Below are positions 1 through 41,749 of a DNA stretch of 41,749 bases, piece by piece. Position 1 is the stretch's first letter; each line of letters begins with the position of its first letter. The position numbers and the translations under genes are program-made. The stretch comes from a virus: IMG/VR virus record IMGVR_UViG_3300030451_002238, positions 1-41,749 of that record. One strand, given 5' to 3'. The notes under the pieces are model-generated. The model did not search any database. It saw only the letters and a list, made by a program, of their open reading frames with translations, and had not been told where the DNA came from.

Positions 1-1
1 A

Positions 2-1741
2 ATAGAACAGGCTATACTAGGTTTAGAAGTTATGCCTAGCATGAGAGCTATGATGACAGCAGGTATAGCTTTAGATAGAGACAACACAGCAGGGTACAAC
101 TGTAGTTACTTACCTGTAGATGATCCAAAGTCCTTCGATGAGGCTATGTTCATTCTCCTCTGTGGTACTGGTGTTGGCTTCAGTGTCGAGAGACAGTTCA
201 TTAGCAAGCTCCCCGAAATCCCTAAATTGTTCGAGAGTGATACTACCATTGTGGTAAAGGACAGCAAGGAGGGGTGGGCTAAAGCGTTCAGACAACTACT
301 GGTACTCCTTTGGGCAGGTGAGATTCCATTGTGGGATGTAAGCAGGGTTAGACCTGCAGGTGCGAGACTCAAAACATTTGGTGGTAGAGCCTCTGGCCCT
401 GCTCCTCTTGTGGATCTATTTAACTTTGCAGTTAAACTATTTAAAGAAGCAGAGGGGCGTAAGTTATCCTCAATAGAGTGTCACGATCTAATGTGTAAGA
501 TCGGAGAGATAGTAGTTGTAGGTGGTGTCAGACGCAGTGCCATGATCTCTCTATCTAATTTATCAGATGATCGTATGCGTCACGCTAAGTCTGGTAACTG
601 GTGGGATAACGAACCCCAACGTGCCTTGGCTAACAACAGTGTGTCGTACACAGAGAAACCAGACAGTCTGTCTTTCATGCGTGAGTGGATGGCACTAGTC
701 GAATCAGGGAGTGGTGAACGTGGTATCTTCAATCGGGAAGCAGCTAAGAAACAAGCTGCAAAGAATGGCAGACGTGCTGCTGACTATGACTTTGGAACTA
801 ACCCATGTTCTGAGATTATTCTTAGACCGTATCAATTCTGCAACCTTACAGAAGTTGTTATTAGGGCTACAGATAACGTGGATGATATTGCTAGAAAAGT
901 TAGACTTGCTACTATTCTGGGTACGATACAGTCAACATACACCAAATTTCCATACTTGCGGAAGGTGTGGACAACGAATACAGAAGAGGAGCGTCTGTTG
1001 GGTGTGTCACTCACAGGGATAATGGACAATCCACTAATGACTACAAAAAATAAAGGACTGGATAAAACACTTGAAAATCTACGTAATGTTGCTGTTGTCA
1101 CTAACGCTGAGTGGGCTGATCGTCTTGGTATTCCACAGTCAGCAGCTATCACCTGTGTTAAACCATCAGGTACAGTCTCACAGTTGGTTGACTCTGCCTC
1201 TGGTATCCATGCACGTCATTCACCTTATTACATTAGAACCGTTAGAGGAGATAACAAAGACCCTCTTACCACCTTCATGAAAGATCAAGGTATTCCTAGT
1301 GAGCCTGATGTATTTAAACCAGACCAGACAACAGTGTTCTCGTTTCCTGTGAAAGCTCCTAACAAGGCTGTGGTCACGTCTGATCTATCTGCTGTTGATC
1401 AACTTAACATGTGGTTGATGTATCAGAGAAACTGGTGTGAGCATAAACCATCTGTGACTATCAATGTCAAAAAGGATGAGTGGTTTGAGGTTGGTGCATT
1501 TGTGTATGAACACTTTGATGAAATGTCTGGTGTATCTTTTCTACCTTACAATGAACACACTTATCAACAAGCTCCGTATCAGGAGATAGATAAAGAAGAA
1601 TATAAAAATCTTTTGTCTACTATGCCAAAAAGTATTGACTGGTCTAGACTCAGCGAGTATGAAAAAGAAGACACTACTAGTTCGAGTCAAACATTTGCTT
1701 GCACTGGTGATGTCTGCGAGGTGGTAGACATAGGGGCATAG
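2..1741 (+). CDS. nrdJ: Class II (adenosylcobalamin-dependent) ribonucleotide reductase, 5' truncated
   Basis: Reduces ribonucleotides to deoxyribonucleotides in the host cytoplasm to feed phage DNA synthesis. The reading frame is open to the window edge: codons before the ATG at 32 read IEQAILGLEV and continue the family, so the true start lies upstream. Counting from that ATG, the monomeric triphosphate-reductase signatures are present: YNCS (Cys24, redox cysteine), NPCSEI (Cys259 for the thiyl radical, with the catalytic Glu two residues on), FCNL (Cys270, redox partner) and a C-terminal CTGDVC pair (Cys557/Cys562) that re-reduces the site. The order and spacing match the Lactobacillus RTPR/NrdJ layout. 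Class II enzymes need B12 but neither oxygen nor a second subunit, and are common in marine phages of B12-using alphaproteobacteria. The next gene begins 3 nt after the stop, so they are probably co-transcribed. Confidence 0.95.
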   Translation: MEQAILGLEVMPSMRAMMTAGIALDRDNTAGYNCSYLPVDDPKSFDEAMFILLCGTGVGFSVERQFISKLPEIPKLFESDTTIVVKDSKEGWAKAFRQLLVLLWAGEIPLWDVSRVRPAGARLKTFGGRASGPAPLVDLFNFAVKLFKEAEGRKLSSIECHDLMCKIGEIVVVGGVRRSAMISLSNLSDDRMRHAKSGNWWDNEPQRALANNSVSYTEKPDSLSFMREWMALVESGSGERGIFNREAAKKQAAKNGRRAADYDFGTNPCSEIILRPYQFCNLTEVVIRATDNVDDIARKVRLATILGTIQSTYTKFPYLRKVWTTNTEEERLLGVSLTGIMDNPLMTTKNKGLDKTLENLRNVAVVTNAEWADRLGIPQSAAITCVKPSGTVSQLVDSASGIHARHSPYYIRTVRGDNKDPLTTFMKDQGIPSEPDVFKPDQTTVFSFPVKAPNKAVVTSDLSAVDQLNMWLMYQRNWCEHKPSVTINVKKDEWFEVGAFVYEHFDEMSGVSFLPYNEHTYQQAPYQEIDKEEYKNLLSTMPKSIDWSRLSEYEKEDTTSSSQTFACTGDVCEVVDIGA

Positions 1742-1744
1742 CCA

Positions 1745-2230
1745 ATGGCGAAAAGAAACTCTTCCTCAATTAGAGAGGGAACAGTAGCAGAAAAAGAATT
1801 TATAAAGTTACGTGGAAATAATTTTGTTAGACATGCTACAAGGGATGAAGACATCTTTGAACACTGGGATGTTTTGGACAAAGAGTTTGGTAAGGTTGAT
1901 GTTAAAGCAGCTAAACGATTTGAAAGAAGAGGACCAGTAGACTACACAATCTGGTGGGAGTTACGTACAGTCAAACGTCCTCCCAACTGGAAACCCACTA
2001 AGGGATGGGGAGTACCAAACGGAATAGATAGGTTTGTTGCGGTACGAGCCAAGGAAGCTTTCTACTTACTAGATCCATCTGACATAATAGATGATCTAAG
2101 AAAGAGATGCACCGACTATTTTAAAGGAGAGTTTGGTCTTCTTACTAGACCAGGAAGAGGTGACTTGGTTACTATACTTCCTCTAGACTACGTGATAGAA
2201 AATAGTAGACATACCGTTGAGGTAAGTTAG
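1745..2230 (+). CDS. Hypothetical protein, possible PD-(D/E)XK-type nuclease
   Basis: 161 residues, 3 nt after the reductase stop, so in the same transcript. I do not recognise a named family. The middle reads WDVLDKEFGKVDVKAAKRF, followed by TIWWELRTVKRP; an acidic residue before a D-x-K on a strand, then a W-x-E strand, resembles the core of PD-(D/E)XK nucleases (Asp52 and Lys54 as candidate catalytic residues). The C-terminal half is rich in Trp, Arg and Pro. A small nuclease next to nucleotide-recycling genes would fit host DNA breakdown or recombination, but this is inference from motif shape. There is no signal peptide or membrane segment. Confidence 0.7.
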   Translation: MAKRNSSSIREGTVAEKEFIKLRGNNFVRHATRDEDIFEHWDVLDKEFGKVDVKAAKRFERRGPVDYTIWWELRTVKRPPNWKPTKGWGVPNGIDRFVAVRAKEAFYLLDPSDIIDDLRKRCTDYFKGEFGLLTRPGRGDLVTILPLDYVIENSRHTVEVS

Positions 2231-2238
2231 GAGTTGAT

Positions 2239-2586
2239 ATGAAGTGTAAAAACTGCGGCTTTCTTTTAGATGACGATGGTCACTGTGGAGAGTGCGAGAA
2301 ATACTCTATATCAGATATAATAGACTTAGCAGGAAGGAAAGAGATGAGTTCTAAATTTAATCCAGTCGATAGACCTTTTCATTATAATCATGCAGACGAT
2401 GGCATAGAGTGTATTGACTACATAAAACAAGTGTTAGGTCTTGATGGCTTTATAGATTACTGTCATGGCAACGTAATCAAGTATCAACACCGTCACAAAT
2501 ATAAAACTAATCCTGTAGAAGATATGGAGAAAGCACAGTGGTATCTTGCCAGGATGTTAGAGTCGTTAAAAGAAAAACATAAATGA
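2239..2586 (+). CDS. DUF3310-family protein with N-terminal zinc ribbon
   Basis: 115 residues; the ATG follows a GGAG at 2231-2234. The N-terminus has two CxxC pairs (Cys3/Cys6 and Cys16/Cys19), a short zinc-ribbon pattern. From about residue 42 the protein matches the phage family DUF3310: RPFHYN, then GIECIDYI, then GNVIKYQHRHKYK and a helix with EDMEKAQWYL. DUF3310 proteins are sometimes annotated as nucleotide-kinase-like and usually lie near phage replication or nucleotide genes; their biochemical role is not established as far as I know. The stop overlaps the next start by 4 nt (ATGA). The zinc ribbon in front of the domain is the unusual part. Confidence 0.85.
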   Translation: MKCKNCGFLLDDDGHCGECEKYSISDIIDLAGRKEMSSKFNPVDRPFHYNHADDGIECIDYIKQVLGLDGFIDYCHGNVIKYQHRHKYKTNPVEDMEKAQWYLARMLESLKEKHK

Positions 2587-2807
2587 CTAACAAAAATAAT
2601 AAAAAAACCCTTGAGCAGGAAGCCCAAGAGTTTGTGTCAAAGAAAGACACCACTCAGATAAAGGTGGAGACTGACGATTTTTTTGCAGGTCATGCCTTGT
2701 CAGGACTCCTTGCCTCTGGTAAGTATGTTAGGTCTGAGGAGATAGTTGAAGAAGCATTCTCTTACTCAGACAAAATGATAAAGTACAAAAAAACTAAAAA
2801 TAAATAA
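2583..2807 (+). CDS. Small hypothetical protein, last gene of the plus-strand operon
   Basis: 74 residues starting at an ATGA overlap with the upstream stop, which implies translational coupling. The N-terminal third is lysine-rich and polar. The centre has a hydrophobic FFAGHALSGLLASG helix, then an acidic helix EEIVEEAFSYSDKMI, and the C-terminus is basic. Phage proteins with an A-x-x-x-G-L-L-A helix followed by an E/A-rich helix are common at the end of early operons and have no known role. A terminator begins about 10 nt after the stop. Confidence 0.7.
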   Translation: MTNKNNKKTLEQEAQEFVSKKDTTQIKVETDDFFAGHALSGLLASGKYVRSEEIVEEAFSYSDKMIKYKKTKNK

Positions 2808-2816
2808 CAAACTAAA

Positions 2817-2849
2817 AAACCCCCAGTTAATCTCTGGGGGTTTCTTTTT
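2817..2849. terminator. Bidirectional intrinsic terminator between convergent operons
   Basis: A 10-bp perfect stem (AAACCCCCAG pairing with CTGGGGGTTT) with a 7-nt loop is followed on the plus strand by TTTCTTTTT. On the minus strand the same stem is followed by an A-rich plus-strand flank that reads as T-rich. It lies exactly between the last plus-strand early gene and the end of the minus-strand late region, so it can stop both. The TAA stop of the left-most minus-strand gene is inside the T tract. Confidence 0.9.
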
Positions 2850-5800
2850 AGTCATACGGTTCGTTCTCTCGTATGTTTGGAACTATGGCTAGAAGTTTCA
2901 TTCTTCTTGTTAGTTCATCTGATATAGTTTCAGACTCAGCCAAGTATTCATCTGCTGTGTTGAACCCAAGTGTTTGTGCAGCAGTGTCTAAATTTTGTTT
3001 TCCCTCTTTACCCTTAGAATAAATTATGTAGTTGTTTCTGATGTAACCTCTAGCTTTTACTGGACTCTCTGCTACAAAAGAATCAAACAAAGCCTCAACT
3101 TGTTCTTTCTCTTTTCTTATTTTCTTTCTAATCCAACCCTCAAGAAGATTAGCTTTGTCTAAGTTAGAGATACTATCACTGGCTACAATCTCATCGTAAG
3201 TCATCTCTCCATACTTCTTTGAAGCAGGTGCTTTAGACTTCCAGTTTTCAAAGTCTTTGTACATTGACTTAGCCAGTCTTTCCCTCAACACAAGATCAAT
3301 GTTAGCACTCTTTGTTGCAGTGCTTCCGTATATCTGCCAGTTCTTTAGATTGTATCTAGACATTTCTTTTTGTAGTGATGTCAACGGTGGCTCTGCTGTT
3401 CTACCAGTAATCTGTTTTAGGGCAGGGTTTACTTTACCTCTAGCTACAGGGTTGTCAAAATCATAGTAGGCAATGTCTGTCTCATCATTGAAAGATTGTA
3501 GATACTGTACTGACCTTACATCAGGTAACATCCTTAATGCTCTGTTAGTCATCTCAGCGCCACTATAGTCTAGCTTAACATCATCTGTGAGTGCTAGTTC
3601 TCTGGTAAAAGGATTACCTGCTTGATCATAGTCTGCCTGTCCTATCAAGTCTCTAGCTATCGCACCTGGCATGGTAAATGTAGCTAAGAAATCTCCAAAC
3701 TTTTTTTCTAAGTCTGGTGTTATTTTTTGTTTTGCTGCAGCATCTAATATTGCAACAGGAATACCAAGATCAAAAGAAAACTCTGGTATGCCACCAAGGA
3801 CATCTTGTAAGTCTCTCTTCAATTGATCTGTGTTGTCAAAAGAAGTAGGAAGACCATTCTCTTTTCTCCAAGCTTGATCACCTAGATACATATGAAACAT
3901 GGCAGCACCCAGTAAAGGTTTAAGATCCTCTTGTGCTCCTAGCTCATTCTTTATAGATCCGTAATCAACTTCACCATCTCTATCTTTAGCTATCTGATAC
4001 CCTGCAAACAACATCATAGCTCCAGTGGCTTGACGTGCATACCTAGTGGCATCATCTTTAGCACCCTCAGTTAGACCTGATCTGTGCAACATCTCCCCAA
4101 GAATAGGAGCGTAGTCAGATACCATCTGCAAGTGATTACCTAAATATCTTGGGAAAGGAACACCTGCTGCTGCTGAGACAAGGAATGGTACTTTTCTATT
4201 TAAGTTTACTAACCCTCTTGTTGTGCTTGCTAGTACAGAGTCAGCACCTCTAAAGTCTCTCTGCATAGTAAGTCTGTTTGCATCATCAACAGCAAGGTTT
4301 AAATCTATACCCTCTGGTAGATCTTCTAACTTGGTGTTAGATCTCAACCAGTCAGACATCGACATACCCTTATCTCTGAACTGTCTCTCTAGGTTTCCGT
4401 AAAATATACCTTCTTTAAAAACAGAGTCAGAAAGAGTGTTAGCCATGTTCACAAATCTACCTACCTTGGCTAAAACTCCACTGCTTTCCATACCAACCTC
4501 TAGTCTCATGGCTTGGTTGTACAAGCGCATGGATTGCTCTGGCATTTCCTCTAACATAATTTGACGTAGCAGTTTAGCTTCTGTGTTGTTAAAAGAAAGA
4601 CCTCTAACAACGGATGTCATGTTAGGTATAAAAGTTTTTATTTGAGATGCGTCACCAGTGAGTCCTTTGTAGATAGCCTTGTTAACTTGGTCTACCATAT
4701 CTGTTCCAATAAGGATACCTACGTTAGTCAAGTTACGCATTGTAGTAGCAGGTTGAGAAGTCATGAAAGATATTCTCATGGTGTCTAAATCTTGTAAAAA
4801 CCTAAGACCAACATTTCTAGAGTTTCTGACTGCTGCTGCAGATATTTCCTGTGCATCTTGACTGCTGATAGATGAAGCACCCTTAGAAAACAGAACATCT
4901 ATATCAGATGCTTTATCCATATCTATTTTAGCACCACGTTTTATGGCACTTTGAAATCCTAGAGTTTGACCTGCTCTTGATACCTCAGATAAGTAGATCA
5001 TAGAGAACTCATCTTTGGAAAGACCATACTTATCTTTTACATTCTTGAGTATCGTAAATACTTCCTGGGCTTCTCCATCTCTCAGCTTGTTGGCTATAGC
5101 CTCAGTGATTCTGATGTCACTACCCTTTGTATCTAGCTTCAACTCTCTCATGAGGTCTACACTAGCAGCAGCAATACCTCTCATTGTCTGCACTGAAAGA
5201 CCAGAACTAAACTCTGGGTTTGCTTTTGGATCTGACATTGCGTTAAGAATAGCCCTACCCTTGGCCACACGTTCAGGGTCTAACCTTGCCTTTATCTTAG
5301 CACCTTTTACTCCTGCACGAGCAGATAGTATATCCTCTACATCAGCTACGATATTCATAGCTTGTTTCTTTTCAGCATCTGAAGCAGCTTTTATAGTTCC
5401 AAGAGATTTTTTAGCAGCTTCTTCTGCTTGCTTTTTAAATGTAGTGTTTCTTTGTAACATTACATCTTCTACTTTTTTAGCTCTACCTCTACCTACAAAA
5501 CCAGAGATGTAACCTGTGGCTGCACCAAAAGTTCCTTCAGCTACGGCACCTACAGTAGAATCAAATATTAAATCTTTTGCTGTGTATTCTGGACCTACCC
5601 CAAGCTCCTCTCTAGTTTCACCTTGTTGTTTACCCTGAAATCCAGAGACAGCAGCACCAGTTCCTGCGCCTATAGCCCCTTCTTTTAAAGACTGTCTTGC
5701 GATAGAAGACTTAACTACATTCTTCTTTAGAGTTTCTTTCAGACCTGCTCTGACAGCTAACTGAACACCTTTAGATGCTACTTTAGCCCCAACTTTTCCA

Positions 5801-6192
5801 AGACCAAAACTAGCAAACCCCAAGTAAGTAGATGGTGCTGTAACCACACCTTCTGCAAAGTCTCCTAGACCGTCAAAGAAACCTGTACCTGCGTCTTTAG
5901 AATTATCCCACGCCTGGGTCAGCCTACCAAAAGCTTGTTTACCTTTGTAGCTGAAGTCTTTGTTGCGAACATAGTTTAAATCTTTTGTGGCAGTAACTTC
6001 GTTGACTGATTGTGCTCTCATGTGCTCTATAAAATCTTTAGTAAGATTTTCAAAACCCATCTCTTTTATTTCGTCTTTAGTGTATTTATATCTGCCACCA
6101 CTGAAGAATCTAACTAAGTCTCTTTTGAAATCGTCATCCTCAACGAGATCAATAAAACTAGAGTCAGGTGCTTTTTGTACGTAAGTGCTCAT
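2848..6192 (-). CDS. Large internal virion / ejection protein candidate
   Basis: 1114 residues, last gene of the late region. The N-terminal 100 residues are charged and helical. Residues ~100-235 hold glycine/alanine-rich, membrane-compatible stretches (for example GFASFGLGKVGAKVAS and EGAIGAGTGAAVSGF) like the glycine-zipper segments of phage ejection proteins. A long mixed helical body follows, with a hydrophobic segment near 745-790 (RQATGAMMLFAGYQIA). The length and position after tail genes fit an internal core or DNA-ejection protein such as T7 gp16, which crosses the cell envelope during infection. I see no lytic transglycosylase motif; the lysozyme is encoded by the separate gene at 7647-8429. 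The start directly abuts the upstream stop. The role is inferred from size, composition and place. Confidence 0.75.
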   Translation of the reverse strand: MSTYVQKAPDSSFIDLVEDDDFKRDLVRFFSGGRYKYTKDEIKEMGFENLTKDFIEHMRAQSVNEVTATKDLNYVRNKDFSYKGKQAFGRLTQAWDNSKDAGTGFFDGLGDFAEGVVTAPSTYLGFASFGLGKVGAKVASKGVQLAVRAGLKETLKKNVVKSSIARQSLKEGAIGAGTGAAVSGFQGKQQGETREELGVGPEYTAKDLIFDSTVGAVAEGTFGAATGYISGFVGRGRAKKVEDVMLQRNTTFKKQAEEAAKKSLGTIKAASDAEKKQAMNIVADVEDILSARAGVKGAKIKARLDPERVAKGRAILNAMSDPKANPEFSSGLSVQTMRGIAAASVDLMRELKLDTKGSDIRITEAIANKLRDGEAQEVFTILKNVKDKYGLSKDEFSMIYLSEVSRAGQTLGFQSAIKRGAKIDMDKASDIDVLFSKGASSISSQDAQEISAAAVRNSRNVGLRFLQDLDTMRISFMTSQPATTMRNLTNVGILIGTDMVDQVNKAIYKGLTGDASQIKTFIPNMTSVVRGLSFNNTEAKLLRQIMLEEMPEQSMRLYNQAMRLEVGMESSGVLAKVGRFVNMANTLSDSVFKEGIFYGNLERQFRDKGMSMSDWLRSNTKLEDLPEGIDLNLAVDDANRLTMQRDFRGADSVLASTTRGLVNLNRKVPFLVSAAAGVPFPRYLGNHLQMVSDYAPILGEMLHRSGLTEGAKDDATRYARQATGAMMLFAGYQIAKDRDGEVDYGSIKNELGAQEDLKPLLGAAMFHMYLGDQAWRKENGLPTSFDNTDQLKRDLQDVLGGIPEFSFDLGIPVAILDAAAKQKITPDLEKKFGDFLATFTMPGAIARDLIGQADYDQAGNPFTRELALTDDVKLDYSGAEMTNRALRMLPDVRSVQYLQSFNDETDIAYYDFDNPVARGKVNPALKQITGRTAEPPLTSLQKEMSRYNLKNWQIYGSTATKSANIDLVLRERLAKSMYKDFENWKSKAPASKKYGEMTYDEIVASDSISNLDKANLLEGWIRKKIRKEKEQVEALFDSFVAESPVKARGYIRNNYIIYSKGKEGKQNLDTAAQTLGFNTADEYLAESETISDELTRRMKLLAIVPNIRENEPYD

Positions 6193-7128
6193 TTAACTTT
6201 CTGTCTCTTCGTTAATAATTGTCTCTTCAACAGTGTCAGGAGATAAAGGCATTGGTCCTTGAAAAGGAGGAGGAACTTGAAATGTTTTAAAATTTTCTGC
6301 AATATCTCTTAAAGTTATTGTTGGATCTTCAGTTAGAGAATCAACCCTGTTAGATATATCTCTGATAACTTCAATTTGACTTTTTGATTTTAATGGATCA
6401 GACATTTCACTGACGTAAAAATCCACTGCGTTATTTAAAATTTCACCTGCAGCATCTGGGTTTGTAAACTGTAATTGACCAGTGTTAGGATTTGTTGTTG
6501 TTTCAAGTTGTGTTTTTAAATTGTTTTCTATTAAAGATCTAGCATCTTTTATATCTTTAGGATCATAGTCTATTAAACCCCTTCTATTAATATCAAAAGG
6601 ACTTATGTTTGGAGCTACACGAGTAGTCGGTGACGTATTCATGAATTCAGAGATAGCCTCTTCATACTCATCCAGTGATGTAGCATGTATAGCTTCTACT
6701 AGTTTGTCAGAGCTAGGATCTTCTGCAGCCCCTAACTCAAAAGCGTACTTCATAGCTGCACCTAATTTTTCTTCTGGTACACTTGCAACGATAGCCTCAC
6801 TAAATCTTTTTAACCCTGCTTTGTTTATCTTCTTATCAGGATCTTCAGACTCCTCTATCTTTTTTAAATAACTTACGGTGCTCGACAGTTGACCAGTGGA
6901 GTATAAAACTGCAGCAGCCTCTTCATCAATACCAAGTTTATCTGCTTCATCTAAAAGTTTTGCTCTTTCTGCTCTAGCTTTTTTTAAGTTAGCCCTCTCT
7001 TCAAAGCCTGACTTTAGCATATATTCTTCAAGCATACCCTGCTTTGCTTTTAGGTACTCTCTGTTTTTTTCCATAGTATCTGCTAGGTTTTGAAAGAAAG
7101 CACCTGCCATTACTGTTCCTGTTACCAT
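6193..7128 (-). CDS. Hypothetical virion-module protein, coiled-coil N-terminus
   Basis: 311 residues. The ATG at 7128 has a GAGGT site 7 nt upstream; an internal ATG at residue 7 is also possible. Residues ~15-110 are strongly helical and charged (heptad-like EKNREYLKAKQGMLEEYM, then KKARAERAKLLDEADKLG). The second half is acidic with several proline-rich turns near the C-terminus. No enzyme motif, signal peptide or membrane helix is visible. Lying between the lysozyme gene and the giant putative ejection protein, it is probably another internal virion protein, in the way T7 encodes several core proteins side by side. That is inference from context only. Confidence 0.65.
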   Translation of the reverse strand: MVTGTVMAGAFFQNLADTMEKNREYLKAKQGMLEEYMLKSGFEERANLKKARAERAKLLDEADKLGIDEEAAAVLYSTGQLSSTVSYLKKIEESEDPDKKINKAGLKRFSEAIVASVPEEKLGAAMKYAFELGAAEDPSSDKLVEAIHATSLDEYEEAISEFMNTSPTTRVAPNISPFDINRRGLIDYDPKDIKDARSLIENNLKTQLETTTNPNTGQLQFTNPDAAGEILNNAVDFYVSEMSDPLKSKSQIEVIRDISNRVDSLTEDPTITLRDIAENFKTFQVPPPFQGPMPLSPDTVEETIINEETES

Positions 7129-7133
7129 CTTTT

Positions 7134-7646
7134 TTACCTCGCCATCAAACCTTTAGGTTCTTCTTTTGTTTCTTCTTCAACTGGTTCCTCTTTCATAGAC
7201 TCAGCAGCTTCTTTAACTAGTTCAAATCCTTTGTCTCTTTCACCTTCAGGTGTTGACTCAACAGCATCGTTAAACAAAGATGCACGTTCTGTCACAGTTA
7301 GTTCGTCAGGTTTAAATGTTTCTTTATATTCCACCCCTGCCATGTCAGCAGCTTTCATAATAAAATCTCTAACAATAGGTTCAACAATAAGACTTGTATC
7401 TATGCTGTGAATACCTGAAGCTACAGCCCCTGTCATCATAGCATCAGATAGTGTTTTTACAGGCACACCAAACTCAAGAGCATCTAGTACGTTATCTATA
7501 ACATCGGGGTCTGAAACCCTGTCAATATGAAACTTAATAGCGTCATTAGGATCTATAATTTCAGGTGGCCTTTCCCAAGGATAATTTTTAGGATAGTCCG
7601 TAAGAGATTGTCCTGGCACTGCTGCCATAAGTGCTGATTCTGTCAT
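7134..7646 (-). CDS. Hypothetical virion-module protein
   Basis: 170 residues, acidic at the C-terminus (several EE and EP pairs). The N-terminus is proline-rich with NYPWERPPEIIDP, then alternating hydrophobic helices around residues 40-110. The start codon immediately follows the stop of the lysozyme gene, and the gene ends 5 nt before the next, so all three are co-translated. I do not recognise a family. Proteins with a PWERPPE-type N-terminus occur in phage virion operons, where they may join the internal proteins. No catalytic motif is seen. Confidence 0.65.
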   Translation of the reverse strand: MTESALMAAVPGQSLTDYPKNYPWERPPEIIDPNDAIKFHIDRVSDPDVIDNVLDALEFGVPVKTLSDAMMTGAVASGIHSIDTSLIVEPIVRDFIMKAADMAGVEYKETFKPDELTVTERASLFNDAVESTPEGERDKGFELVKEAAESMKEEPVEEETKEEPKGLMAR

Positions 7647-8429
7647 CTAATAACCCTCGTTAAATAATTTAAGCTCTGCTGCTCTTCTTTTTATAAGACC
7701 ATCACGAACTTTACCACCTGCGTACTTGTACTCTGGCAACATGTCAGCAATCTCTTCATCACCTCTTGTGCCGTTGTCTGTTAACTTTCTCAAGTTACCT
7801 GCCCCTAAATTGTAAGTAAAACTTGTAAGAGCATCTACTTGATTTTCGTTCCAGTCATAACCTGCTGTTTCTTTTAATTTTAAAACAGTTTTACGTGCAG
7901 CATCTAAATCTTTTTCTAGAAGTCTTTTAGCCTCTGCCTCAGTTATCGTTTGATTTTTACTACTAGCTTTTGTTCCATAACCTATAGATATTTGTTTAAA
8001 ATCATCATAGGCAGTTGAACTAAACTTTTCATATTCCATCACAAACTCAACTAAATTAGATGGTATTTTAGAACCCTCTTTATCAGGTGAAGATGTGTTT
8101 TGTGTAGGTTTTATACCTAGCTCTTCTTTCTTTTTTGATAACTCAGGGGATTCATTCTCACTTGCAAAAACATCATTTAATATTCCCTCCCAACCACCTG
8201 TGTAAGCAAGCATGTTATTGGAAACATCCTTAGATTTTTCTTTAGATTCATTTTGTATCCTCTTTATACCTTCCATAGTTCGTTCTGCATTAGGCACTGA
8301 AAGTTGTTCAGCCATAAGACCTACTTTTGATTGACGTTTAACACCAGGATCACCTATATTTAACTCAGGATTGCCTTGTTCAAGCATAACTCTTTTTCTT
8401 TTTCTATCTTCTGTTGTTGGTAAACTCAT
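7647..8429 (-). CDS. Virion-associated GH24 (T4-type) lysozyme
   Basis: 260 residues. Residues ~1-120 are a polar, charged extension; ~122-260 are a glycoside hydrolase family 24 lysozyme that cleaves the glycan chain of peptidoglycan. The catalytic Glu is in MEYEKF (Glu134), the second acid in AYDDF (Asp143), and ISIGYG (Ser148) holds the position of the catalytic Thr of T4 lysozyme; this conservative Thr-to-Ser change is notable. NENQVDALTSFTYNLG and the C-terminal IKRRAAELKLF are family hallmarks. There is no signal peptide. Its position among presumed internal virion proteins, far from the lysis cassette, argues that it is carried in the particle and opens the cell wall during DNA entry. 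A lysis endolysin role is less likely because a separate M15 enzyme lies in the lysis cassette. Confidence 0.85.
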   Translation of the reverse strand: MSLPTTEDRKRKRVMLEQGNPELNIGDPGVKRQSKVGLMAEQLSVPNAERTMEGIKRIQNESKEKSKDVSNNMLAYTGGWEGILNDVFASENESPELSKKKEELGIKPTQNTSSPDKEGSKIPSNLVEFVMEYEKFSSTAYDDFKQISIGYGTKASSKNQTITEAEAKRLLEKDLDAARKTVLKLKETAGYDWNENQVDALTSFTYNLGAGNLRKLTDNGTRGDEEIADMLPEYKYAGGKVRDGLIKRRAAELKLFNEGY

Positions 8430-8443
8430 ATCTTATCCTTAAT

Positions 8444-11400
8444 TTATAGAGGTAAAGGTATTATCTTTTTAAATATTTCAGCAAAGAAATTACCTTTTGA
8501 TTGAGCAGCACCTATTTTAGCCTGTAATTCTGCAGCGTCTATTGTAGCATCTGCAGCCATCTGTTGAATTATGATACTGTTAGCTCTATCAGCATTGCCC
8601 TCTGACACTTGGAAAGCCATAGACATTATATCTCTTTCTCTCTGCCATATTGCATCAAGATTAGTAGATGTCAAAGCGTTTATAGTCTGAGCAAAAGCCA
8701 TGTTGCTTTCGTTCTGTGCAGCAGTGTTAAGTGTTGCTAAGTTCTGTCTCCACTGAGCGTTAGCCTGTGCTATCACCAAACCGTTTTGTGCGTTAAACAA
8801 ATCTCTTTGCTGTTGTATCTGTGAGTTAAACTCTCTCAGTGCGTTGACACTGTTGACGTTAAACTGATCCATAGCATTTGTTTGAACAGCGTTAAATTGT
8901 GATGCCTGACTTGCTAGGTTAGCAAAGAACTGATCTGTTTGATTTTGATTTGCTGCGTTGAATTGTTCAGCAGCGTTCTCTGCAGCCTGATCAGTAAATA
9001 AAGCTTGTATGTTTTGTTGTGCTTTGAACACCTCTGTCTGCTGTCTGTTCGACAGATTAGCCATGTCCATCTGTAAGAAGTTAGCTGCGTTCTGCACAGC
9101 AGCCTGTTGTCTGTTGGATAGGTTAGCCATATCTAATTGAGATAGAGCAGCAGCCTCTGCCATCACCATAGCCTGTCTGTTAGACAGGTTGTTTAAATTT
9201 ACTGTGTTAGCTGCACGAGCATCCTCTAGAGCTATCTGCTGTTCAGCAGTAAAGTTCATGTTAGCTACATCAGAGATCTTAGCTGCGTTCTGTACACGAG
9301 CCTGGAACGCTTGGTCAAACTCTTGCCCTATAAACTGAGCACGTTGTTGTGCTGCAAGCATTGCACGTTGTTGTCTGTTAGACAAGTTTTGTGCTTCAAA
9401 CTGAGCCTGTGTAGCAGCATCTATTTGTGCGATAGGTATTGCAGACTCCATAGCAGCCTGTACAATAGCTTGTCCTGCTATAGAGGATGCACCAAGACCT
9501 CTTGAGATCATAGCGTTAGTAGCAGACCTCATAGCTCCTGCAGCCCAAGCAGGTGTGTTACCACCCTCGAACTGAGCCATCAGACCTTCTAGCTGACCTT
9601 GAACTGTAGCCTGTTTACTTGGTGTAGCCTCTTCAGCCTCTTTAGCTTCAGTAAAAGCTGCAGCAGTCTCAGCGTTAGCAGAACCAGATATAATTTCACT
9701 TTCACCTGTGACAGGATCTGTCTCTAGTTTTCTAGCTGTTGGTCCTTCTACTTTTATTTCTGCACCTTGAGCAGCCTCCATACCTGTCACAGAGGTAGTA
9801 GCCTGTTGAGCAGCATTTACTTTTGCTTGATCTGATAGAGTTCCTTGAGCAGGTTGTAACGCACTCGTTGCAGCTTGCACACCTGTAGCTGCAGTGGCAG
9901 GTGTCATGGTTGCCGTAGGTGTAACCGTAGGCATTGGCACTTGTTGTGTTGTACCTGTTGTAGCAGCTTCAGCAAATGGAGCCATAGGCACAGTCATACC
10001 TGCATCCACTGGTATAAACTCACCTGCAGTGGGTTGTATTCCTGCTATCGGTGCTTGAATAGGTTGCATTGTCTGAGTTACTAAATTAGCACTCATCTGA
10101 GGTATGGGATTAACAACAGTCGTACCTTCTTGGGCACCCATACGCATACCACTCATGTTCATCATAGCCTGTCTGTATTTACCCATACGTGCAGCAGCAG
10201 CAGGGCTAGACTGTAAGAAATTATTAAGCTGTTGAGGAGGACCGTCAAACCCTAAAAATTTTCTAGCTAGTGTAACATCCCCACCTTCAGACATTAGCAT
10301 AGGATCTCTTGGCAATTGCACTTGCACATTAGGATCACCTTGAGATTCAAAAGGAGGAAGTTCTTTTTGATCAGGTGTAGATGTAGGTGTTGTTTGTTGT
10401 GGGTTTGTATTCTCTCTAAAAAAACCTGGTGGCACATTAGTGATAGGTCTACCATTAAACTCAGTAATGGGTATACGCTGTCCTAACTGATTTTTATAGT
10501 ATACTGTCTGATAACCAAATGTGTACTGCTGTCCTGATCCTGGTGCAGTAGTAACAAGCGTCTGGGGCACTGCACCCTGAGTTCCTGCATAACTTGTTTT
10601 ATAAGTTATTTGTTCAGGAACTGCAGATAGTCCTGCAGTCTGTATAGGTGTAGAAAATGTTCCAGTTTGAGAATCAAGTGTAAAAGGTTCTGCTCTAGGA
10701 GAATCTACAATTGGTTCTTGATAAGTTACAGGAGATACTTGTTGAACAACAGTCTGTGGAACAGAGGGATTAATAGGAGCTACTTCATCAGCCTCTAACT
10801 CCAATACCTCTGTTGCAGGAATAGTAGAAGTAAAGTCACCACCTGCTTGTGGTCCTGTTGTTCCAGGTTGTGTTGGATCTGCAGGTTTCATAGGGTCAAG
10901 TACAGGTTCTACAGGTCCTAGAAAAGGATCACTTACAGGATCACCTACAGGATCACCTACAGGATCACCTACAGGATCACCTACAGGATCACCTACAGGA
11001 TCACCTACAGGATCTTCTACAGGATCTTCTACAGGATCTTCTACAGGATCTTCTACAATATCATCGTCTGTATTTAATGAACTTTTTAAATCATCAAAAG
11101 CGCCAAGGACTCTAGTTATGTTTGTAGATTTTTTACCTTTTTTTCTACTTACGTTATCTATTCTTTCAATAGTTCCATCAGTGTTTATCTTTTCAATAAA
11201 ACTAGAATTTTTACCAGACACAGCTACATATTGAGCACCATCAGCATCTGTAAAACTGTCATAAACAGCATATCCTTTATTATCTTTAAATCTATTTAAA
11301 TCAGTTTGGGTAGCTTGTTTAAGGGTTGAGCCACCTGAATAACTTCCTCCACCATAGAGTACAGGATTAGACCGATCCGCTTCACCATAATTTCCAGACA

Positions 11401-11530
11401 ACAATTGTGCATCTCTAGCGGCTGCAGCTTCTGCTGCTATTCTTTCTTGTTCTAATGCTCTATTACTAGGTTGTTGACTAGCCATTTCTTGTGCTATTCT
11501 AGCTGCTCTTTCTGCTGTTGTTTCTGCCAT
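8444..11530 (-). CDS. Large glutamine/alanine-rich repetitive virion protein
   Basis: 1028 residues. The order is: a helical polar N-terminus; an in-frame run of 11 four-residue repeats (EDPV/GDPV, residues ~158-201); a long proline/threonine/glutamine-rich low-complexity middle; a conserved-looking patch SEGGDVTLARKFLGFDG (~413-429); and a helical C-terminal 400 residues with four NLSNRQ repeats and heavy Gln/Ala/Asn content. No enzyme motif is seen. It lies between the lysozyme and propeller genes, so I take it as a structural or internal virion protein. Long Ala/Gln-rich helices are compatible with a trans-envelope tube or tail extension. An AAGG site lies just before the ATG. Function unknown. 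Confidence 0.7.
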   Translation of the reverse strand: MAETTAERAARIAQEMASQQPSNRALEQERIAAEAAAARDAQLLSGNYGEADRSNPVLYGGGSYSGGSTLKQATQTDLNRFKDNKGYAVYDSFTDADGAQYVAVSGKNSSFIEKINTDGTIERIDNVSRKKGKKSTNITRVLGAFDDLKSSLNTDDDIVEDPVEDPVEDPVEDPVGDPVGDPVGDPVGDPVGDPVGDPVSDPFLGPVEPVLDPMKPADPTQPGTTGPQAGGDFTSTIPATEVLELEADEVAPINPSVPQTVVQQVSPVTYQEPIVDSPRAEPFTLDSQTGTFSTPIQTAGLSAVPEQITYKTSYAGTQGAVPQTLVTTAPGSGQQYTFGYQTVYYKNQLGQRIPITEFNGRPITNVPPGFFRENTNPQQTTPTSTPDQKELPPFESQGDPNVQVQLPRDPMLMSEGGDVTLARKFLGFDGPPQQLNNFLQSSPAAAARMGKYRQAMMNMSGMRMGAQEGTTVVNPIPQMSANLVTQTMQPIQAPIAGIQPTAGEFIPVDAGMTVPMAPFAEAATTGTTQQVPMPTVTPTATMTPATAATGVQAATSALQPAQGTLSDQAKVNAAQQATTSVTGMEAAQGAEIKVEGPTARKLETDPVTGESEIISGSANAETAAAFTEAKEAEEATPSKQATVQGQLEGLMAQFEGGNTPAWAAGAMRSATNAMISRGLGASSIAGQAIVQAAMESAIPIAQIDAATQAQFEAQNLSNRQQRAMLAAQQRAQFIGQEFDQAFQARVQNAAKISDVANMNFTAEQQIALEDARAANTVNLNNLSNRQAMVMAEAAALSQLDMANLSNRQQAAVQNAANFLQMDMANLSNRQQTEVFKAQQNIQALFTDQAAENAAEQFNAANQNQTDQFFANLASQASQFNAVQTNAMDQFNVNSVNALREFNSQIQQQRDLFNAQNGLVIAQANAQWRQNLATLNTAAQNESNMAFAQTINALTSTNLDAIWQRERDIMSMAFQVSEGNADRANSIIIQQMAADATIDAAELQAKIGAAQSKGNFFAEIFKKIIPLPL
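9041..9385 (-). repeat. NLSNRQ coding repeats with hairpin potential
   Basis: Four copies of a segment coding N-L-S-N-R-Q, with plus-strand arms at 9041-9055, 9107-9121, 9173-9187 and 9371-9385. In three of them the nucleotides form a perfect 5-bp inverted repeat around a 5-nt loop (CTGTC/GACAG, or TTGTC/GACAA). The second copy does not pair well. Longer flanking similarity (QxDMANLSNRQQ) shows that the protein region itself arose by internal duplication. Confidence 0.75.
10926..11057. repeat. 12-bp tandem repeat, 11 copies, coding for (E/G)DPV
   Basis: Eleven back-to-back copies of a 12-bp unit starting GGATC: one ends CACTTACA, six end CACCTACA and four end CTTCTACA. The unit length keeps the minus-strand frame and encodes DPVG or DPVE. 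The two variants occur in blocks, which suggests recent copy-number change by slippage or unequal recombination rather than selection on single codons. Confidence 0.95.
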
Positions 11531-11540
11531 ACCTTATTCC

Positions 11541-11795
11541 TTATTTACCCATTGTCATCCACACTGCACCTGCGATAAACGTTAGCAGTGCGACAGTGGT
11601 TACTTTAACTATTGTTGACCAGACAGATTTACGTGTGTCTCTCCAAGCCTCTAACAAACTTCTCATCTCTATGATGTCTCTAGCTGCATCATCATCAAGC
11701 AAACCTATAGAACGCAAAGCCTCCTTTGCTCCACGTCTAGCTGCATTGTCTAGCATTTCTTCTAGATCTTCTGGGGTAAGTTTGATGTCACTCAT
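11541..11795 (-). CDS. Small membrane protein, DUF6127-like; holin-like topology
   Basis: 84 residues. An acidic helical N-terminus (DLEEMLDNAARRGAKEAL) is followed by a charged linker with LLEAWRDTRKS, then one hydrophobic segment near residues 61-80 (STIVKVTTVALLTFIAGAVW). The layout (acidic soluble helix, A-W-R-D linker, C-terminal membrane helix) resembles small phage and gene-transfer-agent proteins that I associate with DUF6127; the family name is from memory. The start overlaps the upstream stop as TAATG. It could be a membrane anchor or holin-like protein, but it lies in the tail module rather than the lysis cassette, so I leave the role open. Confidence 0.7.
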   Translation of the reverse strand: MSDIKLTPEDLEEMLDNAARRGAKEALRSIGLLDDDAARDIIEMRSLLEAWRDTRKSVWSTIVKVTTVALLTFIAGAVWMTMGK

Positions 11796-14404
11796 TATGT
11801 TTTTACCAATAACTCTGTTGCTGAAATGGCAGTCCCTGCCAGTACGCTTGGGTCATCTGCTGTTGTGCTTATCGTTCCATCTGTCTGTACAAAGTATTGC
11901 TGCCCTGCGGTGAGACCGATCTGGTTGTCTGACACAGAACCTATGATATCTATTGAAGAATTACCACCATCTGCTACTTCGGCTCTAGTGGTTGCAATAT
12001 TATCTGGCTTAAAAACAACCGCTTTACCCTTGTTACTATCTCCTGCATCTCTGTATGCAGCGACTATGTTAGTAGATGCAACATCATATACTTGAAATGA
12101 AACAGCAGTAGATGCATTATGATATGTAAATTCACTACTTAAACTTCCCACCGCTGTTCCAGAAACTGTACCTGAAACAACCTTACCTATTACAGTAGCG
12201 TTTTTATAAAAGAAAAATACTTTACCTAAATTACTGTTGTATACAACATCGTCCATACCATTTGTACTTGCGTTATGGAATGTAACTTCACTACCAAAGG
12301 AAATTGATGTACCGCTTACAGTTCCAACAACACAGTTACCTTTGTCGCTGTCTCCACCATCTTTGTAGCCAATTACAACTTTATTATTTGAGCTATCAAA
12401 TGCACAGTGAATATCCTCTGATGAGCCACTATTAAAAACAGCAGCAGTGCCATAACTAATATCTGTTCCGCTAACTGTACCTACTCTTGCAGTGCCGTAA
12501 TTTGAGTTGCTACCATCTCTAAATACAACTACAACCTTATTACTATTGCTATCAAAAACTACTGCTGTATAATTGCTATTACTACCGCCCACTTGAACTT
12601 CCGAACCAAAAGAAATGCTAGTACCAGAAACAGTAGCTACTTTTGATTGTATAGCGCCACCTGTATCTTGATAGATAATAACTACTTTACCTGTATTTGC
12701 ATCAAATGTTGCTACGTTAAATTGAGTAGTCGCTGTATTATAAACCGCTTCTGAGCCAAAAGATATTGAAGTACCGCTTACAGTTCCTACGATAGCTGTA
12801 CCATGACTAGAGTTTCCTGCATCTTCATAAACAATAACAACTTTGTCATTTGTAGTATCATAGGTAATACCTATGTGTTCCGTTGTTCCTGAATTAAAAA
12901 CAGCAGGAGTACCAAAACTTATTGACGTTCCAGACACAGTTCCTACAATAGCTGTGCCACGAGTGCTATTGTCACTATCAGTGTACGCAAGAACAACTTT
13001 GTTGCTATCTGGATCATAAACACCATTGGAGACTTCATTTCCCATAGTAGTTATAAACTCAGTCTCTGATCCTAGAGAATCAGCCGACCCTGTTTGAAAA
13101 GCTGTACCCCTCGACATACCAATGTAGTTTTCTGAGGTGAGGGTTGTTGAAGTAAACGCCGATTGAAAAATAATTGCTGCACCTTTTTTTGAATCAGTAA
13201 AATCTTGAAAAGCTATAACGACTAATTTATTTGTAGAATCATAAGCAGAAGCTGTATGATCTGCTCTGTCAGCAAACTTAATAGAAGAACCAAAACTTAT
13301 ACTTGTGCCGCTTACAGTTCCCTCGTTAAGTTCAGAACTTAAAACAGCCGAAGCATCAACATATTGACGATATGTAACAATAAATTTTTGTGCTTCGACA
13401 TTATATGAAAGAGAGGGAAAATCAATTCTTGTGCCAGCAGTTGAAAAAGTAACAGTTGAACCAAAACTTATACTTGTGCCAGAAACTGTACCAACCAACG
13501 CTTTTCCTTTTTCATTATCACCGTTATCTCTAAAAGCAATAACTACTTTATTATTTGTGCTATCAAACGCTATTCTATTTAAATCTGCTCTGGCGCTATG
13601 ATATACAACAGGAGTGCCAAAGCTAATTGACGTTCCTGAAACCGTTCCTATTATTGCAGTCCCATAATCAGAATTGTCCTCGTCTCTGTAAGCTACAACT
13701 ACTTTATTGTTAGAAGAATCAAAAACACATTGAGGGTAGCTTGCTGTTGCCGATTCAAATACAACCTCAGAACCAAAACTAATTGATGTGCCACTGACCG
13801 TTCCTACTATAGCAGTGCCATACCTTGAATTTCCTTCATCTCTAAATACAATAACTACTTTGTTATTAGAGCTATCAAAAGTAGAGTGTATGTAATTAGC
13901 TGAATCGCTACTAAATGTAGCCGCAGAACCAAAACTAATTGACGTGCCTGATACAGTTCCAACGATAGATTGGCAAGTTGAGGCGCTACCATTATATCCT
14001 CTAAACGATATTACAACTTTATCATTAGAGCTATCATAAACAATACTATTGAAACTCGATTCACCACTTGCACCGCCATCATAAAAAACAACAGGAGTTC
14101 CAAAGCTAATAGAGGTTCCACTCACTGTTCCAACAATAGCAGTACCCCTGTTTGAGTTTCCGTTGTCTCTATAAGCAATTATAATTTTATTTTGATCTGG
14201 ATCATGTACAACAGAAGCTTCTAAATAAGTGTTAGTATCTGTATCAAAATCAGTAGCACTGCCAAGAGACTGACTAGCACTGTCCTCACTAACAACACTT
14301 ACAGTTCCATCAGAATTAACCACCACTGGCCTACCACTTGGCAGTGTGCCACTGGCTACCGCTTTAAACTCACCACTTTCTTCAGCACCTATACGTTTTA
14401 GCAT
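11795..14404 (-). CDS. Double seven-bladed beta-propeller tail/receptor-binding protein candidate
   Basis: 869 residues. The N-terminus has the head motif shared by its paralogs (ASGTLPSGRPVVVNSDGTVS). Two blocks follow, each of exactly seven ~50-residue repeats with a core like DSSNNKVVIAYRD followed by GTVSGTSISFG (about residues 45-425 and 440-800). Between the blocks lies a short TLTSENYIGMSRG remnant of the domain that elsewhere ends the protein; the full version (TAGQQYFVQTDGTISTTAD) is at the C-terminus. Seven sheet-forming repeats suggest two beta-propellers, a fold often used to bind sugars. The gene appears to be a fusion or duplication of two single-propeller units like its upstream neighbours. 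Its place after the tail fibre suggests a distal tail or receptor-binding part. The function is inferred. Confidence 0.8.
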   Translation of the reverse strand: MLKRIGAEESGEFKAVASGTLPSGRPVVVNSDGTVSVVSEDSASQSLGSATDFDTDTNTYLEASVVHDPDQNKIIIAYRDNGNSNRGTAIVGTVSGTSISFGTPVVFYDGGASGESSFNSIVYDSSNDKVVISFRGYNGSASTCQSIVGTVSGTSISFGSAATFSSDSANYIHSTFDSSNNKVVIVFRDEGNSRYGTAIVGTVSGTSISFGSEVVFESATASYPQCVFDSSNNKVVVAYRDEDNSDYGTAIIGTVSGTSISFGTPVVYHSARADLNRIAFDSTNNKVVIAFRDNGDNEKGKALVGTVSGTSISFGSTVTFSTAGTRIDFPSLSYNVEAQKFIVTYRQYVDASAVLSSELNEGTVSGTSISFGSSIKFADRADHTASAYDSTNKLVVIAFQDFTDSKKGAAIIFQSAFTSTTLTSENYIGMSRGTAFQTGSADSLGSETEFITTMGNEVSNGVYDPDSNKVVLAYTDSDNSTRGTAIVGTVSGTSISFGTPAVFNSGTTEHIGITYDTTNDKVVIVYEDAGNSSHGTAIVGTVSGTSISFGSEAVYNTATTQFNVATFDANTGKVVIIYQDTGGAIQSKVATVSGTSISFGSEVQVGGSNSNYTAVVFDSNSNKVVVVFRDGSNSNYGTARVGTVSGTDISYGTAAVFNSGSSEDIHCAFDSSNNKVVIGYKDGGDSDKGNCVVGTVSGTSISFGSEVTFHNASTNGMDDVVYNSNLGKVFFFYKNATVIGKVVSGTVSGTAVGSLSSEFTYHNASTAVSFQVYDVASTNIVAAYRDAGDSNKGKAVVFKPDNIATTRAEVADGGNSSIDIIGSVSDNQIGLTAGQQYFVQTDGTISTTADDPSVLAGTAISATELLVKT

Positions 14405-14406
14405 AG

Positions 14407-15870
14407 TTACCCTTTCACTATTAATTTAGTTGCCGATACAGCCGTCCCTGCAAAGACGCTAGGATCATCAGCCGTTGTACCTAGTGTGCCATCGTTCTGA
14501 ACGAAGTAGCTTTGTCCTGCTGTGAGACTAGATAGATTATCAGCTATTGCACCTTGCGTATCTATGATAACTCCTGCACCATCTGCTGCACCACTATTAG
14601 CTATGCCTATGTAGTTTTCTGAGGTAAGGTTGGGATAGTTGCCACTAGGAGTTATAACAACAGCGGTTCCATAATCGCTATTATCATTATCATCATAGGC
14701 AACTACAACTTTTTTTGCGGTAGTATGGTAGGCCATAGTTACTTCACGCACTGCGTTAGTGCCACTAAAATTTGTTGGGCTGCTAAAAGAAATATCTGTG
14801 CCGCTTACTGTTCCCTCAACAAACTCACCGTAACTACCACCTCCACTATCTCTGTAAGCTATGATTGTCTTTTCAGTTGTTGGATCGTACACATGATCTG
14901 GGGCAATAGTAGACGCAGCATTATAAGTAACCTCTGTACCAAAACTTATAGATGTACCACTAATTGTTCCAACACGAGCAATACCATGAGCAAAACCACC
15001 ATCATCTTGAAAACTAACAACTACTTTTCCAGATTGAACATCATAGTTCAAACCTATTCCATCAACAGCGTCATTAAATACAGTAGCAGATCCAAAAGAT
15101 ATAGAGGTTCCTGATACAGTTCCCACAATCGCAGTACCTGCACTACTGTTACCGTAGTCTCTATATGCAATAACAACTTTTCCGTTTACAGAGTCAAATG
15201 CATTAACTATTTTGCGTGAGTTTGCTGATTCAAAAACAGTTGGACTTCCAAAGCTTATACTTGTTCCACTAACTGTACCCACAATAGCTGTGCCGTAATT
15301 TGAATTACCACCATCTCTATAACCAATCACAACTTTATTATTTGTAGAGTCAAAACATATTCCAGGTATGTCTCCTACAGAGGCACTTTCAAAAGTTACT
15401 GCGCTTCCAAAACTAATAGAAGTTCCGCTTACAGTTCCTACTATCGCTTTTCCATATGAGCTGTCGTCTTGATCTGTATACGCAATAACAACTTTATTGT
15501 TACTGCTGTCAAAGGTAGCTCTAATATAAGGAGTAGTTCCAGACTCAAACTCAACAGCAGTTCCAAAGCTTATTGATGAACCGCTTACAGTGCCAACTAT
15601 TGCTTTTCCTTTACTGCTATCTCCTGCATCTCTATAAGCTATCACTACTTTGTCATTTGAGCTATCATAAGCGATAGTTTGAGAGTTAGCAACATTTGCG
15701 GCTTCAAAAACTACAGGTGTACCTGCGGAAGCAGAGGTAGCAACATTTGCTATAGTGGATACCGTTCCATCACTGTTTACACCAACAGCCTTACCATTTG
15801 TTATAGCACCACTGGCTAAAGCATGTTCCTGCCTTGGTAAATTTTGATCGTTGCCTATGACACGCATCAT
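14407..15870 (-). CDS. Seven-bladed beta-propeller tail protein candidate
   Basis: 487 residues, paralog of the flanking propeller genes. The N-terminal ~45 residues carry SGAITNGKAVGVNSDGTVS. Seven repeats (~50-420) follow, each with an F-E-S strand, a DSSNNKVVIAYRD strand pair and a GTVSGTSISFG strand. The C-terminal ~65 residues hold SENYIGIANSG and SLTAGQSYFVQNDGTLGTTAD, ending in SATKLIVKG. A GAGGAG site lies upstream of the tandem ATGATG start. The exact repeat number of seven matches a closed propeller. It is probably displayed on the tail; receptor or polysaccharide binding is an inference from fold and context. Confidence 0.8.
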   Translation of the reverse strand: MMRVIGNDQNLPRQEHALASGAITNGKAVGVNSDGTVSTIANVATSASAGTPVVFEAANVANSQTIAYDSSNDKVVIAYRDAGDSSKGKAIVGTVSGSSISFGTAVEFESGTTPYIRATFDSSNNKVVIAYTDQDDSSYGKAIVGTVSGTSISFGSAVTFESASVGDIPGICFDSTNNKVVIGYRDGGNSNYGTAIVGTVSGTSISFGSPTVFESANSRKIVNAFDSVNGKVVIAYRDYGNSSAGTAIVGTVSGTSISFGSATVFNDAVDGIGLNYDVQSGKVVVSFQDDGGFAHGIARVGTISGTSISFGTEVTYNAASTIAPDHVYDPTTEKTIIAYRDSGGGSYGEFVEGTVSGTDISFSSPTNFSGTNAVREVTMAYHTTAKKVVVAYDDNDNSDYGTAVVITPSGNYPNLTSENYIGIANSGAADGAGVIIDTQGAIADNLSSLTAGQSYFVQNDGTLGTTADDPSVFAGTAVSATKLIVKG

Positions 15871-15875
15871 AGTTT

Positions 15876-16130
15876 TTACTCCTCAGAAGGATCTACCCAA
15901 TCAGGATTAGCTGACCACGTTGTGCCATCAAACTTATATTTGTTACCTATCCAATCGCTAGGTGCGTTGGTTACATTTTCTGTAATAGTAGTATTGCCAC
16001 TGTTTAGATCAGCAATAATAAACTGAGCAGGATCTCCTACTGTAATATTATCTGATGTTGCTGTGATTGTTACGTCATCTGCAAGTAGATACTTGCTTAA
16101 CTTAGTTGATGTTTCTACGATAGTTTTCAT
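15876..16130 (-). CDS. Small hypothetical protein between propeller genes
   Basis: 84 residues, acidic, with no Cys. The N-terminal half looks beta-rich (DVTITATSDNITVGDPAQFII), and the C-terminal half has an aromatic patch (DWIGNKYKFDGTTWSANPDW) that resembles short carbohydrate- or fibre-associated beta segments. It is tightly placed, 3 nt after one propeller gene and 5 nt before the next. It may be a small structural or attachment protein for the propeller array. I do not recognise a family. Confidence 0.65.
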   Translation of the reverse strand: MKTIVETSTKLSKYLLADDVTITATSDNITVGDPAQFIIADLNSGNTTITENVTNAPSDWIGNKYKFDGTTWSANPDWVDPSEE

Positions 16131-16133
16131 TCT

Positions 16134-17603
16134 TTAACCTTTCACTATTATTTCCGTAGCTGATATAGCAGTTCCTGCTGTCACTGAAGGACTATCTGCT
16201 GTTTCACCTAATGTACCATCTGTTTGTACAAACAAAGTTTGTCCTGCAGTAAGGCTGCTTTGATTTCTGTCAATTGTATTTGTTGTATTTATTACTGCAC
16301 TCTGCCCATCTGCAAATGCACCATCTGAAAAACCTATAAAGTTTTCTGAGGAGGTTAGGTTTGAAGTGCTATAAGCAGGTAAATAAACTATCGCTGTCCC
16401 ATAATTTGACTCAGCACCGTCTTTGTAAAAAACAACATGCCTATCTTCATCTGGATCATACACAATTCCCATGTATTCATGTGAAGAGCCACCTCCTGTG
16501 TCTAAAACTACAGGTGTATCAAAACTTATACTTGTGCCACTGATAACACCCCTAATCACTGTTGCGTCCCTAGTTGTATCTTCGTAAGCAATCAACATCC
16601 CACCAGATGTAGTGTCAAACGATATGGCAGTGGAACTCTCCATAATAACCGCTTCATCACCAGAAAATTTTACATGAGTGCCAAAAGATACAGATGTCCC
16701 AGATATTGTGCCAACAGCAGCATATCCTTTACTGCTGTCACCTTCATTTCTATATGCTATAAGTAATTTGTTATTTGTGCTGTCAAATCCTACTCTAGTA
16801 TAATTACTTCCATTAGATGCAACAGCAGTTGCACTGCCAAAACTTATAGACGTACCCGATACAGTGCCAACTATACCAGTTGGATAATCTGAATTACCGC
16901 CATCTTGATATGCTATAAATACTTTTTGTGCGTTGCTATCATATACAGAATTAACCCAAGCTGTAGCAGCAGATTCAAAAACAACAGGAGTACCAAAAGA
17001 TACAGACGTACCACTTATTGTTCCAACTACTGATGTGCCATAACTAGAGTTACCAAAATCAGCATATGAAATAACCATTTTTCCATTTGAGCTATCATAA
17101 ACGGTGGAAGTATAGGGGGAGTTGCCACTTTCAAACTCAGTTACACTTCCAAATGAAACTGACGTACCACTTATTGTTGCGACAACTGCTTTACCTTTAT
17201 TACCATCGCTTTCATCTCTATAGGCTATTAAAAATCTACCTGCTGTAGAGTCAAAGGCTACGGAAATATACGTTGTTGCACCAGATTCAAAAACCGCTGC
17301 ACTTCCAAAAGAAATACTAGAACCCGAAACTGTACCAACTATTGCTGTGCCTTTTTGGAAATTTCCAATGTCCCTATATGCAATAAGAACTTTATCATTA
17401 GTGGTATCATAAGCAGCAGAAAAATCTTTAGAGTTAGCACTTTCAAAAACTGTTTCAGTACCAAGAACTTGTGATCTACTGGTTCCACCAACAACACTTA
17501 CAGTACCATCAGAGTTTACAATAACAGGTTTGCCATCAGTTAAAGCACCAGAAGCTATTGCCCTAACCTGACCATCTCTTGCAATATTACCGAAAGCTTT
17601 CAT
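16134..17603 (-). CDS. Seven-bladed beta-propeller tail protein candidate (first of three)
   Basis: 489 residues, first in transcription order of the three paralogs. It has the same plan: head motif SGALTDGKPVIVNSDGTVS, seven ~50-residue repeats (about residues 45-415), and a C-terminal SSENFIGFSDGAFADGQ and LTAGQTLFVQTDGTLGETAD domain ending in SATEIIVKG. The strand motif is slightly more diverged here (GTISGTSVSFG in several blades). A six-residue change in blade 6 (DTTRDATVIRG) shows that blades evolve independently. The family sits directly behind the tail-fibre gene. Receptor or glycan binding is inferred. Confidence 0.8.
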   Translation of the reverse strand: MKAFGNIARDGQVRAIASGALTDGKPVIVNSDGTVSVVGGTSRSQVLGTETVFESANSKDFSAAYDTTNDKVLIAYRDIGNFQKGTAIVGTVSGSSISFGSAAVFESGATTYISVAFDSTAGRFLIAYRDESDGNKGKAVVATISGTSVSFGSVTEFESGNSPYTSTVYDSSNGKMVISYADFGNSSYGTSVVGTISGTSVSFGTPVVFESAATAWVNSVYDSNAQKVFIAYQDGGNSDYPTGIVGTVSGTSISFGSATAVASNGSNYTRVGFDSTNNKLLIAYRNEGDSSKGYAAVGTISGTSVSFGTHVKFSGDEAVIMESSTAISFDTTSGGMLIAYEDTTRDATVIRGVISGTSISFDTPVVLDTGGGSSHEYMGIVYDPDEDRHVVFYKDGAESNYGTAIVYLPAYSTSNLTSSENFIGFSDGAFADGQSAVINTTNTIDRNQSSLTAGQTLFVQTDGTLGETADSPSVTAGTAISATEIIVKG

Positions 17604-17617
17604 TAAGCTACTTTCTA

Positions 17618-17980
17618 TTAGTCTACTAGAAGTTCGTAACTAACTAAATATGTTAGATCACTGTTTGCAGAGGCTGTAACTGCAAGAAGATCTGTTTCGT
17701 CTAAATAAAATCCGTTGTCTTTGTTTACAACTACTAAAGATGAGTCAGCAGCTACAGATACAGTGCTAGCTATTTTTACATAGCTAGATCCGTTGTCTGT
17801 ACTTACCTCTACTGTAACGTCAGCAGAGTTAGTTCCATCTATGTTTGCAATAATAAGTGAGTTTATCTTTGCACAGTTTTCTGCAGGTACATCAACAATG
17901 TCTGCCCTACTTGTTGTTATTGCACCAACTGCCACCTTTGGGGTAATAGTTGCTACATTAATTATATTTGGAGTTGCCAT
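17618..17980 (-). CDS. Small beta-rich virion protein
   Basis: 120 residues with alternating hydrophobic and polar strands, no Cys-rich or catalytic motif, and repeated V-S/T patterns (DVTVEVSTDNGSSYVKIA, then DLLAVTASANSDLTYLVSYE). The composition is typical of small jelly-roll or immunoglobulin-like phage decoration or tail-tip proteins. It sits between the tail fibre and the propeller genes, each gap under 20 nt. I cannot assign it to a named family; a fibre-linking or decoration role would be a guess. Confidence 0.65.
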   Translation of the reverse strand: MATPNIINVATITPKVAVGAITTSRADIVDVPAENCAKINSLIIANIDGTNSADVTVEVSTDNGSSYVKIASTVSVAADSSLVVVNKDNGFYLDETDLLAVTASANSDLTYLVSYELLVD

Positions 17981-17995
17981 TTACTTTTACCTTTC

Positions 17996-20575
17996 TTATC
18001 CAAATACTATTGCCATAGCAATAGCAAATCCTTTAGTAGCAGCACTACCTGCCGCATAAGTTTTTACATCTGATGCAGGAATAGTTTTCATTGTTCCACC
18101 ATCATTTACTATAAAACCATCAGCATCTGCCAATGTTATTGAACCACCAACAGAAGTATCACCATCTAGTAAATTTAGTTCTGATGCAGTTGCTGTAGCA
18201 CCATCAAGTATATTTAACTCTGCTGCTGTAGAGGTTACACCGTCAAGGATATTTAATTCTGCAGCAGTAGAAGTTATAGCAGTTCCGTTTATCGCTAGTT
18301 TACCTGTGACAACATTAAATGTACCATTGTCCTCAACCCTAGCTACTTCTGTTCCATCTCTTTGTTGAAAGATAAGATCTTTAGCATCTACAACAGGTCT
18401 GATAATTACATCACTAGATGAGTTAGTAATTCTAAGTATCTCAGTTCCGTCATCCTGAAACTTAAAGTCACCACCGTCTGCGTCTAAGATAATATCTCCT
18501 GCCACATCTACTGTCAAGTCTCCAGAGCTAAGATCAATCTCTGTTCCGTCAATAGTAATATTATCTGCAACTAGACCACCATTAGCAGTAAGTTTATCTA
18601 CCTGTAAATCTTCATGGCTAGAGCCTAGTTTTAACTCAAACTTTGGTCCTGAAGTATTATAGGTAAATGTAGCATCATCACCACTACCACCCTCTATTGT
18701 AATACCTGCACCGTTGATTACAGCAGATGTGCTGTTACCACTGTCAAGAACAATATTGTGATCGTTAAGATTTACAGTGGTAGAGTTTACTGTTGTAGTT
18801 GTACCTGATACAGTTAAATCACCTGTGACTGTAAGGTTGTCTGCTACTGTAACCTCTGAGGTGCTGTGTCCTAGTGTAATAGCTGTACCAGATACACCTG
18901 TACCAATAGCAATAGACTCACTACTATTACCTGTATCAACTACAAAATAATTATCGGAACCTTGTTTAATTGTAAATGCGGTGGCTGAGTTATCAGAAAC
19001 AGCAATGTTAATATCTGTACCATCAGCACTAATAGAGTCCAGTGCAATATCACCAACATTAGTGATATTATTATCACCAAAGCTAGTAGCACCCATTGTT
19101 TTGTTTGTAAGTGTTTGTGTTGCTGTCGTACCAACAATCTCTTGATCACCACCAGGAGGTAAGGTTAGCACATTAGTAACAGATGCTGAGTGTGGTTGTG
19201 ACTTAACTGTTTGACCATGAGAATTAGATTCACAGTTAAATACAATAGTACCAGGATTGCTGTTACCTTTTACAACTACTTTACCTGTACCGTTAGGTGC
19301 TAGGTCAATATCAGCATTTGATGTAGTAACAATATCTTGACCATTCATATCAAGGTTGCCACCTAACTGTGGAGTAGTATCCTCTACCACGTTAGATATA
19401 GCAGCACCAGTAGCAGCAAGACCAGAAACTATAGTACTACGAGTAATCTTTTTAAGACCACCACCAGATGTATCTACAGCAAGAAACACATCATCGTTAG
19501 CAACTGTACTGATTTCAGATAAATCTCCTACAGCAGTAGGATTAAAGTTTGTACCATCTGCAATAAGAAGATGTCCTGCAGTATTGGTAGCCATAGTAAG
19601 ATCATCACCACCAATGGTAAGATCTCCAGTTAGTGTAAGATTTCTTATACCAGTGTAGTCTTTGTTAGCATCTAGTATAACTGCTTTAGATGCAATAGCT
19701 GTACCTGTTCCTGTAGAACCTAGATCAAGAGCATTAATCTCTCCTACAACCACTGTGGCACCATCTAGTATATTTAACTCTGCAGCCGTAGATGTAACAC
19801 CATCAAGAATATTAAGTTCAGCAGCAGTTGCTGTAATAGCTGTACCGTTAAAGTTTATTGCATCTGCGTGAAGTGTACCGTCAAAGTAACCATCTTTAAA
19901 CTCGAAAGAACTAGAACCTAAATCTACATCATCATCTGTTGTGGGTAGTATTGATCCATTATTAAATGTAACTTGTGTTTCACCACCTGCAGTAACTGTG
20001 ATTACATCAGAGCCGCTAAAAGCTATGCTTGTGTTTGAGTCAGCATCACCTGCAATACTATCTAACTGTACTGCACCTACATTTGATAATGCAGCATCAC
20101 CAAAGTCTACAGCACCTGCAACAGTAAGTGTTCCTGATACATCTACATTACCATTTATATCTACTGTCGTAGCAGCAATTTGTATTTCTGTATCTGCAAC
20201 AAGATCAAGCTGACCATCAGCACTAGAGTTAATGTAAATAGCTGTGTCACGAAACTGTATCTTTTCATCAGAAGCTATAAGAATATCATCAGAAAACTCA
20301 AAGTAGTCTTCGTCTTCCATCCATTTAAGTTCACCATCATTACTTTCACCATCAAAGGTTACTGTAATATCAGTACCTGCTGTGGCATCACCGATAGTGA
20401 TATTAGTTCCTAACAGTTTAGTGATAGGACCACCCTCTGCAGCGGTGCCATCGTGAGTGTGTCCTGTACTTGCTGCAAATGCAGCTAAGAGTTGATCATA
20501 TTCATTGTTGAACAGATCAGCAGTAATAACATCACCGTCTGTAAAACTAGATTGTCTCGTGTATGTATTACCCAT
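17996..20575 (-). CDS. Tail fibre protein with TAAELNILDG repeats
   Basis: 859 residues. The N-terminal ~60 residues (SSFTDGDVITADLFNNEYDQLL and a GHTHDGTAAEGG segment) resemble the particle-attaching start of phage fibres. The rest is a long array of short beta-strands with repeats such as TSTAAELNILDG (five related copies, in two clusters), TVTGDLTVSGTTTTVNSTT and QLGGNLDMNGQDI, as seen in trimeric fibres of marine phages. I see no S74 intramolecular chaperone domain; it ends in a hydrophobic AAGSAATKGFAIAMAIVFG. It probably forms the shaft that carries or sits beside the propeller proteins and contacts the host. The gene abuts the nozzle gene. Confidence 0.85.
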   Translation of the reverse strand: MGNTYTRQSSFTDGDVITADLFNNEYDQLLAAFAASTGHTHDGTAAEGGPITKLLGTNITIGDATAGTDITVTFDGESNDGELKWMEDEDYFEFSDDILIASDEKIQFRDTAIYINSSADGQLDLVADTEIQIAATTVDINGNVDVSGTLTVAGAVDFGDAALSNVGAVQLDSIAGDADSNTSIAFSGSDVITVTAGGETQVTFNNGSILPTTDDDVDLGSSSFEFKDGYFDGTLHADAINFNGTAITATAAELNILDGVTSTAAELNILDGATVVVGEINALDLGSTGTGTAIASKAVILDANKDYTGIRNLTLTGDLTIGGDDLTMATNTAGHLLIADGTNFNPTAVGDLSEISTVANDDVFLAVDTSGGGLKKITRSTIVSGLAATGAAISNVVEDTTPQLGGNLDMNGQDIVTTSNADIDLAPNGTGKVVVKGNSNPGTIVFNCESNSHGQTVKSQPHSASVTNVLTLPPGGDQEIVGTTATQTLTNKTMGATSFGDNNITNVGDIALDSISADGTDINIAVSDNSATAFTIKQGSDNYFVVDTGNSSESIAIGTGVSGTAITLGHSTSEVTVADNLTVTGDLTVSGTTTTVNSTTVNLNDHNIVLDSGNSTSAVINGAGITIEGGSGDDATFTYNTSGPKFELKLGSSHEDLQVDKLTANGGLVADNITIDGTEIDLSSGDLTVDVAGDIILDADGGDFKFQDDGTEILRITNSSSDVIIRPVVDAKDLIFQQRDGTEVARVEDNGTFNVVTGKLAINGTAITSTAAELNILDGVTSTAAELNILDGATATASELNLLDGDTSVGGSITLADADGFIVNDGGTMKTIPASDVKTYAAGSAATKGFAIAMAIVFG

Positions 20576-22315
20576 CTAACGTCTTGCTCCTACTAAATAT
20601 TCTAATTGAAACCCTTTGAGGGAATATGGTGCCGTTTCTCCACCATCTTTAATTCTTAATGCAACAGAAAAACCTGATCCTTCTACTGACTGTCTTACAA
20701 GTGGCTGCGAAGGACCACCAAAAACAAATTGTGCAGCACTGCTAGTTGTACTAAAAGTTGCAGAACCAAACTGTGCTGCAACCTGAGAACTGTCTAGAGG
20801 GTATGCTGCAGGTCTTGCAGAGTCGGATGCTTCGTTGTCATAACGAACAAATAAATCTGCGTCTATTGCTGACTCAGGTTTAAAGTTAAGGATAACTCTT
20901 TGCATGTGTTTTCTAACACCAGTATCTCCAAAACTTAAATCAGGACTTCTATATCTTGCTAAGATTGCTGTACCATCAAAGGTGTTACCTGCTTCTTGTC
21001 TGTGAACAAATCCTGAGAAGTCACCATGTATTACTCTTACATCTCCATCAACAACTAAAGCATCTGTAGCTGATGGTTTTACTCCACGTATTTCTGAAAA
21101 CTCAAACTTGTCTGCTCTCCTAACACAAATGATACCTCTTGTTAAACCTTCACCCTGTCCTGCTTTTGAAAAGAATATTCTGTATTGTGTTTTGTCTGGA
21201 ATAACCACGCTGTCAAAAACTGTGGAGTCTTTAATATTAGCATCAAAGATAGACTGTACGTTTTGCGTAATAGCTCCAAGAGCCGTATCACCAATTCTTG
21301 CAGTAGCAGCAACAGTTCTGAGTCCATCAGGACCAAGAAATAACAAGTCACCTGCAAATTCTTGGATAGTGTCTTTATTTACACAACCAATATCTCTGGT
21401 AACTGGTTGTATGGCAAAGTCACTGAGAGTAGATCCTGTCATTTTAAATATTCTGTTTTCACAAAATATAAATAAAGAATCCCTAAATACTTTTAATCCA
21501 ACAATGTTATCATCTACTTTAATGGTTCCTGCACCATCAGCAGATTGAAAACCATCTTCATCAAAAGGTTCGCTAAATACCAACGTCTGTGGTGTGCTAG
21601 ACTTACCTGCGTAGAACATATGATTTTTAAAAGCTACAACTATTGTAGAACCTGCTACAGAGCTTTCACTAACATCTGTTGCTGATAAAGAAGAGTTAAA
21701 TATAGTTGGAGCATTTGCACCATCAACAACTATAATCTTTTCATTACCATCAAAGTTATATCTTTCAAAACTGTACTTACCTGCACTTGTTCTGCCAGTA
21801 TCTCTTTCAGTCCAGGACTCTGACACTACATCATCAACAGCGTGATTAGCAGCAGTTGTGCTTGTAGCAGCACGAGTTACACCTGTAAAACTAGTAGAGG
21901 TTACACCAGTGTACGTAAATAACTCATCATTAATCTGTAGTGTTCCACTAGAAGAAAAACCTGTTGTAGAATCTACAGTTATAGTTCCAGAGCCTGTCAT
22001 ACCTGTGGTAGAAACAATTTTAGTTGCAAGCTCAGTAGATGCAGAACTAAATATCTTTTCACCTCTAGCTGCTAACACTTTGTCTGCGAAGTTAGCAACC
22101 ATCAGTATCTTTTCGCCAGAGCTAGATGTCTGAGGTACTTGTTGATTTACGTATTTACGAAAACCATTTATTCTTCTATAACCACCCTCAATGTCAGGTT
22201 CAAAGTTTTCTAGCTCTAACGCTTCACCTGGTTGCATTAAGAACGTAGAACGATTTAAAACTAAGCCACCCTCACAGTTAAATGCTGCAGGTTGTGCTTG
22301 GGATAGATCTGGCAT
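20576..22315 (-). CDS. Tail nozzle protein (T7 gp12-like, tail tubular protein B)
   Basis: 579 residues. The opening (FNCEGGLVLNRSTFLMQPGEALELENFEPD) and the phrase FLGPDGLRTV in the middle are what I associate with the podovirus nozzle family, which forms the tip of the tail tube. A ~60-residue segment at ~104-166 (TTGFSSSGTLQINDELF, then TYTG...FTGVTR) is nearly the same as one inserted in the adaptor gene upstream. The gene directly follows the adaptor with a TAATG overlap, the usual T7-like order. The name rests on pattern memory plus gene order. Confidence 0.82.
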   Translation of the reverse strand: MPDLSQAQPAAFNCEGGLVLNRSTFLMQPGEALELENFEPDIEGGYRRINGFRKYVNQQVPQTSSSGEKILMVANFADKVLAARGEKIFSSASTELATKIVSTTGMTGSGTITVDSTTGFSSSGTLQINDELFTYTGVTSTSFTGVTRAATSTTAANHAVDDVVSESWTERDTGRTSAGKYSFERYNFDGNEKIIVVDGANAPTIFNSSLSATDVSESSVAGSTIVVAFKNHMFYAGKSSTPQTLVFSEPFDEDGFQSADGAGTIKVDDNIVGLKVFRDSLFIFCENRIFKMTGSTLSDFAIQPVTRDIGCVNKDTIQEFAGDLLFLGPDGLRTVAATARIGDTALGAITQNVQSIFDANIKDSTVFDSVVIPDKTQYRIFFSKAGQGEGLTRGIICVRRADKFEFSEIRGVKPSATDALVVDGDVRVIHGDFSGFVHRQEAGNTFDGTAILARYRSPDLSFGDTGVRKHMQRVILNFKPESAIDADLFVRYDNEASDSARPAAYPLDSSQVAAQFGSATFSTTSSAAQFVFGGPSQPLVRQSVEGSGFSVALRIKDGGETAPYSLKGFQLEYLVGARR

Positions 22316-23259
22316 TAGGAAATCACTCCACCTGCAAAGTTAGCAGAACCTCTAGGGGTAAGGATGACAGTAGATCGAACATATTCATATTTGTTAATAA
22401 GTAGACTCTGCATATTTTTAATACCTTGTTCAAACCTAGCAAAGTTTAACTGGTACTGTTGTGTCTCACCTCTGTATTGATAAACAAAAGCAGATGCACC
22501 ATCTACAATTACAGGTGCAAATCTATCTGGAATACTTGTAGTGTCTCCATGTGCTGATAGGTCAGATGGAAATGTAAAGTAATCAAAAATAAGTGTGTAT
22601 TGTTTATCTGGATAAGGATATAATAAATAGTTGTTGTCGGGGGTTCTAACTATATTTCTAGGAACACCACCACCGTCAAACTGGGTCACTGTAGTACCGT
22701 TTGATATTGCTGCTGCTGTGGTGCTATTTGCACCTCTGGTACACCCTGTAAAATCGTTACCTGATATACCTGTATAAGTTATTTGTTCTCCACCTATGTA
22801 CAGAGTTCCTGTTGAACTAAAGTCTGTTGTGGATGCAACAGTTATTGTTGTTACAGATGCAGACAAACCGTCTGTTGCGTTGACAGTTGTTGTTGCAACA
22901 TCATCCTCTTCATTAGGATAGCCATTTTCTATGTACTCATTATAGTTAAGGAGAACTAAATTGTTTCCTGCAGCGTTAACATCACTATCTTTTTTAATTC
23001 TAGCAGTAGCGTAGTCTATTGATTTAGTATCTGTTGGTGCAGTGTATCTACACACACCTGGAGTTAGAGTGGAAGTATTCTGTGCATGGTTAAAAGAATA
23101 CCCAAACTCTCTTTGATTTATATATCTGATGGCTTCATTAACGGCATTTTGACACTGCACTTGAACACCCCTAGCATTAGCAAAAGTAGTAGAGGTAAGT
23201 GTTACTTCGTTCATTCGGGTAATTACATCATTCGTTAATGATAGAAATGTTAAAGCCAT
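22315..23259 (-). CDS. Tail adaptor protein (T7 gp11-like, tail tubular protein A)
   Basis: 314 residues. The helical N-terminus (ITRMNEVTL...AVNEAIRYINQREFGYSFNH) and the C-terminal helix (FARFEQGIKNMQSLLINKYEYVRS) are typical of the adaptor ring that sits under the portal and joins the head to the nozzle. Between them lies an insert at ~131-193 with TVASTTDFSSTGTLYIGGEQ and TYTGISGNDFTGCTRGA, a short beta domain shared with the nozzle protein. A terminator-like hairpin lies just upstream at 23284-23304. The identification rests on order (before the nozzle gene) and layout. Confidence 0.8.
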   Translation of the reverse strand: MALTFLSLTNDVITRMNEVTLTSTTFANARGVQVQCQNAVNEAIRYINQREFGYSFNHAQNTSTLTPGVCRYTAPTDTKSIDYATARIKKDSDVNAAGNNLVLLNYNEYIENGYPNEEDDVATTTVNATDGLSASVTTITVASTTDFSSTGTLYIGGEQITYTGISGNDFTGCTRGANSTTAAAISNGTTVTQFDGGGVPRNIVRTPDNNYLLYPYPDKQYTLIFDYFTFPSDLSAHGDTTSIPDRFAPVIVDGASAFVYQYRGETQQYQLNFARFEQGIKNMQSLLINKYEYVRSTVILTPRGSANFAGGVIS

Positions 23260-23283
23260 ATTATTTCCCTTAGATAAGGTTAA

Positions 23284-23304
23284 AGGGGCAAGTTTCCCTG
23301 CCCC
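23284..23304 (-). terminator. Hairpin terminator after the capsid/head-protein pair
   Basis: On the minus strand GGGGCA pairs with TGCCCC across an 8-nt loop, followed by TTT and an AT-rich stretch. The T tract is short, so termination is probably partial. It lies between the head protein (ends 23314) and the adaptor (starts 23259), where it would leave high capsid expression while letting some transcript continue into the tail genes. Confidence 0.65.
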
Positions 23305-23313
23305 CTAACTTAT

Positions 23314-23847
23314 TTATACTAGGTCACGAGCAACCTCAGTGGCTGCTACACGTCCTCGTTTCCCTGTGTCAATGCAACATGCAATAACACGTAGGATACC
23401 AGATGTAACATCTGCAGAACCTGCAATCAACTTAACGTCAATTGTGTCTGTAGTTGTTACGTGTGCAGTAAACGTATCTGCTGCTCCAGTATTTACAACC
23501 ATAGATTGACCGTTTGTACCTTGAGCCAAAAAGCCAGTAGAAGTAACATCACCACCATCAACGATGTCATCACCTGCTGCAAAATCAATATCTACAGTTG
23601 GTGATGTTCCGTTAAAAGCAGTTTCAACTTCAGCACCTGCAAACAATACTAGTGTATTAGCAGGAATTTCTAGAAGTTGAAAGATATCCCCATCTGCACA
23701 GGAGTATCCATCTTCTACCATTTTAGCAATGTCAAGACGTGCTTCACGCATGTACATTCCCATTGCTTGGTGGCGTGAGGTAGCTGCTGCAATGCTGTCA
23801 GAATCGACACCAACAGTAGCTTTAGAAGTCATGTCATAAGTAGCCAT
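23314..23847 (-). CDS. Head-associated protein (decoration/stabilisation candidate)
   Basis: 177 residues directly downstream of the major capsid gene. A short helical N-terminus (SRHQAMGMYMREARLDIAKMV) is followed by a beta-rich body (FQLLEIPANTLVLFAGAEVET, DFAAGDDIVDGGDV, then strands with VTTTDTIDVKL) and a C-terminal ILRVIACCIDTGKRGRVA. Beta-rich proteins of this size next to the capsid gene are often decoration or capsid-stabilising proteins. There is no enzyme motif. It shares the capsid promoter and precedes the terminator, which fits a high-copy head component. The precise role is inferred. Confidence 0.7.
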   Translation of the reverse strand: MATYDMTSKATVGVDSDSIAAATSRHQAMGMYMREARLDIAKMVEDGYSCADGDIFQLLEIPANTLVLFAGAEVETAFNGTSPTVDIDFAAGDDIVDGGDVTSTGFLAQGTNGQSMVVNTGAADTFTAHVTTTDTIDVKLIAGSADVTSGILRVIACCIDTGKRGRVAATEVARDLV

Positions 23848-23862
23848 ATTTCAATCCTCCCC

Positions 23863-24936
23863 TTACGCTGCGTTGTATTTAGCAGTTACGATTGCTTCTG
23901 GACGAAGAATCTTTCTGCCATATAGATGCATACCACGAACAATGTCAGCAAAGCTGTCAGGGTCACGATATGTTTCTGTCTTGTTGATCTGCTCTGCAGT
24001 CGCTACAGCAGAATCATGACCTGCAACAATCACACCAAAGTTTGAGTTTTGGTTTGCTGATCCTGTTGTACCTGGGCCTGTACCTACAGCAGGTAGGTTT
24101 GAGGACACGTACAAACGGAAGCCATGAAAGTTGTTGATTACAAGACCGTTACGAAGACCGCCAGAATCACCGTAGTCTCCATTCATGAAACGTGAATCCT
24201 CATCGGAAAGTATTTCCATGAACACAGGGTCAATGACAAGCCATCTGCCTTGTGAATCAACTTGTTGCTGATCAAGCAATCGTTTCATTCTTGCAACAAC
24301 CATTGCAGGTGAAACTGTAGCTGTTGGAAGTGCTGTTGCACCTGGCAAACGTGCTACCACAGGAATTGAGTGATCTCCTGCAGAGCTTGTCGTGATGTTG
24401 CCGAATGAATCCTTACGGAGTTTCATGCTTGTAAGCAATTCGTCTGAACCTGCAGTAGTTACAGCTTTTGTACCGTTTACAGTATCATTAGCTGTATCTG
24501 CTACTGAATGCAGAGAAGATTGCTTGAAACCTGACATATAACCAAGAACTTCTTGGTCATACTGATCAGCTAGTCTGTAAGCTGCACGATCTGTAGCAAG
24601 TTGCATAAAGTTCACATGTGAGTGAGCTTCTTCAATATCGTCCATCTTAAAAGCAAAGTAGTTGCTCTTGTCTACGACTAACTGAAAATCTTCATCGTCA
24701 AGGTCTTGTGCTGTAACTGTTGTGCCACGAGCATAAGCTTGAACTGAAATTTCAGGCTCTTTGATTATACGCACAGTATCACCTTGTGCGCTGATCTCTC
24801 CGAAATAATCGGAGTTAGTTATGTCTCCTACAGTAGCAGCTTTACGGAACGCAAGCTGTACCTTCTTGGAGTAGATTACAGGACTAAAATTACCGTTAGG
24901 TAGATTCCCATAACCCGATGCGGTTTGAAAAGCCAT
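23863..24936 (-). CDS. Major capsid protein
   Basis: 357 residues from the chosen ATG at 24936 (MAFQTASGYGN). An upstream in-frame ATG exists at 24951, but a GGAGGA site (24944-24949) sits inside that extension 7 nt before 24936, so the downstream start is the real one. The protein has features of HK97-fold coat proteins of marine podoviruses: a polar N-arm, DYFGEISAQGDTVRIIKEPE, DDEDFQLVVDKSNYFAFKMDDIEEAHS and the late segment RWLVIDPVFMEILSDE with FHGFRLYVSSNLP. It follows the scaffold gene and its own promoter and leader, as expected for the most abundant virion protein. Assembled copies form the head shell. Confidence 0.9.
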   Translation of the reverse strand: MAFQTASGYGNLPNGNFSPVIYSKKVQLAFRKAATVGDITNSDYFGEISAQGDTVRIIKEPEISVQAYARGTTVTAQDLDDEDFQLVVDKSNYFAFKMDDIEEAHSHVNFMQLATDRAAYRLADQYDQEVLGYMSGFKQSSLHSVADTANDTVNGTKAVTTAGSDELLTSMKLRKDSFGNITTSSAGDHSIPVVARLPGATALPTATVSPAMVVARMKRLLDQQQVDSQGRWLVIDPVFMEILSDEDSRFMNGDYGDSGGLRNGLVINNFHGFRLYVSSNLPAVGTGPGTTGSANQNSNFGVIVAGHDSAVATAEQINKTETYRDPDSFADIVRGMHLYGRKILRPEAIVTAKYNAA

Positions 24937-25181
24937 TGTTAAATCCTCCATGATATTTGGCTTTGGGAATAAAGCTTAAACACCTGAAAGAGGCTGTACA
25001 TTTTCTAGGGTGCAGAAAGTATTAGGTTGCGCTACCGAATACCACTGGGCCTATACTTGTCCAGGTAGTTCTTTGTAGTTTAGACTTTTGGGTTAAAAGT
25101 ATCTTTGAAGGTGGTCCTTACGGAGGCTTCAAGTCAGATACGAGTAGTTATATAGATGACTTTTAATATGTCAACTAATTA
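24937..25181 (-). other. Untranslated leader of the capsid transcript
   Basis: About 245 nt without a gene. On the minus strand it holds a promoter at its upstream end (25147-25174), then about 200 nt of transcribed leader ending at the GGAGGA of the capsid gene. A 6-bp inverted repeat (TTGAAG at 25105-25110 and CTTCAA at 25127-25132) would place a hairpin close to the RNA 5' end, which can protect mRNA. I searched it by eye for a tRNA and did not find one; a small RNA cannot be excluded. Confidence 0.6.
25147..25174 (-). promoter_or_regulatory. Sigma70-type promoter for the capsid transcript
   Basis: On the minus strand TTGACA (25174-25169), a 16-nt spacer, then TATAAC (25152-25147) continuing as TATAACTAC. 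The -35 is consensus and the -10 matches five of six bases. The whole TTGACATA-N14-TAyAACTAC arrangement is repeated before the gene at 39363, and the -10 extension also precedes the DUF1127 gene, which supports real promoter function. It reads into the major capsid gene. Confidence 0.75.
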
Positions 25182-26129
25182 TCATGCAGAACGAGACATG
25201 TCATAAACAAACTTGCCAGTACGCATAGCTTCGTTTATTTTGTCCTGCATTTCCTCAAACTCCTTATTAGACATTCTGGCTACATCAGACTCTTTTATTT
25301 GTCCTTGTACACCCTCTGCGTCTACAGAAGTACGAGTTCCTTTTGCAACAGTAGATGCTGCAGCTTTCTTAGATTTCTTTTTAGCTGCTACGGTCATACC
25401 GTTGTCAATCTTGTATAGATCTATCACACGTATAACTGAGGCAGGATCATCCATGTTTTCATAGAGTGCATCCTTAACCCACTTGGGTTGTTCATCTGCC
25501 CAGTTATGGAACTTATCTGACTGTCTTAGGTCATCAAAGTCTTCGTGAGTTTTACGAATAACATTCTCTGCTTTTACTCTTTGAGCTTCAGAATGTGCTT
25601 CATCTAATTCTTGTAGACGTGTCTCAGCCTTGTTGAACATCTCTTGAGCTTTCTTAGCTGCAATTGTTTCAACAATACCTGCTACGTCTGGATATTCTTG
25701 TGCCCATTTCTCTATGTCTTCATCAGACTTAGGAGGAACAATACCCTCACGTTTACTCTTACTTTCTAGAGCATCAAACTTTTCTTGCCACTCTTTTTCT
25801 TTAGCAGCTAAATGTTTGCGAATATCACCATAGCGTTTCTTAAAAGACTTTTCTTCAGCATCTAACTCGCTGTCATTGTCTTCCTGTGCTTTGGTTTCCT
25901 CTGTGGTTTCTTCTTGTTTGGAATCATCTGAGGCTTGAACTTCGGTGTTCTCAGTATCCTCGCTACTGGATTCCTCTTGTTCTTCAACTGTTTCACCACG
26001 AGCCTCTGCTTCTAGTCGGGCAATCTCTGCCTCTGCTTCTTCCATCTGTTTTTGTTTTTTAGCGTGGTTAAATCCACGATCTACAAAACCTGCTATTTTA
26101 GGTTTTTCCATTGCAGTTAGTTCAGGCAT
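25182..26129 (-). CDS. Scaffolding protein
   Basis: 315 residues, very acidic in the first half (a run of Glu, Ser, Thr and Asp at ~45-95), strongly coiled-coil in the middle (KRYGDIRKHLAAKEKEWQEK, then AKKAQEMFNKAETRLQELDE) and with a basic patch near residue 255 (AAKKKSKKAA). Scaffolding proteins are acidic, helical, placed just before the capsid gene and bind coat through a basic C-terminal region; all four features are present. It guides procapsid assembly and leaves before or during packaging. AGGAGA lies just before the ATG. There is no protease motif, so it is probably not self-cleaving. Confidence 0.85.
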   Translation of the reverse strand: MPELTAMEKPKIAGFVDRGFNHAKKQKQMEEAEAEIARLEAEARGETVEEQEESSSEDTENTEVQASDDSKQEETTEETKAQEDNDSELDAEEKSFKKRYGDIRKHLAAKEKEWQEKFDALESKSKREGIVPPKSDEDIEKWAQEYPDVAGIVETIAAKKAQEMFNKAETRLQELDEAHSEAQRVKAENVIRKTHEDFDDLRQSDKFHNWADEQPKWVKDALYENMDDPASVIRVIDLYKIDNGMTVAAKKKSKKAAASTVAKGTRTSVDAEGVQGQIKESDVARMSNKEFEEMQDKINEAMRTGKFVYDMSRSA

Positions 26130-26153
26130 TTAAAGTTCTCCTTTATGTTGGGG

Positions 26154-26170
26154 CCAGGAACTATTCCTGG
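26154..26170. repeat. Perfect hairpin between a virion gene and the scaffold gene
   Basis: CCAGGAA-CTA-TTCCTGG forms a 7-bp perfect stem with a 3-nt loop in the 56-nt gap between the virion gene ending at 26186 and the scaffold gene. There is no T tract after it on the minus strand, so it is more likely an RNA processing or stability element than a terminator. Confidence 0.6.
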
Positions 26171-26185
26171 GTAGCCTTATAGTTA

Positions 26186-28762
26186 TTATTTCTTTTTGCC
26201 CTTTTTATTCATTAGTCCACCTTTATCAAAACCACCGCCTCTTTTAATTTTTTGTGATATTGATTCTTTTGCTGTAGTAGGTACAGATCTCTGTGCTTTT
26301 TTAGCAGCCTCATTTGCGGCTCTATTTATTCTGTCTCTTTTCTTACGTTTATCTGCAGCAGCTTTTCTTGCAGCCTCTTGTCTTGCACCTGGATCTTCTG
26401 TAATACGCCCACGTCCACCACTTACAGGTGTAGATGGTCTTTCTGGTGGTTTTCCTGTTGTTGTTGTACCTAGATCTTTTGTTCTTTGTTGAACTCTTGC
26501 AAACGCATCTTTTATATCTTTTGAGCCTCTACCTTTAGGTCCAACTTTCTGAACAAACTTTTCAAAATCGTCTGTTCCTTCTTTAAATACCCTATTACCA
26601 AAAGGATCAGTAGAGTCCTTAAATAAAGCTACATCTATATTATTTTCTACAATATCTTTTGCAAGCCTATCACCATTTATTAAACCTTTAGGCATGTAAC
26701 CTAGTTTAGAGTCTTTGATAAATTGTTGATATTGACTTTTTAATTTAGCTACCTCTGCTTTATCAGCACCATTAGCCTCCATAATAATAATGTTAGCAGC
26801 AGCCTGAGCAGCGTTACTTGCATTTGAAAACGCTCCCATCACACTGCCCATTGGAGATTTGTTTAATAATTCAGATGTTTGTGATCCTAATTTACTCATG
26901 TCAGTGTAATCAAACTTTTTCATCCAAGCATTAGGATCTGCCTCTACCTGTGTTTTTTTTCTACCACCCCCTGTAGTTACTGTAGCACCTGTAAGGTCTG
27001 TAGTTATTGTGGTATCTGTTCCTGGTGTACCTGTGGTTGTGGTAGTGGTATCAGCAGGTGGTGTTTCTGAATATCCTAGTGCTCTTAATCGTGCTACCTC
27101 TGCTGCATCCTCTTGACTGAGAGGTAATCTAAATTTTCTAACCTGTCCTTCTGGTCCATAAAGAGTAAGAAATGTTGCAGTAGTTTCTGTTGTTGCTGTT
27201 GTTCCTGTCTGCTGTGGTTGACCCATAAAACTAAAACCAAGTCCAAACTGAGCAGGGTTAAAAGTATTTACTGCAGGTGAAGGTGTTGTTGTAACTTGAT
27301 TACCCTCTTGATACCCTTGGACTTGACCACCGTCAGCCATGCTTTGCATAGGCATTTGGTTCTCAACAGGATTAACGTTGGTTATAGTCGTGTTTCTTTT
27401 CTCATCTATAGGTGCAGGTCTAGGTTGGCTATATAGTTGCTGTTGCTGTAGGTAAGGGTTCTGTACCTCACCACCTTCAGCCATGCCCATTACTTCTCTG
27501 ATAGCAGCCATCTCTTGCTCAGATAGTTCCTGATCATTTATAGGACCACCTGCAGGTACAGGCTCTCCACCTATACGTCCATTGGCTTCCATCTCAGCTA
27601 GACCCATCTTAGCTTGATCTCGTAGATCTTCAAAGAACTTGACACCGTAGTATCTGACAACATCAGCAGGAACGACATACTCACCCTCAGAGAGTTGTGC
27701 AGGAATATCATCTCGTACTTCCTCTGCGAGAGAGCCAGGTGGTACTTCGTTTCCTGATACTGGATCTACATCCATACCATCATCCATTATTCCACCCTCT
27801 TGCATAAATGCCATTTCCATTTGATCATTCATTACCGCACCGCCTTTATTAAATGTTCTAATATTCTGATAGACTGGATGCTCTTTACCTCGAACAGAAA
27901 TAGTTCCAATCTGAGGGCCAATCTCAATCTCGCCAACTACAGTGGGTCTAAGTCTTGGCTCTGTTTTTGAGTTAGGATATTTTTTAAGATTAACACCTTT
28001 AGAAAAATCTGTTTCTATTGTGTAAAAGTGTTTACCCTTATTCTCCACTGAGATAAGAGTTGCAATGTCTTCCATTCCTTCAGGTGCTTTAGTCCATTTC
28101 CAACCTGCTTTCTTTTTAAACAAGTTAGTTTTTATTTGTGTCTTTCCTTTACCTACAGATCCTACTTCTTCCACGTTGTCATTAGATACTTTGAAAGATG
28201 GTCTGCCCTCTGGTGAAATACTAAGTTTAGCACTTGATACATTCCTACCTGATAGCACTTCTCCTGTAGCAGGATTTAGATAATCACCACCTTTAGGTCT
28301 TGATTCTTCTGGAAACATTCTCTCTGGTTTAGGAAAAACAGAAATCATTTCTTTGTCTGTTTTTTTCTTAATGGCTCCTGCACCAAATGCTGACATTGCT
28401 GTAGGATCTATCTCATATTGTTTTACTTTGTCAGCTAGAGCCTTGATACCTTTGGCTCCGTATTTACCTGCAACACCACCCATAAGAAGTAGACCACTTT
28501 CTATGGCAGCACTCTGACCTGCTTCTTTGAATTGATCTTTTATGTATTCGTAGTCACGTTCCTGTTCAGGCTTCCTGTACTCTTGTACAACATTTGATAT
28601 GTTTACACCTGAGTCGTAGAACGGAACTAAAGAAGATGCAGCGTTAGATATATCAGTTTCTAAATCTCCTGCTTCCTCTACAAACTTGTCAGCTTCCTGT
28701 TGTGCTCCTTCAGCAGTAAAGCCAAACATTTCCATTTGATCACTGGTCTGGTTTAGGTCCAT
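26186..28762 (-). CDS. Large virion protein with tape-measure-like GEYV motif
   Basis: 858 residues, between portal and scaffold. The N-terminal ~300 residues are mixed helical and beta. The middle has FNKGGAVMND, MQEGGIMDDG and the block PPGSLAEEVRDDIPAQLSEG followed by EYVVPADVVRYYG (~341-373). The C-terminal half is proline/threonine/glutamine-rich with MAEGGEVQN and MADGGQVQG, then helical, ending in a lysine-rich RGGGFDKGGLMNKKG. The L-S-x-G-E-Y-V-V-x-x-x-V-x-x-x-G pattern also occurs in tape-measure and other phage virion proteins. Its function is unknown; I infer an internal or head-linked virion protein. The start overlaps the upstream gene by 23 nt. Confidence 0.72.
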   Translation of the reverse strand: MDLNQTSDQMEMFGFTAEGAQQEADKFVEEAGDLETDISNAASSLVPFYDSGVNISNVVQEYRKPEQERDYEYIKDQFKEAGQSAAIESGLLLMGGVAGKYGAKGIKALADKVKQYEIDPTAMSAFGAGAIKKKTDKEMISVFPKPERMFPEESRPKGGDYLNPATGEVLSGRNVSSAKLSISPEGRPSFKVSNDNVEEVGSVGKGKTQIKTNLFKKKAGWKWTKAPEGMEDIATLISVENKGKHFYTIETDFSKGVNLKKYPNSKTEPRLRPTVVGEIEIGPQIGTISVRGKEHPVYQNIRTFNKGGAVMNDQMEMAFMQEGGIMDDGMDVDPVSGNEVPPGSLAEEVRDDIPAQLSEGEYVVPADVVRYYGVKFFEDLRDQAKMGLAEMEANGRIGGEPVPAGGPINDQELSEQEMAAIREVMGMAEGGEVQNPYLQQQQLYSQPRPAPIDEKRNTTITNVNPVENQMPMQSMADGGQVQGYQEGNQVTTTPSPAVNTFNPAQFGLGFSFMGQPQQTGTTATTETTATFLTLYGPEGQVRKFRLPLSQEDAAEVARLRALGYSETPPADTTTTTTGTPGTDTTITTDLTGATVTTGGGRKKTQVEADPNAWMKKFDYTDMSKLGSQTSELLNKSPMGSVMGAFSNASNAAQAAANIIIMEANGADKAEVAKLKSQYQQFIKDSKLGYMPKGLINGDRLAKDIVENNIDVALFKDSTDPFGNRVFKEGTDDFEKFVQKVGPKGRGSKDIKDAFARVQQRTKDLGTTTTGKPPERPSTPVSGGRGRITEDPGARQEAARKAAADKRKKRDRINRAANEAAKKAQRSVPTTAKESISQKIKRGGGFDKGGLMNKKGKKK

Positions 28763-28943
28763 TCACTTCATCCCTTAAAAACTTTAACCTACGGAGTGCT
28801 TTTGCTTCACCCTGTAGTCTAAACAAGTCTTCCTGTTTTATAGTTTGTTCCATTTGAATATGGACGTGGTTAAGTCTTCGATCCAGTTCATCGTTAAACG
28901 AGTTCCAGATCTCCATGTTATTTACCAGTAGTTTTAATTTCAT
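28740..28943 (-). CDS. Small helical protein after the portal gene
   Basis: 67 residues, one long amphipathic helix (DELDRRLNHVHIQMEQTIKQ, then LFRLQGEAKALRRLKFLRDEV). It starts 10 nt after the portal stop and overlaps the following gene by 23 nt. Small helical proteins with an LQGEAxALRRLKxLRDEVNG C-terminus are common beside phage portal genes and have no assigned role; a chaperone or head-joining role is possible. A second in-frame ATG at residue 10 is an alternative start. Confidence 0.7.
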   Translation of the reverse strand: MKLKLLVNNMEIWNSFNDELDRRLNHVHIQMEQTIKQEDLFRLQGEAKALRRLKFLRDEVNGPKPDQ

Positions 28944-28952
28944 AAGTGTTCG

Positions 28953-31088
28953 TTATCCTGTGTTACCAGTGAACCCTTGCTCTCCTGGTAGTGGTGCTGT
29001 TCCTGTACCGATTTGACCACCACCTGATCCCTGAGTATCTTGTACTTGAGCACCTGCAGGAGGTTGTTCTCCCTGTTGAGGAGCACCCTGTTGCTGCTGT
29101 GGAGCGTTAGGATCTACTTGGGGTGGTGGATTATCTGCTTGGAATTTTTTGAGGATTTCAGCCTGTATAGCTGCATCACCCATAGAGTTTGTAAGTTTGT
29201 CAGGATCAAGATCCATAGACTTAGCAATCTCTCTGATAATATAATCCATTTTTGCAAAAGGTGCAAGCACTGGATTCTGTACAACACCAAGAAACTGCAT
29301 GAGCCTCTGACTACGAACCTCGTTAGCCATCAAGCTTTCTGTTCCTTCAGCCTTTACAGACAAGTCACCCTTTACACCATCATCGTAGTCAAACTGCATA
29401 TTGAAATGAAAGAAAGCTCTGCCTAGTGGTGCTAACAGATAATCATCTATGTTCTTTACAACGTTTCTTATGCTACCGTTAGCTGCAGACATAAGCATAG
29501 AAATACCAGAGGCAGTACGCCCTACACCCTGTATGCCTGTCTGACCATGAGCAAAGGATGGAAAGCCTGTTGACTCATCTGCTAATACTCTTGCTTTGTC
29601 GAACATCTGCATGTTCTCGTTAGATACATTCGGGAACTTGGTGCCAAAGATAGCTTGACCAGGTGCCCCTCCTTGTCTCCTAAACACTTTGCCTGGATAC
29701 ACAGAGAGGTCTTGCCCTGGGACGAGATTAGTCTCGTCTACCTCTATAAGTAGATTACCAGACAATGCTGCGTTATCTACTGACATTCTCATAAATCCGT
29801 TCATAAGATTTTGTGTATCATCCATATTTTCTGCAATGCCTACTCCAAAGAATGAGTAAGGGTTTACCTCAAAAGGCACTGCGTAATATGGTAAGATAGA
29901 AGGAGTAAATGGATTCATAACAAGACGTAACACTTGTCCGTTACAAACCCATATGTTTACGGAAACCTGATCTTGGTTTTCTAATTCTTTGGGGATCTCT
30001 ATGTCGTATTCTTTTAAAAGCTCTGTGTCAACATATCCCCAAAACTCTAACACTGAGTATCTCTCAGCTTTTGTTTCTTGATCAGCTTCTTCCATGACTT
30101 GTTCCCACCACTCTTTAGAGTAGGACTCTCCCATGCTGATAGCTGTATCAATAGCGTTTGATCTGAAGAAAGGTCTTTTCTTTAACCCACGCATTTGAGA
30201 TCTAGACATCTTGTGTCTCTCAACTACGTACTCTGCCTCATCCATGTTGTTAGCGTCTGGATCAGGGTAGAAGTTCCAGATACTTACGCTAGATGTTTGT
30301 GGTACAGTTTTAATTGTAGGTGTGTACTCACCATCTTCTGACCAAGAAGGGTATTCCTTATCATAAGCAAATGGACCCTTCATAATACCTGTACCAAACA
30401 AAGCAGTTTCAAATGCTGCTATACGTAACTGTTTTCTAGCATTTGATTCTTCTAGTTGGTCATGTATTTTCTTTTCCATCTTTTTAGCTGCAACCATAGC
30501 AGGATGGAAAGTAACTTTACTTGGAGTTGTTCCTGGACCATCTTCTATAAGATCTTGCACAGGCTCTAGTTTGTTACGTAGTGCTCCAAGTCTTTCTCGT
30601 AAATCAATAATTGTTTCACCAGGCTGTAGTCTCATGTCATCTTGCGGTAACGCACCGTCAGATTCTTGAGCCTTACGCATGTTGCTGTCAGTCTCAAAGT
30701 TTACAGACTCTGATATACCTTCTGGTAAAACAGTAGGATTGATAGATATAGGAAATTTGTTAGAACCAAAGAGTACATCTACAATTTGACCATAGGCTGC
30801 TAGAACCTTGGTCTTAGTTACTTTTACAAATACTCTAGACTTTTCTGTAGATGTAAACTGTACGTCTGATCCGTACACACCACGATAGTTTTGATAGGCT
30901 CTAATCCATCGTAGTTCATCAGTATATCTAGCTTTCTCAGCCTTGTAGAACTTACCCTCAACAAGACCTACTACTGTTCCTACCTTTTCATCTCTACTAC
31001 TATCAGCATCTTCTTTATCTTCTACAAAAGAGGATTCCTCTTCGTCCATGTAAAGTTCGTCTGATTCAAAGATATCATCTTCTTCCAT
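28953..31088 (-). CDS. Portal protein
   Basis: 711 residues. The acidic N-terminus (~1-40) is followed by a portal body with YTDELRWIRAYQNYRGVYG, VFVKVTKTKVLAAYGQIVDVLFG, SIWNFYPDPDANNMDEAEYVVERH, then PFEVNPYSFFGVGIAENMDDTQ and RTASGISMLMSAANGSIRNV. These are the clip, wing and stem signatures of large podovirus portals. The C-terminal ~80 residues are a Gln/Pro/Gly-rich tail. Twelve copies would form the vertex ring through which DNA is packaged and ejected. AAGGA precedes the ATG. It follows the terminase gene by 10 nt, the usual order. Confidence 0.92.
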   Translation of the reverse strand: MEEDDIFESDELYMDEEESSFVEDKEDADSSRDEKVGTVVGLVEGKFYKAEKARYTDELRWIRAYQNYRGVYGSDVQFTSTEKSRVFVKVTKTKVLAAYGQIVDVLFGSNKFPISINPTVLPEGISESVNFETDSNMRKAQESDGALPQDDMRLQPGETIIDLRERLGALRNKLEPVQDLIEDGPGTTPSKVTFHPAMVAAKKMEKKIHDQLEESNARKQLRIAAFETALFGTGIMKGPFAYDKEYPSWSEDGEYTPTIKTVPQTSSVSIWNFYPDPDANNMDEAEYVVERHKMSRSQMRGLKKRPFFRSNAIDTAISMGESYSKEWWEQVMEEADQETKAERYSVLEFWGYVDTELLKEYDIEIPKELENQDQVSVNIWVCNGQVLRLVMNPFTPSILPYYAVPFEVNPYSFFGVGIAENMDDTQNLMNGFMRMSVDNAALSGNLLIEVDETNLVPGQDLSVYPGKVFRRQGGAPGQAIFGTKFPNVSNENMQMFDKARVLADESTGFPSFAHGQTGIQGVGRTASGISMLMSAANGSIRNVVKNIDDYLLAPLGRAFFHFNMQFDYDDGVKGDLSVKAEGTESLMANEVRSQRLMQFLGVVQNPVLAPFAKMDYIIREIAKSMDLDPDKLTNSMGDAAIQAEILKKFQADNPPPQVDPNAPQQQQGAPQQGEQPPAGAQVQDTQGSGGGQIGTGTAPLPGEQGFTGNTG

Positions 31089-31098
31089 TAGTTAATCC

Positions 31099-32499
31099 TT
31101 AATATCCAAATGTGGGATCTGATGCTTGAAACCCTGTTCGTTGAGAATCTGGGTTGAAATCAAATAAGTTGCTTCTGGGTCTAGTCATCACACCGTATCG
31201 TAAAGCATCGTACAGGTGGTCTTCTGAGTTGGTGTCCACGTCTTCGGGGTTCTTTTTATCTAAAGGTATGGACGGTAGTTGAGAGATAAGATTTGTGCAG
31301 TTATTAAATATAACAAGCCTGGGTTCCTCTGTAAACTCATCTACTTGTAATCTTCTGTGTAGCTCGTTTTTACCTGCTACACGAGAGCCTCTTGATCTAT
31401 CTGCAGGACGCCATCTACATCCTTTCATGATCATCTGCTCTGCTAGGCTAGGACCAGTGTCACCTCTTTTGTGCCAGAGTGAAGAGTCTAAGACACCGTA
31501 CCTTATTTTTTCTCCTTCTTCCAATTCCAGGATCATGTCAGCCAAGTCAGTCGCTATGATCTTAGAAACATATAACTCCCTGTAGACAATTAGCTGTTCA
31601 GACCCTGGAACTATTGCTATCCATACTACGCCTGTGTGAGATCCGTATCCGTAGTCACAGGCTCTAAAACGAGTCCAGTTAGAGGGGATATCGTAGGGGT
31701 CAACTACGTGTATCTTCCTGTTGAATTCTGGAAATGCTGAACCCTCGTTTATATCCCAGTCACCTTCTAGCAGTTGTCTCCTCTGGTGTTCAGGAAGAGA
31801 TAGAAGGTTTGCTTCGTACATCCCATCCTCAGATAGGTAGGGATTATCAAACAGGGTTGCAGGTATAAACTTTCTTCTAAATAAAGGTTCACCCTCTCTT
31901 GAGTGACCTTTAGGCCATGTAATTATTTCACCTTCTTCATCAGTTGCCCAGAAAGCTTTTCCTGGAGGACTGGGTTCTATAAAGTGTTTTCGTACCCACT
32001 GATGTCCTGGCCCCCCAGGGTTGCTAGTCGCTCTCATATAGAGTGGCAATCCACTTGCTTTTGTAGCACGTAACCTTGATCTCATGTAAGACCAAGCATA
32101 ACTGGAGGGCCATTGCGTTAACTCATCAAAGCCTATCCAGTTAAAGGCTTGACCTTGATATCTCATAACGTCATCGTCACGATCAAGGTATGACATCCAG
32201 AGTGTTGCACCGTTGGGTGCTACCCAAGTCTTATCTCTTTCCATGAACTTTATTCCTGGAACAGCCTTTGGGTAAAGCTGTTTACTTACAGATATAAGTT
32301 CTCGTAACTCTTCTGTACTCCTACGAACAAGTAACATTCGTGAATGTGGATTCGTAAAATATCTAACTGGATCAGCCACCATCGAATACGACTTGCCACC
32401 ACCTGCTGCTCCTCCGTATAGTACCTCTTGTTCTGTTGAAGCTAGAAATTTAGTTTGTGGACCTGGGTTAGGTTCAAATATGACCTCTGGTTTGTCCAC
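31099..32499 (-). CDS. terL: Large terminase subunit (DNA-packaging ATPase/nuclease)
   Basis: 466 residues from the GTG at 32499. The frame is open further upstream (GTG 32685, ATG 32634), but those starts lack a ribosome site and would overlap the preceding gene by 160-210 nt; the GTG just before DKPEVIFEPNPGPQTKF gives a 26-nt overlap. Its ribosome site is also weak (GGAG 15 nt away), so the start is uncertain. Motifs: Walker A GGAAGGGKS (29-37), Walker B WIGFDE (121-126), and nuclease acids in RACDYGY (Asp282), VLDSS (Asp338) and EDHLYDALRYG (Asp427). The protein drives DNA into the procapsid through the portal encoded next to it and cuts the concatemer. Confidence 0.93.
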   Translation of the reverse strand: MDKPEVIFEPNPGPQTKFLASTEQEVLYGGAAGGGKSYSMVADPVRYFTNPHSRMLLVRRSTEELRELISVSKQLYPKAVPGIKFMERDKTWVAPNGATLWMSYLDRDDDVMRYQGQAFNWIGFDELTQWPSSYAWSYMRSRLRATKASGLPLYMRATSNPGGPGHQWVRKHFIEPSPPGKAFWATDEEGEIITWPKGHSREGEPLFRRKFIPATLFDNPYLSEDGMYEANLLSLPEHQRRQLLEGDWDINEGSAFPEFNRKIHVVDPYDIPSNWTRFRACDYGYGSHTGVVWIAIVPGSEQLIVYRELYVSKIIATDLADMILELEEGEKIRYGVLDSSLWHKRGDTGPSLAEQMIMKGCRWRPADRSRGSRVAGKNELHRRLQVDEFTEEPRLVIFNNCTNLISQLPSIPLDKKNPEDVDTNSEDHLYDALRYGVMTRPRSNLFDFNPDSQRTGFQASDPTFGY

Positions 32500-32971
32500 A
32501 GAAAGGGCATCGTTCTCCAGGTTCGAGGGAGAGGTAGTCTTCGTCTTCGTTAAGATCTCTGGTGTTTCTACCACCAATTCTTTTTTCTTCGATCTTCTGG
32601 CTTTTCCTTGCCGCTTCTTTATATTTTTTGGCATACTGCTTGTAGTTCGAGGAAGCTCTACGCCTTTTTTCTTCCATTCTGACACGTTTGTATAACCCTA
32701 CATGTGATATTTCTCTACCAGATTCTTTAGATAACCAAGCTGCTACTTTTCTTACACTATACTCTTGAAGAAATAGTTTAGCTTTTTCTAGTAACTCTAA
32801 CTCTTCAGGGATCGGTAGCAGTAAGTCTGGATCTGTTTCATCTTGTTTGTAACCAAAGGGTACGTGTCTTCCTACTCTTACGACAGGATACCACTCTCCT
32901 AGTTCCCCTTGTAGTGGTATCTGCCAGTCAACTTTGGTTGGGTGGTCTGCTGTTGTAGCTCTTTTACTCAT
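32474..32971 (-). CDS. DNA-binding protein with HTH, packaging-associated
   Basis: 165 residues. The N-terminal part is WYPVVRVGRHVPFGYKQDETDPD. A helix-turn-helix-like segment at ~75-97 (VRKVAAWLSKESGREISHVG) is followed by a long basic helix (RRRASSNYKQYAKKYKEAA), and the end is CPFCGQTRGH, which could hold a metal. It overlaps the small-terminase candidate by 8 nt upstream and the large terminase downstream. Position and HTH fit recognition of the packaging site, so it is either a second DNA-recognition component or the true small terminase. Confidence 0.78.
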   Translation of the reverse strand: MSKRATTADHPTKVDWQIPLQGELGEWYPVVRVGRHVPFGYKQDETDPDLLLPIPEELELLEKAKLFLQEYSVRKVAAWLSKESGREISHVGLYKRVRMEEKRRRASSNYKQYAKKYKEAARKSQKIEEKRIGGRNTRDLNEDEDYLSLEPGERCPFCGQTRGHI

Positions 32972-33326
32972 CTTCTTTCGCAGGTAAAATAAATAAAGGT
33001 TCTGATGTCTTTACTTCTACCTTGTCTGTTTTAGTAAACCCTGCACGATCTAATATATCTTTAGCTGCTAACATCTTTTCTTTTACACCTAGATCAGTAG
33101 GATCTTTCATAACAGAAAACATTGTGTAAGCTGCTTTAGTTGAAGACTGTGCTATAAACTTTTTTGTAACGTCTGCTATTTCATCTGTCAGGCTGTTGAC
33201 AACAGAAGTAGAGGCCACGCTGTCAGCATACCCTGCTAGTTTCTTAGCTTGCACAGGATCTCCTTGTGCCTCTTCAAACAGCACGTCTAAGAACTTCTGT
33301 TGTTTTTCTGTTAAGTTTCTAGCCAT
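32964..33326 (-). CDS. Small terminase subunit candidate
   Basis: 120 residues. The opening LTEKQQKFLDVLFEEAQGDP followed by AKKLAGYAD and SVVNSLTDEI matches the helix-turn-helix start of small terminase proteins (L-T-x-K-Q-x-x-F ... A-x-x-A-G-Y). A central helical region would form the oligomer, and the C-terminus is acidic. It lies two genes above the large terminase. Small terminases bind the packaging site and hand DNA to the ATPase. The adjacent 165-residue HTH protein is the competing candidate. Confidence 0.72.
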   Translation of the reverse strand: MARNLTEKQQKFLDVLFEEAQGDPVQAKKLAGYADSVASTSVVNSLTDEIADVTKKFIAQSSTKAAYTMFSVMKDPTDLGVKEKMLAAKDILDRAGFTKTDKVEVKTSEPLFILPAKEDE

Positions 33327-33785
33327 TTAGTTCACCATGTAAATTATAAACCCTAGCATTCCTGCTCCAGTTAATATTATTAAAATAGAGAGAGTCCAAG
33401 TAACTATTGCTTCTTGTATCTCTGCTTTGCGGTACTCTTGATCTTTCTTTTGTTTACGTATTCTACCTTCAGTAGCTACAAGCTCATCCCAGGCAGATGG
33501 ACCCATGCTAAAACTAATCCAGTCTTTTAGCTCTTTTCTCATGGCTTCGGCTTTTTTCTTAGCCGTAAAGATTTCTAGAGCTTCTGCCTCAACAGATTGT
33601 CCATTGAGTGCTTTCCACCAAGGTGGATTCTTGTTTTTCTGTTCAGCGTAGGACAGGTCACTCATTGCACCTGCCCATTGGGTCAACTGTCCTGACATAT
33701 CTTGTAGGTCTTTACCTACCTGAAAGCCTTTCTTCAAAGCATTGAAAGCTACGGTAGCACCACCGATGATTGTTACTGGGTCCAC
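33327..33785 (-). CDS. Membrane-anchored protein, C-terminal helix
   Basis: 152 residues from a GTG at 33785 with GGAGG 6 nt upstream. The N-terminus is GGATVAFNALKKGFQVGKDL, the middle is polar and helical with NKNPPWWKALNGQSVEAEAL and MRKELKDWISFSMGPSAWDEL, and a single hydrophobic segment lies near residues 128-150 (TWTLSILIILTGAGMLGFII). Proteins of this exact plan sit just upstream of terminases in several marine phages as I remember them; their function is unknown. The topology (cytoplasmic coil plus C-terminal anchor) would suit a membrane-tethered packaging or assembly factor, but that is speculation. The gene ends where the small terminase begins. Confidence 0.75.
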   Translation of the reverse strand: MDPVTIIGGATVAFNALKKGFQVGKDLQDMSGQLTQWAGAMSDLSYAEQKNKNPPWWKALNGQSVEAEALEIFTAKKKAEAMRKELKDWISFSMGPSAWDELVATEGRIRKQKKDQEYRKAEIQEAIVTWTLSILIILTGAGMLGFIIYMVN

Positions 33786-33837
33786 GAGCCTCCTCCCAAA
33801 GTACTCCTATGATCAATAAAAAAACTAAGTGTTTCTT

Positions 33838-34002
33838 TCAGAGTGGTTTGCCTGTCAGTATGGCTCTCTCTATATCAAATCTACCAATTCCTAGATCTTT
33901 TAATTCCCTATCAGTCATTTTTTCAAGTTGTATACGTGCAACTTTACGTCTTGCTGACTCTGCTCTTGCTTCTACTAATTTGTTGAGTAATCTTTTAAAC
34001 AT
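33838..34002 (-). CDS. DUF1127 (YjiS-like) small protein
   Basis: 54 residues; the ATG at 34002 has GAGG 7 nt upstream. The sequence has the DUF1127 pattern: a basic N-terminal helix (FKRLLNKLVEARAES), then LEKMTDRELKDLGIGRFDIE, where the family has L-x-x-M/L-x-D-R-x-L-x-D-I/L-G-I-x-R. DUF1127 proteins are abundant in alphaproteobacteria; some are RNA-binding or act in phosphate, carbon and small-RNA metabolism. A phage copy is unusual. It is the first gene after the promoter at 34059-34087. Confidence 0.8.
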   Translation of the reverse strand: MFKRLLNKLVEARAESARRKVARIQLEKMTDRELKDLGIGRFDIERAILTGKPL

Positions 34003-34058
34003 TATCTATCCTCTGTTTGTGTTAGCCCTAACTGGGTGAGGATAGTTATATTCAAGTA

Positions 34059-34087
34059 GTTATATCATAGTAGTGACAAATATGCAA
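34059..34087 (-). promoter_or_regulatory. Sigma70-type promoter before the DUF1127/terminase block
   Basis: On the minus strand TTGCAT (34087-34082), a 17-nt spacer, then TATAAC (34064-34059) extended as TATAACTAC. It lies in the only gap of this block (34003-34092), about 50 nt above the DUF1127 start. The extended -10 is shared with the promoters at 25147, 39377 and 39740. A second TATAAC lies at 34050-34045 in tandem, without a good -35. Confidence 0.65.
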
Positions 34088-34092
34088 CTCCG

Positions 34093-34335
34093 TTATGACT
34101 TACCTGTTGCCTTCTTGACTACCTTAGTAGTCCAAGCTTCATTGACATCAGGAGTAGAAGGATCATCACCTTTTAATGTTCCATCTTCATTTCTAGCACG
34201 AACTTTTTTAGTTTCTGTGTTTTGACTTTCCCAGAACTCTAGTGCTGCAGGGTCTTTACTATGCCACTCTCCTCGAATCCATTCTCCAAGAATATTTCCA
34301 TAGTTATCTACTACTTTATCACCTTCTATTATCAT
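34093..34335 (-). CDS. Hypothetical protein
   Basis: 80 residues from the ATG at 34335, which has AGGAGC at 34341-34346; an in-frame upstream start at 34377 lacks a ribosome site and overlaps the preceding gene. The first part reads as short beta hairpins (IIEGDKVVDNYGNILGEWIRGEW), then a SKDPAALEFWESQ helix and a polar tail ending in KKATGKS. Not recognised. It is the last gene before the promoter gap. Confidence 0.65.
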   Translation of the reverse strand: MIIEGDKVVDNYGNILGEWIRGEWHSKDPAALEFWESQNTETKKVRARNEDGTLKGDDPSTPDVNEAWTTKVVKKATGKS

Positions 34336-34348
34336 ATTAAGCTCCTGT

Positions 34349-34807
34349 TTATTTGTAAGTATTTTCAGGCTTAACAATACCTGTGTTAAGAATACCAGAG
34401 GATTTAGTTAAACCACCTTTAGAGTTACCAGAAAAACTCATGGGCTTACCTTTTTTGTTTGTTACAGGTTTTTTCTTTTTAGCTGCATCTTTAAATTTCA
34501 TAGGGTCTTTGCCTTTTTTAATTGCATCTGCAACTTCAGACTTTGTCATAGAACCAACAAGAACTTCAACTTTTATGCTGCCTGAACCTGGACGCACTTT
34601 AGGTTTGATAGGTTTAAGTGGTTTCTTGAGATCCTCTGCATATACAGCAGCCATCACTTTACCATCTTTATTTGTGTAATAAAGTGACCCTGCTTTCTTG
34701 GCTGCAGCAATACTTTTGTATTTACCTGCATTCTTTTTGGCTTCTTTAACAGATAAACCTTTTTCTTTTAGTTTACTGTTTAAGTATTTTTGCAGTGTTA
34801 CAGCCAT
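34349..34807 (-). CDS. Lysine-rich hypothetical protein
   Basis: 152 residues, strongly basic. The N-terminus (QKYLNSKLKEKGLSVKEAKK) is helical, the middle has YAEDLKKPLKPIKPKVRPG, and the end is NSKGGLTKSSGILNTGIV. AGAGG lies upstream of the ATG. It belongs to a run of small basic genes (34349-37839). Basic, low-complexity phage proteins in this position may be packaged with the genome or bind DNA, but there is no direct evidence here. Confidence 0.65.
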   Translation of the reverse strand: MAVTLQKYLNSKLKEKGLSVKEAKKNAGKYKSIAAAKKAGSLYYTNKDGKVMAAVYAEDLKKPLKPIKPKVRPGSGSIKVEVLVGSMTKSEVADAIKKGKDPMKFKDAAKKKKPVTNKKGKPMSFSGNSKGGLTKSSGILNTGIVKPENTYK

Positions 34808-34809
34808 TG

Positions 34810-35250
34810 TTACTTACCTCTTCTAGACATCCCACCGTAAAACATTCCTGTCTTACGCATGTCATTCATCTTACCGCCTTTAGCGTAACCCTTCTTTTTA
34901 GGCATACCACCTTTATTCATGTAACCCATTTTGTTACGAACTGCAGTGGGTAACTTCTTTAATCCCACTTGATCGTCTGTTGGTTTTTTTAGTTTCATTG
35001 CGACACCACCTTCACTAGCTCTAAATTTTCTTGTTTTTTCTGCAATCTTTTTAGGTTGCTTTACAAACTGTTTACCTTTTGCTTTGCCCTCTCGTTTAGC
35101 TTTTGTAGTTGCTGCATACTCAGCAGAAGACAAAGATTTTATAGCAGCTTCAGGCAAGTATCTTTCCCCAGTCTTAGCACTAGGCTTTCCACTCTTTGTG
35201 CGCCACTTTTGTTTTGTCCAGTCTTTTAAACTTTTCTGAGGGGCTTTCAT
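34810..35250 (-). CDS. Conserved basic protein with RYLPEAAIKSL / GKQFVKQPKKIA motifs
   Basis: 146 residues from the ATG at 35250, which overlaps the preceding stop as TAATG; an upstream in-frame start at 35316 is less likely. The order is SLKDWTKQKWRTKSGKPSAK, GERYLPEAAIKSLSSAEYAA, TTKAKREGKAKGKQFVKQPK, then a Gly/Lys tail with MPKKKGYAKGGKM and MFYGGMSRRGK. The three-motif block is one I have seen in marine phages and in other organisms next to a DUF5872-type domain. Its function is unknown. The KKKGYAKGG tail is shared with the gene at 35545-35766. Confidence 0.72.
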   Translation of the reverse strand: MKAPQKSLKDWTKQKWRTKSGKPSAKTGERYLPEAAIKSLSSAEYAATTKAKREGKAKGKQFVKQPKKIAEKTRKFRASEGGVAMKLKKPTDDQVGLKKLPTAVRNKMGYMNKGGMPKKKGYAKGGKMNDMRKTGMFYGGMSRRGK

Positions 35251-35540
35251 TATCTGTAGCCCCCACCCTTGGCTTTGTATTGTTTTGCCAACATCTGTGC
35301 TTTTCTCGCAGACCATTGTCCAGGTGCACCACCTTTTCCACCTGCTTTGATCCTGTTGAATAGGTTTTTACGCATAGTTGGTTTAGTGTAATTACCTGCT
35401 TTGTTGACTGTACTACCACCTTTGGACATCCCAACTGCTTTTTTTAAAGTCTTTGCTTGACCTGCATGAGTTTTAGAGGCTTTGCTTAAACCTTTGATTA
35501 CTTTCTTTACTTTATTTTTGTTTTGTTTTGATAAAGCCAT
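35250..35540 (-). CDS. DUF5872-like small basic protein
   Basis: 96 residues. The C-terminal half has NYTKPTMRKNLFNRIKAGGK and GGAPGQWSARKAQMLAKQYK with a GGGYR end, the pattern I associate with DUF5872 (PGQWSARKAQ...Y..GGGY). The N-terminal half is lysine-rich. The stop overlaps the next start as TAATG, so this and the RYLPEAAIKSL protein are made together. In other genomes I recall both pieces in one polypeptide. Function unknown. Confidence 0.72.
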   Translation of the reverse strand: MALSKQNKNKVKKVIKGLSKASKTHAGQAKTLKKAVGMSKGGSTVNKAGNYTKPTMRKNLFNRIKAGGKGGAPGQWSARKAQMLAKQYKAKGGGYR

Positions 35541-35544
35541 TTTA

Positions 35545-35766
35545 CTATGCCTTTACTAGTTTATAACCTTTTGCTTTAGCTGCTGCTCTAAGTTTTGCTA
35601 GTGTCATTTGAGCGCCACCTTTAGCCATGCCCTTTTTCTTCATTGTGCCGCCTTTAGCGTAGCCCTTCTTTTTCATGCCACCCTTTGCGTAACCTTTTTT
35701 CTTCATGCCCATTTTACCGCCACGAGCCATACCTTTTTTCTTCATCTTGTTTCCATGCATTGCCAT
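35545..35766 (-). CDS. KKKGYAKGG-repeat protein without acidic residues
   Basis: 73 residues, of which 22 are Lys and 2 Arg and none is Asp or Glu. It consists of near-identical units (MKKKGYAKGG, MKKKGMAKGG, MARGGKMG) followed by a short helix (QMTLAKLRAAAKAKGYKLV). The repeats are visible in the DNA at ~35620-35735. Such composition suits nucleic-acid binding or condensation, but no family role is known to me. It lies in the block of small basic genes and shares its repeat with the C-terminus of the gene at 34810-35250. Confidence 0.7.
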   Translation of the reverse strand: MAMHGNKMKKKGMARGGKMGMKKKGYAKGGMKKKGYAKGGTMKKKGMAKGGAQMTLAKLRAAAKAKGYKLVKA

Positions 35767-35768
35767 AG

Positions 35769-36443
35769 TTATTTTTCCTTATATAAATTGTTAAAGACAC
35801 GTTCCGTATCCCAAATGTATTCAACATCTTCTTTAGAGTTAAAGATGTTCTGATTAGGTCTAAAGTCTGGTGCACCTTCGCCAGTTTCAAACCAAGCAGG
35901 GTGAGTTACTCTCACTCTATTATTGGGTAACGCAACCATGTTACCTGTGTATTCTCCTGCGTCTAACAACTCCAAAACATGAGATTGTTTATGCTGTGCA
36001 GGATCGTCTGCTACTTCGTTGTCAGTATAGTCAACAGTGAAGTAATACTTTGCAGGGTAAAACTCTCCATCTACTTTTGCTATCCAAGGAGCAGGAGAGG
36101 CCCTTTCTATTTTATATACTGAGTGTGTATGAGACATACAATCCCAGGGTTGTGCTAAGTATGGTGGTAACTCTGTAGGCCATTCCTCAAGGGGGGTATC
36201 TGCCACGAGTGCTGTAAGAGGCATTCTTGCCCACATTGCACCACCATGTATATTCTCTTCATCTTGATCGTCTGATTCACAACCTGTAAAAATAACTTGA
36301 AAACTTAGTGTTCTGTTTGGCATAGTCGTTACTGCTACTACCATACAGTGCAGGAAGTCTCCATGATATTCCTGCATATTCTTTGTGTATTCTCTTCTTA
36401 CCCATGCTTTAAAGTAGGGTATGTTACTTTGTAGATACGCCAT
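35769..36443 (-). CDS. Conserved hypothetical protein
   Basis: 224 residues from the ATG at 36443 ([19 protein letters not shown]). The start overlaps the preceding gene by 20 nt; an upstream in-frame start (36491) would overlap more. The segment VVAVTTMPNRTLSFQVIFTG and the later DCMSHTHSVYKIE, FYPAKYYFTVDYTDNEV and NMVALPNNRVRVTHPAWFETG look like a single well-folded, beta-rich domain, not low complexity. It is unlike its basic neighbours and neutral to acidic. Similar proteins occur in marine phage late regions as I remember. No catalytic motif is recognised. Confidence 0.72.
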   Translation of the reverse strand: MAYLQSNIPYFKAWVRREYTKNMQEYHGDFLHCMVVAVTTMPNRTLSFQVIFTGCESDDQDEENIHGGAMWARMPLTALVADTPLEEWPTELPPYLAQPWDCMSHTHSVYKIERASPAPWIAKVDGEFYPAKYYFTVDYTDNEVADDPAQHKQSHVLELLDAGEYTGNMVALPNNRVRVTHPAWFETGEGAPDFRPNQNIFNSKEDVEYIWDTERVFNNLYKEK

Positions 36444-36729
36444 CTTTTTTGTGTTTCCTTCGCAATTCTGCTTTAGCTTGTTTAAAGACATTTGCTATCG
36501 CTGTCTTGCCCATGACTTTAGCACGTTGTTCTGCTACGGTCAATATTTGGATCTTTCTTGCGTAAGGCTTCTTTATTCTTTTTACTTTAGCTACTGTAGC
36601 TCTGGCATCAGCCATTGTAGCAAATTTGATGGACACCGTATCTTTTGGGTTCTCGTCTGTGTATAGTCTACGTCCAGACCCTTTTGGTTTTTTACCTGTT
36701 CCTACTTTTGGATCTTTTCGCTTTGCCAT
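36424..36729 (-). CDS. Conserved small basic protein ([15 protein letters not shown])
   Basis: 101 residues. The N-terminal [20 protein letters not shown] is a strongly conserved-looking motif, followed by [20 protein letters not shown] and [20 protein letters not shown], then a basic helix. The middle resembles a small alpha/beta domain. It overlaps the upstream gene by 38 nt and the downstream one by 20 nt. I know this type from marine phages but not its job; DNA binding is possible from charge alone. Confidence 0.72.
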
Positions 36730-36853
36730 TTTTATTTTTACCTGCAGTGGTTAAAGCTATTGCAACAGCTTGTTTCTGTGGCTTTCCTTCTCTACGTAAC
36801 TTACTTATATTAGAACTTATAGTTTGGTTACTTTTTCCTTTTTTTAAAGGCAT
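36692..36853 (-). CDS. Very small basic protein (KQAVAIAL motif)
   Basis: 53 residues: [20 protein letters not shown], then [17 protein letters not shown] and a lysine/arginine-rich tail. The [10 protein letters not shown] helix is typical of tiny phage proteins of unknown function. The last 38 nt overlap the next gene in another frame. No clear ribosome site is seen, so the start is less certain than the frame. Confidence 0.65.
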
Positions 36854-36856
36854 TGT

Positions 36857-36952
36857 TTAAGCTTTGCAGTTACAATCAGGACCACAATTTTTATTCAAAA
36901 TTGCGCACCCTATTCTTTTGAAGTATCTCCACATCCATTTTATTATCTTCAT
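36857..36952 (-). CDS. 31-residue cysteine-containing peptide
   Basis: MKIIKWMWRYFKRIGC continues to an end with CGPDCNCKA: four Cys, a basic aromatic N-terminus and a compact Cys-rich C-terminus that could bind metal or be disulfide-linked. Its ATGA start overlaps the upstream stop by 4 nt, which is the main support for translation. Function unknown. Confidence 0.55.
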   Translation of the reverse strand: MKIIKWMWRYFKRIGCAILNKNCGPDCNCKA

Positions 36953-37143
36953 AGTGAAACTCCCATTTTAATTTTTACACACTCTGGTATTGCTAGGTAT
37001 CCTTTTTGTTGGAAATACCTAGCTACCAATACTGCTTCTTCAGTACATGCTTTCTCTGTTTGAAATGTAGCTTCTGTTTTTGCCATCACCTCGCAGGATA
37101 TTGCTTCAGGTGTAGCACAGAGAAGCATAAGTGCCACCCACAT
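36949..37143 (-). CDS. Small secreted or membrane-tethered protein
   Basis: 64 residues. The N-terminus (MWVALMLLCATPEAIS) is a short hydrophobic signal-like segment, and the rest holds three further Cys (17, 33, 55) with a helix ACTEEAVLVARYFQQKGYL. The start shares TAATG with the upstream outer-membrane-like gene, and the end shares ATGA with the 31-residue gene. Three coupled genes, two with export features, suggest an envelope function. The exact role is unknown. Confidence 0.6.
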   Translation of the reverse strand: MWVALMLLCATPEAISCEVMAKTEATFQTEKACTEEAVLVARYFQQKGYLAIPECVKIKMGVSL

Positions 37144-37529
37144 TAAAAGCTGACCGTAGCCCCTACTGTTACGTCACCAAACTCTAAGTCTGAGTCTGTT
37201 GATACTTCAGTATACAAACTAATATTTGTGCTAGGGATTGTGTAATCAACTGTAAAGTCTAGTCCTTGAAAGATGTCTCCATCTTCTAACTCTAACATAT
37301 CAATGTCTGTAGCCATTGTAAAACCTAGACCCATAGCAGTCAAACCTGCTGATGGTGTTAGCTCCCATTCCCAGTCTTCTACACCTGTTGTGTAGTTAAG
37401 ATCTGAAGATGCACCAATAGAGACTGTTTGTCCTGCTACAGAAAAATCTTTTGCGTAAGTTGTTGTGCTTGCCATGATCGCAGCCAAACCTACCCATGCT
37501 GCTACTACAGCTATTTCTTTTTTATTCAT
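37143..37529 (-). CDS. Putative outer-membrane beta-barrel-like protein with signal peptide
   Basis: 128 residues from the ATG at 37529 (AAGGA upstream); a longer in-frame start at 37595 would overlap the preceding gene. A clear Sec signal peptide lies at residues 1-26 (VVAAWVGLAAIMASTTTYA, cleavage after TYA). The mature ~100 residues alternate polar and hydrophobic (amphipathic strands such as GLDFTVDYTIPSTNISLYTE), and the protein ends in VTVGATVSF, with the terminal Phe expected of a BAM-assembled outer-membrane strand. It is small for a classic 8-strand barrel. A phage-coded outer-membrane protein next to lysis genes could block superinfection or aid lysis; both are inference. Confidence 0.7.
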   Translation of the reverse strand: MNKKEIAVVAAWVGLAAIMASTTTYAKDFSVAGQTVSIGASSDLNYTTGVEDWEWELTPSAGLTAMGLGFTMATDIDMLELEDGDIFQGLDFTVDYTIPSTNISLYTEVSTDSDLEFGDVTVGATVSF

Positions 37530-37542
37530 GTAATTTATTCCT

Positions 37543-37839
37543 TTACCATTTAACTTTGTTAGCCCAATACGCAGCAGACATCTTACCTTTTGCAATATTC
37601 TTGCTGTGTCGTGCTTTAAAACTTGCCCTCTTCTTCTTCATCCTATCCGATTCACCTGCTTTGGGTTTACCTGCAGTAGAGGCTCCTTGCTGACCAAAGC
37701 GAATCAATTTATATTTGCCACCTTCTGATGCCATGACAACGTGAGACTTAGTTGGGTGATCAGGAGTCCTCTTTGGTTTATTGACCCCTTTTAAACCCAG
37801 TCTTTTCATTGTCGCTTTGACACGCTCTGGTACACTCAT
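37543..37839 (-). CDS. Conserved small basic protein (SFKARHSKNIAKGKMSAAYW)
   Basis: 98 residues. A KPKRTPDHPTKSHVVMASEG segment precedes KYKLIRFGQQGA, a basic linker and RASFKARHSKNIAKGKMSAA with an AYWANKVKW end. It is compact, basic and well conserved in marine phages as I recall (possibly DUF6321, from memory). Its ATGA start overlaps the spanin-like gene. Function unknown. Its place inside the lysis and envelope cassette is notable, though similar basic genes follow downstream. Confidence 0.75.
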   Translation of the reverse strand: MSVPERVKATMKRLGLKGVNKPKRTPDHPTKSHVVMASEGGKYKLIRFGQQGASTAGKPKAGESDRMKKKRASFKARHSKNIAKGKMSAAYWANKVKW

Positions 37840-38198
37840 TTGTATCTCTCGTACTTAGGGTTATCTTTCCTCCCGAATAGTGTCAGTATAAAATTCATTA
37901 TACCTCTACCAATTTCTGTAGGTGTTGGCAAGAGCCAACCTAAGATAAGGAGCAACATAACCCAGGGTGGTATGTTTGTGTTTATAATATCTAAGCTTCC
38001 CACTGATCCTGTCTCTACTTCTTTTGAAACTACATCTCTACCTGCAGAGGTAGTGTTCTCTACAGACATTACGGATTGTCGATTCTCTGCACCTATCTGT
38101 GCGTTAGAATTTACTGTAGGTCCGTCTGATCCTCCTAGCAACCCCAGAGTACTCAAACCACAACCAGATAAAAATAGAACGAGTATTAACCATCGCAT
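37836..38198 (-). CDS. Lipoprotein with second membrane helix, unimolecular spanin candidate
   Basis: 120 residues. A lipoprotein signal with lipobox LSGC (Cys13) is followed by a Ser/Asn/Thr-rich periplasmic segment (~14-75) and one hydrophobic helix at ~78-94 (PPWVMLLLILGWLLPTP), then an amphipathic stretch and a basic end. An outer-membrane lipid anchor plus an inner-membrane helix in one chain is the plan of unimolecular spanins (T1 gp11 type), which fuse the two membranes in the last step of lysis. It lies directly after the endolysin gene. There is no separate Rz/Rz1 pair in the window. Confidence 0.72.
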   Translation of the reverse strand: MRWLILVLFLSGCGLSTLGLLGGSDGPTVNSNAQIGAENRQSVMSVENTTSAGRDVVSKEVETGSVGSLDIINTNIPPWVMLLLILGWLLPTPTEIGRGIMNFILTLFGRKDNPKYERYK

Positions 38199-38665
38199 TA
38201 CATCATCTCAAAATGTGGGGCATCAATAAAGGGTCTACGTCCTTGAGATCTTCTTAGATCAACGTAAGCCATCATAGCATCCTCTGAAGTTCCTGGATAT
38301 GTTCTTATATCCCCTTCACTCCAGGCTGCTCCCCATTTGATAGCACACCCAACTTCTTCTGCTGCAGCTTTGAAAGCGTCACAGATATCATCGTACAAGT
38401 TCAACTCCCAGGATACTTCTGGTCCTACGTAGGCTACAACATCTACAGCCTGTGAGTATCCATCCTCTTGAGGAAGATGTTTAGATCGCATCGTCTGGGA
38501 TCTCCCTGCAGCTACGTTAGCCTCTTGCTCTTCTATGGTTCTTACACCACATGTCACTCCGAAATCAACGCCTGTCAGTTCGATGGCTCTTTCAACAACA
38601 GCAACGAGATCAGGGTGTACCCCTTTCAGTCTGTCTTTTGATCTTTGACTTAAATTAAAACTCAT
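38198..38665 (-). CDS. Endolysin, M15-family L-alanyl-D-glutamate-type peptidase
   Basis: 155 residues. Zinc ligands and catalytic residues of the VanY/T5-endolysin type are visible: SKHL (His63), QAVDVVAYV (Asp75), and the end FIDAPHFEM (Asp148 and His151). The start LSQRSKDRLKGVHPDLVAVVERAI matches the usual helix of these enzymes. It cuts the peptide stem of peptidoglycan. There is no signal peptide, so release depends on a holin. It overlaps the holin candidate by 4 nt and the spanin candidate by 1 nt: a compact lysis cassette. Confidence 0.9.
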   Translation of the reverse strand: MSFNLSQRSKDRLKGVHPDLVAVVERAIELTGVDFGVTCGVRTIEEQEANVAAGRSQTMRSKHLPQEDGYSQAVDVVAYVGPEVSWELNLYDDICDAFKAAAEEVGCAIKWGAAWSEGDIRTYPGTSEDAMMAYVDLRRSQGRRPFIDAPHFEMM

Positions 38666-38991
38666 CTCATATCCTTCTTCATAGCTATTTTGTTGCCCAT
38701 TGGCTTCCCTGCCATGTATGCTGTTGCGCCCATGTAGGCTGCTACGACACCAGTCTGTGCAATATAAAATAGCCCAAGCAAATCTGCTAGGGCGTTAACT
38801 CTTGAGTCTGACATCAATGGTGTAAAGAGAAAGATAGTGAAGATAATCATCATGCCCATAGCTACCCAGGCCATAAACTTCTGCGATTCAGCCTTTTCTT
38901 CTCGTAGCTCTACTTCGAGCATACGCTCTTTCATCGCTATCTCTTCTGGTGTGATCTTCCCATCACCATCAATGTCAAAATCTACTACCAT
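38662..38991 (-). CDS. Holin candidate with an EF-hand
   Basis: 109 residues. The N-terminus has a canonical 12-residue EF-hand loop (DIDGDGKITPEE at 6-17, with Asp6, Asp8, Asp10, Gly11, Ile13 and Glu17 in the calcium-binding positions), then a helical linker rich in Glu. Two membrane helices follow (~39-60 and ~69-93) and a basic tail. Size, two helices and the position just before the endolysin fit a class II-type holin. The calcium-binding loop suggests gating by calcium, which is inference. An alternative is a transport-like membrane protein. Start and stop overlap both neighbours. Confidence 0.72.
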   Translation of the reverse strand: MVVDFDIDGDGKITPEEIAMKERMLEVELREEKAESQKFMAWVAMGMMIIFTIFLFTPLMSDSRVNALADLLGLFYIAQTGVVAAYMGATAYMAGKPMGNKIAMKKDMR

Positions 38992-39101
38992 GTTAAGATT
39001 GTTCCTATAATAAATCCTAGAATAATGCCTACTGTCAGTGTTTTTTTGTTAGCTAGGATCATTTTTATACTATACTTCAGCTTTTGCCACTGTTTCTTCA
39101 T
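38985..39101 (-). CDS. 38-residue single-helix membrane peptide
   Basis: MKKQWQKLKYSIKMI is a basic N-terminus and LTVGIILGFIIGTILTW a single membrane helix. The ATG at 39101 has GGAGG 6 nt upstream, an excellent site. It overlaps the end of the upstream gene by 32 nt and the holin candidate by 7 nt. Its position before the holin suggests a lysis regulator such as an antiholin, but the sequence alone does not prove this. Confidence 0.65.
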   Translation of the reverse strand: MKKQWQKLKYSIKMILANKKTLTVGIILGFIIGTILTW

Positions 39102-39363
39102 AGTTATCCTCCCACTTTCGTCTTCTATCTGGATCTAGAACGTCAAATCTGGACAACATACCCTCAAGGTACATTGATCGTTCTATCCTATCCAGAGATT
39201 CCCAGTTTCCTGTGTGTTCAAAGTAGGCTCTACGCACATAGAATACATCAGATCTGGGGATGTGTACTCTTCTTAGCTTCTTTTCGTCTTGATTAGCTAG
39301 TGCGTTGTAGAACTCTTCTAGTACTGAGTCTGACTCAAAGTACTTTATTCGGTTTTTACTCAT
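39070..39363 (-). CDS. Hypothetical protein, first gene of the late operon
   Basis: 97 residues, soluble, charged and rich in Arg/Glu/Tyr (FESDSVLEEFYNALAN, then HIPRSDVFYVRRAYFEHTGN and SLDRIERSMYLEGML). It looks like a small all-helical protein, perhaps nucleic-acid or protein binding. No ribosome site is seen, and a promoter candidate (39377-39404) would start the RNA only about 7 nt before the ATG, so it may be read from a leaderless or very short leader transcript. Not recognised. Confidence 0.65.
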   Translation of the reverse strand: MSKNRIKYFESDSVLEEFYNALANQDEKKLRRVHIPRSDVFYVRRAYFEHTGNWESLDRIERSMYLEGMLSRFDVLDPDRRRKWEDNYEETVAKAEV

Positions 39364-39376
39364 TTAGATTTCGGTA

Positions 39377-39404
39377 GTTGTACTTAAAGTAGTACCTATG
39401 TCAA
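39377..39404 (-). promoter_or_regulatory. Sigma70-type promoter for the lysis/late operon
   Basis: On the minus strand TTGACA (39404-39399), a 16-nt spacer, TACAAC (39382-39377), extended as TACAACTAC. The arrangement TTGACATA-N14-TAyAACTAC is the same as in the capsid promoter at 25147-25174. The -10 is weaker by itself (four of six bases). Confidence 0.65.
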
Positions 39405-39470
39405 CATTACTTTTATCTTTTTTTACAAAAAAGGGACAACAAAAGCAGATATAAGGATAATATAAGTATT

Positions 39471-39573
39471 ACTTTAAGTAATTACTGTTAGTATTCTAAT
39501 ATTAGTAATAAATATAAGAATAAAAATAAAAGTATTAAATACTTTAAGTATTACTGTTAGTATATACTATTAG
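39471..39573. repeat. Imperfect direct repeat, two copies
   Basis: ACTTTAAGTAATTACTGTT at 39471, continuing AGTATTCTAATATTAG to ~39505, is repeated as ACTTTAAGTATTACTGTT at 39541, continuing AGTATATACTATTAG to 39573. The copies are about 33-35 nt long and 70 nt apart. Preceding nucleotides (AAGTATT, AGTATTAAAT) are also similar. Possible binding-site pair or origin-type repeat. Confidence 0.7.
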
Positions 39574-39739
39574 TTATACACGCTTCAAGTATAAAACAAC
39601 AAGTTAATACCCCCGATGACACTATGTCACACCCATAAGACGTAAGCATATATTCTTGTATCTTGTTATTATTAAGATAATTCCCCTGTCATCCAGGACT
39701 ACATACTTGTTCTTTGTCTTATACATTTTCATACTGGTA

Positions 39740-39767
39740 GTTATATCTAAATGTGATCACAACTCAA
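39740..39767 (-). promoter_or_regulatory. Second leftward promoter with operator in the spacer
   Basis: On the minus strand TTGAGT (39767-39762), a 16-nt spacer, TATAAC (39745-39740) extended as TATAACTACC. The spacer contains the whole TGTGATCACA palindrome (39752-39761), touching the -35. A protein bound there would occlude RNA polymerase, so this looks like a repressible late-direction promoter. Confidence 0.65.
39752..39761. promoter_or_regulatory. Operator-like palindrome TGTGATCACA, copy 1
   Basis: Perfect 10-bp palindrome in the spacer of the promoter at 39740-39767. The same sequence occurs at 40043 and 40108, and I did not find it elsewhere in the window by eye. It is not a CRP site, which needs a 6-bp gap between TGTGA and TCACA. 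Confidence 0.75.
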
Positions 39768-39924
39768 GTGTAAACCACTTGATTAACAATGTGGTTAACA
39801 GACCTAAAATACCCCTCTCTGTCATTGAGCATATACATATAACGTACACCCCCCACGTGTACCATGCCTGACCCTATACTATATGTTGTATACGCTAGGA
39901 ATACAGGCACAATACTCTGGAGAT

Positions 39925-40034
39925 AGTTTAACATTAAACTACTTTTAGCATTTTAGTTTAAACTTAAAGTATTACTGGCTCAAACTAGTTTAACTTTAAA
40001 CTATTTCCTAGGGTAAAACGCTTAGTATTAAACT
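39925..40034. repeat. AGTTTAA/TTAAACT inverted-repeat cluster
   Basis: Two 16-bp sites of equal design, AGTTTAACATTAAACT (39925-39940) and AGTTTAACTTTAAACT (39987-40002), flank a shorter AGTTTAAACT palindrome (39955-39964). The palindrome AAACTAGTTT (39982-39991) overlaps the second site, and a half site TTAAACT lies at 40028-40034. This resembles a multi-site repressor operator or origin iterons. Confidence 0.8.
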
Positions 40035-40042
40035 ATAAGGAG

Positions 40043-40052
40043 TGTGATCACA
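40043..40052. promoter_or_regulatory. Operator-like palindrome TGTGATCACA, copy 2
   Basis: Identical to the copy at 39752. It lies just after the AGTTTAA cluster and 65 bp from copy 3, which is close to six helical turns, so one protein could bridge the two. Confidence 0.7.
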
Positions 40053-40107
40053 AATAGAGTAAGCAACTATAAACCCTACGTCTGGTCACTAAGCATACTT
40101 CCAGAAT

Positions 40108-40117
40108 TGTGATCACA
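40108..40117. promoter_or_regulatory. Operator-like palindrome TGTGATCACA, copy 3
   Basis: The core is identical to the other two copies, here extended to a 12-bp palindrome (TTGTGATCACAA, 40107-40118). It is the nearest of the three to the rightward genes. Confidence 0.7.
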
Positions 40118-40252
40118 AAATTACACCCAGTAGAACAGATATAGAACAAACCAAGAAATAGCTCTGAGACTTAATATAAAGCTCACTGAGTAGCTTTTAT
40201 ATTTTCGTATACTGTTATTCATAAAATGTGTTTTCCCCTAATTCTGGATATT

Positions 40253-40270
40253 TGTTGCATACTTGCAACA
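40253..40270. repeat. Inverted repeat TGTTGCA/TGCAACA
   Basis: Perfect 7-bp arms with a 4-nt spacer, about 95 nt upstream of the first rightward gene. It may be an operator or an RNA hairpin in the leader. I could not define the rightward promoter with confidence. Confidence 0.6.
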
Positions 40271-40364
40271 CAAAATAAAATAGTGGTTTTCTGGGTGTTG
40301 TGCTTACCAGTTAAACGGCTAACTTGGTTACACAATTTATATATATTAAAAAGGACACACTCTT

Positions 40365-40637
40365 ATGACTACTTCTATCGTAACAAACAAATACGGTGAG
40401 CAATTCAAAAAGGTTGCTTTAAAAGATTTAAAAAAAGGTGACGAATTTAAAAGAAAACCAGACGCAATTAAAAACTTTTATAAAGGACACTACAACAGAA
40501 AGTCTTACCTACAACCTACACCTAGTTATACTTGTGTAGCTGATAATGACGTATGGGGTTCTGGGATAGAAATAAACGCCAAGGCTTTTGTTTATGTAGA
40601 TATAGATGGCCCAATAAATTATAATGGATTACTTTAG
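40365..40637 (+). CDS. Hypothetical protein, first rightward gene
   Basis: 90 residues; AAGGA lies upstream of the ATG. The N-terminal half is basic (KVALKDLKKGDEFKRKPDAI), and the second half has strands with YTCVADNDVWGSGIEINAKA and FVYVDIDG. The LKxGDxFxR... pattern with a later W-G-x-G-I-x-x-x-x-x-V-x-V looks like a small beta-barrel domain that might bind nucleic acid or protein; this is a weak inference. It is probably expressed early because it is the first gene after the control region. Confidence 0.7.
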   Translation: MTTSIVTNKYGEQFKKVALKDLKKGDEFKRKPDAIKNFYKGHYNRKSYLQPTPSYTCVADNDVWGSGIEINAKAFVYVDIDGPINYNGLL

Positions 40638-40661
40638 ATATATAAGAGGGAGTAAATAAAA

Positions 40662-41402
40662 ATGGATAATTTCACACTAAAAGAAACTATTGAGAATAGC
40701 GGTAAAGTATCGCTAGGCAACACTAAGATGCCAAGTACAACCTTTGCTATCAGTGCGAAGCATTGCAAAGTAGGCTCTAAGCTTGCAAAAATTGAAGGCT
40801 CTACTTGCTCAAAGTGTTACGCTCTTAAACTACAAAAGCTTAGGCCTAGTGTTGATCAAGGTTGGACTAATAACTTATTTAAGGCTGAAAAATTAATTGC
40901 TAGTAATCCTAAACTCTGGGCAAAACAGATGGCATTTCAAATTAAAAGAGGGTGTAACAAGCTAGGGATATTTCATCATAGGTGGTTTGATAGTGGAGAC
41001 TTGCAAAGTGTTGAAATGCTACATGCAATTGTTTTGTGTTGTCTAGAAACTCCAGAGATAAAACACTGGTTGCCAACAAGAGAAGCTAAACTTGTGCAAA
41101 CATACCGCAAGAGGCATGGACTAGAACCAGATAATTTAGTGATAAGGGTTAGTGCTACTATGATTAGCGATAAACCTATAAAAGGTCATAGTCATACTAG
41201 TACAGTACACAAGCATAAAGAAACTATACATGGTAAAGAGTGCCTAGCTTATAGAACCAACAAGGAAAACATTGTTGTAGATCTAGAGACGTTCAAAGCT
41301 ATGAGTAGACCAGAAAAGAAACAACAAGACTTCGGCCATTGTGGGGATTGTCGTGCTTGTTGGTCAAAAGAGGTAGCGAATATTAGCTATCCGTTACACT
41401 AG
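40662..41402 (+). CDS. Gp88-like phage protein
   Basis: 246 residues. It matches the phage gene-product-88 family as I remember it: LGNTKMPSTTFAISAKHCKV, STCSKCYALK (Cys49/Cys52), HRWFDSGDLQSVEML, HWLPTREAKLVQTY, LVIRVSATMI and the ending CGDCRACW (Cys227/Cys230/Cys233) with VANISYPLH. The many conserved Cys and His, plus the SGDLQS and PTREAK motifs, suggest a metal- or cluster-binding enzyme, but no reaction is established for the family. GGGAG lies upstream. It is followed within 13 nt by tiny genes in the same operon. Confidence 0.82.
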   Translation: MDNFTLKETIENSGKVSLGNTKMPSTTFAISAKHCKVGSKLAKIEGSTCSKCYALKLQKLRPSVDQGWTNNLFKAEKLIASNPKLWAKQMAFQIKRGCNKLGIFHHRWFDSGDLQSVEMLHAIVLCCLETPEIKHWLPTREAKLVQTYRKRHGLEPDNLVIRVSATMISDKPIKGHSHTSTVHKHKETIHGKECLAYRTNKENIVVDLETFKAMSRPEKKQQDFGHCGDCRACWSKEVANISYPLH

Positions 41403-41414
41403 GAAGGATTAAAA

Positions 41415-41507
41415 ATGTTTTTAACTTGGATCATAGGAACGATAGCAATAACGGCTATTCTGGGAATACTAGCGTGGATAATAACTTACTTAATACATGA
41501 GGTGTAA
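41415..41507 (+). CDS. 30-residue membrane peptide
   Basis: One hydrophobic helix (WIIGTIAITAILGILAWIIT) with almost no soluble part and a good AGGAAGG site. It lies 2 nt before the next gene. Small membrane peptides in phage early regions often act on host membrane proteins; nothing more specific can be read here. Confidence 0.65.
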   Translation: MFLTWIIGTIAITAILGILAWIITYLIHEV

Positions 41508-41509
41508 AA

Positions 41510-41686
41510 ATGAATAACGATTTAAAAAATACAGAATTTGGTGCAGCATGCGGCATAAAAAAACGTTGGGAAATTGAGGACGTGATAGCCGAATTTGATA
41601 GCAATTGGAATATAACACTAGCTGAGTTATCTAGAATAAGCATGTGGAATATTGAAGAATTAAAAGAATTACTTTTGAAGGGATAA
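41510..41686 (+). CDS. Small hypothetical early protein
   Basis: 58 residues, charged and helical. The C-terminal half (DSNWNITLAELSRISMWNIE, then ELKELLLKG) has helix-turn-helix-like spacing (I-T-L-A-E-L-S-R-I-S-x-W), so it could be a small DNA-binding regulator, but it is too short to be sure. The ATG follows the preceding stop by 2 nt. It is too small to classify by motif alone. Confidence 0.65.
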   Translation: MNNDLKNTEFGAACGIKKRWEIEDVIAEFDSNWNITLAELSRISMWNIEELKELLLKG

Positions 41687-41689
41687 AAA

Positions 41690-41749
41690 ATGATTATTGA
41701 TGAGGAAAAGGGGACTATTTTTGGAACTTGGCAAGAGCGTGAACAAATG
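41690..41749 (+). CDS. Start of the next rightward gene, cut by the window end
   Basis: 20 codons are visible (MIIDEEKGTIFGTWQEREQM) in an open frame 3 nt after the previous stop. AAGGG lies at 41677-41682. Nothing can be said about the product. Confidence 0.6.
   Translation, partial: MIIDEEKGTIFGTWQEREQM

Follow-up and report, generated by a model that had tools for sequence, protein, structure and literature searches.

Phage tail adhesins are mosaic, and the unit of exchange and the rule that governs it are usually unclear. In invertible tail-fibre segments such as Mu G and P1 C, inverted repeats flank the alternative domains. A tail adhesion module is common to the Alteromonas phages A5, V22 and P24, which differ in family and morphology (PMC10579305). 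The metaviromic islands that vary between marine phage genomes include host-recognition genes, and parts of genes as well (PMC3909814). The UmbA umbrella toxin of Streptomyces displays a diversified set of propeller lectins, all on the same type of particle; its lectin domains are modular and have been swapped experimentally (PMC13274773). Capsid decoration proteins include lambda gpD and phi29 gp8.5, the latter having a tulip base with a host-adhesion spike (PMC7602432).

The locus described here is an array of propeller genes from an uncultured marine phage, found in a window of 41,749 nucleotides (the whole stretch of DNA analysed; Table 1). The terminase matches that of CRP-9 at 86.6% and that of HMO-2011 at 67.8%, and the major capsid protein of CRP-9 matches that of the window at 81%; by these two genes the backbone appears to be that of an HMO-2011-type phage. 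The original prediction placed three adjacent propeller genes at 16134, 14407 and 11795. Open reading frames occur there, all on the minus strand, and they are neighbours, although not strictly adjacent, because an 84-aa gene sits between A and B.

Table 1. Features of the propeller array and its neighbours in the window (coordinates marked "about" are approximate)
Feature	Position	Strand	Basis
Tail fibre gene, 859 aa	17996..20575	-	phrog_31104; partial matches to genes named tail fibre / structural protein
120-aa companion gene, upstream of slot A	17618..17980	-	locus comparison; CRP-9 gp46 match
Gene A (slot A), 489 aa	16134..17603	-	ORF, blade count, AF2 model, fold match
Gene A scaffold half 1	about 17496-17603	-	sequence motifs
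Gene A seven-bladed propeller (predicted)	about 16359-17495	-	sequence motifs
Gene A scaffold half 2, "SENFIGFSDG...IIVKG"	about 16134-16358	-	sequence motifs
84-aa companion gene, between slots A and B	15876..16130	-	ORF; comparison loci
Gene B (slot B), 487 aa	14407..15870	-	ORF, blade count; sequence only
Gene B scaffold half 1	about 15757-15870	-	sequence
Gene B seven-bladed propeller (predicted)	about 14629-15756	-	sequence
Gene B scaffold half 2	about 14407-14628	-	sequence
Gene C (slot C), double, 869 aa	11795..14404	-	ORF, blade count, model, fold match
Gene C scaffold half 1	about 14297-14404	-	
Gene C propeller 1	about 13142-14296	-	
Gene C NYIG strand of scaffold	about 13106-13141	-	
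Gene C inserted propeller 2	about 11996-13105	-	
Gene C remainder of scaffold	about 11795-11995	-	

The predicted common repeat is present, 50-57 aa long and ending in GT[VI]SGTSISFG or close variants, and a blade profile reproduced the counts of seven (A), seven (B) and seven plus seven (C). Since this profile was made from 20 of the same blades, its E-values (1.3e-124, 1.6e-138 and 2.7e-246 for A, B and C) measure internal repetition rather than independent kinship. Repeat counts do not vary widely among relatives. Complete ORFs whose two flanks belong to the same slot type number 236, counting the three from the window; exactly seven blades were detected in 181 of them and 13 or 14 in 37, with a profile that can overlook a degenerate blade. 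Blades 1-5 lack position specificity, so blade order gave no signal. Matches of the three proteins in Pfam, PHROGs and NCBIfam (Agenet, Mbeg1-like, P30, Cyclophil_like2, KTSC and others) were weak and mutually inconsistent and are taken as repeat artefacts; two relatives score above the Cyclophil_like2 cut-off of 22.7 bits, at 30.1 and 30.2, and this match is still regarded as spurious. No account of this array was found in the literature covered, most subscription journals and bioRxiv being outside the search.

Gene order places the array behind the tail fibre gene, as predicted. The 120-aa companion has a weak 32% match to CRP-9 gp46, a "putative structural protein", and probably encodes a small structural protein. 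Its window copy shares 94% identity with the copy in locus L027 and about 40-50% with the others among the matches listed, and copies from different backbones are up to 98% identical (L015/L045). The 84-aa companion is without a family match in Pfam, PHROGs and NCBIfam. Among the matches listed, 14 of the 18 loci compared have a counterpart at 82-95% identity, and these loci represent different backbones; two of the other four loci do have an 88-aa copy that gene calling skipped. Promoter-like sites (28 versus 30.0 in shuffled sequence) and terminator-like sites (8 versus 5.1) are at or near the shuffled number.

Closed seven-bladed beta-propellers are predicted for A and C, and the models align with complete closed rings rather than with extended fibres or solenoids. 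The AF2 model of gene A has pLDDT values of 89-98 per ten-residue block over residues 41-410 and aligns with YncE at Z 32.9 (rmsd 2.5 over 307 residues; VIA-align), with PLL4 lectin at Z 31.5 and with BP39L at Z 31.8. The gene C model has a mean pLDDT of 78 and a pTM of 0.50; its residues 46-415 align with YncE (Z 33.1) and residues 457-801 with PLL4 (Z 31.3). Confidence is low for the scaffold halves of both models, with pLDDT of 33-65 in gene A and mostly below 50 in gene C. The ring is predicted to be closed, velcro fashion, by an N-terminal strand D: a D-strand glycine precedes blade 1 in 155 of 174 single propellers, and an SFG strand follows blade 7 within 14 residues in none of the 174.

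Together, the conserved flanks of each propeller have the look of a single small domain split in two, with a distant similarity to phage cement proteins. Ten natural copies of this scaffold lack a propeller, three of them cut by contig ends; the propeller-less protein is 115-118 aa long. Among cultivated phages, Lentibacter phage ICBM2 has a distant homologue of a protein of this kind. When 18 propeller-free scaffolds (17 artificially joined, one natural) were searched at E up to 1, PF09956 (Phage_cement_2) was matched by 14, PF22758 by eight and PF23982 by seven. The evidence from PF23982 (XM1 gp53), a minor-capsid family, was dropped because one control with the halves in reversed order matched it across both halves (E 0.026). 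For PF09956, reversal left a match on the C-terminal half only, or none. Eight of the ten natural copies match PF09956 or PF22758 weakly, six over both halves and two (L204, L247) over the C-terminal half only. The best natural score is 21.1 bits, below the Pfam gathering score of 24, and one joined construct reached 26.0 bits. The scaffold profile gave nothing useful against PDB sequences.

If the scaffold is cement-like, the proteins might belong to the head rather than the tail. The scaffold would then be a capsid cement and the propellers a multi-copy lectin coat on the head, as with T4 Hoc or phi29 gp8.5, and the matches to PF09956 and PF22758, together with the effect of reversal on the former, speak for this arrangement. 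It nevertheless seems unlikely, given that the natural copies fall under the gathering score, that PF23982 carries no weight and that the array adjoins the tail fibre gene, not the capsid gene. Two relatives argue against it as well. In L275, four scaffold-propeller units (28 blades) sit in a long fibre-like protein behind a 49-aa shaft motif that also occurs in the window's 859-aa fibre (E 8e-16), and in L269 the scaffold is fused to the Mtd N-terminal domain (Mtd_N). Most likely, the propeller proteins are on or beside the tail fibre encoded upstream, and the 859-aa protein is their likely carrier.

The propellers most likely bind host surface glycans, with variation that is most likely strongest in the D-A and B-C loops. 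A phmmer search of PDB sequences with gene A returned no match at E up to 10, so any kinship with lectins is one of fold, and YncE, the best fold match, is to our knowledge not a lectin. The propellers might instead be enzymes, such as sialidases or lyase-like depolymerases, rather than pure adhesins. Bacterial sialidases and one glycoside hydrolase are indeed among the best Foldseek E-values, but YncE and lectins top the VIA-align ranking, the three window proteins match no Pfam hydrolase at E up to 10, and near-equivalent repeats would fit multivalent binding better than a single active site; an enzymatic role is thus quite improbable.

Gene C had been read as a fusion of two genes that retained a shortened copy of the NYIG domain between its two propellers. 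Judged from sequence, there is only one C-terminal NYIG domain, and propeller 2 is inserted inside it: the stretch supplies its first strand, and the rest of the domain lies behind propeller 2. None of 48 genes with at least 11 blades has the NYIG motif twice, as insertion rather than fusion would give: 42 have it only after propeller 1, five only after propeller 2, and one has no recognisable copy. In each of the 12 doubles aligned, the portion that the stretch lacks stands after propeller 2. Complete propellers on either side of a short piece of NYIG would also result, formally, if two adjacent slot genes had fused and a precise double deletion had followed; in the face of these counts, origin by fusion is highly improbable. 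None of the 48 is a double with two complete scaffolds. Separately, the four complete units within one L275 protein indicate that such fusions occur elsewhere in the family.

The relatives used to follow exchange are metagenome contigs, one of which (L030) looks chimeric. A scan of genome contigs gave two loci. A terminase was matched in seven of 50 contigs, many of which are fragments, so its absence says little; the tail-tip protein of L105 was found in one of the 50, its own. In these relatives the flanks are slot-specific, and slot has almost no bearing on the propeller tree. For 61 genes, the flank tree counts two slot changes, the minimum, in a partly circular comparison because slot labels derive from the N-terminal half, and the propeller tree counts 26 versus a shuffled mean of 28.8. 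A text pattern in the C-terminal half agrees with the label in 70 of 75 cases; the other five comprise a hybrid, three doubles of slot A and a double truncated at the end of its contig, with an unreadable pattern. Taken singly, labels A and C show some clustering of propellers (8 and 25 of 500 shuffles were as low) and label B shows none (405 of 500). Median propeller identity is 41-45% within as between slots (174 genes).

Against this background, some propellers are nearly identical in different slots: L076 C and L126 B (99% protein identity), L017 A and L033 B (98%), L024 B and L029 A (97%), and L015 B and L045 A (94%). Their flanks are only 46-66% identical, the DNA identity shifts at the junctions, and the last three pairs of loci have just two or three neighbouring genes in common within the stretches compared. 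L076/L126 is the cleanest exchange case. The DNA beside the array was compared in 34 steps of 120 bases, and identity reaches 95% or more in 29 of them (range 81-100), yet same-slot propellers differ in all three slots (38-48% identity). Propeller identities of at least 80% are commoner in the same slot (36 of 5986 pairs) than across slots (15 of 9065), an excess due in part to repeated near-identical contigs. Fast propeller evolution under diversifying selection, with conserved scaffold halves and no exchange, is scarcely credible: the uniform medians and the same-slot DNA profile described below would look the same under it, but the same propeller inside different flanks cannot be caused by fast divergence, the DNA beside the array in L076 and L126 is nearly identical while three propellers differ, and the cross-slot pairs contradict this explanation unless every one is an assembly chimera.

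Recombination between genes or blades had been proposed to diversify the array. This holds for whole propellers, as the cross-slot pairs indicate, and is not supported for blades: in 174 single-propeller genes, none of 257 blade pairs at least 85% identical between different proteins lies in propellers below 60% overall identity. Recent gene duplication within a genome is likewise not borne out, as 84 within-locus propeller pairs have a median identity of 43% (maximum 57%), equal to the median between loci (43%). Breakpoints lie near two junction motifs. In 24 same-slot pairs sampled from 140, all are at most nine codons away, and DNA identity is 86-99% outside the propeller and 49-59% inside. 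Across slots, among 17 pairs that include near-duplicate contigs, 12 have their breakpoints within 10 codons of the motifs and five have a fitted breakpoint farther off, in one of these pairs 48 and 40 codons into the propeller. Cross-slot DNA conservation in 46 genes is 0.76-0.77 beside the junctions versus 0.37-0.67 elsewhere, a hint only, since the windows were anchored on the same motifs and the effect is partly built in.

Taken together, these data suggest a model in which the three genes would be three slots of one adhesin array. Each slot would hold a scaffold domain of ~110 aa, whose halves are seen as the conserved flanks and one loop of which takes up a closed seven-bladed propeller; gene C would use another scaffold loop for its second propeller. 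A ring closed by its own N-terminal strand would have its ends side by side, so that a whole propeller could leave and enter scaffolds with both folds undisturbed. Homologous recombination in the parts of the scaffold near GTVS and LTSENYIG would move whole propellers from slot to slot, from phage to phage and between different backbones. The probable interpretation is that the tail fibre bears a set of interchangeable adhesin cassettes, swapped in this way at scaffold junctions, and exchange probably changes what the virus sticks to.

Whether several marine phage lineages share one pool of plug-in propeller adhesins, any member of which fits any slot through scaffold recombination, is evenly balanced. 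Genomes would then have about three slots, each with zero, one or two propellers, or with another propeller family in a third loop. Such a pool would provide combinatorial adhesins at the population level and several unrelated specificities per virion, without a dedicated recombinase or retroelement. In the array itself, the exchange unit is probably one folded ring and the junctions are two short conserved motifs; empty, single and double scaffolds are all found in nature. This natural design, in which propellers are plugged many times into a small viral domain, offers a concrete model for how ocean phages alter their attachment targets. Adhesin content could be read from metagenomes as the scaffold slot together with the type of propeller, and it becomes testable whether specificity for host or particle tracks the propeller and not the phage backbone.

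Comparison with known systems shows what is shared and what is distinct. Whole-domain replacement differs from the pattern of DGR (Mtd) diversification, and a PHROGs scan of 28 ORFs of the window identified no reverse transcriptase. Unlike the Mu G and P1 C segments, the array in the window has no inverted repeats bracketing a propeller; those at positions 11541-18000 are imperfect (18-32 nt, 73-84%), and none lies at both ends of one propeller. The scaffold resembles the cement or beta-tulip proteins of PF09956 and PF22758 (E217 gp24/Pam3 gp6; lambda gpD) through weak matches in eight of ten empty copies, and differs in that a propeller fills a scaffold loop, the genes lie in a tail-fibre region and natural copies score under the curated threshold. 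The PLL/PHL/BP39L lectins of Photorhabdus and Burkholderia likewise form a ring of seven near-equal blades, as predicted here. Their structures 8q82, 5c9l and 6gxr align with the gene A model at Z 30.6-31.8 (rmsd 2.5-2.8 over 311-320 residues), and the PLL/PHL entries listed at Z 29-31.5; sequence identity is only 7-12%, and the ring here sits inside a viral scaffold domain. The adhesion module of A5, V22 and P24 spans several genes of about 35-96% similarity (PMC10579305), whereas here the three positions trade single folded domains, and breakpoints fall close to where the domains end. The available text on metaviromic islands does not contain the word "propeller" and traces no donor or slot (PMC3909814). 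UmbA, as far as the accessible text goes, is a bacterial toxin particle with a C-terminal lectin domain, described without natural cross-slot exchange (PMC13274773); in the phage array the propeller is a loop insert.

The array is a slot-and-cassette system, and more than a multi-copy propeller array. Each propeller sits between an N-terminal scaffold half of ~36 aa, with GTVSVV at its end, and a C-terminal half of ~75 aa that starts LTSENYIG; on sequence identity, these flanks define three slots, A, B, and C. Among 75 genes, mean flank identity is 72-87% (N half) and 88-93% (C half) within slots versus 50-54% and 62-65% between slots, the C-half figures covering single-propeller genes only; mean propeller identity is 40-44% within slots and 39-42% between them. 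For 61 de-duplicated genes, the flank tree has the minimum of 2 slot changes, and the propeller tree has 26, where shuffled labels average 28.8 and go down to 26 or fewer in 28 of 200 shuffles. Taken singly, the A and C labels are slightly clustered on the propeller tree (matched or bettered by 8 and 25 of 500 shuffles, respectively), and the B label is unclustered (405 of 500). With 174 genes, median propeller identity is 41-45% for all slot combinations, and pairs at 80% or above number 15 of 9065 cross-slot and 36 of 5986 same-slot. Propellers within a genome are as different as those between genomes (median 43%, maximum 57%, 84 pairs).

Direct cases come from the comparison loci (L numbers), mostly metagenome virus contigs. 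L076 and L126 are at least 95% identical in 29 of 34 steps of 120 bases beside the array, upstream and downstream (range 81-100%), and their same-slot propellers are 38, 48, and 39% identical. The slot C propeller of L076 is 99% identical to the slot B propeller of L126; their DNA matches at 97-100% inside the propeller and 53-78% in the flanks, with one boundary step at 88%. Similar cross-slot pairs are L017 slot A/L033 slot B (98%), L024 slot B/L029 slot A (97%), and L015 slot B/L045 slot A (94%). In the stretches compared, BLASTP matches for non-propeller genes are few. The first pair has 2 among 6 genes: the 120-aa companion gene (38%) and a downstream gene (91% identical across 158 aa). 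The second has 3 among 11: both companions (95 and 93%) and a 39-aa piece of the fibre (90%). The third has 2 among 14: the 120-aa companion (98%) and a 33-aa stretch (76%). Given so few common neighbor genes, near-identical propellers occupy different slots of phages with different neighborhoods. Between the window and L027, identity is 82-95% for the major capsid and tail genes and 37-43% for same-slot first propellers.

In all 24 same-slot pairs sampled (of 140), the fitted breakpoints are no more than 9 codons from the two motifs (medians +2 and 0 codons); 12 of the 17 cross-slot pairs stay inside a 10-codon limit. The recombination between blades or genes envisaged in the original prediction thus stands for whole propellers, which change slot and phage; single-blade exchange was looked for and none was seen. 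Co-infecting phages would recombine homologously in scaffold DNA beside the propeller junctions, where scaffold DNA shows its highest cross-slot identity (0.76-0.77, a value built in to some extent by the way the comparison was set up). The window shows no invertible arrangement, and no reverse transcriptase turned up in the 28 window ORFs scanned. One gene, L030:1355-2806, has a slot-B start and a slot-A end; its 7 kb contig carries four propeller genes, and it is either a natural recombinant or an assembly chimera.

The flanks look like two halves of one domain. At ten loci the halves are directly joined, and the empty scaffolds of L105 and L204 stand between companion genes and the next slot. 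Eight of these ten copies match the cement families PF09956 or PF22758 (E 0.0004-0.19) without reaching the curated score, and in six of the eight the match covers both halves. Only PF23982 (XM1 gp53 minor capsid) matches the L240 copy. The L269 copy, which matches PF18454 Mtd_N (8.8e-14) and PF23982, is a propeller-free scaffold fused to an Mtd N-terminal domain; the next gene (521 aa) has a similar start and carries the repeat motif. Among 18 propeller-free sequences (17 joined in silico plus L105), PF09956 matches 14 (best 1.3e-5) and phrog_4368, of unknown function, all 18. Five strings compared natural and reversed half order: PF09956 spans both halves in the three natural ones (E 1.3e-5 to 0.0004), and in the two reversed ones it matches the C-terminal half only (0.017) or not at all. 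One reversed string hit PF23982 across both halves (0.026), so PF23982 was given no weight and was dropped as scaffold evidence. From these profile matches, the scaffold is taken to be a cement-like domain. Slot B also accepts other cassette types: the slot-B halves of L134:5420-6997 and L177:4149-5777 enclose ~400 aa in which blades of this propeller family were not detected.

Coordinates of the array, its neighbors, and propeller-less scaffold copies
Feature	Locus	Positions	Strand	Remark
Tail fibre gene, 859 aa	window	17996-20575	minus	ahead of array
120-aa gene	window	17618-17980	minus	between tail fibre gene and gene A
Gene A	window	16134-17603	minus	
84-aa gene (DUF6127)	window	15876-16130	minus	between genes A and B
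Gene B	window	14407-15870	minus	
Gene C	window	11795-14404	minus	
1028-aa protein, VEDPVGDP and NLSNRQ repeats	window	8444-11530		53% to CRP-9 gp40 (1021-aa gene), 745 aligned columns
Propeller-less scaffold	L105	7001-7354		
Propeller-less scaffold	L204	3004-3360		
Propeller-less scaffold	L223	3001-3354		
Propeller-less scaffold	L235	2608-2961		
Propeller-less scaffold	L247	2938-3321		
Propeller-less scaffold	L260	388-735		
Propeller-less scaffold	L269	2836-3309		
Propeller-less scaffold	L231, L240, L061			cut by contig ends

The second propeller of gene C, originally put down to fusion of two genes, is best explained, from motif placement, by insertion of a propeller into the scaffold. All 12 aligned doubles place NYIG behind propeller 1 and the remainder of the domain behind propeller 2. 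Among 48 genes with 11 or more blades, NYIG stands only after propeller 1 in 42, only after propeller 2 in 5, and nowhere in 1; none has it after both, which speaks against the fusion reading. Slots A and B have doubles too. L010, L014, and L079 carry a different propeller-type repeat at a third site, in the C-terminal half before SLTAGQ; Pfam SGL matches the L010 protein.

Structure prediction agrees with the closed seven-bladed propellers first proposed, and the coordinates and repeat counts (7, 7, and 7+7 in A, B, and C) were correct. The AlphaFold2 model of gene A (alignment of 50 sequences) has pLDDT 89-98 per ten-residue block over residues 41-410 and 33-65 in the flanking parts. Structural alignment of this model to YncE, a closed seven-bladed ring, gives Z 32.9 (2.5 A, 307 residues); the propeller lectins BP39L and PLL4 give Z 31.8 and 31.5. 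In the gene C model (mean pLDDT 78, pTM 0.50), residues 46-415 align with YncE (Z 33.1) and 457-801 with PLL4 (Z 31.3). All 174 single propellers lack the fourth strand, TSISFG, in their last blade, and in 155 of them a corresponding strand with a final G stands ahead of blade 1, so that the ring ends would meet in one blade.

Blade number does not spread widely among relatives. Once identical sequences were removed, the window and the 185 loci (181 from IMG/VR scans, several overlapping, plus L053, L054, L192, and L193 from records of named phages) yielded 279 complete ORFs that have flanks or blades. Both flanks are of one slot type in 236, with 7 detected blades in 181, 13 or 14 in 37, 11 in 1, 3-6 in 14, and none in 3, low counts being lower bounds because the profile misses degenerate blades. 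Of the remaining ORFs, 33 combine flanks from two different slot types and 10 lack a recognized N-terminal half.

The 41,749-base record has an HMO-2011-type backbone, its terminase and major capsid protein being 86.6% and 81% identical to those of Roseobacter phage CRP-9. This isolate keeps the genes flanking the array on both sides, the 84-aa gene matching at 82% and the 120-aa gene weakly (32%). In place of A-B-C it has gp42-gp45; the three examined are other proteins, and gp42 has a different propeller-type repeat (SGL). The gene A protein matched three of 50,697 phage records, two of them the same phage, ICBM2, and CRP-9 was absent. A cultivated relative, Lentibacter phage ICBM2 (MF431616.1 34029-40241), carries a distant propeller gene in its tail region; larger genes there alternate with short ones, three of which are annotated as tail assembly chaperones. 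Elsewhere in the window, the 1028-aa protein has no PHROG match, a ribonucleotide reductase gene occupies 32-1741, and a 240-aa protein (35769-36491) matching PHROG 'ferredoxin' (phrog_3704, E 6.4e-28) is a possible auxiliary metabolic gene.

The main rival to a tail position for the array proteins is a position on the head. The tail is favored by gene order and sequence likeness: the array lies behind the tail fibre gene, and in L275 a shaft motif like that of the window fibre (61% over 49 aa, E 8e-16) is followed by four scaffold-propeller units (28 blades). The four units, each complete, belong to one 2350-aa fibre-like protein (L275:1323-8375). Its contig was binned as a Euryarchaeota MAG (PBTA01000007.1) and is from either a misbinned phage or an archaeal virus. 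The same array, with slot B empty, lies a few genes behind a central-tail-fibre-J-like gene in L105 (2115-5093), which may place it in a phage with a siphovirus-type tail tip as well.

Within the blade, residues vary most in the D-A loop (3.12 bits) and the B-C loop (2.67) and least in the D strand (0.52) and the C-D turn (0.69); the A-B turn stands at 2.20. Strand letters are our own assignment. In the usual propeller topology, the D-A and B-C loops lie on one face, the site of ligand binding. Together with the lectin-like predicted fold, these variable loops suggest putative glycan binding.

The original observation is confirmed and its interpretation right in part only. Earlier papers describe decoration proteins that can bear host-adhesion parts on a beta-tulip base (PMC7602432), adhesion modules common to unrelated Alteromonas phages (PMC10579305), host-recognition genes in variable islands of marine phages (PMC3909814), and modular propeller lectins in umbrella toxins (PMC13274773). 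The word "propeller" is absent from the main text of two papers on HMO-2011-type phages (PMC9038755, by term search, and PMC8528129), and the literature searched yielded no description of these cassettes. The slot-and-cassette form belongs with the mosaic phage adhesins already known.

Follow-up and report, generated by a model that had tools for sequence, protein, structure and literature searches.

Class II holins are defined by two helices and an N-in/C-in orientation (PMC9636201), and mycobacteriophage cassettes with two holin-like proteins have been documented, one of the pair being a two-helix, N-in/C-in protein (PMC13056207). The published analysis of Melnitz assigned no holin and suggested that a curli pore serves as the counterpart of a pinholin (PMC9004378). 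The timing of holin triggering is a question of long standing. The literature that we searched yielded neither a ligand-sensing holin module nor a description of an EF-hand holin (the matches were endolysins or unrelated mentions), and calcium was not mentioned in a holin review.

We analyzed a viral DNA stretch of 41,749 nucleotides (IMG/VR record IMGVR_UViG_3300030451_002238; hereafter the window) that encodes a small protein, here called EF2TM, with a calcium-type loop followed by two membrane helices. Its nearest named relatives are gp72 of CRP-9 (92.7% identity) and gp56 of CRP-1 (91.8%), two Roseobacter phage proteins that are both annotated as hypothetical, and the window is a marine Roseobacter-type phage. 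CRP-1 was classed as HMO-2011-type in a 2025 paper (PMC12629253). EF2TM belongs to a large, undescribed family that is found in aquatic phages.

EF2TM and the lysis cassette of the window

The first-pass annotation of this DNA had placed a calcium-binding loop before two membrane helices in the gene just ahead of the endolysin, without naming a strand. EF2TM lies on the minus strand (38991-38662), and each element of that description was recovered: Asp6, Asp8, Asp10, Gly11, Ile13, and Glu17 are all present; the two membrane helices appear as hydrophobic segments at residues 39-57 and 67-85 (Kyte-Doolittle) and as AlphaFold helices at 15-59 and 62-95; and the next gene (38665-38198), which overlaps EF2TM by 4 nt, encodes the endolysin. 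The features of the region are as follows.

38662..38991, minus strand: EF2TM, a putative holin or holin partner of 109 aa with its ATG at 38991 (ORF call, Kyte-Doolittle, AlphaFold, and homologs)
38941..38976, minus strand: 12-residue putative metal-binding loop DIDGDGKITPEE, residues 6-17 (conservation in 284/284 relatives and pN/pS contrast)
38878..38940, minus strand: exiting helix and linker, residues 18-38 (column conservation and AlphaFold helix)
38821..38877, minus strand: first hydrophobic membrane segment, residues 39-57 (Kyte-Doolittle)
38713..38793, minus strand: second membrane helix, residues 67-93, leading into a basic C-terminal tail (hydropathy, model, and a pN/pS of 0.017)
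38198..38665, minus strand: endolysin, M15-type peptidase (phrog_465, E 1.1e-54; Peptidase_M15_4, E 0.006, below cut-off)
37836..38198, minus strand: spanin-like lipoprotein with a lipobox (LSGC) and a C-terminal membrane segment (profile matches to spanins)
38985..39101, minus strand: 38-aa ORF with a single membrane helix, its stop overlapping the EF2TM start (ATGGTAG)
39070..39363, minus strand: 97-aa soluble protein without a Pfam match, a common upstream neighbor of EF2TM
33327..33785, minus strand: 'MDPVT' protein of 152 aa with a C-terminal membrane helix (match at E 2.8e-12 to phrog_32327, a family of unknown function)

The window thus has the order EF2TM, endolysin, spanin-like gene, the last two overlapping; the spanin-like product matched NCBIfam spanin2_3 (E 1.1e-10, below cut-off) and the Rz-like spanin family phrog_1804 (E 1.6e-6). 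Among the loci of close relatives, an M15 endolysin was found in 80 of 81 and a spanin in 79 of 81, most commonly in the order 'MDPV' protein, EF2TM, endolysin, spanin, terminase small subunit, terminase large subunit. The orthologs in CRP-1 (gp56) and CRP-9 (gp72), 92-93% identical to EF2TM, likewise precede the endolysin and the spanin-like gene and show no notable difference.

No signal sequence or membrane anchor was seen in the window endolysin, which would therefore need a hole, and it is this need that suggests a holin. Our leading but tentative explanation is a lysis role for EF2TM in the inner membrane, most probably as a class II-type holin whose N-terminal half EF-hand would respond to calcium. 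Its two helices would fold into an N-in/C-in hairpin, which would build up and later open the membrane to let the soluble M15 endolysin through; the outer membrane would then be the target of the spanin.

An alternative assigns EF2TM the part of an antiholin or of a second holin-like partner or regulator, with the loop tuning another holin or the complex. The 38-aa single-helix ORF that is coupled to EF2TM in the window would suit such an arrangement, for which the paired proteins of mycobacteriophages (PMC13056207) offer a precedent. Against it, a soluble endolysin requires an exit route, and a search of the coding strands in the window and CRP-1 for ORFs shorter than 300 residues with a pair of membrane helices gave EF2TM alone, with no other two- or three-helix protein found in either; the PF11351 holin profile matched nothing in the window, CRP-1, or CRP-9. 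Just 5 of 80 close relatives had an identical or similar short ORF at the EF2TM start, and the 38-aa ORF was accordingly rejected as a general antiholin of the family.

Several further features of the window were recorded. The 'MDPVT' protein is the usual upstream neighbor of EF2TM in three subfamilies and may be another lysis component; the window copy lies ~5 kb away and adjoins a short DUF1127-like ORF (33838-34002). The structural region holds a second muralytic gene (7647-8429, minus strand; Phage_lysozyme PF00959, E 1.9e-24), whose product is probably a virion-associated or ejection enzyme. Three perfect TGTGATCACA palindromes (39752-39761, 40043-40052, and 40108-40117) are located in a divergent intergenic region of ~1 kb, accompanied by TAGTTTAA/AAGTATTAC repeats. 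Many relatives have clusters of one to four TGTGATCACA copies at their loci, and the palindromes may therefore be operator or origin sites.

Conservation and selection of the calcium-type loop

To collect relatives, viral contigs were scanned four times with different family members; the numbers of stretches confirmed were 222, at least 595, 48, and 325. Of these, 288 loci were retained, and the retained loci, the named phages, and the window together supplied 284 full-length proteins. Some of the scan peptides overlapped the loop, so that highly divergent loop-less members would be missed in those scans, and a separate search was made for them.

The first-pass annotation had stated beforehand that its proposal would fall if the loop residues were not conserved in homologs. 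All 284 full-length relatives, which represent the EF-bearing subfamilies, retain D-x-[DN]-x-[DN]-G-x-[ILV]-x-x-x-E, with ligands at loop positions 1, 3, 5, and 12 and glycine at position 6, while positions 2, 4, 7, 10, and 11 are highly variable. Within the window subfamily (53 distinct genes), pN/pS was 0.006 at the six ligand-type codons versus 0.57 at the other six, and in three other subfamilies the ligand value was ~0.03 (up to 0.037) compared with ~0.4 (down to 0.38) for non-ligand codons. Positions 1, 6, and 12 had no nonsynonymous changes in the subfamilies analyzed. Although these ratios are uncorrected counts over related sequences, the contrast falls inside a single stretch of 36 bases and is clear, indicating selection on metal binding. 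Shuffling the residues of EF2TM produced the strict motif in 15 of 200,000 trials, and 1 of ~2,900 other neighboring ORFs contained it; together with the codon selection, these results rule out a chance EF motif. The sequence evidence thus supports the loop as a real, selected metal-binding site and not a decoration.

A complete EF-hand helix-loop-helix was not found in the window protein, in which only the loop and the exiting helix are present because just five residues precede the loop. In a subfamily with a longer N terminus, a short helix (residues 3-11) was predicted with low model confidence. The window protein did not reach the Pfam EF-hand cut-off (19.5 vs 25.9 bits), and among PDB entries the EF2TM family profile matched calmodulin-type loops at ~1e-6. 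The linker carries the family motif E-N-x-D-K-x-x-D-x-Q-R-x-M-A-W, with column conservation equal to that of the loop.

Two hydrophobic segments were present in 282 of the 284 relatives. An AlphaFold model computed with 70 relatives was of modest confidence (mean pLDDT 75, pTM 0.45) and contained an unbroken helix over residues 15-59, in which the EF exiting helix passes straight into the first membrane helix; this model had no significant fold match in the PDB or BFVD. The turn is short and near-neutral and the C-terminal tail is basic, and in the loop-less branch KNRRR precedes helix 1. This charge pattern is consistent with an N-in/C-in topology, in which both termini would face the cytoplasm.

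Free calcium is scarce in the cytosol and plentiful outside the cell; a cytoplasmic loop would therefore fill once the membrane leaks. With the N-terminal half EF-hand predicted in the cytoplasm and its exiting helix running into the first membrane helix, calcium at the helix cap could alter helix packing or pair the loops of neighboring subunits, and hole assembly would change as a result. Calcium entering on a membrane leak would bring the loop into play as triggering occurs, either as a feed-forward trigger or as a brake. That calcium governs lysis timing, a possibility raised by the first-pass annotation, is a plausible hypothesis. A fuller version, in which the family consists of calcium-gated holins whose cytoplasmic EF loop senses calcium passing through the first leaks and so makes opening cooperative and all-or-none in aquatic phages, is possible but on the doubtful side. 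The same annotation had reasoned from the high calcium content of seawater. This part of the argument is weakened, as is any seawater-only adaptation, by the Limnohabitans phage DC31, which is annotated as freshwater and carries the EF-loop fusion, so that the calcium of seawater is not essential; fresh water nevertheless also offers a large inward calcium gradient.

It is also conceivable, though we consider it unlikely, that EF2TM is a holin whose loop is a constitutive structural metal site that caps or anchors the helix and carries no signal, whether occupied by Mg2+, permanently occupied by Ca2+, or situated in the periplasm. A lone loop without an entering helix is usually a weak binder, Mg2+ is plentiful in the cytosol, and conservation by itself does not separate sensing from structure. 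The invariant Glu at position 12 with Asp/Asn at positions 1, 3, and 5 is nevertheless a calcium-type ligand set, and an unregulated site should be easily lost, yet no loss was found within the EF-bearing subfamilies.

Loop-less relatives and distant branches

In the Stenotrophomonas phage DLP6, the slot orthologous to that of the T4-like EF2TM genes holds a loop-less version, followed by a GH108-domain protein. Searching with the DLP6 protein led to two-helix ORFs in Limnohabitans phage DC33 and phage cta1H496; these loop-less holin candidates (L302:2989-3306 in DC33 and L301:2998-3210 in cta1H496) lie directly before Rz/Rz1 and are absent from the deposited annotation. The loop-less family comprised 27 related stretches in viral contigs, one of which (L339) is EF-bearing and bridges the two branches. 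Over the hairpin, the loop-less and EF families aligned with an hhalign probability of 96.8% (E 2.5e-10), and the EF-family profile found exactly one copy per record in 12 named records, including DLP6 and DC33. Loop-less genes are situated between the endolysin and Rz/Rz1 in two contigs (L333 and L336) and before Rz/Rz1 and M15 in L328 and phage DC33. The DC33 record (PQ492659.1, L302) is labeled Inoviridae, a label that looks wrong for a 39-kb genome with an endolysin and an Rz-like gene.

By gene order, the loop-less relatives occupy the place of the holin in the cassette, which makes the hairpin the probable lysis module and the EF loop an addition to it, with a regulatory or structural role. 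The loop is evidently dispensable for the core function, since relatives exist without it; that they apparently perform an equal job also fits a purely structural metal site. Their cassettes show no other evident holin, a further point against EF2TM being a partner of another holin. The proteins of DC33, cta1H496, and DLP6 share the EF2TM hairpin and, in DC33 and cta1H496, its lysis-cassette position; they differ in lacking the EF loop and are unannotated or hypothetical.

The first-pass annotation had suggested looking for the same fusion beside endolysins in other phages, and it was found in many, with other endolysin types in distant branches. In DC31-type loci, EF2TM mostly directly precedes an Rz-like spanin, and a phrog_894 endolysin is present in 67 of 80. 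Further partner endolysins in the family belong to phrog_181 and GH108. The CRP-345-type loci are of two kinds, one with the order EF2TM, spanin, M15 and the other with EF2TM followed by the PF11351 three-helix holin or a phrog_2524 holin-like protein and then the endolysin. A separate holin (PF11351) or holin-like protein stands immediately downstream of EF2TM in 31 of 47 such loci, and in CRP-810 the PF11351 match is likewise a separate downstream gene (gp32). The one link between phrog_2524, which is unnamed, and PF11351 is a weak pairwise match (E 3e-4) that covers the N-terminal 40 residues. GTA_holin_3TM (PF11351; CRP-810 gp32) carries a holin annotation and shares an operon with EF2TM in some relatives; it has three helices and is unrelated to EF2TM, with which it co-occurs. 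Because these relatives encode a separate holin, a partner role for EF2TM is conceivable, though we regard it as somewhat unlikely.

In the T4-like phages HTVC008M, Melnitz (gp108), and phiN3, EF2TM is retained between baseplate-hub (gp51-like) and tape-measure-like genes, and in CRP-207-type phages its neighbors are a terminase and genes without assignment, none of which was identifiable as a lytic enzyme. Such settings would fit a membrane-associated factor that serves virion assembly, DNA entry, or superinfection exclusion and whose linkage to lysis genes is incidental. We judge this very unlikely, as it hardly explains the recurrent linkage to unrelated endolysins (phrog_465, phrog_894, phrog_181, and GH108) and to unrelated spanins (the lipoprotein type and Rz/Rz1). 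CRP-207 gp73 ('putative lysozyme', L004:2351-2932), which directly precedes EF2TM, looks like a membrane-anchored coiled-coil protein; it had no endolysin match in the PHROGs scan and was for that reason left uncounted as an endolysin. A cellular or host origin of EF2TM is unsupported: scans of GTDB gave 0 and 10 loci, all from MAGs or binned assemblies, and the 10 loci are possibly phage contigs.

Comparison with known holins and EF-hand proteins

EF2TM matched no holin family above cut-off, scoring 14.3 vs 28.4 bits against PF07332 (Phage_holin_3_6), a family that was weakly matched by 25 of 70 EF2TM members (best E 9.4e-5); its own PHROG match is of unknown function. Profile searches for T4 and T7-type holins in 12 genomes gave no match even in the controls and are therefore uninformative.

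EF2TM is a candidate lysis membrane protein for marine phages in which no such protein had been assigned, such as Melnitz. A metal loop that is under near-absolute selection across hundreds of phage sequences would also offer a mutable handle on holin triggering.

Like EF-hand proteins (calmodulin-type, Pfam EF-hand_1 and EF-hand_5), EF2TM has the canonical 12-residue loop and exiting helix; unlike them, it has a single loop with no entering helix, is fused to a membrane hairpin, and has a sub-cut-off Pfam score. With class II holins, such as S68 of the lambdoid phage 21, EF2TM shares small size, two helices, and a position directly before the endolysin and spanin, and its charge pattern would fit their N-in/C-in topology. 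It differs from them in having no detectable sequence relation and in adding an N-terminal metal loop and a charged helix of 20 residues. Judged by its architecture and not by sequence membership, EF2TM is a candidate class II-like holin that carries a conserved calcium-type loop.
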